Shown here: positions 1-32,458 of the stretch, in pieces
Layout: every line of letters begins with the position of its first letter
Numbering within the stretch: position 1 is the stretch's first letter
NCBI GenBank assembly: GCA_944391585.1
Contig: CALXUD010000010.1
Coordinates: 1 to 32,458, forward strand
Direction of reading: 5' to 3'
Source of the DNA: an uncultured Alphaproteobacteria bacterium
Lineage (GTDB): Bacteria; Pseudomonadota; Alphaproteobacteria; CAAHEQ01; UBA3637
Length of the DNA stretch: 32,458 nt
The notes under the pieces: generated by a model
Databases searched by the model: none
Seen by the model: the letters and a program-made list of their open reading frames with translations, nothing else
What the model was told of the DNA's origin: nothing
Program-made: the position numbers and the translations under genes

Positions 1-2
1 TT

Positions 3-275
3 GCCGACACAGCGCATTGGACAGCTTACTCTCTTTTTCCTGTTCATTTTTTGCTAAAAGATCATTATGATTCATTGAAAAAAATCGCACAAATCAACAC
101 CCGTCTTTTCATCGGACATGGCACAAAAGATCAAACAGTTCCTTATTTCATGGGCGAAAAAATGTTTCAATCAGCAAACGAGCCGAAAACCTTCTTTTCC
201 GTAGAAGGCGGCACACATCAAAATCTACCTGAAAACGGTTTTTTGAAACAGGTTTTGAAATGGCTGGAAAACTAA
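3..275 (+). CDS. Alpha/beta hydrolase, C-terminal fragment (cut by window edge)
   Basis: This is the last 90 codons of a serine-hydrolase-fold protein. The reading frame is open from base 3, so the gene begins outside the window and the TTG at 51 is internal. The sequence LFIGHGTKDQTVPY is the strand-6 segment of the fold carrying the catalytic Asp (in GTKDQTVP). GGTHQNLPE carries the catalytic His near the end. The nucleophile Ser lies off the edge. The pattern fits small cytosolic esterase or peptidase-like hydrolases of the BEM46 / dienelactone-hydrolase type; the substrate cannot be told. Its TAA stop overlaps the TAG stop of the convergent glycosyltransferase gene, and no terminator hairpin lies between them. 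Confidence 0.8.
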   Translation, partial: ADTAHWTAYSLFPVHFLLKDHYDSLKKIAQINTRLFIGHGTKDQTVPYFMGEKMFQSANEPKTFFSVEGGTHQNLPENGFLKQVLKWLEN

Positions 276-1282
276 TTCGCTGTAAAAACAAATAAACGCG
301 CCAACGCATAAAGACGTTTGCGACAAAGCCACAGAACAAATCGCCTTGGAATATTTAAATATTTAGGTTGAACAATACCGGCAGCAACATATTGATTCAT
401 CAAATCCGATGATTGGAAAAATAACTTTTTACGTAAGAGCAAATTCGGGCACTTTTTCAAGCTTTTCCGAATCATCATACGATACGCATCATCCGCCAAA
501 TCAGCATAAAAATCGTTTAAATACTTTTCCGGCACTCGGTTCCCTTTAATAAAATAATCATAACTTTCCTGGATTCTGATTGTTCCGGCATTGACATATT
601 TTTCAAAATTTAAACTGTGCGTCATACTCGCTGGATTTTGACGATAAAAACACAGCGGACAATCAATAATCACTTTTTTTCCAATGTTAGCATTCACAAC
701 CGATGAATAAAAATTATCATCTTCATAAGATAATTTTTCCGAAAAACGAATATCTTTTATTTTATCCCAGCGATACAATTTATTCCACACCGGCAACCAT
801 GCCCCACGTCGTGTCTTCTTTGTTAAGAAAATCGACATATCATTAAACACAAAAATCGGATATTTTTCCCATTCAATCGATTTGTAATGTGATTGCGGAT
901 CTTCTTCATATACATTCAAATGTCCGCATTCTGCGACATCAGCATCGTATTTTTGTATTAAATTAAGTAAAATTTCAAAAGTTTGCGGGTGACAATAATC
1001 ATCAGCATCTCGAAAGAATAAATAATCCGTATTCTGAACCAAATCTAACTGCTTATTATGTGTTTTCGTCAGTCCCATATTGGATTGAGAAAACACTCGG
1101 AATCGTTTATCCCTTTTTGCATATTCCGCTAAAATAATACCTGATTTATCCGTTGAACCGTCATTCACACAAATACACTCCCAATTAGTGTAGGTTTGCT
1201 TTAAAAGACAATCCAGCGCATCTCTTAAATAACGCTCCATATTAAAAACCGGCATTAAAATCGTTATTTTTCCAGAACGCAT
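272..1282 (-). CDS. Family 2 glycosyltransferase
   Basis: A 336-residue GT-A fold glycosyltransferase, probably cytosolic or peripheral to the inner membrane, that transfers a sugar from a nucleotide-sugar donor during surface polysaccharide or LPS assembly. The N-terminus ITILMPVFNMERYL is the classic GT2 start. VNDGSTD (about 39-45) binds the nucleotide. FRDADDY (about 90-96) holds the metal-binding DxD. SYEDDNFY (about 185-192) supplies the ED motif usually giving the catalytic base. There are no membrane segments. The start is ATG with AAGGAAG just upstream. Donor and acceptor are unknown, and the only possible partner in view is the alpha/beta hydrolase running into its 3' end. It stands 79 bases downstream of ettA on the same strand. 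Confidence 0.9.
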   Translation of the reverse strand: MRSGKITILMPVFNMERYLRDALDCLLKQTYTNWECICVNDGSTDKSGIILAEYAKRDKRFRVFSQSNMGLTKTHNKQLDLVQNTDYLFFRDADDYCHPQTFEILLNLIQKYDADVAECGHLNVYEEDPQSHYKSIEWEKYPIFVFNDMSIFLTKKTRRGAWLPVWNKLYRWDKIKDIRFSEKLSYEDDNFYSSVVNANIGKKVIIDCPLCFYRQNPASMTHSLNFEKYVNAGTIRIQESYDYFIKGNRVPEKYLNDFYADLADDAYRMMIRKSLKKCPNLLLRKKLFFQSSDLMNQYVAAGIVQPKYLNIPRRFVLWLCRKRLYALARLFVFTAN

Positions 1283-1361
1283 TACTCTTCCTTATCAAAA
1301 AAAGCATCATATAATATGTTTCTTATTTTAATTATTTTATAAGAAAAAGCAATTACTTTTA

Positions 1362-3035
1362 TTATCGTTCTATTGGCTTATATTTAATCCGATGAGGTTG
1401 ATCTGCTTCCACACCCAATCGCCGTCGTTTATCTGCTTCATATTCCGCATAATTACCCTCAAACCAAACGACTTGAGAATCCCCTTCGAATGCTAAAATA
1501 TGTGTTGCTAATCTATCCAAAAACCAACGGTCATGAGAAGTAATAACCGCACATCCTGGAAAATCCATTAAAGCTTCTTCTAAAGACCGTAATGTATCCA
1601 CATCTAAATCATTCGTTGGTTCGTCTAATAATAATACATTTGCACCAGATTTTAACATCTTAGCCATATGCACACGATTACGCTCTCCCCCAGATAACAC
1701 CCCAACCTTTTTCTGTTGATCAGAACCCTTAAAATTAAATTGAGCAACATAAGCGCGTGATGGCACTTCGCGCTTACCCAAAGTTAAAATATCCAAACCG
1801 CCGGAAATTTCTTGCCAAACTGTTTTATTATCATCCAACGCATCACGCGATTGATCCACATATCCTAATTGAACAGTTTCTCCTAATCTAAAAGTTCCAC
1901 TATCTGGTTTTTCTTGTCCTGTAATAATACGCATTAAAGTTGTTTTTCCTGCACCATTCGGTCCAATGACACCCACAATTCCTCCTGCCGGCAATTTAAA
2001 TGTTAAATCATCAAACAACAATTTATCCCCAAAAGCTTTTTTTAAATGTTCCGCCTCTAAGACAACATCGCCTAAACGAGGTCCCGCCGGAATAGAAATT
2101 TGTGCAACATCAGGAACTTTTTCCGTTGATTTTTTAAGGAGCTCTTCATAAGCCGTGATACGTGCCTTAGACTTAGCTTGACGCGCTTTAGGCGATTGAC
2201 GTACCCACTCTAATTCTTCTTTCAATGTTTTTTGACGAGCTGTTTCGGCATTTTGCTCTATTTCCAATCGTTTTTGTTTTTGTTCTAACCAACTGGTATA
2301 ATTTCCTTCATAAGGGATTCCTTCACCACGATCCATTTCCAAAATCCACCCCGTTACATTATCTAAGAAATACCGGTCATGAGTAATCATAACGACAGTA
2401 CCAGTATAATTTTTTAAAAATGTCTGTAACCAAGCAACAGATTCTGCATCTAAATGATTGGTTGGTTCATCAAGCAAAAGCATATCTGGTTTTGACAACA
2501 ACAAACGACACAAAGCAACTCGTCTTTTTTCTCCTCCCGATAATTTTGTCACATCTGCATCTGCTGGGGGTAACCGCAAAGCATCCATGGCAATTTCAAT
2601 CATTCTTTCCAATTCCCAACCATTACAAGCGTCAATCTTTTCTTGTAATTCAGCCTGTTCTTCTAATAAGGCATCCATATCTGCATCCGGATCGGCAAAT
2701 TTCATGTTAACTTCTTCGTACCGCTTCATTAAATCACGAATTTCTCCAACGCCATCCATTACATTTTCCATGACATTTTTAGTGGGATCTAATTGAGGCT
2801 CCTGTGGCAAATAACCCACCTTAACCCCATCGGCAGCCCATGCTTCACCATTGAAATCCTGGTCCAATCCCGCCATAATTTTAAGCAAGGTAGACTTCCC
2901 GGCTCCATTTGGTCCAATAACTCCAATTTTTGCTCCTGGGAAAAATGAAAGCCAAATATGTTTTAAGACTTCTTTCCCTCCCGGAAAAGTTTTACACAAA
3001 TCCTTCATTACATAAATATATTGATAAGATGCCAT
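1362..3035 (-). CDS. ettA: Energy-dependent translational throttle protein EttA (ABC-F)
   Basis: A 557-residue soluble ABC-F ATPase, close to the usual EttA length of about 555. In the family it binds the ribosomal E site and gates the first elongation step according to the ATP/ADP ratio. Two ATP cassettes are complete: Walker [10 protein letters not shown] (41-49) and signature LSGGEKRR (165-172) with [11 protein letters not shown]; then GPNGAGKTT (358-366) and LSGGERNR (447-454) with [11 protein letters not shown]. The linker (about 240-300), with [11 protein letters not shown] and a basic helix, is the P-site tRNA interaction region typical of this subfamily. There are no transmembrane segments, so it is not an exporter. 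It follows dut by 12 bases, with GGAAT as a modest ribosome-binding site, and the two are probably co-transcribed. Confidence 0.95.
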
Positions 3036-3047
3036 TTTAATTATTCC

Positions 3048-3518
3048 TTATTTTGTCCCAGTTGAACCAAAACCACCATTGCTGCGTGTTGTATCATCAG
3101 AAACATTTAAAACCGTTTCAAAATCAACCATCATCACAGGAGCAACAACCGCCTGTGCAATCCGATCGCCGGGCTGAATCACAAAATCATTTTTGCCGTG
3201 ATTAACCAAAATCGCCCGCACTTCTCCCCGATAACCTAAATCCACCGTTCCAACGCCATTCATCATCGTTACCCCAAATTTAGCCGCTAATCCAGAGCGT
3301 GCTCGAATTTGAATTTCAAAATTAAATCCGATTGGTGCACTTGATAAATCCAACTCAAATTTAACACCTGTTGGGATAGGCATAAATTGACCTGGTTTTA
3401 AAACAATTGGTTCAGTGATAGCGGCTCTTAAATCAAAACCTGCATCCCCCAAATGTTTATATCCTAATTCTCCCCAACTTAAATCATAATTCTCCAAATA
3501 TTGAATATTTAGTTTCAT
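3048..3518 (-). CDS. dut: Deoxyuridine 5'-triphosphate nucleotidohydrolase (dUTPase)
   Basis: Hydrolyses dUTP to dUMP and pyrophosphate, keeping uracil out of DNA and feeding thymidylate synthesis. All five trimeric-dUTPase motifs are present: AGFDLRA (27-33), RSGLA (75-79), GVGTVDLGYRGEV (89-101, with the catalytic Asp at about 94), PGDRIAQ (117-123) and the flexible RSNGGFGSTG (146-155) that closes over the nucleotide. The 156 residues match the family. ATG at 3518 is chosen over an in-frame TTG one codon earlier because AGGAG lies six bases before it. A strong sigma-70-type promoter stands just upstream, with a short leader. It is first in a probable dut-ettA operon, divergent from yajC. 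Confidence 0.96.
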   Translation of the reverse strand: MKLNIQYLENYDLSWGELGYKHLGDAGFDLRAAITEPIVLKPGQFMPIPTGVKFELDLSSAPIGFNFEIQIRARSGLAAKFGVTMMNGVGTVDLGYRGEVRAILVNHGKNDFVIQPGDRIAQAVVAPVMMVDFETVLNVSDDTTRSNGGFGSTGTK

Positions 3519-3541
3519 CAAAAACTCCTTTTTTGAGGAGA

Positions 3542-3570
3542 ACTATACATTTTTTCTCTTTTAAAGTCAA
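3542..3570 (-). promoter_or_regulatory. Promoter of dut-ettA
   Basis: On the minus strand TTGACT (3570-3565) is followed after 17 bases by TATAGT (3547-3542). Spacing and hexamers both match a vegetative promoter closely. The predicted start is near 3535, leaving a leader of about 17 bases to the dut ATG. Confidence 0.7.
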
Positions 3571-3586
3571 TTTTATTTAAAAATAA

Positions 3587-3614
3587 TTGATTTTTGCTTA
3601 AAAATATGTATATT
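3587..3614 (+). promoter_or_regulatory. Promoter of yajC-secD-secF
   Basis: TTGATT (3587-3592), a 16-base spacer, then TATATT (3609-3614). The start would fall near 3621, about 25 bases before the yajC ATG. It lies back to back with the dut promoter in the 127-base divergent intergenic region. Confidence 0.55.
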
Positions 3615-3645
3615 GAAATATATTCAAAATAAGAAAGGAAAAAAG

Positions 3646-3987
3646 ATGTTTATTTCTGAAGCTTTTGCTCAAACCGCCGAAACAACTGCAACTGTTGCAA
3701 ATACACCGGCTCCAGATGGTTTTAAAATGATTCTTCAACTGGTTCTTATTTTCGTAATTTTATACTTTTTGCTGATTCGTCCGCAACAAAAGAAAATGAA
3801 GAAACATCAAGATGAATTAAACTCAATTATCAAGGGCTCAAAAATCATTATTGCAGGGATTATCGGAACGGTAAAACATGTGAAAGAAAATGGAGAGTTA
3901 ATCGTTGAAATTGCAGAGGGAACTGAAATTACCGTTTTGCGTGAATACGTTTCCGGCCTTGTAATTACAGAAGAAAAAGGAAAATAA
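3646..3987 (+). CDS. yajC: Sec translocase accessory protein YajC
   Basis: A 113-residue inner-membrane protein that joins SecD and SecF in the Sec holotranslocon and supports protein export and insertion. After a short N-terminal stretch (MFISEAFAQT) comes one membrane helix, about residues 28-45 (MILQLVLIFVILYFLLIRP). The family hallmark RPQQKKMKKHQ follows directly, then a small cytosolic domain with the conserved pattern GSKIIIAGIIGTV. ATG 3646 is preferred over an upstream TTG because AAGAAAGGA sits seven bases before it. The secD ATG begins one base after its stop, so the three genes form one operon. Confidence 0.95.
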   Translation: MFISEAFAQTAETTATVANTPAPDGFKMILQLVLIFVILYFLLIRPQQKKMKKHQDELNSIIKGSKIIIAGIIGTVKHVKENGELIVEIAEGTEITVLREYVSGLVITEEKGK

Positions 3988-3988
3988 A

Positions 3989-5557
3989 ATGTTTGGATAT
4001 TCAAAAATTCGTGCCTATTCCATTTTGGCTGTTGTGTTGTTGGGCATTATATTTGCAATTCCCAATTTTTTACCAAAATCAACTTATAACCAATTACCTG
4101 ATACGGTTAAAGAATGGTTGAAACCTGTTACATTAGGATTGGATTTACAGGGTGGTTCCTATTTGCTTATGCAGGTTGAAACAAATGAACTCATTAAAGA
4201 AAAACTAATCAGTTTATCTGATGGAATTCGCTCTACTTTAAGAGAACGTAAAATTCGCTTTTCCGGTTTAAAAATCGAAAATGATGTTTTAACTTTCAAA
4301 GTATTAAAATCAGATGATGTTTCTACAGTTAAAGATATTGTTCGCAAACAAGAAAACGTCGCTTTAAATATTCAATCAAAAGGAAATGAATTAACGGTTT
4401 CTTATACTCCAGAAGCTATTGAACAATTCACACGTCAAGCCGTTTCACAATCTTTGGAAATTGTTCGTCGTCGTATTGATGAGCTCGGAACAAAAGAACC
4501 ACAAATTCAACAGCAAGGCGCGAACCGTATCGTTATTCAATTACCCGGTGTTCAAGATCCGTCGGAAATTAAAGATATGATGGGGAAAACCGCAAAAATG
4601 TCCTTCCATTTAGTTGATGAAGAAACATCTGCCGTGGATGCTCAAATGGGGAAAATTTCTCCAGATTCCATGCTGTTAAGCGGAGATGAAACAGGATATA
4701 TTGTTGTGAAACGGGCGCCAGTGGTTGGCGGGGAACAATTGGATTCCGCTAAAGGTTCTTACGGGGAAAATGGTGAACCTGTTGTTGCGTTTAGCTTTAA
4801 ATCAATAGGAGCAAAGAAATTTGCGACCGCCACGCGTGAAAATGTAGGCCGTCGTTTAGCGATTGTTTTAGACGGTCGCGTTATTAGTGCGCCTGTTATT
4901 AATTCTCCAATTACAGGGGGAAGCGGAATTATTACAGGTAATTTTTCGGTTAAATCGGCAAATGATTTAGCATTATTACTTCGTTCAGGTGCTTTACCAG
5001 CTCCATTAGAAGTTGTTGAAGAACGAGTTGTTGGTCCCGGACTTGGAGAAGATTCCATTCGTGCGGGGACAATTGCTTGTGTCGCCAGTATGCTTGTTGT
5101 TGTTGCATTTATGTTTTACGTATATCGTTTATTCGGCTTGTTTGCTAATATTGCATTACTGATTAATGCACTTCTATTACTTGCTTTATTAAGTATTTTA
5201 AATGCAACCCTCACTTTACCGGGACTTGCCGGTATAGCCTTAACGCTGGGTATGGCAATTGATGCTAATGTGTTGGTTTTTGAACGAATGAAAGAAGAAA
5301 TAAAAGCTGGCATGAGTAATCCTTTAAACATCATCAACAGTGGTTTCCAAGGATCATTTTCGGCTATTTTAGACGGGCAATTAACAACCTTTTTTGCGGC
5401 CTTATTCTTATTCTGGCTAGGATCAGGTCCTGTTCGGGGGTTCGGAATTACTCTCGGTTTAGGTCTGGCTACGACGTTATTTACGGCTGTATTCGTAACT
5501 CGTTTTATTATTTTAGCATGGTATCATATTAAAAAGCCCAAAACAATTCATGTATAA
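3989..5557 (+). CDS. secD: Protein translocase subunit SecD
   Basis: A 522-residue RND-type membrane protein which, with SecF, uses the proton gradient to pull proteins through SecYEG from the periplasmic side. Visible elements are the first helix (about 8-28), the motif GLDLQGGSYLL (about 50-60), the long periplasmic P1 domain with RRRIDELGTKEPQIQQQG, a second conserved stretch around APVINSPITGGSGIITG, and the C-terminal membrane bundle with GMAIDANVLVFERMKEE, whose acidic residue belongs to the proton path. The length is usual for a stand-alone SecD. It sits between yajC and secF, 12 bases before secF, in the common bacterial order. Confidence 0.97.
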   Translation: MFGYSKIRAYSILAVVLLGIIFAIPNFLPKSTYNQLPDTVKEWLKPVTLGLDLQGGSYLLMQVETNELIKEKLISLSDGIRSTLRERKIRFSGLKIENDVLTFKVLKSDDVSTVKDIVRKQENVALNIQSKGNELTVSYTPEAIEQFTRQAVSQSLEIVRRRIDELGTKEPQIQQQGANRIVIQLPGVQDPSEIKDMMGKTAKMSFHLVDEETSAVDAQMGKISPDSMLLSGDETGYIVVKRAPVVGGEQLDSAKGSYGENGEPVVAFSFKSIGAKKFATATRENVGRRLAIVLDGRVISAPVINSPITGGSGIITGNFSVKSANDLALLLRSGALPAPLEVVEERVVGPGLGEDSIRAGTIACVASMLVVVAFMFYVYRLFGLFANIALLINALLLLALLSILNATLTLPGLAGIALTLGMAIDANVLVFERMKEEIKAGMSNPLNIINSGFQGSFSAILDGQLTTFFAALFLFWLGSGPVRGFGITLGLGLATTLFTAVFVTRFIILAWYHIKKPKTIHV

Positions 5558-5569
5558 AGGATAGAAAAG

Positions 5570-6562
5570 ATGAAAAACATATTTGAAAAACGTGATTATA
5601 ACTTCAATGTTTTAAAATACCGTAAATGGGGATATGGCTTTGCTATTTTATTATTAGTGATGTCTTTTATTTCATTTGCTGTTCGAGGTTTAAATTATGG
5701 TATTGACTTTCAAGGAGGCGTCTTGGTTGAACTTCAATCTGAACAACCGATTGATATCTCAAAAGTTCGATCAGATTTATCTTTTTTAAAAGATTTATCT
5801 ATTCAATCCATTGGAACTGAAGGAAATAATTTACTGATTCAAACATTAGGATCAGAAGAAGAAACAACGGGGAATCAAATTGTTAATCATATAAAAGAAA
5901 CATTGGGGCCAGGTTATAATTATACTCGTGTTGAAGTAATTGGTCCCCGTATTGGAAATGAATTAAAAAACAAAAGTTTTTGGGCATCTGTATTGGCTTT
6001 ATTAGCCATTGCTATTTATATATGGTTCCGTTTTGAATGGCCTTTTGCCATTGGATGCTTGTTATCTTTAGCAAATAATCTAATAGCGACAGTGGGATTA
6101 TTCTCTATTTTGGGATTGGATTTTGATATGATTGTCGTTGCCGGGTTATTATCACTTGCCGGATATGCTTGCAATGATACGGTAGTCACTTATGATCGTA
6201 TTCGTGAATGCTTAAAAAAATATAAAAAAGTTTCAACAGATGAAATTTTAAATATGGGTATCAATCAAACATTATCTCGAACGATTTTAACGGGATTGAC
6301 AACAGTTATGGTTGCCCTTATTCTCCTTTTCTTTGGTGGAGAAACATTATATGGATTTTCTGTTGCGATGGCTTTTGGAATTGTATATGGTACTTACTCT
6401 TCTATTTTTATTGCAGTTCCCATCTTGCGATATTTCAATATTCGAAATTTGGGAGATAAAACCCCTACTGGCCCTTATGCCGAAGCTGCGAAATATGAAA
6501 TGGAAGCAAAAAAAGCCCCTCTACCACCTTATTCAAAATGTGGAGGACATTGTCCACGTTAA
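5570..6562 (+). CDS. secF: Protein translocase subunit SecF
   Basis: A 330-residue partner of SecD. The first helix (about 21-40) is followed by the hallmark GIDFQGGVLVEL (about 44-55), a short periplasmic domain ending in VEVIGPRIGNEL, and a five-helix C-terminal bundle with LAGYACNDTVVTYDRIRE, the SecF counterpart of the SecD proton-path motif. The last residues, after the final helix, form a cytosolic tail ending KCGGHCPR. This cysteine/histidine cluster is not something I recall as a general SecF feature. GATAGAAAAG precedes the ATG. The gene ends the operon and is followed by a clear terminator. Confidence 0.96.
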   Translation: MKNIFEKRDYNFNVLKYRKWGYGFAILLLVMSFISFAVRGLNYGIDFQGGVLVELQSEQPIDISKVRSDLSFLKDLSIQSIGTEGNNLLIQTLGSEEETTGNQIVNHIKETLGPGYNYTRVEVIGPRIGNELKNKSFWASVLALLAIAIYIWFRFEWPFAIGCLLSLANNLIATVGLFSILGLDFDMIVVAGLLSLAGYACNDTVVTYDRIRECLKKYKKVSTDEILNMGINQTLSRTILTGLTTVMVALILLFFGGETLYGFSVAMAFGIVYGTYSSIFIAVPILRYFNIRNLGDKTPTGPYAEAAKYEMEAKKAPLPPYSKCGGHCPR

Positions 6563-6564
6563 AC

Positions 6565-6595
6565 AAAAAAACGCTCTATTTAAGAGCGTTTTTTT
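6565..6595. terminator. Bidirectional rho-independent terminator (secF / MATE gene)
   Basis: AACGCTCT (6570-6577) pairs with AGAGCGTT (6583-6590) around a 5-base loop. A runs on the left and T runs on the right extend it, so it can end transcription from both convergent genes. It touches the stop codon of the MATE gene. Confidence 0.88.
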
Positions 6596-8006
6596 AGCCA
6601 ACGAATGAAGTATTATAATTTGGGATAAGAGTTGATTTTTTTATTTTTCTTTTTAAGTGTTTTAATTCTTTATAAATTAAAACAGCGGCAATTGTTACAG
6701 AAATAAAATCAGCACATGGCCCTGCATACAAAATACCCTCTAGCCCGAAAAATAACGGCAAAATTAAAATCAACGGAATTAAAGCCAAAACAGTTCTAGA
6801 TAAAGACAAAATAACTGCTTTTTTAGGTTGCCCTGTTGCTTGGAAATAAGAAGAAGCGGTTACTTGGAAACCTGCACAAAAAATACCTGCCGTAAAAACA
6901 CGCATTGCATGAACTGCAAAGTCATTAAAAACACTGTGTTCTGTTCCAAAAAACCACAAAATCTGAGTTGGAAAAAGCATGCATAATCCCCATCCGATTA
7001 ACGTCACTCCGGAAGCCAAGAAAGCTGCTAACACATATGTTTTTTTCACACGTTTAAATTGTCTTGCTCCGAAATTAAAACCTAAAATAGGTTGAGCTCC
7101 TACACCAATTCCAACACAAAAAGATAAGATAATCATATGTAATTTTAAAATAATTCCCATTGCACTTAATGCGACATCTCCGCCAACAGAAGATAAATTT
7201 CCATAGTAAACCAAAGAGTTATTCATAATAACCTGCAATAAAGCAACCGATATTTGAAGAATAAAGCTGGAAATTCCTAAATAAACAATTTCCTTACAAA
7301 TCTGCCAATCAAACTGTATTATCTCTCTTTTTAAACGCATATGCTTACTTTTTCTTAGAAAATACCAAATCAATAAAATTGTTGAGATAAGTTGACTTTC
7401 CACTGTTGCAACAGCAGCACCAGCTACCCCCCAATTAAAAACAAAAATATAAATAGGATCTAAAACAAAATTAATAATAACACCCAATAAAATTGTATAC
7501 ATAGAAAATTTGGGACTTCCATCTGTTCTTGACATATTGGATAACCCAATAGACCATAATTGAAAAAGAGTTCCCAACAAAATAACAGAACCATACGTTT
7601 TTGCATAAGGCATTGTTGCATGAGTTGCACCAAACATTTTTAATAAAGGTTCTAAAAATAACAATCCTGCACAGGTTAGAAACACACCAAAAATTGTCAT
7701 CAGGATTAAAATATTTCCCAAGGCCTTTTCTGCTAAATCTTCTTTTTTTTCACCCAATCGAATGGCCGCATAAGCGGCAGCTCCGCCTCCCAATAAAATC
7801 GCTACAGACAAAGAAATTGTCATAATCGGAAAAACAATTGTTGTTGCTGCATTTCCCAAATAACCAACCCCTTGTCCAATAAATATCTGATCGACGATAT
7901 TATAAATTGCCATTGCAAGCATAGATACAATTGAAGGGATGGCAAAATTTTTTAATAATTTCCCAATAGGTTTATAACCTAACGGATTTCCTCTTTGAAC
8001 TAACAT
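6594..8006 (-). CDS. MATE family multidrug/metabolite exporter
   Basis: A 470-residue polytopic inner-membrane protein with about 12 hydrophobic segments in two similar halves, the MATE layout. The family exports cationic drugs or metabolites in exchange for Na+ or H+. Typical sequence includes FAIPSIVSMLAMAIYNIVDQ near residue 20, GGGAAAYAAIRLGE after helix 3, and the second-half equivalents GVGAQPILGFNFGARQF and SSYFQATGQPKKA. The LGEKKEDLAEKALGN and NFGARQ patterns fit the MepA/DinF-like branch best. The substrate cannot be assigned. ATG with GGAAAT upstream. It is convergent with secF and divergent from the 60-residue membrane protein. Confidence 0.92.
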   Translation of the reverse strand: MLVQRGNPLGYKPIGKLLKNFAIPSIVSMLAMAIYNIVDQIFIGQGVGYLGNAATTIVFPIMTISLSVAILLGGGAAAYAAIRLGEKKEDLAEKALGNILILMTIFGVFLTCAGLLFLEPLLKMFGATHATMPYAKTYGSVILLGTLFQLWSIGLSNMSRTDGSPKFSMYTILLGVIINFVLDPIYIFVFNWGVAGAAVATVESQLISTILLIWYFLRKSKHMRLKREIIQFDWQICKEIVYLGISSFILQISVALLQVIMNNSLVYYGNLSSVGGDVALSAMGIILKLHMIILSFCVGIGVGAQPILGFNFGARQFKRVKKTYVLAAFLASGVTLIGWGLCMLFPTQILWFFGTEHSVFNDFAVHAMRVFTAGIFCAGFQVTASSYFQATGQPKKAVILSLSRTVLALIPLILILPLFFGLEGILYAGPCADFISVTIAAVLIYKELKHLKRKIKKSTLIPNYNTSFVG

Positions 8007-8093
8007 TTTCTATTTCCTTTATAAGATAGAGCCAATCATATATTTTTTCTTCTGAATTATCTAGCAAAAAATAAAGATAAATGATAAGTTTTA

Positions 8094-8110
8094 ATATAAA
8101 AATTTTATAT
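8094..8110. repeat. AT-rich palindrome upstream of the small membrane protein
   Basis: Eight bases ATATAAAA, one A, then the exact inverted eight TTTTATAT. It sits eight bases before the TAGGAG ribosome-binding site of the gene starting at 8130. It could be an operator or part of an AT-rich promoter, but in DNA this AT-rich it may also be chance. Confidence 0.3.
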
Positions 8111-8129
8111 AAAATAATAGGAGTATTTT

Positions 8130-8312
8130 ATGAAACGTTTTTTACTTTATTTATTAAGATGGCAACTCTCCACACCGATTTTAGCCCTTTGTTTGATTTT
8201 CTTTGCCTCTCTCGGGACAACAATGGCAACGATTGTATCCAACTTAATCGGTGGTATAATTTTCTTTTGGGTGGATAAGTGGATTTTTAAGATCAACCCC
8301 CCACACACTTAG
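8130..8312 (+). CDS. Small two-helix membrane protein of unknown function
   Basis: Sixty residues. A good TAGGAG ribosome-binding site lies six bases before the ATG, which supports expression. There are two predicted membrane helices, about 13-30 and 33-50, joined by a short turn, with a basic N-terminus. The pattern RWQLSTPILA near the start and NLIGGIIFFWVDKWIF near the end resembles small uncharacterised membrane proteins I have seen in other bacteria; no function is known to me. The gene runs convergently into the peroxiredoxin gene, leaving three bases between stop codons, and is divergent from the MATE gene. Overlapping frames here have no ribosome-binding site. Confidence 0.7.
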   Translation: MKRFLLYLLRWQLSTPILALCLIFFASLGTTMATIVSNLIGGIIFFWVDKWIFKINPPHT

Positions 8313-8315
8313 GCA

Positions 8316-9098
8316 TTAATCTTTTCCCTTTTTTAAGCTCTTTTTTAGAGTAACTTTTTTATTGTCTTTTCGATTATTAATTTTAGCTTGTGGCAATTCT
8401 GTTAAAGATAAGAACCAAACTTCCGATTGGTTTTTGTCCGCAGCAATGTTTGCTTCTTTCAATGTTGAAGGCGAAGAAACAATCACATCATCTCCAGGTT
8501 GCCAATTTGCCGGCGTTGAAACACCAAACTCATCCGAAACCTGTAAGGCTGTTAAAATGCGTTTTATTTCATCAAAATTACGTCCCAATGAAGATGGATA
8601 ATATAAAATCGTCCGAATAATTGAGTGCGGATCAATAAAGAATACAGCCCGCACAGTTTTTGTATGACTGGCATTCGGATGCAGCATCCCATATTTTTGA
8701 GCCACATTCGTTGTTAAATCCGCAATTAATGGAAATTTAATTTCCATATTTTTAAGCCCATGAAATTGAACTTGTTTCTGAATAGTATATAACCAAGCAA
8801 TGTGGCTGGATAAACTGTCAACCGACAAACCAATTAACTCGGTGTTCATTTCTTTGAATTCATCCATCATTTTAGCAAAATAAATAAATTCTGTAGTACA
8901 AACCGGCGTAAAATCCGCAGGATGAGAAAATAAAATGACCCATTTTCCTTTGTAATCTTCCGGGAAATGGATTTCTCCTTGTGTTGTTTCGGCACTGAAA
9001 GCCGGCGCTTTATCACCAATCAGCGGAATTGAATGATATTCCGGTGTTTGTACATCATCTGCTCCGCTCCACATATAAGATGATTGCTTTTTTTGCAT
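8316..9098 (-). CDS. Peroxiredoxin, Prx6-like, single cysteine
   Basis: A 260-residue thiol peroxidase that should reduce hydrogen peroxide or organic peroxides. The catalytic motif PADFTPVCTTEF carries the peroxidatic Cys at about residue 67. The Arg near 'KTVRAVFFIDP' and the C-terminal PANWQPGDDVIV segment mark the long Prx6 type. No other cysteine exists in the protein, so the resolving Cys of two-Cys relatives is absent and an outside thiol must reduce it. The last 25 residues form a lysine-rich tail. ATG 9098 is chosen because AGGGGAGGGG lies just before it; an upstream in-frame GTG at 9149 has no such site. It lies 71 bases downstream of the SGNH hydrolase on the same strand. Confidence 0.92.
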   Translation of the reverse strand: MQKKQSSYMWSGADDVQTPEYHSIPLIGDKAPAFSAETTQGEIHFPEDYKGKWVILFSHPADFTPVCTTEFIYFAKMMDEFKEMNTELIGLSVDSLSSHIAWLYTIQKQVQFHGLKNMEIKFPLIADLTTNVAQKYGMLHPNASHTKTVRAVFFIDPHSIIRTILYYPSSLGRNFDEIKRILTALQVSDEFGVSTPANWQPGDDVIVSSPSTLKEANIAADKNQSEVWFLSLTELPQAKINNRKDNKKVTLKKSLKKGKD

Positions 9099-9169
9099 GA
9101 CAAATCCCCTCCCCTTTTTATAAAAGGTAAGTTCTTTATCCCCAGACACAAGATAAACTTTCGTCTATT

Positions 9170-9823
9170 TTATTGAAACTGATGCAAAAACTTTTGAACC
9201 GTTGGTAAAATATTTTTTACCATAACTTGAACACCGTCTTTTGTCGGATGCACTCTGTCTGACTGCAAATAAGCCGTGTTAAAATTCAATTGTCCCAATG
9301 TATAATCAAACAAGCCATTCATAAAAAATGGATATAAAATCAAATCATATTTTTGAGCCAAATGTTGATACATTTCATTAAATTCTTCTTGATAAGCCTT
9401 ATCCTTCACCGGAGGAACTTGCATACCGATCAACAAAACCGGTGCCCCGGCTGCTTGAAAAGTCACAATCATGGTTTCCAAATTTTTTTGAATAGTGGCA
9501 ACTTCAACACCACGTAAAGCATCGTTGATGCCCAATTCCAACAAAACAGCATCAGGTTTATAAGTTAAAGCATTGTGAATTCGATCAACACCACCGCTTG
9601 TCGTCTCACCGCTTTTACTGAGATTCAAAACCGCGATATTAGAGTACCCCTTATCTTTTAAAGCTTGTTCCAATTGACTATAAAAAGCATCCTTTTCAGG
9701 CAAGCGATATCCGGCGCTTAAACTATCTCCATAAACCATTAAGTGGAAAACTTGATTATCCAGAGCTACAGCTCCTTGAAACCCCATAAATAGGATTAAG
9801 ATAAAAGAAATGAGTTTAATCAT
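9170..9823 (-). CDS. SGNH/GDSL hydrolase, TesA-like esterase, exported
   Basis: A 217-residue protein with a Sec signal peptide (hydrophobic stretch about 4-18, cleavage near AVA-LD), so it acts in the periplasm. The SGNH blocks are clear: VYGDSLSAGY (block I, nucleophile Ser, about 30-39), SGETTSGG (block II Gly), ELGINDALRG (block III Asn) and DRVHPTKDG (block V, catalytic Asp and His). The length and motifs match TesA / arylesterase proteins, which cleave acyl-CoA, lysophospholipid or aryl esters in vitro; the natural substrate is uncertain. GAAGGAGGT, a very strong ribosome-binding site, precedes the ATG. Probably co-transcribed with the peroxiredoxin. Confidence 0.92.
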   Translation of the reverse strand: MIKLISFILILFMGFQGAVALDNQVFHLMVYGDSLSAGYRLPEKDAFYSQLEQALKDKGYSNIAVLNLSKSGETTSGGVDRIHNALTYKPDAVLLELGINDALRGVEVATIQKNLETMIVTFQAAGAPVLLIGMQVPPVKDKAYQEEFNEMYQHLAQKYDLILYPFFMNGLFDYTLGQLNFNTAYLQSDRVHPTKDGVQVMVKNILPTVQKFLHQFQ

Positions 9824-10161
9824 GATGATACCTCCTTCTCTTTTTTTTCATTGTAAAACAGAAAAATAAAAAACGAAAGAAAAAAATCTATACTGATGCA
9901 GGAGCAAAAATATTTGAGTTTTGAAGTAAAATCTAGGAAAACACAAAAACGCTTGTTTCGAACAAACCCGATAACACATAAAAATATTCAAAAAATCATG
10001 CAACAATGCCTGTAATAAAATCTCCATAAAATCCTCTTGCCTGATTGACTCTCCATTTAACTCAATAAATAAGAAAAATAACAGAATGTTTTTTATCCTT
10101 GAATTACATCGTTAGATATGCTATGAACATACCATTACAAAATAATATATAAAGATATGTC
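9824..10161. other. 338-base intergenic region
   Basis: AT-rich divergent spacer between the SGNH hydrolase (minus) and the DUF3943-like gene (plus). It holds a candidate promoter for the plus-strand gene (listed separately) and a near-palindrome TTGTTTCGAACAA around 9955 that might be an operator. A 39-codon frame at 9896-10015 has no ribosome-binding site. I see no RNA gene or terminator in it. Confidence 0.5.
10099..10127 (+). promoter_or_regulatory. Candidate promoter of the DUF3943-like gene
   Basis: TTGAAT (10099-10104), 17 bases, then TATGAA (10122-10127). Four or five of six bases match in each hexamer; the start would be near 10134. Confidence 0.42.
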
Positions 10162-10923
10162 ATGCTTATTTTAAAAAAATTTTTTTTTGCTTTAGGATTA
10201 GTTTATCTGTTTAACACATCAGCTGTTTCAGCTCAATCAGATGATCCGAACGATGCCAGCCGATATTTGCCGAATACAATTTATGACCGCCCTTATTCAT
10301 TGGATGAAAACATCGTTGATTCAACAATGTTAAAACGCAATACGGGTCTTTTATTCGGCGCTGGTTTTGCTACAATGGGTTTTTTATATATGATGCCCTC
10401 CAGTTTTACGAATTGGGAAGATGATGGGAAAAGCCCTTTTTCAAAATGGTGGGATAATGTTTCAAGAGAACCTGTCTGGGATAGTGATGATTTGTTTTTA
10501 AATTATGTAACACATCCTTATGCCGGTGCCATTTATTACATGGGAGCTCGATCAGCCGGGGTAAATGCGTTTGGATCTTTTTTATATTCATTTGCATTGT
10601 CCACATTTTTTTGGGAATACGGTATTGAAGCTTTTGCCGAACGTCCCTCTATTCAAGACTTAATCGTCACACCCGTTGCCGGCGCCTTTCTTGGCGAATG
10701 GTTTTACATTAAAAAACGTGAAATTATTGCTAATAACTACGAAATTTTGGGATCCCAAGCACTCGGCAAAACAGCCGTGTTTTTAATGGATCCCATGACA
10801 GAAGTCAGCAACTATTTTTGGCCAAATTCAAGCTCAAAACAAAATTTCTCTCTCGCCTCTCAACCCTTTATTTCAAATACTGGGAAATTGGGATACGGTA
10901 TCTCATTTAGCTATAATTTTTAA
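10162..10923 (+). CDS. DUF3943-like envelope protein
   Basis: A 253-residue exported protein. The N-terminus is a Sec signal (hydrophobic about 6-20, cleavage near VSA-QS). The core matches what I know of the DUF3943 family: WDSDDLFLNYVTHPYAGAIY, then MGARSAGVNAFGSFLYSF, then a WEYGIEAFAERPSIQDLIVTP stretch and GAFLGEWFY. These conserved Trp, His-Pro-Tyr and Glu-Arg-Pro-Ser residues lie within helical hydrophobic segments. The protein ends in an aromatic residue (YGISFSYNF), as outer-membrane barrel proteins often do. No biochemical function is established to my knowledge. It stops two bases from the convergent flavodoxin gene, with no terminator between. Confidence 0.75.
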   Translation: MLILKKFFFALGLVYLFNTSAVSAQSDDPNDASRYLPNTIYDRPYSLDENIVDSTMLKRNTGLLFGAGFATMGFLYMMPSSFTNWEDDGKSPFSKWWDNVSREPVWDSDDLFLNYVTHPYAGAIYYMGARSAGVNAFGSFLYSFALSTFFWEYGIEAFAERPSIQDLIVTPVAGAFLGEWFYIKKREIIANNYEILGSQALGKTAVFLMDPMTEVSNYFWPNSSSKQNFSLASQPFISNTGKLGYGISFSYNF

Positions 10924-10925
10924 AT

Positions 10926-11543
10926 CTATAAAGAATTTATCCATGTAGCTATTTTATTATCAACCGCCTTATTGTATTTTGCTGGCAAGTTGTTAAAAGA
11001 AGCACTTTTTTGGAGATTTGCATTTTTTGCTTCCTGTGCAAAATATTCAAAATAAGTTCCGAAATTACTTCCTTGTGTGGAAAAAGGGACAACTTTTTTA
11101 TTCTGGAAATCAATTTTCTCTAAAAAGGCTCTCATAGGTGTTGAAACGGTATACCACCAAACCGGCCCTCCAACAAAAATCGTATCATATTTAGTTAAAT
11201 CAGGCATATCCCCAGCTAATTCTGGATATATTTTATCTTTTAATTGTTTTTTCAAAATCAAATAAAACCAAGGCACTGTATTTAATTTTTCAACTGTTTT
11301 AATTTCATATAAATCTGCATGAGTCATTTTTTGAATTTTTTCGGCTATTTCTTTTGTATGCCCCGTTAAAGAATAATATATTACAAGCGTTTTTCCAGAT
11401 AGTTTTTTAGGTACAATAACCTCTCCCTCATACTGAGCCATTTCTACTTCATTCTTTTTTGAAACTCGATATAAATGGAATACCCCAATTAAAATTGCCC
11501 CTATGATAATTATTAAAATTACATATATTGTCATTTTTAACAT
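10926..11543 (-). CDS. Membrane-anchored flavodoxin-like protein
   Basis: A 205-residue protein with one N-terminal membrane helix (about 5-22) followed by a flavodoxin domain. TLVIYYSLTGHTKEIAEKI (about 51-69) is the FMN phosphate-binding loop. TIFVGGPVWWYTVSTPMRAFLE is the second FMN loop with its stacking Trp/Tyr, and VVPFSTQGSNFG is the third. It resembles the flavodoxin_4 type, thought to transfer electrons to an unknown partner. A membrane tether on a flavodoxin is less common than the soluble form and suggests a membrane-bound redox partner; whether the domain faces cytoplasm or periplasm is not clear. AAGGAGA precedes the ATG. It lies downstream of tRNA-Lys, separated by a terminator. 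Confidence 0.85.
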   Translation of the reverse strand: MLKMTIYVILIIIIGAILIGVFHLYRVSKKNEVEMAQYEGEVIVPKKLSGKTLVIYYSLTGHTKEIAEKIQKMTHADLYEIKTVEKLNTVPWFYLILKKQLKDKIYPELAGDMPDLTKYDTIFVGGPVWWYTVSTPMRAFLEKIDFQNKKVVPFSTQGSNFGTYFEYFAQEAKNANLQKSASFNNLPAKYNKAVDNKIATWINSL

Positions 11544-11613
11544 ATTTGTCTCCTTTCAAATAACAACCTATAAAAAGGTATTCTCCTTTTAAAAAAAATC
11601 AAGAGAAATTAAT

Positions 11614-11649
11614 AAAAAAAAGACTAACCATATTTGGATTAGTCTTTTA
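11614..11649 (-). terminator. Terminator of tRNA-Lys
   Basis: Read on the minus strand, AAAAGACTAATCCA pairs with TGGTTAGTCTTTT, with one bulged base, and the T run continues. It starts five bases after the encoded CCA end of the tRNA. The A run on the other side could make it work in both directions. Confidence 0.8.
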
Positions 11650-11653
11650 CAAA

Positions 11654-11729
11654 TGGTGAGCGCGCTGGGATTCGAACCCAGGGCCACCTGATTAAAAGTC
11701 AGGTGCTCTACCAGCTGAGCTACGCACTC
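11654..11729 (-). tRNA. tRNA-Lys (anticodon UUU)
   Basis: A 76-base cloverleaf. Acceptor stem GAGTGCG pairs with CGCGCTC (one G-T pair), followed by A and an encoded CCA. The D arm has AGCTCAGCTGGTAGAGC and the T arm has GGTTCGAATCC. The anticodon loop CTTTTAA lies between CCTGA and TCAGG, giving anticodon UUU, which reads AAA and AAG. It is a single-gene unit with its own promoter and terminator. Confidence 0.97.
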
Positions 11730-11752
11730 ATTACCTCATCAGATAGGACATG

Positions 11753-11780
11753 AGTATACACAAATAAATTACAAAGTCAA
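11753..11780 (-). promoter_or_regulatory. Promoter of tRNA-Lys
   Basis: Minus strand TTGACT (11780-11775), 16 bases, then TATACT (11758-11753). The start would be near 11746, about 17 bases before the mature tRNA 5' end. Confidence 0.7.
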
Positions 11781-11870
11781 TAGTTTTTTTTCGTCCTTTT
11801 ATTTTTTAAAGATAAAACAACAAATTGCGATATTTTTAAATACATGAACAATTGATTTTTAATAAAAAAG

Positions 11871-11899
11871 ATGACTTTTAAAATTTTTTTTGCTATATT
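11871..11899 (+). promoter_or_regulatory. Candidate promoter of lptG
   Basis: ATGACT (11871-11876), 17 bases, TATATT (11894-11899). The start would be near 11906, 15 bases or so before the lptG start codon. Confidence 0.5.
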
Positions 11900-11920
11900 A
11901 ACTCTTGATTTAAAGGAAAT

Positions 11921-13024
11921 ATGATGAACCTGATTTTATTTCGCTATATTTTAAAACAGTTCTTTTTAATCTTTTTTGCCACTTTATTTGTTTTAGCGGC
12001 GGTTGTGTTAATGTTTGATATCATTGAACTGTTACGAAATGCCTCAAAGCGGGAAAATGTTGCTTTTCTGGACGTTGCCGTTTTAGGATTATTAAAATCG
12101 CCACAAATGATTCATATTATTTTACCTTTTGTGATATTATTGTCTGGCATTATCTTCCTTTTCCGCATGAACAGAACCTCTGAACTGATTGTCATGCGAG
12201 CAGTTGGTTTATCTGTTTGGAATTTCACGCTGCCTTTGATTTTGGCAACTTTCATCATTGGGGTTTTTGACACAACGGTCTTCAATCCGTTTTCGGCATT
12301 AACTGCAAAAAAATATGAGCGATTAGAGGAAAAAGTGGGCATGAAATCGCGCAATCCTTTTTCATTCACGGAAAAAGGACTTTGGTTGCGAGAGCAAAAA
12401 AATGAAAATCCGATTGTTATCCGTGCCGGCCGTTTGCGACAAGAAAACAAAAATGTTATGTTGGACAATATCACAGTCTTTGAACTCAATCCAAATGACA
12501 CTTTAATTCGTCAAATTGATGCCCCAAGTGGTATTTTAAAAGATGGTGAATTGGTTTTGGATAATGCTTTTTCATTTAATCCCAATGAAGAAAAAAGTGA
12601 AAAAATCTCTGAAATCAGCTTTCAAACAGACTTTAATTTAGAACGTATTTTAGAACGTTTTGACGAACCGAACACCATGTCTTTTTGGAAATTCCCGCAA
12701 TTTATTCAATTTTTAAAAGAGTCCGGTTTCTCCCCCTTAACACATCAAATGTATTGGCATGAATTGATTGCCTTTCCGGTCTTTTTGGTGGCAATGGTTT
12801 TGATTGGGATTGTTTTCACGCTTCCTCCGACAAACCGACAAGGCCGCGTTTTATTACGTCTGATTTTGGCTCTTAGTTGTGGATTCTTGCTGTTTTTTTT
12901 AGGACGTGTTACCAGTGTTTTAGGACTCAGTCAAAATCTGCCCCTTATTTTGGCTGCTTGGGGTCCGGCATTAATTGTCATTCCACTTTGTGTTTCCGCT
13001 TTATTACATTTAGAAGATGGTTAA
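11921..13024 (+). CDS. lptG: LPS export permease LptG
   Basis: A 367-residue inner-membrane subunit of the LptB2FG exporter, which extracts LPS from the inner membrane and passes it to LptC-LptA. It has the LptF/LptG layout: three N-terminal helices (to about residue 120), a periplasmic beta-jellyroll domain (about 125-260), and three C-terminal helices. RYILKQFFLIFFATL and DIIELLRNASKRE at the N-terminus, ELIVMRAVGLSVWNF at the coupling helix, and FWKFPQFIQFLKESGFSPLTHQMYWHEL before helix 4 favour LptG over LptF. Two adjacent ATGs are possible; 11924 has better spacing from AAAGGA. lptF is not next to it, unlike the usual lptF-lptG pair. Confidence 0.88.
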   Translation: MMNLILFRYILKQFFLIFFATLFVLAAVVLMFDIIELLRNASKRENVAFLDVAVLGLLKSPQMIHIILPFVILLSGIIFLFRMNRTSELIVMRAVGLSVWNFTLPLILATFIIGVFDTTVFNPFSALTAKKYERLEEKVGMKSRNPFSFTEKGLWLREQKNENPIVIRAGRLRQENKNVMLDNITVFELNPNDTLIRQIDAPSGILKDGELVLDNAFSFNPNEEKSEKISEISFQTDFNLERILERFDEPNTMSFWKFPQFIQFLKESGFSPLTHQMYWHELIAFPVFLVAMVLIGIVFTLPPTNRQGRVLLRLILALSCGFLLFFLGRVTSVLGLSQNLPLILAAWGPALIVIPLCVSALLHLEDG

Positions 13025-13050
13025 AAAAGCCCCGTTTAAAGGGCTTTTTA
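13024..13050. terminator. Bidirectional terminator (lptG / Tat-signal gene)
   Basis: AAAAAGCCC pairs with GGGCTTTTT around an 8-base loop (CGTTTAAA). A and T tracts flank it on either side, so it serves both convergent genes. Confidence 0.85.
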
Positions 13051-13764
13051 TTATCGGGATTGAGCAGATTGTTTTTGCCGCAAGGTTGCTTGCTCTGCTT
13101 GAACTTCCTTTAAAACACTCATACGTGCCTGATTAATCTTTCTTAAATCAAAGTTTGAATCATATAAATTAATTGCGGATTTGAGCGCCATATCTTTTTC
13201 CGAAACATTAAAGCTAAATTGATTAAATGCCTGACATAAAACCGGATAAGATGCTAAATCTCCATCTGTTTTAAGATAGGTCTGCACCAACAAACCTTGC
13301 GCTTTAACCGGCAACTTTTTATAATTGGGAACAAATTTTTCAATCATTGGCTCAACCTGACGAATATACTTCATTGTGTGATACCGAATGGATTCATTAG
13401 AAAACGAATATGTCTGATCACGTCCCGGTTGATTTTCAGATACAATCTGATTATATAATTCCCGTTTATTTCCATCATATGGATAAGTATTATGTCCGCG
13501 CGTTGGAACTTCAAAAATATCCATTTCCTGAATATCCTCTGAGGAAACAACCGTTCCGAATCCTGTCCGCAGCAAACGATTTCTATCTAAGCAAGGACGC
13601 AAAGACATTCCCGATTGAGACGTTCTTTTTATCACGTCATAAATTTCTTCAACACGGTCCTTTTTCCCGAATTTGGAATAAGCCATCCCCCCGCCTAAAA
13701 TTGTACCGGCAGCCAGCAATCCTAATTTTTTTAAAAATCCGCGACGTGATTCCATTTGAGCCAT
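13051..13764 (-). CDS. Tat-signal exported protein of unknown function
   Basis: A 237-residue protein whose N-terminus, SRRGFLKKLGLLAAG, fits the twin-arginine consensus (S/T-R-R-x-F-L-K) followed by a moderately hydrophobic stretch to about residue 30. It is therefore likely exported folded by the Tat pathway; no AxA cleavage site stands out, so it may remain anchored. The mature part is soluble and mostly helical with few cysteines (2-3), and no cofactor motif is evident. The segment VLCQAFNQFSFNVSEKDM followed by INLYDSNFD faintly recalls the C-terminal lobe of T4-type lysozymes, but I cannot find a catalytic Glu context, so I do not assign it. AGGAGG precedes the ATG. It lies 32 bases downstream of recX and is probably co-transcribed. 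Confidence 0.78.
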   Translation of the reverse strand: MAQMESRRGFLKKLGLLAAGTILGGGMAYSKFGKKDRVEEIYDVIKRTSQSGMSLRPCLDRNRLLRTGFGTVVSSEDIQEMDIFEVPTRGHNTYPYDGNKRELYNQIVSENQPGRDQTYSFSNESIRYHTMKYIRQVEPMIEKFVPNYKKLPVKAQGLLVQTYLKTDGDLASYPVLCQAFNQFSFNVSEKDMALKSAINLYDSNFDLRKINQARMSVLKEVQAEQATLRQKQSAQSR

Positions 13765-13796
13765 TTTTCCCTCCTGGTTGTTATCTTTTCATTATA

Positions 13797-14324
13797 TCAG
13801 ACAAAGTCCGAATTGTCAATTTTATCCCCATCAACAGCCAACGCCTGTAAGGCTATATCCAAAGAAAAACCTTGACGTGCCAAACGAGCTAAATCTTTCC
13901 GATGCATATCACATTGTTGCTCCGGTGGACGCATAAACCCTAATTTTTTGCGCCGCACATACTGACGGGCTTTATCCAATTCAGAGGTTTCAGCGTTTTC
14001 CAACAAAGCTTGAATTTGATCAGCGGCAATACCGGCCTGTTTTAATTTTTGCGTAATATATTGGTTAGATTTACCCTGTTCTGCCCAATGGCGTGCTTTA
14101 TTTTCAGCAAAACGGGCATCAGACAAGAAGTGTTGATTACTTAGCTGTTTTAATGTTTCCTCAATCAAATCATTCACATTTTCAGGAATTACATCTCCGC
14201 GCACTTGTGCTTTAAACACACGCCGACGTAACATATCGCCCACTTGCTTATAAGAAGCTTCATATTTAGATAAATAAAATAACGCGATATTATATAAACG
14301 TTTAGACGTAACTTGTTTTTTCAT
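13797..14324 (-). CDS. recX: Regulatory protein RecX
   Basis: A 175-residue protein made of RecX three-helix repeats. The family binds inside the RecA filament groove and limits RecA activity. Recognisable elements are LYNIALFYLSKYEASYKQVGDMLRRR (first repeat), DARFAENKARHWAEQGKSNQYITQKLKQAGI (second repeat, with the family pattern DxxFAxxxxxxR) and a third repeat with DLARLARQGFSLDIALQAL. ATG 14324 is chosen; the frame extends 11 codons upstream to a TTG, but that stretch overlaps the promoter. The ribosome-binding site is weak (TTGGGGT). recA is not in this window. The gene is divergent from hslO, with interlocked promoters. Confidence 0.88.
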   Translation of the reverse strand: MKKQVTSKRLYNIALFYLSKYEASYKQVGDMLRRRVFKAQVRGDVIPENVNDLIEETLKQLSNQHFLSDARFAENKARHWAEQGKSNQYITQKLKQAGIAADQIQALLENAETSELDKARQYVRRKKLGFMRPPEQQCDMHRKDLARLARQGFSLDIALQALAVDGDKIDNSDFV

Positions 14325-14351
14325 TGACAAAACCCCAACTTCATTTATAGT
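14324..14351 (+). promoter_or_regulatory. Promoter of hslO
   Basis: Perfect -35 TTGACA (14324-14329), 16 bases, then TATAGT (14346-14351). The start would be near 14358, giving a leader of about 20 bases with AAAAAGGA before the ATG. The -35 overlaps the recX start codon, and the -10 overlaps the opposing recX -10. Confidence 0.7.
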
Positions 14352-14377
14352 ATACAAAAAACAAAAAGGAATTTCAA
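14349..14377 (-). promoter_or_regulatory. Promoter of recX
   Basis: Minus strand TTGAAA (14377-14372), 17 bases, TATACT (14354-14349). The start would be near 14342. Its -35 abuts the hslO start codon and its -10 shares three bases with the hslO -10, so polymerase can occupy only one of the two at a time. Confidence 0.65.
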
Positions 14378-15211
14378 ATGGATATTATTCAACCATTTAT
14401 ATTGGAGGACGGATTATTTCGCGGCTCATTCATTGCGGCCGATAAAACAATTTCTTTGGCAACCGGCTGCCATTCCTATCCGGATTATGTGAACGATATA
14501 ATCGCACAATTGATTTTGACCGGTCTATTTTTATCATCCAGTATAAAATACGAAGGAACATTTACGCTTCAAATCAAAGGCGACGGCCCTATTCAATCCG
14601 TTGTTGTGGAAATAACACATGACGATAAAGTGCGTGCCTATGCCCGATTTGATGAGACGCAAAAACCAAAATCAGCGGCCTTATCTGATATGTTCGGAAA
14701 TGGGAAGTTAGCTTTTGCCGTTTCCATGTTGGGAAAAGAACCTTATCAAGGCGTAGTGGCTTTAAGCGGCGACACAATAGCACAAACCGTTTTAAATTAT
14801 CTGAATCAATCGGAACAACTGCCAACCCACCTTCTTTTGAGAGAAAAAAACAGACTTTATCGCGGTATTTTTGTACAACAAATGCCTGCTAAAAAAGATA
14901 AAACTCCCGAAGAACAGGCTGATTTGTTTGAAACAGTCGGTGTTTTACTGCATAGCTTAACAAATCAAGAGCTCTTTTCCGATATACCTGTTCAAAACTT
15001 ATTATTTCGTTTATTCCATGCTAATCAATTAACCATATTTGATCCTAAAACACCTGCATTTTGTTGCGCTTGTTATCCGGATAAAATAAAATCATATTTA
15101 ACTCATTTTCCAAAAGAACAGTTGAATAATTTATTTCAAGACGATAAAATTGAAGCTCAATGTGAGTTTTGCGGTCAAAAATATACCTTCACACGAAAGG
15201 ATTTTGAATGA
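14378..15211 (+). CDS. hslO: Redox-regulated chaperone Hsp33
   Basis: A 277-residue cytosolic holdase chaperone, inactive while reduced and zinc-bound, and switched on by oxidation combined with unfolding conditions. The N-terminal domain shows LFRGSFIAADKTI and a GDGPIQSVVVEI stretch typical of the family. The C-terminal switch is present as C230-A-C232 and C262-EF-C265, matching CxC-x27-32-CxxC with 29 residues between the pairs. An additional Cys directly precedes the first motif (C229), and another is at 31. The length is close to the usual 290. It has its own strong promoter, and its stop overlaps the start of the downstream lipoprotein by four bases. Confidence 0.95.
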   Translation: MDIIQPFILEDGLFRGSFIAADKTISLATGCHSYPDYVNDIIAQLILTGLFLSSSIKYEGTFTLQIKGDGPIQSVVVEITHDDKVRAYARFDETQKPKSAALSDMFGNGKLAFAVSMLGKEPYQGVVALSGDTIAQTVLNYLNQSEQLPTHLLLREKNRLYRGIFVQQMPAKKDKTPEEQADLFETVGVLLHSLTNQELFSDIPVQNLLFRLFHANQLTIFDPKTPAFCCACYPDKIKSYLTHFPKEQLNNLFQDDKIEAQCEFCGQKYTFTRKDFE

Positions 15212-15804
15212 AAAACGGTTGGATTTTACTTACAGCTCTTTGCCTGTCTGCCTGCCAAGCAGTTAAACTGCCTGACTTTATGGTATATGATTTTAAAAAT
15301 GATTCAAAGATTAATTTAAAAACATCTCAAGTGAATGTTATTTCTGAAGTGCATTATGATTTAAAAGCACCCTTTATTGAATATAAAATGCCGATTACAC
15401 CGGAACAAGCCTTAAAACGTTGGGCTCAAAACCGTTTTTCTGCAGTAGCTCCCAATTCACCGGTAGAAACATATATCATTATTGAAAAAGCATCCATGCA
15501 AGAAAAAGAACAGCCCTCTGAAAAATGGTATATGTTGGATAATGTGGAATACCAATTGGATTTTCAGGTTAAAATCACATTTATGCTGAATCAGAATACC
15601 ATCAGCGAACGATCCGTCGGTGGATATGAAAAACGCTCTCTGCCTATGAAAAGCTCTTTAGCCGATAAAGAAGAAGCGTGGGCCGATATGATGAATGAAA
15701 TGGTGCAAAAAGTGAATAAAAAACTCACGCATGATTTACCAAGTTATTTTTTAGAACAAAATAACCAAAAATTACAACAAAACAAACACTTGTTTGAGTT
15801 TTAG
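15208..15804 (+). CDS. Lipoprotein of unknown function
   Basis: A 198-residue protein with a lipoprotein signal peptide: KNGWILLTALCLSAC, lipobox LSAC with the lipidated Cys at about residue 16. The residue after Cys is Gln, so it probably goes to the outer membrane. The mature part has alternating beta-type sequence (ETYIIIEKASMQEKE, YQLDFQVKITFML) followed by a helical, Gln/Lys-rich C-terminus. Only the lipobox cysteine is notable. I recognise no family. It starts inside the hslO stop (ATGA overlap), so it is translationally coupled to the chaperone, but that alone does not show a shared role. It runs convergently toward the ArfA-like ORF. Confidence 0.8.
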   Translation: MKNGWILLTALCLSACQAVKLPDFMVYDFKNDSKINLKTSQVNVISEVHYDLKAPFIEYKMPITPEQALKRWAQNRFSAVAPNSPVETYIIIEKASMQEKEQPSEKWYMLDNVEYQLDFQVKITFMLNQNTISERSVGGYEKRSLPMKSSLADKEEAWADMMNEMVQKVNKKLTHDLPSYFLEQNNQKLQQNKHLFEF

Positions 15805-15827
15805 TTAATACCGTTAATATCAAAATT

Positions 15828-15983
15828 TTAATTGCCGCGTTGCCGATACCAATTTTTTTTCATCAATGCTCGATTATAAATTTTAGCACTTTGAATCACT
15901 TTGGGACGAAACATCGGATTCTTTAAAGATTTTGCCATCGGACAGGGCATATACTTTCTATGTTTTGCTTTATTTTTGGTCAT
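15828..15983 (-). CDS. Small basic protein resembling ribosome-rescue factor ArfA
   Basis: A 51-codon frame that begins 14 bases inside the 3' end of dnaB, in another frame, and closes at TAA 15828. GGATGG stands a few bases before its ATG. The product is strongly basic, with about a quarter Lys/Arg and few acidic residues. Its middle, MAKSLKNPMFRPKVIQS, resembles the ArfA core of E. coli (ALLHDPLFRQRVEKNKKG) in the Asn/Asp-Pro-hydrophobic-Phe-Arg-x-Lys/Arg-Val pattern, followed by Tyr-x-Arg and a basic tail with Trp. ArfA recruits RF2 to ribosomes stalled on mRNAs lacking a stop codon. The gene assignment rests on this short match by eye. That it is a real gene is more secure than that it is ArfA. 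Confidence 0.62.
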   Translation of the reverse strand: MTKNKAKHRKYMPCPMAKSLKNPMFRPKVIQSAKIYNRALMKKNWYRQRGN

Positions 15984-17439
15984 ATCCATCCGTTTCTAAA
16001 TTACCAAATTTTCCGAACTCCCCACTGAAAAATAACTTCACTGTTCCAACCGGTCCATGCCGCTGTTTGGAAATAATCGCCTCCCCGTGATTCCGGATTT
16101 CTTCCTTTTTGGCCTCCCATTCAGCCTGTCGTAAAGCAAATTTTTCGGGCGTTTCATTTAAATGCTTTTTCGGAACATCATTTTCCAAATAATAAATTTC
16201 CCGATAAACAAACATCACAATATCAGCATCTTGTTCAATAGAACCTGATTCCCGCAAATCAGACAATTGCGGGCGTTTATTATCCCTCTGTTCCACCAAA
16301 CGAGACAATTGAGAGAGGACCAATACCGGCACATTTAATTCTTTCGCCATAATTTTGAGGGCCCGAGTCATTTCGGATAATTCCTGCACCCGATTTTCGG
16401 AACGACCGGAACTGGATAATAATTGTAAATAGTCAATCACAATCAGCCCTAATCCTTTTTCTTTATCTCGTTTCAATCGTCGTGCACGATTGCGAATCGC
16501 TCCCACCGTTATTCCCGGCGTATCATCAATATAAAGCGGCAACTTATTCAACAAGGAAACAGCAGCCGCCAATTCATCAAATTGCTCTCCGGTCAATTTT
16601 CCGGTACGCATTAAATGGCTGGATACTTGTGCTTTTGCAGACAAAATACGCGTTGCCAACTGTTCAGCAGACATTTCCAATGAAAAGAATGCTACTGATT
16701 TTTTGACTGCTCCCGGTTTTTTATTTTCTTCTTCAAATTTTTGAGCTGCATTAAAGGCTAATGTGGTAGCCATTGCTGTTTTTCCCATCGCCGGTCGACC
16801 CGCTAAGATAATTAAATCCGAATCGTGCAATCCGCCCAATAATTTATCCATTTGAGTTAAACCGGTTGTCACACCGGATAAGCCATCGGGAGCATTCATG
16901 GCATGTTCCACCATTTCCAAACTTTGCTTCAATGCCAGGTTAATTCCTTTTGGCCCCCCTTCTTGCTCACCTTCGGTTGCAATATGATACAAACGTTTTT
17001 CCACATCTTCAATTTGGTCAATCGCTTCTTCATCCACAGAAACATCAAATGCAGCATTTACCACATCATTTCCCAAGGAAATCAACTGACGCCGAATATA
17101 ACGATCAAAAATTTGCCGTCCATAATCCCCCGCATTGATAATTGTGGTAGAAGCCGCTGCCAATTTTGCCAAATAACTCGCCCCTCCCACTTCTTTTAAA
17201 GCTTCATCTGATTCAAAAATCGCCTTAAGCGTAATCGGATCAGCAATTCGACCGCGTTCAATAAAATGCTGTGCTGCTTCATAAATTTTTCCATGAACGG
17301 GATTGGCAAAATGCTCGGGTCTTAAAAAATCCGACACTTTTTCCAACGCTTTATTATTAGATAAAATAGCCCCCAATAATGCTTGTTCAGCTTCCACACT
17401 CTGTGGCGGAATTCGCATATTTTCATTCAACACAACCAT
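15970..17439 (-). CDS. dnaB: Replicative DNA helicase DnaB
   Basis: A 489-residue hexameric 5'-3' helicase that unwinds DNA at the replication fork and binds primase. The N-terminal domain (about 8-110) begins RIPPQSVEAEQALLGAIL, which is typical. The linker helix is followed by the RecA-like motor: Walker A GRPAMGKT (214-221), FFSLEMSAEQL (251-261), Walker B LIVIDYLQLL (332-341), LSQLSR (375-380) and DLRESGSIEQDAD (394-406). The length is slightly above the usual 460-480, through a basic insert around EENKKPGAVKK (237-247). AGAGG precedes the ATG. The 3' end overlaps the ArfA-like ORF. No intein or frameshift is present. Divergent from ruvA. Confidence 0.97.
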   Translation of the reverse strand: MVVLNENMRIPPQSVEAEQALLGAILSNNKALEKVSDFLRPEHFANPVHGKIYEAAQHFIERGRIADPITLKAIFESDEALKEVGGASYLAKLAAASTTIINAGDYGRQIFDRYIRRQLISLGNDVVNAAFDVSVDEEAIDQIEDVEKRLYHIATEGEQEGGPKGINLALKQSLEMVEHAMNAPDGLSGVTTGLTQMDKLLGGLHDSDLIILAGRPAMGKTAMATTLAFNAAQKFEEENKKPGAVKKSVAFFSLEMSAEQLATRILSAKAQVSSHLMRTGKLTGEQFDELAAAVSLLNKLPLYIDDTPGITVGAIRNRARRLKRDKEKGLGLIVIDYLQLLSSSGRSENRVQELSEMTRALKIMAKELNVPVLVLSQLSRLVEQRDNKRPQLSDLRESGSIEQDADIVMFVYREIYYLENDVPKKHLNETPEKFALRQAEWEAKKEEIRNHGEAIISKQRHGPVGTVKLFFSGEFGKFGNLETDGYDQK

Positions 17440-17460
17440 ACCAACCTCTAATAAGTTAAT

Positions 17461-17489
17461 TTTATATTAACATACACATTTTTTTTCAA
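17461..17489 (-). promoter_or_regulatory. Promoter of dnaB
   Basis: Minus strand TTGAAA (17489-17484), 17 bases, TATAAA (17466-17461). The start would be near 17454, about 15 bases before the dnaB ATG. Confidence 0.6.
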
Positions 17490-17508
17490 AAAGAAAAGCA
17501 CAAAATGT

Positions 17509-17537
17509 TTGCTTTTTCCATTATTTTGAAATAGAGT
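17509..17537 (+). promoter_or_regulatory. Candidate promoter of the ruvAB/Tol-Pal run
   Basis: TTGCTT (17509-17514), 17 bases, TAGAGT (17532-17537). Each hexamer matches four of six bases. It leaves a leader of nearly 50 bases before ruvA. Confidence 0.35.
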
Positions 17538-17591
17538 TGAAAAATAAAGGAAATAAAGAGAAAATCACCTTTTCGAACAAGGAACATCAGA

Positions 17592-18203
17592 ATGATTGCG
17601 AAATTAAAAGGCATTTTGGATTCTATCTTAACCGACTATGTGATTTTAGATGTCGGAGGGGTTGGCTACCGCGTATTTTGCTCCACAAAAACAATGGCAA
17701 AATTGGCCGGTATCGGTCATCCGGCAGCCTTGTTTATTGAAACGCAGGTGCGAGAAGATCATATTCATTTGTTTGGTTTTGCCGATGCTGACGAACAAAA
17801 TGCTTTCAATTTGCTCACAACTGTTCAAGGTGTTGGAGCGCGTGTTGCACTGGCTATTTTATCTGTTTTATCCGCAACAGATATTCATATGGCCGTTATG
17901 ACAGCTGATTCAAAGGCATTTACCCGTGCAAACGGTGTCGGTCCTAAATTAGCCACTCGCATTGTCAGTGAACTAAAAAATAAAGTGGGTGGTCTTGGTT
18001 CTGACACAATTATGTCTTTAACACCCCCAGCCGGCACTAATGGTGCTGTATTAGAAGAAGGTATTTCCGCTTTGGTTAATTTAGGTTATGGACGTTCTGA
18101 AGCCGGAATGCTTGTAGCCGGCATTTTGCGCCAAACACCCGATGCTGATTTATCCACACTGATTCGCTTATCATTAAAAGAAATAGGAAAAAACAATGGT
18201 TAA
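17592..18203 (+). CDS. ruvA: Holliday junction branch migration protein RuvA
   Basis: A 203-residue protein that binds four-way DNA junctions as a tetramer and recruits RuvB rings. The N-terminal OB domain starts [25 protein letters not shown], as in the family. It is followed by helix-hairpin-helix segments ([19 protein letters not shown] and [19 protein letters not shown]) and the C-terminal RuvB-binding domain ([17 protein letters not shown]). AAGGA lies eight bases before the ATG. It overlaps ruvB by eight bases. The resolvase gene ruvC, often just upstream, is not here; dnaB occupies that side on the other strand. Confidence 0.96.
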
Positions 18204-19227
18204 TGACAGACTGATTACGCCTACAAAAACCAATGAAGACGAGGAACTTTATAAAAGCCTGCGTCCACAATCGTTGGATGATTTTGTCGGACAAAAAACA
18301 CTCTGCGAAAACCTGCGTATTTTTATTGAAGCGGCTAAAAATCGTGGAGATGCTTTGGACCATATTTTATTGTTTGGCCCTCCGGGATTAGGAAAAACAA
18401 CTTTAGCCAATATCGTTTCAAAAGAATTGGGTGTTGGATTCCGCCCCACTGCCGGTCCGATGATTTCTAAAGCTGGTGATTTGGCGGCGATTTTAACGAA
18501 TTTAGAGCCACGCGATGTTTTGTTTATCGACGAAATTCATCGTTTAAATCCAACTGTGGAAGAAATTCTTTATTCCGCAATGGAAGATTTTCAATTGGAT
18601 ATTATTATCGGCGAAGGTCCAGCCGCCCGATCGGTTCGGATTGATTTACCTCCCTTTACGTTAATTGGAGCCACAACACGTTCTGGTTTATTATCCACAC
18701 CATTACGTGACCGTTTTGGAATCCCAATGAGACTTGATTTTTATACAACAACCGATTTGGAACAAATTGTAAAACGTGGAGCAAAATTACTTCATTTAAA
18801 AATAACGGAAGATGGAGCGCATGAAATTGCCAAACGCTCTCGCGGAACACCACGTATTGCAGGTCGTTTACTTCGCCGAGTTCGAGATTTTGCAGGAATA
18901 AAACCTGTTTCTGCAGAAATTGCAGATTTAGCTTTAACACGTTTAGAGGTTGACAAATCCGGTCTGGATATGATGGATCGGCGTTATTTGGGATGCATTG
19001 CGCATAAATACGGTGGGGGACCGGTCGGGATTGACACATTAGCCGCTGCTTTATCCGAAGAACGCGATACACTGGAGGAAGTTATTGAACCATTTTTAAT
19101 GCAGCAAGGTCTGGTCATGCGCACACCGCGCGGCCGGATGTTGTCCGCAGCCGGCTTTAAACATTTGGGGTTAACGGCGCCGGCTCCCCTTAGCCAGCCG
19201 AATCTGCTGGAAGATTTACCATCATAA
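18196..19227 (+). CDS. ruvB: Holliday junction branch migration helicase RuvB
   Basis: A 343-residue AAA+ motor that drives branch migration with RuvA. N-terminal [13 protein letters not shown] leads to Walker A GPPGLGKT (61-68), Walker B FIDEIH (110-115), sensor [18 protein letters not shown] with the arginine finger, and a C-terminal winged helix with the DNA-contact motif RTPRGR. The length is normal. The start codon lies within the ruvA end, so the two are translationally coupled. Confidence 0.97.
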
Positions 19228-19240
19228 AAGGAGAAGAAAA

Positions 19241-19498
19241 ATGAAAAAATCAATCAATAAAAAATCAACATTCCAAGTTCAAAGTTTATCCAAAAGTAAT
19301 GCTTTTGATATTTGCTGTGATATTGGGATGTCTATTGCATGGGGTCTTGTTATGATGATTGTGTTTGGGACAATGATGTTTTCTTATTTATTTTGCACCA
19401 ATACAATGCCGTCCGACTTTATGAAATTTGATTTAATAATGTTAGCATTTTCAACAGCAAGCATTGTATATTACTTAAAAGAACAACAGGTTGCTTAA
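19241..19498 (+). CDS. Small membrane protein of unknown function within the ruvB-ybgC junction
   Basis: An 85-residue protein with a strong ribosome-binding site (AAAAGGAGAAG) before its ATG. The basic N-terminus (about 1-20) is followed by two likely membrane helices, about 31-54 (a Met-rich stretch) and 61-79, and a short tail. Cysteines at CCDIG and FCTN are the only distinctive residues. Its stop codon is followed immediately by the ybgC ATG, so it belongs to the Tol-Pal transcript. I recognise no family. The position suggests an envelope role, but many such inserts are unrelated to their neighbours. Confidence 0.75.
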   Translation: MKKSINKKSTFQVQSLSKSNAFDICCDIGMSIAWGLVMMIVFGTMMFSYLFCTNTMPSDFMKFDLIMLAFSTASIVYYLKEQQVA

Positions 19499-19912
19499 AT
19501 GAAAACACATCAGATGAAAATCCGCATCTACTATCAAGACACGGATGCGGGCGGTATTGTTTATCATTCTAATTATTTAAATTTTGCCGAGCGAGCACGC
19601 TCGGAAATGATGTATGAAATGGGTATTTCTAATAAAATTTTATTAGAACGTGGCATCGCTTTTGTCATTCGTCATGCCGATTTGGAATATCTTTCTCCTG
19701 CTCGATTAGAAGACGAATTAACGTTAATTACACAAGTGGATGAGATAAAAAATGCGAGTATGAACGTAACACAAACATTTTATCGTAATGAACAAAAATT
19801 AGTTATTGTTCGTTTGCAAGTTGCTTTTATTGATCCCAAAACAATTCGACCGGTACGTCTACCAAGCGATTTAAAAGCATTATTTGAAGAATATAAAGGA
19901 GAAACATTATGA
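19499..19912 (+). CDS. ybgC: Tol-Pal system acyl-CoA thioesterase YbgC
   Basis: A 137-residue hot-dog-fold thioesterase. The 4HBT motif YYQDTDAGGIVYHSNYLNF (about 11-29) carries the catalytic Asp, and RARSEMM follows as in the family. YbgC is regularly the first gene of tol-pal clusters and hydrolyses acyl-CoA, possibly linking phospholipid synthesis to the Tol system; its exact task there is unsettled. It starts directly after the upstream stop, and its own stop overlaps the tolQ start by four bases (ATGA). Confidence 0.95.
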   Translation: MKTHQMKIRIYYQDTDAGGIVYHSNYLNFAERARSEMMYEMGISNKILLERGIAFVIRHADLEYLSPARLEDELTLITQVDEIKNASMNVTQTFYRNEQKLVIVRLQVAFIDPKTIRPVRLPSDLKALFEEYKGETL

Positions 19913-20607
19913 CACCCGAGACAACCCGTCAAGCCCTATCCATTTACGATATGTTTGCCGAATCGGATATATTTATGAAGCTGTTGATTTTGGGGCTTAT
20001 TTTTGCATCCGTTTGGTCATGGGCGATTATTTTTGATAAAAGTATGAAATTTAAACGCTTGCGAGAACGGATGAAATCTTTTGAGGAAAAATTCTGGTCT
20101 GGCGGTTCTTTGGAAAACCTATTCACGGCTTTTCAAAAAAGTCAACCGGATCCGTTATCAGCCATTTTTGTGGCTGCCATGAAAGAATGGAAACGCACAT
20201 TCAGTGATAAACGACGCGCTTCCACCCTTAATTTAGCCGAACGGGCAGAAAAAATCATGCACATCACCATTGATAAACAAATCGAAAAACTGGAAACCAA
20301 AATGACCTTTTTGGCAACAACGGGATCGGTTGCCCCTTTACTTGGTTTGTTTGGGACGATTTGGGGAGTGATGGACAGCTTTGCCGCAATCGGCGCTACA
20401 CAAAGCACAAACATCGCAGCTGTCGCGCCCGGTATCGCCGAAGCATTGCTGACAACAGCTGTTGGACTAATTGCGGCTATTCCGGCCTTGATTGCGTATA
20501 ATAAGTTCAGTCATGATATTGATCATATGGCTGCCAAAATGGAAACGTTTTCCGACGAATTTACGGCCATTTTAAGCCGCCAAATTGAAGTGCAAGAGGA
20601 CAGATAA
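19909..20607 (+). CDS. tolQ: Tol-Pal motor subunit TolQ
   Basis: A 232-residue inner-membrane protein, homologous to ExbB and MotA. A first helix (about 24-45), a long cytosolic loop and two further helices (about 140-160 and 177-199) are visible. The motif ATTGSVAPLLGLFGTIWGVMDSF and the segment APGIAEALLTTAVGLIAAIPALIAYN are family hallmarks. The pentamer surrounds a TolR dimer and conducts protons that energise TolA. Start overlaps the ybgC stop, and the stop shares one base with the tolR ATG. Confidence 0.97.
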   Translation: MTPETTRQALSIYDMFAESDIFMKLLILGLIFASVWSWAIIFDKSMKFKRLRERMKSFEEKFWSGGSLENLFTAFQKSQPDPLSAIFVAAMKEWKRTFSDKRRASTLNLAERAEKIMHITIDKQIEKLETKMTFLATTGSVAPLLGLFGTIWGVMDSFAAIGATQSTNIAAVAPGIAEALLTTAVGLIAAIPALIAYNKFSHDIDHMAAKMETFSDEFTAILSRQIEVQEDR

Positions 20608-21041
20608 TGAGTCGTTTTAATAGACGCAAAAAACACGTTAAAGCCGAAATCAATTTAACGCCCCTGATTGATTTAATGATGACACTGTTGGCAATTTTTA
20701 TGATTACAGCGCCTCTGTTAACATCCGGTATTCCATTGAATTTACCCAAAGGAGATGGAAAAAGCATTGATACGCCGGATAAAACTTTAGATATCGGTAT
20801 TAATTCCAAAGGCCAAATTTATATTGGAAATCAAGCCGTCAATGACGAACAATTACTTAAAAAAGTGACTGCTATTGTTGGTGAAAATCCTAATATTCGC
20901 ATAATCATCAGCGGCGATGCCAAAGCTGATTATGGTCAAGTTATTGAAGTGATGGCTTTACTCCGCGCAGCTGGTTTTTCACAAGTTGCATTAAAAACAG
21001 ATGTGCAATCTATGAATCCGGGGATAATAAAAAGGAAATAA
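20607..21041 (+). CDS. tolR: Tol-Pal motor subunit TolR
   Basis: A 144-residue ExbD/TolR protein. The single membrane helix (about 19-38) contains the essential proton-carrying Asp (D22 in LTPLIDLMMTLLAIFM). The periplasmic domain ends in the usual pattern IIISGDAKADYGQVIEVMALLRAAGFSQVAL. The length equals that of E. coli TolR. Start codon overlaps the tolQ stop (TAATG). Confidence 0.97.
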   Translation: MSRFNRRKKHVKAEINLTPLIDLMMTLLAIFMITAPLLTSGIPLNLPKGDGKSIDTPDKTLDIGINSKGQIYIGNQAVNDEQLLKKVTAIVGENPNIRIIISGDAKADYGQVIEVMALLRAAGFSQVALKTDVQSMNPGIIKRK

Positions 21042-21042
21042 T

Positions 21043-21885
21043 GTGAGCCGTTCATTGTTTTTATCGGTTTTGTTGCATCTTCTTGTCCTCTCTTTATTGT
21101 GGGCTGATTTTTCTTTTATGCGCAAAGAGATTGAACCAACAACGTCTGTTCCGCTTATTATTGATTTAAAAAACATAATTGTAGCCGAAAAAACAAATTT
21201 ACCACCAGCGGTAAAAAAAACAACACCAAAACCTAAACCGGCCTCAAAACCTCAAAGTGTTCAGGCTAAATCTACTCCCAAACCAACAACGCCCAAACCA
21301 ATTGAGACAAAACCTTTAAAAGAAGCTGTTCAGGCAACCGAAAAAAAGACAGAGCCTGAAAAACCGATGCAAAAAGTTCAAAAACCAACGCAACAAAAAG
21401 TGTCCAAACCAACCGCTGAAGACAATTTGAAATCCCTGTTAGCCTCTGTGGATAAAATTAAAAAACCCTTAAATACACCAACTCCTCTGCCTGAAACAGA
21501 ACAAGCGCTCACGGAAGGAATCAAGGGTGGGACAGAAGGATCTTTAACACAACCGCTATCTATTTCAGAACGTGATTTGATTGCCGCTAAATTACGTAGT
21601 TGCTGGAACGTAGATGCCGGCAAAAGTGGAATAGAAGAAATGATTGTTGAAATCAAAGTGCTTGTTAATAAAGAAGGACGCGTGCTGGATGTGCAAACTT
21701 TAAATATGAGAAATGACCCTATTTTCCGCTCAGTTGCCGAAAGCGCTCAACGGGCTGTTTATATTTGTGATAACAAAGGCTCAGAATCTCCTTTTCAAAT
21801 ACTTGCCGAAAAATATAAATCCAATTATAATAGTTGGAAAGAAATTTATGTTCGTTTCAACCCCATTGATGGAGGCGTTTACTGA
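21043..21885 (+). CDS. tolA: Tol-Pal energy-transducing protein TolA
   Basis: A 280-residue inner-membrane protein that links the TolQR motor to TolB/Pal. The N-terminal helix (about 3-21) contains the Ser and His (SVLLHLL) known to contact TolQ. A Lys/Pro/Thr-rich linker (about 50-135) takes the place of the long helical domain of E. coli TolA, so this protein is shorter. The C-terminal domain starts near [15 protein letters not shown] and contains the paired cysteines of TolA (in SCW and YICDNKG), ending [13 protein letters not shown]. The start is GTG, one base after the tolR stop. The linker sequence is low in complexity. Confidence 0.93.
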
Positions 21886-23195
21886 TGTATAAAATTTTAC
21901 TGATGATTGCTTTGTTTTTATGCCCGACATGGGCACAGGCCGAATTACGCATTGATGTCAGCGGGGCTCAATCCGAACCTTTACCGATTGCAATTCCTTA
22001 TTTTTCGAATCAAACACTGAATGCTGATTTGAGCACAAAAATAACCGATGTCATCACAGCGGATTTAGAGCGATCCGGTTTATTTCGCCTTGTAAATCGC
22101 GATGCTTATATTCAAAACTTAACCGGTGTGGATACACGACCAATTTTCACCGATTGGCAAGCGATTAAAGCTGCTGCTTTAGTGCAAGGCGATATCCGGC
22201 AAATGCCCAATGGTAATATCACGGTTTCTTTCCGTTTGTGGGATATCTTTAATCAAACACAAATGGTGGCAAAAAGTTTAACCACGACAGAAGATTCTTG
22301 GCGCCGAATCGCTCACATTATTGCAGATAACATCTATGAACGCATAACCGGAGAAACGGGATATTTTGATTCTTCTATTGTCTTCATTTCCGAATCCGGC
22401 AATCAGAAAAACCGCGTTAAACGATTGACGATTATGGATCAGGACGGTGAAAATCTGCGCTATTTAAGCAATGGGAAAAGTATGGTTTTAACCCCGCGTT
22501 TTTCACCCAACATGAAACAAATCACTTATTTTTCCTATCAAAACGGAAAACCTCAAGTTTATTTAATGGATATTCAATCCGGCACCAGCGAATTGATTGG
22601 GCATTTTCCCGGAATGACATTCGCACCTCGTTTTTCGCCGGATGGAAAAAAATTGATTATGAGTATGGCTCGGAATGGGAATTCGGATATTTATACTTAT
22701 GATTTAAAAACAAAAAAACAAACTCAAATAACAAAACATTTAGCAATTGATACTTCTCCCAGTTTTTCGCCGGATGGTAAACGAATTGTTTTTAACTCGG
22801 ACAGAGGAGGAACCAGCCAATTATACACTATGAATGCAGATGGTTCTTCTGTGCAACGTATCAGCTTTGGGAAAGGGACATATTCGACACCTGTGTGGTC
22901 TCCTCGGGGAGATTATATTGCCTTTACAAATATTCGAGATGGACAATTTAACATAGGTATTATGCACCCAGATGGTTCAGCGGAACGAATGATTGCAACA
23001 GGTTGGTTGGTTGAGGCTCCGACATGGGCTCCCAATGGTCGAGTTTTAATGTTCTTCCGACAAACCCCATCAGATAATTGGGGCGATAAAGGCACATCAC
23101 AACTTTATTCCATTGACATTACAGGACATAACGAACAGTTGATTCCAACACCCCAAGATGCATCCGATCCAACTTGGTCGCCTTTATTGCATTAA
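21885..23195 (+). CDS. tolB: Tol-Pal periplasmic protein TolB
   Basis: A 436-residue protein with a Sec signal peptide (cleavage at about residue 19, AQA-EL). An N-terminal alpha/beta domain ([26 protein letters not shown]) precedes a six-bladed beta-propeller whose repeats are visible as [50 protein letters not shown] and [12 protein letters not shown]. TolB binds Pal and TolA and relays force for outer-membrane constriction at division. It starts in the tolA stop (TGATG), so the four genes are tightly coupled. Confidence 0.97.
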
Positions 23196-23217
23196 AAAGG
23201 ATAATTTCTTTTTTATT

Positions 23218-23250
23218 AACCATTTAGAAACCAAAAAATGGTTGATTTTT
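23218..23250 (+). terminator. Weak hairpin after tolB
   Basis: AACCATTT (23218-23225) pairs with AAATGGTT (23236-23243) around a 10-base loop, followed by GATTTTT. The stem is AT-rich, so it is at best a partial terminator between tolB and the next lipoprotein gene. Confidence 0.4.
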
Positions 23251-23305
23251 AAAAAATTAACGCTTAAAAGTAAAAAAAGGATAGTTTATTGAAAAGGAGC
23301 CCCTT

Positions 23306-23815
23306 ATGAAAAAGTTATTACCCGCCGTTTTAATGTTAACCGCTTTGGCTGGTTGCACTTGGTATCAAACAGATTATACTCAAGAAAATGCAGAAAACCG
23401 TGCCATTAAAAAATCTATTGAAGGTTGCCGAATGGATGATGACCATGCCGCTTATCGGGAATGTTTGATTCAAACGCAACTGAAAAATTCCCCTAAAACT
23501 TACACCACTTCCGAATTACCGAATGGAGAACCATTGGCAATTATTCGAGGAGCTCAGGTAAAAGAAACAGAAAAAGAAATAACGGTTGTTATTGAAAAAG
23601 TTGAAATTTTAACACCAACGGCCACTGAAGAAGTTGAGGTAAAGGAAGAAGTAATCACACCAATGCCACAGCAACCAGCGCCTAAACCACAGCCTCAACC
23701 TGTTGTTGAAAAAACATGGTGGGAAACATATCAGGCGAATAAACCTCTCCCACAACAGGTTCAATGCTCGTGTGATGATCCGAATATTTCTTGTCCACAA
23801 TGTTATGAAAAATAA
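23306..23815 (+). CDS. Cysteine-rich lipoprotein between tolB and pal, function unknown
   Basis: A 169-residue protein with a lipoprotein signal: KKLLPAVLMLTALAGC, lipobox LAGC with Cys at about residue 17 followed by Thr, hence probably outer membrane. After it comes a helical segment with two cysteines 12 apart (CRMDDDHAAYREC), then an acidic/Val-rich region (about 90-120), a Pro/Gln linker (about 120-137) and a C-terminal tail CSCDDPNISCPQC. This CxC-x6-CxxC pattern could bind a metal or form disulfides. AAAAGGAGCCCC precedes the ATG. It is an insert in the usual tolB-pal order. I recognise no family. Confidence 0.82.
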   Translation: MKKLLPAVLMLTALAGCTWYQTDYTQENAENRAIKKSIEGCRMDDDHAAYRECLIQTQLKNSPKTYTTSELPNGEPLAIIRGAQVKETEKEITVVIEKVEILTPTATEEVEVKEEVITPMPQQPAPKPQPQPVVEKTWWETYQANKPLPQQVQCSCDDPNISCPQCYEK

Positions 23816-23818
23816 CGC

Positions 23819-23847
23819 TTGACAAATATACTTTAGTTGTGATTGTC
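23819..23847 (+). promoter_or_regulatory. Possible promoter upstream of pal
   Basis: A perfect TTGACA (23819-23824) overlaps the stop region of the preceding gene, but the hexamer at 17 bases (ATTGTC) is a poor -10. A better -10, TATACT (23827-23832), lacks a -35. This is a candidate only. Confidence 0.28.
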
Positions 23848-23898
23848 TGAAGTCAGAAGAATATTTTGTTCTTCAAAAACATTAAGAAAGGAATAAAA

Positions 23899-24393
23899 AT
23901 GTTAAAACAATTATTGACAGTGGTGTGCGCTTTCGGTTTATTAACAGCTTGCGCTTCCAAAGAACAAGGAGCCGATTTATACGGTAATGGGAAAGGCGGC
24001 TGGAATAATGATGTAAATATCATGGAATTAGATGCCACCGGAATTACAAAAAAATTCAACAAAGAAACAACTCCAGTTGTTTACTTTGCATTTAACAGCT
24101 CCTCCTTAGATGCATCTGCTAAAGCAGCTTTAAAAGAACAAATTGCTTGGTTAAAAGCTAATCCGACTGCATTGATAGTTATTGAAGGACGTTGTGACGA
24201 ACGCGGTACACGTGAATATAATTTGGCTCTTGGCGAACGCCGTGCCAACGTAGCACGCAGCTATATGGTTGCCAACGGCATTGCGGCTGATCGGATTAAA
24301 ACAATTTCCTATGGAAAAGAAAAACCGGTTGTTTCCGGCTCCAACGAAGAAGCTTGGGCGAAAAACCGCAACGCAACAACGGTTGCTTACTAA
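23899..24393 (+). CDS. pal: Peptidoglycan-associated lipoprotein Pal
   Basis: A 164-residue outer-membrane lipoprotein. The signal is KQLLTVVCAFGLLTAC, lipobox LTAC with Cys at about residue 18. The OmpA-like domain follows (about 55-164): VYFAFNSSSLDASAKAAL, IEGRCDERGTREYNLALGERRANVARSYM with the conserved Asp and Arg that bind diaminopimelate in peptidoglycan, and IKTISYGKEKPV. Pal anchors the outer membrane to the wall and is the target of TolB. ATG 23899 is chosen over an upstream frame extension because GAAAGGA lies just before it and the lipobox spacing is then normal. Confidence 0.97.
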   Translation: MLKQLLTVVCAFGLLTACASKEQGADLYGNGKGGWNNDVNIMELDATGITKKFNKETTPVVYFAFNSSSLDASAKAALKEQIAWLKANPTALIVIEGRCDERGTREYNLALGERRANVARSYMVANGIAADRIKTISYGKEKPVVSGSNEEAWAKNRNATTVAY

Positions 24394-24394
24394 A

Positions 24395-24415
24395 ATTTTA
24401 TCTTTTTGATAAAAT
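24395..24415 (+). other. AT-rich hairpin directly after pal
   Basis: ATTTTATC pairs perfectly with GATAAAAT around a TTTTT loop, two bases after the pal stop. It has no T run after it, so it looks more like a 3'-end stabiliser than a terminator. Confidence 0.4.
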
Positions 24416-24429
24416 AAAACTTGTATACG

Positions 24430-24467
24430 AAACACCTTCCTTGTAAAATAAGGGAGGTGTTTTTTTT
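24430..24467 (+). terminator. Strong terminator or attenuator between pal and cpoB
   Basis: AACACCTTCCTT (24431-24442) pairs with AAGGGAGGTGTT (24450-24461) across a 7-base loop with one G-T pair, and a run of T follows. The cpoB ribosome-binding site AAGGAAG begins just after the T run. Transcripts reaching cpoB must read through it, or start at a promoter I cannot see. Confidence 0.85.
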
Positions 24468-24480
24468 AAGGAAGTTCTCA

Positions 24481-25284
24481 ATGAAACAATTTATTTTTTT
24501 AACTTTACTGATTGGATTAAGCTGCCCCCTTATGGCTCAAGACGCAACAAAAACCCAAATGATGTTTGATAAAATAGAACGTTTAGAACATGATTTAATT
24601 TTATTGCAACAACGGGTTTACAGAACTCCTTCTTCTTCCGGTATACCTTTAATGGGCTCCTCACCGCAAGAACCTGTTTCAACCGGAAATCCCGGCATCG
24701 ATGAGTTATACTCAAAATTATCCGCACAAGAAGCGGTTTTGGCCGACTTAACCGATCAACTGGAAAAAATAAAATTTGATATGACACTAATGAATGACCG
24801 ATTGAACAAAATCAATGCTGATGTGGATATGCGTTTTCAGGAATTGAATAAAAATAAAACAGATTCTAAAATATCTTCCCCAGAACCTAAAAATTTAACC
24901 CCAAAAGAACAATATGAGGCAGCCTATGATTTATTAAAGCGTGGTAAATATGAAGCTGCCGAAGCACAGTTTCAAGATTTCCTCAAAAAATACCCAAAAG
25001 ATAAACTGGCCGGTAATGCCAACTACTGGCTGGGTGAAACATATTACGCACGCGGTCAATTGGAACAAGCGGCAGGCATTTTCGCGAACGGTTTCACAAT
25101 CTATAAAGAAAATTCAAAAGCACCGGATAATTTATTTAAGTTGGGTTTAACAATGAAACAATTAAATAAAGAAAAAGAGGCATGCACTGCCTTTCAAAAC
25201 CTGGCGGAAGCTTTTCCAAAAGCAGATAAAACATTAAAAGAGCGCGCAAAAGAAGAGGTTAAAAAATTATCGTGTCAAAATTAA
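24481..25284 (+). CDS. cpoB: Cell division coordinator CpoB (YbgF)
   Basis: A 267-residue periplasmic protein with a Sec signal (cleavage near LMA-QD). An N-terminal coiled coil (about 25-45 and 70-115, for example LADLTDQLEKIKFDMTLMNDR), which trimerises in the family, precedes C-terminal TPR repeats: YDLLKRGKYEAAEAQFQDF, ANYWLGETYYARGQLEQAA, APDNLFKLGLTMKQLNKEKEA. CpoB binds TolA and links outer-membrane constriction to septal peptidoglycan synthesis. ATG 24481 is chosen by AAGGAAG upstream and by the signal peptide; an extension to 24421 would be within the terminator. The 3' end overlaps tilS by 13 bases. Confidence 0.93.
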   Translation: MKQFIFLTLLIGLSCPLMAQDATKTQMMFDKIERLEHDLILLQQRVYRTPSSSGIPLMGSSPQEPVSTGNPGIDELYSKLSAQEAVLADLTDQLEKIKFDMTLMNDRLNKINADVDMRFQELNKNKTDSKISSPEPKNLTPKEQYEAAYDLLKRGKYEAAEAQFQDFLKKYPKDKLAGNANYWLGETYYARGQLEQAAGIFANGFTIYKENSKAPDNLFKLGLTMKQLNKEKEACTAFQNLAEAFPKADKTLKERAKEEVKKLSCQN

Positions 25285-26489
25285 CAACAATTTTTGAAAC
25301 ACGTTTAAAACCTTTGGAATCAATGCCTATCCGAAAAATAGCCGTTGCCGTTTCAGGAGGAGCAGACAGTTTATGTCTTGCCTATTTGGCGCAGGAATGG
25401 GCCGATGTGCGCGGGATTCAATTAACCGCTTTAACAGTTGATCACGGATTACGAAAAGACGCCGCCGCTGAAGCAAAAACGGTGGCTCAACAAATGCGTA
25501 CAATCGGAGTAAAACATCATATTTTACGCTGGATTGGCGAGAAACCAACCACACGTATTGAAGAAAAAGCTCGGGAGGCACGTTATCAATTACTGTGTAA
25601 TTTTTGCCACAAAAAAAACATTCCTGTTTTATTACTCGCCCATCATGCTCAAGATAATATTGAAACTTTTTTTCTGCGTTTGGCTAAAGCCAGCGGCTTA
25701 ACCGGTTTGGCCGGCATGCAACCATTCAAACGGCGCTCTGGTATTGTTTTAGCGCGCCCGTTATTAGATGTGGCCAAAACGGATATTCTGTCTTTTTTAA
25801 CACAGCGTAAAATCAACTGGATTGAAGATCCTATGAACCAAAATCCAATTTTTGAACGAGTTTATTGGCGCCAACAAATACCTATATTAACAAAAATGGG
25901 CTTAAATCCGCTTTATTTACAACGCACTCTTTCAAGATTACGACGTGCCGAAACCGCCTTAACTCAAATGACGAATAGTGCTTTTTATCATTTGGTAGAG
26001 ATAGATAATCGTGGTTTTGCTCAAATTCCGCTACCTGCTTTTGACCAATTACCTGATGAAATTCAAATCCGTCTTTTAACTCGTTTAATCCCATTAATCG
26101 GTGGTAATGATAAGCCCGTATCATTAGAAAAATTAGAATCTATTTTACAAACAAAACCAATCCGCACCACGCTGGGGATGTGTTATTTAATTCGCCATAA
26201 AAAGACCTTATTTGTTGCAAAAGAAAGCGCACGTATGCCTTCTTCGGTTTTTTTAAAGAAAAACACCTGGACGCAATGGGATCGGTTTAAGATCTATTGC
26301 AGTGTTTCAGGGAAAATTCAACATCAAACAAAACGGGATAAAAAATGTCCCTTGCCTTGGTTGGTTCAACAATCCTTTCCCATAATAACGGATAAAAAAG
26401 GCCTTGAAATTTATCCGCATCTTGATTATAAGAAAAAGCCATCACATATAAATGTAATCATTCAATTTTTACCATTTAACAAAGGATAA
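25272..26489 (+). CDS. tilS: tRNA(Ile)-lysidine synthase TilS
   Basis: A 405-residue enzyme that attaches lysine to C34 of the CAU-anticodon tRNA-Ile, changing both its decoding (to AUA) and its charging. The N-terminal PP-loop is VAVSGGADSLCLAYLA (about 25-40), followed by ALTVDHGLRKDAAAEA and LLAHHAQDNIETFFLRLAKASGLTGLAGM, typical of TilS. RPLLDVAKTDILSFL and IEDPMNQN also belong to the family. The C-terminal part is more divergent. The start is GTG within the end of cpoB; an ATG at 25323 would leave only ten residues before the PP-loop and is less likely. The gene is three bases before ftsH, the usual neighbour. Confidence 0.93.
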   Translation: MSKLTTIFETRLKPLESMPIRKIAVAVSGGADSLCLAYLAQEWADVRGIQLTALTVDHGLRKDAAAEAKTVAQQMRTIGVKHHILRWIGEKPTTRIEEKAREARYQLLCNFCHKKNIPVLLLAHHAQDNIETFFLRLAKASGLTGLAGMQPFKRRSGIVLARPLLDVAKTDILSFLTQRKINWIEDPMNQNPIFERVYWRQQIPILTKMGLNPLYLQRTLSRLRRAETALTQMTNSAFYHLVEIDNRGFAQIPLPAFDQLPDEIQIRLLTRLIPLIGGNDKPVSLEKLESILQTKPIRTTLGMCYLIRHKKTLFVAKESARMPSSVFLKKNTWTQWDRFKIYCSVSGKIQHQTKRDKKCPLPWLVQQSFPIITDKKGLEIYPHLDYKKKPSHINVIIQFLPFNKG

Positions 26490-26492
26490 TTT

Positions 26493-28382
26493 ATGAAAGT
26501 TCAAGACAATTCTGCTAAAAAAAGTTTTTTATTATGGTTGATTATTTTTGTAGCCGTTATCACGTTGGCTAACATTTTTCATAAACCTCAAAGTGAAGCT
26601 GGTCTTCAGGAATTAACCTACACCGCATTTGTGGAACAAGTTGAAAAAGGGAATGTTTTAACCGCTCAATTACAAGGTCAAGCTATTTCCGGTATGTTAA
26701 AAGATGGCAAGAAATACACCAGCTTTGCACCGGAAGAATCCGGTCTTGTTCCTATTTTACAAGAACATAACGTTTCCATTTCAGCTATTGCACCAGAATC
26801 TGAAAAAGGTAGTTTTATGATGGCCTTTATTTCGTGGTTGCCCATGATTTTATTCATCGGGATTTGGATTGTCATGATGCGCCAAATGGCGGCCAGTAAT
26901 GGCAAAGCTCTTTCATTTGGTAAATCAAAAGCACGCCTGTTAGCCGAAAAAAATAAAATCACATTTAAAGACGTGGCCGGCATTGATGAAGCCAAAGCCG
27001 AATTGGAAGAAATTGTGGATTTCCTACGAGCACCGGCTAAATTCCAACGCTTGGGCGGTAAAATTCCGAAAGGGGTGTTGTTAATTGGCTCTCCCGGAAC
27101 CGGGAAAACATTATTGGCAAAAGCTATCGCCGGCGAAGCAGATGTGCCGTTCTTTACCATTTCCGGTTCTGATTTTGTGGAAATGTTTGTCGGGGTTGGT
27201 GCTTCTCGTGTGCGTGATATGTTTGAACAAGCCAAAAAAGCCAGTCCCTGCATTTTGTTCATTGATGAAATTGACGCAGTCGGACGTCATCGCGGAGCCG
27301 GTCTTGGCGGCGGAAATGATGAGCGCGAACAAACATTAAATCAATTATTGGTAGAAATGGACGGCTTTGAAACAAACTCCGGTATCGTTTTAATTGCTGC
27401 CACGAACAGACCGGATGTTTTGGACCCTGCTTTATTACGTCCGGGACGTTTTGATCGACAAATTGTGGTACCCGTGCCGGACATTAAAGGCCGTGAACAA
27501 ATTTTAAATGTTCACATTAAAAACGTGCCATTGGCTCCGGATGTTAAAACTGATGTTATTGCCAGAGGAACACCCGGTTTTTCAGGAGCCGATTTAGCTA
27601 ATTTAGTCAATGAAGCAGCTCTGCTTGCCGCGCGTCGTAACAAAACGAAAGTTACCATGCGCGATTTAGAAGATGCGAAAGATAAGGTTATGATGGGTTC
27701 CGAACGCCGTTCATTGGTGATGGATGAAAATGAAAAGAAAATGACTGCTTATCATGAAGCCGGTCATGCGATTGTTTCATTACATCTGCCGGAATCTGAT
27801 CCATTGCACAAGGTTACCATTATCCCGCGCGGACGGGCATTGGGGGTTACCATGCAACTGCCGGAAAAAGATAAGTATTCGCAAAGTAAAACCTATCTGA
27901 CATCTCGCCTCTCTATTTTATTTGGAGGCCGAATTGCCGAAGAATTGGTTTTGGGAAAAGAAAACGTATCCACTGGCGCCAGTAATGATATTCAAGTAGC
28001 AACTTCAATCGCTCGCCGCATGGTCACAGAATGGGGGATGAGCGATGTGTTGGGTCCGATTGCTTATGGAGAACCGGAAGGCGAAGTCTTTTTGGGTTAT
28101 AGCATTACAAAACGCAAAGAAATGGCTGATAAAACTGCATTGCAAGTGGATTCTGAAATCCGTAAACTTATTGATGACGCTTATGCTAAAACGCGTGAAA
28201 TTTTAACAAAACATCGAAAAGAATTAGATAAGCTTGCAAAAGGTTTAATGGAATATGAAACTCTAACGGGAGATGAAATTGCCCTGCTGCTAAAAGGAAA
28301 GAAAATCCGAACGGAAGAACAGCAAGCAGCACAAATGCCACCACGACCGACTGTTCCGGATACAACTGGTAGCATTGCTTAA
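26493..28382 (+). CDS. ftsH: ATP-dependent zinc metalloprotease FtsH
   Basis: A 629-residue hexameric inner-membrane protease that removes misassembled membrane proteins and short-lived regulators. Two helices (about 11-28 and 109-129) flank a small periplasmic domain. The AAA module has Walker A GSPGTGKT (199-206), Walker [10 protein letters not shown] (253-261), the pore loop [13 protein letters not shown] and the [23 protein letters not shown]. The peptidase has HEAGH (421-425) with the third zinc ligand in the [16 protein letters not shown] region. The P-loop has Ser where GPPGTGKT has its first Pro. The length is usual. A strong terminator follows. Confidence 0.97.
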
Positions 28383-28410
28383 AAAAAAGCCCTCAAAAGA
28401 GGGCTTTTTT
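28383..28410. terminator. Bidirectional terminator (ftsH / mlaC)
   Basis: AAAAAAGCCCTC pairs perfectly with GAGGGCTTTTTT around an AAAA loop. It begins immediately after the ftsH stop and lies 15 bases beyond the mlaC stop on the other strand, so it can end both. Confidence 0.92.
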
Positions 28411-28424
28411 ATTTAAGCGTTTGA

Positions 28425-29039
28425 TTATTTTTTTGTTTTATCCGATGATGTCAATTGAAAATTTTGAGCTTTTGTTTTTAATTCATCGGTTAACTTGGAG
28501 ACATCTCCGCCATTCTTTTGTAAAAACGCCGTATACTCATTTCGATAGCTCATTGCCATAGAAACCCCTTCCACGATAATATCAATTATTTTAAAACTAT
28601 CCCCTTTTTGGCGCACCCGCCAAATAACCTCCACCGGCGTACCGTCATTCATAATTTTACTATCTACATACAATTGTTTACCTTCAGCATTTCGAGTTCC
28701 CGCAAAAATAATTTTTTGGCCATTATACATATGGAATCGATCAGCCCATGTTAGTGTAGTGAATTCCATAAAAGCATCTAAGAAAGCATCTCTTTGCTCC
28801 GTTGTAGCCATTTTCCAATAGCGTCCCAAAACAAACTGGCCAATGGATTTTAAGTCTAGGGCTTGTGTAAATTCTTTTCTAAAATAATTTATTTTTTTCT
28901 CTTCGGAATCTTGACTGGTCAATACATTGGTAATAATTTTATCTGCCAAATCGCTAATAAATTGAATAGCCGGTTCCACAGCGTATACCGGTTTACAAAA
29001 CAATGTTAAAGCAATTAATAAAACAGCCAATTTTTTCAT
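28425..29039 (-). CDS. mlaC: Phospholipid-binding protein MlaC
   Basis: A 204-residue periplasmic protein with a Sec signal (cleavage near VYA-VE). It is the MlaC/Ttg2D family carrier that shuttles phospholipids between MlaA at the outer membrane and the inner-membrane MlaFEDB complex. Family sequence includes FRKEFTQALDLKSIGQFVLGRYWKMATTEQRDAFLDAFMEF and the C-terminal WRVRQKGDSFKIIDIIVEGVSMAMSYRNEY. The length is normal. AAGGAG lies before the ATG. It follows mlaA by 54 bases and also has its own candidate promoter overlapping the end of mlaA. Confidence 0.93.
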   Translation of the reverse strand: MKKLAVLLIALTLFCKPVYAVEPAIQFISDLADKIITNVLTSQDSEEKKINYFRKEFTQALDLKSIGQFVLGRYWKMATTEQRDAFLDAFMEFTTLTWADRFHMYNGQKIIFAGTRNAEGKQLYVDSKIMNDGTPVEVIWRVRQKGDSFKIIDIIVEGVSMAMSYRNEYTAFLQKNGGDVSKLTDELKTKAQNFQLTSSDKTKK

Positions 29040-29042
29040 CTT

Positions 29043-29065
29043 TTATTCTCCTTTTTTGAGAATAA
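29043..29065 (-). promoter_or_regulatory. Hairpin covering the mlaC ribosome-binding site
   Basis: In the minus-strand transcript TTATTCTC (29065-29058) pairs exactly with GAGAATAA (29050-29043), loop AAAAAAG. The ribosome-binding AAGGAG (29053-29048) lies partly in the loop and partly in the stem. The 5' arm lies upstream of the start expected from the mlaC promoter, so only longer transcripts from mlaA would contain the whole hairpin. Confidence 0.45.
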
Positions 29066-29090
29066 TACGAAAAGTTTCAAGAAAGGTCAA
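29062..29090 (-). promoter_or_regulatory. Candidate internal promoter of mlaC
   Basis: Minus strand TTGACC (29090-29085), 17 bases, TATTAT (29067-29062); start near 29055. It lies in the 54-base gap after mlaA. Confidence 0.6.
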
Positions 29091-29093
29091 TGA

Positions 29094-29885
29094 TTATTCA
29101 TCTTCATATTCAGGGAAATCAAACTCATAGGAAGCTTTCTCAGCTTCTCCGGTTTCTTCATTAACTGGAGCAGAACGATTATCATTTACTTTTTTTTGCC
29201 TGTTTTGTTGATACATCGTTCTTAATGTAGCATAATAATCCGTAGAAGAATTTTCTAAGCTATCCAAAAAGTCCAACGCCCGTTCTCGTGTATCAATTCC
29301 TTCCAATGCCATTCGGGAATAAATAAAGCCCGGCCAAATAGAATCCGTCGCCCAATTAATCGGAGCTGCCACTGTATCCACACCATATCCTACAGCATCA
29401 CGAACATCTGAAGGACCTAAAATAGGCAACATAACAAATGGACCCGGAGGAACTCCCCAAACCCCCAAGGTCTGTCCAAAATCATTGTCGTAGGCTGGAA
29501 TTTTCATATCGCCTGCCACATCAATCGTCCCCCAAAATCCCAAAAAGGTATTGAGAAAAAAACGTTTTGTAATAATGCCTGCTTGTTTTGGTTCCCCTTG
29601 CAAAAGAGCATTTACAAAATAAACAGGTTGTCTCAAATTAAGAGAAAAATTATAAATTGCAGCACGAAGCCATTTAGGAACAACAAAACGATATCCTTTT
29701 GCAATTGGTTTTATAATTGCTTTATCAACCGATTGATTAAATTCAAAAACAGCGCGATTAGTTGGTTCAAACGGATCATTATTTGCTTCATAAACGGCTA
29801 ATTCTGCCGGATCTGTCGGCCGACAAGTACATCCCGTTCCCAAAATCAATAAACCACATAAAAATATCAACTTTATTTGTTTCAC
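29094..29885 (-). CDS. mlaA: Outer-membrane phospholipid-removal lipoprotein MlaA (VacJ)
   Basis: A 263-residue lipoprotein (lipobox LGTGC, Cys at about 19). In the family it forms a ring in the inner leaflet of the outer membrane and draws mislocalised phospholipids from the outer leaflet, handing them to MlaC. Family motifs are NDPFEPTNRAVFEFNQSVDK (about 36-55), RFFLNTFLGFWGTIDVAGDM, DFGQTLGVWGVPPGPFVMLPILGPS and GVDTVAAPINW. An acidic, disordered tail of about 40 residues follows. The start is GTG, whose first base is in the stop of the upstream LOG-family gene (TAGTG), so the two are coupled. Confidence 0.94.
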   Translation of the reverse strand: MKQIKLIFLCGLLILGTGCTCRPTDPAELAVYEANNDPFEPTNRAVFEFNQSVDKAIIKPIAKGYRFVVPKWLRAAIYNFSLNLRQPVYFVNALLQGEPKQAGIITKRFFLNTFLGFWGTIDVAGDMKIPAYDNDFGQTLGVWGVPPGPFVMLPILGPSDVRDAVGYGVDTVAAPINWATDSIWPGFIYSRMALEGIDTRERALDFLDSLENSSTDYYATLRTMYQQNRQKKVNDNRSAPVNEETGEAEKASYEFDFPEYEDE

Positions 29886-30454
29886 TAAACACCTTTTAGC
29901 TGTTTTTCTAACATAGGCAATACTTCTTCAATATCGTTCACAAAAGTAATTAAGTCAAGTTGATGTTGCTTCACAAATTGATAATCTACCATTTCTCGTA
30001 ACATATTTTTTAACGTATTAAAATAACCGTTCACATTCACTACAATCAAAGGGCTATCAATAATTTTTAATTGCCGTAAAGCTAAGATTTCAAATAATTC
30101 ATCCAATGTACCAATACCGCCCGGCAACACACAAATCGCTTCTGATTGTTTAGTCATAGATACTTTTCTATCCGACATTTTTCTCCAAATTTCAAATTTT
30201 TGAATGTTTTTTTCAACTAAATCAGGTCGTTCAATTTCATATAAAGAATGGATCGTGACACCAACAACCTTTCCATTTTTAGCCAAACACCCGTCAGCCA
30301 ATGCCCGCATTACTCCAGTACCGCCGGCGCCATAAACCAACGTGATGTCATTTAAGGCTAAAATTTGACCAAATTTATAGGCAACCTGCTCAAAAACAGG
30401 GCTATTTCCTGATGAGCCACCGCAAAAAACTGTAATTGATTTTAATTTTGTCAT
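29885..30454 (-). CDS. LOG family protein (TIGR00730-type Rossmann fold)
   Basis: A 189-residue cytosolic protein of the family formerly called lysine decarboxylase-like. Family members cleave ribose-5-phosphate from nucleotide monophosphates (AMP-type, and cytokinin nucleotides in plants); the bacterial physiological role is poorly known. The fold is marked by VFCGGSSGNSP at the N-terminus, VYGAGGTGVMRALADG (about 40-55) and the hallmark PGGIGTLDELFE (111-122). ATG with only a weak ribosome-binding site; I find no convincing promoter. It leads the mlaA-mlaC run. Confidence 0.9.
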   Translation of the reverse strand: MTKLKSITVFCGGSSGNSPVFEQVAYKFGQILALNDITLVYGAGGTGVMRALADGCLAKNGKVVGVTIHSLYEIERPDLVEKNIQKFEIWRKMSDRKVSMTKQSEAICVLPGGIGTLDELFEILALRQLKIIDSPLIVVNVNGYFNTLKNMLREMVDYQFVKQHQLDLITFVNDIEEVLPMLEKQLKGV

Positions 30455-30489
30455 TTTAAATCTTTTTATTTAAATGTATCATATTTTAA

Positions 30490-30517
30490 TTGATTATTTA
30501 CACATTTACCGTATAAT
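30490..30517 (+). promoter_or_regulatory. Promoter of the proline-rich secreted protein
   Basis: TTGATT (30490-30495), 16 bases, then perfect TATAAT (30512-30517). The start would be near 30524, with a leader of about 28 bases containing GCGAGGGG. Confidence 0.72.
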
Positions 30518-30551
30518 CAAGAAAAGGTCAAGCAAATTGCGAGGGGTTTTT

Positions 30552-31622
30552 ATGAAAAAATTCAGTTCTGTTTTGTTGATGAGTGTTTTATTTTCTTTGC
30601 CTGTTTGTGCACAAGAAGATATTCCGATGGCTCCGGAAATTATTGATGGGAAAACCCAAACTTCCGTTCCGGACTATCCGAATTTGGGACGTCATTCAAC
30701 CCCGCTTTCCTCTTTGGTTATAACACCACCTCCATTACCACCGGTTGAAATTGAATTGGATACAAAACGCAAAAATCCAACAACGACACAAATTGAAAAA
30801 ACAGAGCCAACCGAATCGGTGCTTCAAAAACCCATCCCCCCTTCTAAACCGATTGAGTTAAACAAAGACGTACCGATTGCAAAATCCGAACCGAAACCAG
30901 CGCCTGCACCGGTTTTACCAAAATTTGAGAAAAAACCAAAAGAGCCAACCCCTATGCCAACTGATTTATCGGATTTATTCGCTGAGACGGCAGACGTTAA
31001 ACGCTTTAATCTATCCGGTTTTGAGCTGGGAATGACCCCGGATGAAGTGAAAGATATGGCTCTTGATACTGGCTGGAAAATTGTTGCACAGAAACCGGCA
31101 ATTCCATTGTTTCGTGAGTCTTTTTATGAGCAACAATGTCGATATCAAGGGAAAAGAATTGTTCATGAAATTAATGATTGTATAGAAAGAACTGCTAAAA
31201 ATGATGGTGTATTTTATATCAATGAAATTATTTTAACGCGTCCTAAAACACGAGAATCAATTTCTATCTTATTTACATCATTTGCAACAGATAACAGAGC
31301 TTATAAAATATATTATCAAAATTTAGGGGATAATTCCTTAGGTTTTACGCCTAAAAATATGGCCGCCAAATTGCGTCGGAAAGAAATGTTCTGGAATCAA
31401 ATGTTTGAAGCTTATGGTTATCCGGATGATGCCGATTTAATCTTATGGGGTGATTTCCAAAAAGCCTATATGCAAGCAACCATGAGTGGCTCTAATTATG
31501 ATGCCTATATTTCTATGGAAGATAAAGAGATTCAAGATAAAGATTACTTTGCTGCTGAAGATGCAGCCAGAGAATTACGCTATCCAAATCAATTTACCTT
31601 TTTTGAAATGATGGAAGATTAA
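30552..31622 (+). CDS. Secreted protein with proline-rich linker, function unknown
   Basis: A 356-residue exported protein. The signal peptide is about residues 1-20 (VCA-QE). A disordered Pro/Lys/Glu/Thr-rich region (about 30-135), much like the TolA linker, precedes a folded C-terminal domain. That domain opens with FNLSGFELGMTPDEVKDMA, which resembles the start of SmpA/BamE-like or related periplasmic domains (phi-x-G-x-T-x-x-x-V), and holds a likely disulfide pair (QQCRYQ and NDCIER). The rest is unfamiliar. ATG 30552 is chosen because GAGGGG lies eight bases before it and the signal peptide starts there. It stands alone between a strong promoter and a terminator. A periplasmic role is probable; no specific function is assigned. 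Confidence 0.82.
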   Translation: MKKFSSVLLMSVLFSLPVCAQEDIPMAPEIIDGKTQTSVPDYPNLGRHSTPLSSLVITPPPLPPVEIELDTKRKNPTTTQIEKTEPTESVLQKPIPPSKPIELNKDVPIAKSEPKPAPAPVLPKFEKKPKEPTPMPTDLSDLFAETADVKRFNLSGFELGMTPDEVKDMALDTGWKIVAQKPAIPLFRESFYEQQCRYQGKRIVHEINDCIERTAKNDGVFYINEIILTRPKTRESISILFTSFATDNRAYKIYYQNLGDNSLGFTPKNMAAKLRRKEMFWNQMFEAYGYPDDADLILWGDFQKAYMQATMSGSNYDAYISMEDKEIQDKDYFAAEDAARELRYPNQFTFFEMMED

Positions 31623-31635
31623 TGCTTTTTCCTAA

Positions 31636-31661
31636 AAAACACCCGTTTAAACGGGTGTTTT
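31636..31661. terminator. Bidirectional terminator (secreted protein / pilin)
   Basis: AAAACACCCGTTT and AAACGGGTGTTTT form a perfect 26-base palindrome with A and T tracts at the ends, between the two convergent genes. Confidence 0.9.
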
Positions 31662-31691
31662 ATTTATTATTTCCCCTTTGAAAGTATATGC

Positions 31692-32391
31692 TTATTGATC
31701 ACAAATATCCGATCCATATAAGCCGGTGCAATCAAGCAGCTCTTCCGCCGGCACATAATTGAACTTAACACTGACTTGAACCGCGTTTTCTCCGTTTTGT
31801 TCGGCTTGTTCATCACAATTCGCCATGGCTTCCCGATATTCTTCGGTTTTAAAGGAGCCGTTGAATGTGGAACCACCGCCTGCCATTCCATTGAATTCTT
31901 CGGAAGGTAAATCATCATGATAAGCATGATAAACCCGCTCAATCACGCCCTTACAAACGGCACTTGTTGTTTCAAAAATGTTCAAGGTAACTTTTGGATA
32001 TCCGCCGCCGTTGTAAATGTGAAATTTTATCCCGTTGTAATCTTTAACTTTATAAGTTGTTTGTGACGTTGATTGGAATGAACCACAAGCATCTTTTCCT
32101 AAATATAAATCACAAAACCATTGGGTTGAATAACAAAAACAGGTTTGATGCGCATTAGACCCATCATAACCGGTTAAATAATCCGAATGAGAAGCCTCCT
32201 TAACCGATAATGCAAATAAATCGGTGAGGCGCAGCGCTTGGTTGATATGATATTGATCCATCGCATAGCGATACCCCCGCTATCCCCCCAACACTTAACA
32301 CACCAATAATCGCCAATACCCCCAACATCTCAACCATACTCCGGCCGGATTGGAGCTCTTTAAACTTTTTCGTTAATTGTTGAATTCTCAT
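31692..32391 (-). pseudogene. Type IV pilin-like protein, broken by a +1 frameshift
   Basis: Two overlapping frames make one protein of about 232 residues. The first (from ATG 32391, with AAGGAG upstream) begins RIQQLTKKFKELQSGRSMVEMLGVLAIIGVLSVGGIAG: a basic leader, prepilin-peptidase site before a methylatable residue (G/RSMVE, with Glu at +5 from Arg), and a hydrophobic helix. At a run of five G (plus-strand C at 32274-32278) the frame must shift by one to continue as YRYAMDQYHINQALRLTDLF and onward to 31692. Read with four G, the protein is continuous. The second part has about eight cysteines, suggesting disulfides. It may be a pseudogene, a phase-off allele or a base-call error. Similar pilins are common in this kind of bacterium, with an unknown role. 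Confidence 0.82.
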
Positions 32392-32426
32392 CTTTAACTC
32401 CTTTTATGCATAAACCCGTTAAATAC

Positions 32427-32458
32427 AAAAAAACACGCCCGTTCATCTTGAACAGTCG
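32427..32458 (-). terminator. Partial terminator of a gene beyond the right edge
   Basis: On the minus strand GTTCA-AGA-TGAAC, with further imperfect pairing (CG with CG), is followed closely by a run of seven T. The 5' arm reaches the window end, so the stem may be longer. It would close a minus-strand gene located to the right. Confidence 0.5.

Follow-up and report, generated by a model that had tools for sequence, protein, structure and literature searches.

A pilin-like gene near the end of a contig is split by a single base at a run of five Gs, and the question it raises is whether such a split is a switch, a mutation or a mistake of assembly. The initial annotation had offered slipped-strand phase variation, a very recent mutation, and a sequencing or assembly error; the last two of these still stand, and the switching is unsupported. 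The window, i.e., the whole stretch of DNA that was analysed, is the entire contig C10 of 32,458 bases, from a MAG of 1.08 Mb in 74 contigs with a completeness of 84.5%. The reading we favour, and think probable, is that the gene, one of many redundant pilin-like paralogues, lost its frame recently through an ordinary mutation, a +1 within a short run of Gs.

The split gene and its product

The leader and the pilin-like domain of the gene are offset from each other by one base. The leader ATG, at 32391 on the minus strand, is 67 bases from the end of C10, and the lesion is about 180 bases from the same end. The features, in the direction of transcription, are as follows.

32398 to 32405, minus strand: AAAAGGAG, Shine-Dalgarno-like, 6 bases 5' of the leader ATG, spotted by eye
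32200 to 32391, minus strand: leader ORF of 63 aa, a prepilin-type leader plus hydrophobic helix (39 aa) and then a 24-aa out-of-frame tail, from the ORF list, PF07963 and the leader search
32284 to 32289, minus strand: six-G run within the leader, encoding Gly-Gly, from the sequence
32280 to 32282, minus strand: TAG in the domain frame, between both G runs, from the sequence
32274 to 32278, minus strand: five-G run, site of the one-base offset between leader and domain, from the sequence
31692 to 32279, minus strand: open frame of the pilin-like domain (RGYRYAMDQ..., through the ATG at 32261 to the stop), from ORFs, comparisons, profile and model

The leader ORF (32391-32200) encodes MRIQQLTKKFKELQSGRSMVEMLGVLAIIGVLSVGGIAG, then VSLCDG..., and stops after 24 further codons. 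The domain ORF (32261-31692, minus strand) is 189 aa long, and its frame is open back to 32279, with GYRYAM up to the ATG; from 32279 to 31692 it reads RGYRYAMDQYHIN..., a domain of about 190 residues. On the plus strand the runs are C5 at 32274-32278 and C6 at 32284-32289 with 5 bases between them, and the frame offset and the neighbouring six-G run are exactly where the initial annotation had placed them. Because the TAG at 32282-32280 closes the domain frame there, a change into the domain frame must come after it. The window has 23 G/C runs of at least 5, and three of them fall inside the split leader. The +1 at the five-G run would put the leader out of frame with the pilin domain, and translation of the gene as written would give a 63-residue leader-helix fragment. 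Since that product would have no pilin domain, the split copy should be silent, and the remaining family copies would keep the function going.

Prepilins have Gly before the cleavage point and Glu at +5, and Arg at +1 is unusual in type IV prepilins. The split leader has Gly at -1 and Glu at +5 (G/RSMVE, with the slash at the cleavage point) and a hydrophobic helix, and the class III leader motif GRSMVEMLGVLAIIGVLS can be read from its sequence. The MAG holds 25 leaders including the split one; the same kind of leader is thus found in 24 paralogues, of which L030 and L031 are weak (42-44% identity). With PF07963 (N_methyl) the split leader scored 15.6 bits against a cut-off of 21.2, and paralogue L009 is also below the cut-offs, with 12.6 bits for PF07963 and 10.7 of 16.3 for TIGR02532. 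Five PF07963 matches were found in the MAG at E<=0.001, three of them, all paralogues, over the cut-off and none of them the window gene. As its score stays under the PF07963 cut-off, the split gene is classed as prepilin-like and not as a curated member. The MAG has one prepilin peptidase match (PF01478 at C38) and three T2SSE-family ATPases (PF00437 at C5, C9 and C1), with a GspF-like protein (PF00482) adjoining the C5 ATPase. In sum, the gene resembles the type IV prepilins and pseudopilins of PF07963 and TIGR02532 in its Gly/Glu leader, its helix and, in the model, the helix-plus-strands domain that follows, and in having a peptidase, an ATPase and a GspF-like protein in the same genome, but differs from them in the Arg at +1 and the low PF07963 score. 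By family, its product would be a type IV pilin-like protein. The model of the domain (pLDDT 58) has a long helix with later strands and helices. A Foldseek search with this model ranked TcpA first (E 0.04, probability 0.47, TM about 0.3) and CofA at rank 43, with viral polymerases and kinases between and after. The presence of these two type IVb pilins among the weak matches is a hint, no more, that the domain may be type IVb-like; with unrelated proteins so close behind the best match, it does not amount to membership.

At the site matching the split, the leader frame of the MAG's other copies reads exactly GYRYAM in 12 of the 24 and GYxxA in 20 of the 24. The leader ORF and the domain ORF are therefore not a chance pair, given that GYRYAM also precedes the domain ATG. 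Downstream of the split, 195 codons run without a stop. The domain is distantly related to those of paralogues L009, L029 and L026 (20-26% identity), with which it has four Cys in common (63, 107, 153 and 182), and in a leave-one-out profile comparison it scored 38.0 bits vs 49.3, 40.4 and 21.6 for these three. Its GC3 of 0.359 is within the 0.21-0.44 of 33 other window ORFs and above the 0.15-0.28 of eight paralogues checked. Judged from its sequence, the domain appears free of decay. The earlier view of an intact leader and helix separated from an otherwise intact domain is borne out, as both halves look healthy, and the remark that nothing else in the gene is decayed holds as far as tested (open codons, Cys, profile score and the AAAAGGAG box). 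The many other lesions that would point to simple decay were looked for in the split gene itself and were not seen.

Accounts of the frame offset

The main rival to a real mutation is an assembly or consensus error, i.e., that the organism carries an unbroken gene and the one-base offset arose in assembly, near the end of C10; we take this possibility seriously while thinking it rather unlikely. The short distance from the leader ATG to the contig end is in its favour, and this leader is not alone in it. Taking 1 kb from every contig end, one would expect about 3.6 of the MAG's 26 leaders in these terminal stretches; the number found is 13 (binomial P about 1e-5), on C9, C10, C12, C17, C19, C20, C37, C47, C49, C51, C61, C65 and C67, which makes pilin loci the places where this assembly fails. 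Among 14 leader stretches chosen for their short frames, 13 hit a contig end (12 in relatives and one in the MAG), and pilin loci seem to break the assemblies of the MAG and its relatives alike. Against an error, 33 other selected window ORFs (29,139 bases) are open despite 19 G/C runs of 5-6; the same ORFs hold 104 A/T runs of 6-9, again with no break. In an NCBIfam scan of ten of the 33, FtsH, TolB, RuvB, RuvA, DnaB, SecD, SecF, EttA and a MATE protein covered at least 90% of the profile, and TilS was covered whole only in an N-terminal model. The last 197 bases of the contig match the MAG strongly (E<1e-8) in five places, at 72-79% identity, and the remaining eleven matches are short and weak. 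With the strong end matches at just this identity and the MAG's own leaders at most 86% alike in DNA (mean 71%), there was no sign of an exact repeat that could account for a misjoin. The 56 other genomes include none of the same genus and no orthologue of the domain, and none was found among 22 candidate stretches of other contig records, a set from which the MAG's own or a very near genome was possibly left out. A profile of four of the MAG's domains found six places in the MAG and a single one in G029, where six stops interrupt the match, and so gave no usable orthologue.

Slipped-strand phase variation, in which the five-G run, alone or together with the six-G run, would toggle the pilin on and off, is very improbable. 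Two healthy halves do flank a homopolymer in the gene of a likely surface protein, and in this the gene resembles phase-variable Neisseria genes such as siaD and pilC, where a homopolymer frameshift affects a surface structure. Three G runs of 5-6 fall in the one leader, and the split leader has a mild excess of GGG, which is used at 4 of 5 Gly codons vs 28 of 106 in the paralogues (P about 0.02, uncorrected for 25 leaders). A Neisseria phasome study sets the cut-off for poly-G/C at 9 or more, and quotes a switching rate of less than 1e-5 for the G7 tract of siaD (PMC5953494); the run of 5 falls short of both, and, again in contrast to the Neisseria genes, the tract is not kept in homologues. 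The check for similar tracts in the paralogous pilins, which had been proposed, showed G runs of 5-6 over the stretch compared in 3 of 24 (L009, L019 and L029), but all three genes are unbroken and none has its run at the place of the five-G run, and G runs in the remaining 21 reach at most 2-4 bases. A set of 62 leaders from other records uses GGG 1, 2 and 6 times at the three Gly codons; the maximum run length there is 5, found in one leader. None of the 23 paralogues that reach the site is split. Among 43 family genomes, the exact +1 pattern is found only in the window, vs 71 unshifted matches; the pattern stands for one leader wording, that of 71 of about 1,221 leaders in 13 of the 43 genomes, and misses shifts in other leaders. 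A backwards control of the unshifted pattern gave nine matches, all in G060, G019 and G061. The +1 pattern itself had four matches, of which three, in G018, were rejected as leaders with a different wording, whose frame reads LLAYSIAM unbroken. Further, a slip at the six-G run into the domain frame meets the TAG at 32282-32280, and the six-G run cannot help the switching because this TAG, between the runs, closes the domain frame. The tract is thus short, is not kept in the paralogues and relatives examined, and has a neighbour that is barred from a part in switching. Hardly any credence can be given to the five-G run as a low-rate, gene-specific contingency site, at which slippage directly behind the helix would turn single pilins of the large leader family off and on again in this lineage. 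Least probable is that a full-length pilin arises at the G run through a programmed +1 frameshift of the ribosome or slippage in transcription. The leader frame is open past the run to 32200, and a frame change anywhere from about 32279 to 32203 would give a long product, but 23 of the 24 paralogues extend to the site and none of them shows the arrangement, nor does any other leader matching the +1 pattern. A programmed site would be expected to be conserved, and its absence in the paralogues compared counts against it; nor did a recoding signal stand out.

We infer a real and recent mutation that plays no part in switching. The switching aspect matters little in itself, and the caution that it carries is that a gene split at a few consecutive Gs in a MAG should not, on that ground alone, be taken for phase-variable.

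Broken copies elsewhere

How often leaders of this kind are broken was read from five genomes of 20-30 contigs each, whose leaders, 142 in all, were listed completely with a query that stops before the break point. Eleven of the 142 have frames of <100 aa, i.e., two real breaks and nine at contig ends, in a count to which breaks further downstream (frame at least 100 aa) are invisible. Six of the nine read to the edge (L160, L161, L164, L166, L167 and L048), and three (on G021:C15, G021:C6 and G025:C2) were assigned by coordinates alone, 36-96 bases from the edge. The two real breaks, at C13:12898 (L162) and C1:129657 (L163), are both in G025 and neither is at a G run. Directly behind GGVAGY or GGV the leader gives way to other sequence; in one of the two a domain fragment follows out of frame, and the second continues into other sequence. 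The L162 fragment after the join had no match among 20 fetched G025 stretches. The surroundings of L163 carry DPRLRKDD-type peptides, a kind known as dispersed palindromic repeats. In another family, the leader at G092:C132:6227 (L158) has its break directly behind VGGIA, almost at the residue where the window gene breaks, with no G run and with its domain open in another frame; this pilin domain is 30-42% identical over at least 150 residues to pilins in many fetched loci. In G207:C178 a leader is followed by an early stop. In the MAG itself, 1 of 25 leaders is broken.

Among the best 80 of 410 leader-bearing loci, 79 leaders fit the pattern; 8 of these run off the stretch and 71 have a stop, the shortest frame being 123 aa. 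This set is biased against breaks, as the loci were ranked by similarity extending past the leader; it also overlaps the other sets and has G025 among its genomes. The 14 chosen stretches with short open frames (54-126 aa) were rejected as frameshifts, since 13 reach a contig end, as noted above, and the last, L058, is unbroken. Recombination at the join of leader and domain, suggested by the two G025 leaders that precede other sequence, was not applied to the window because the sequence after the break there is still leader (GYRYAM) and because the MAG's leaders do not exceed 86% likeness in DNA. That the breaks in the window, L158, L162 and L163 all come just after the helix is partly an effect of the search, which sought short frames behind leaders. 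The breaks are rare and the lesions varied, as a redundant family would give, so the single-base lesion of the window needs no special mechanism. In work on this leader family, contig breaks should be separated from broken copies before pseudogenes are counted or variation is claimed.

The leader family in the MAG and its relatives

Twenty of the other 24 leaders in the MAG are complete; their open frames measure 154-244 residues. Contig ends cut L016, L024 and L031, of which L031 alone is cut before the split site, and the frame of L020 stays open for 415 residues, up to a contig end. A 26th leader is truncated where contig C20 begins. In L023, a flagged TAA precedes the start. The end of C47 (6636-6876; L024, L156) and the start of C15 (1-439; L155) share the in-frame peptide NWENSIFNVPDSELCDNYPSSQKGE, and are probably one pilin gene cut by a contig break.

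In relatives, 1,221 leaders were found in 43 family genomes (G000-G032 and G057-G066), with all 43 positive and 6-103 leaders per genome. Across these genomes and loci L071-L150, a near-invariant leader (GRSMVEMLGVLAIIGVLSVGGIAGY..AM) heads very different downstream domains, in stop-to-stop frames of up to 3,860 aa. This combination of leader and domains is the more interesting point and merits a separate look. In a sample of the class, 13 of 190 genomes have the leader (E<=1e-6); 11 of these are from other families, and 9 of the 11 have 1-3 copies. The best 80 of the 410 leader-bearing loci come from MAGs titled Alphaproteobacteria, proteobacterium, Rhodospirillales, Azospirillum and, once, Gastranaerophilales, and several of these 80 titles give ruminant or deer gut as the source. 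In a limited literature search on type IV pilins and pseudopilins, Alphaproteobacteria, MAGs, gut and rumen, and the leader string, no description of a large leader family was found.

Two further loci of the relatives may be recorded. Four leader pilins with frames of 124-150 aa follow one another in G013 (C31:26268-27723; L058) as a tandem array. In G000 (C1:58500-63151; L151), a frame of 1,215 aa that contains beta-flower units and a TrbI domain is followed by a T2SSE-family ATPase, which we take to be VirB11-like, and the two stand two genes ahead of a leader pilin; these surroundings look like part of a type IV secretion locus.
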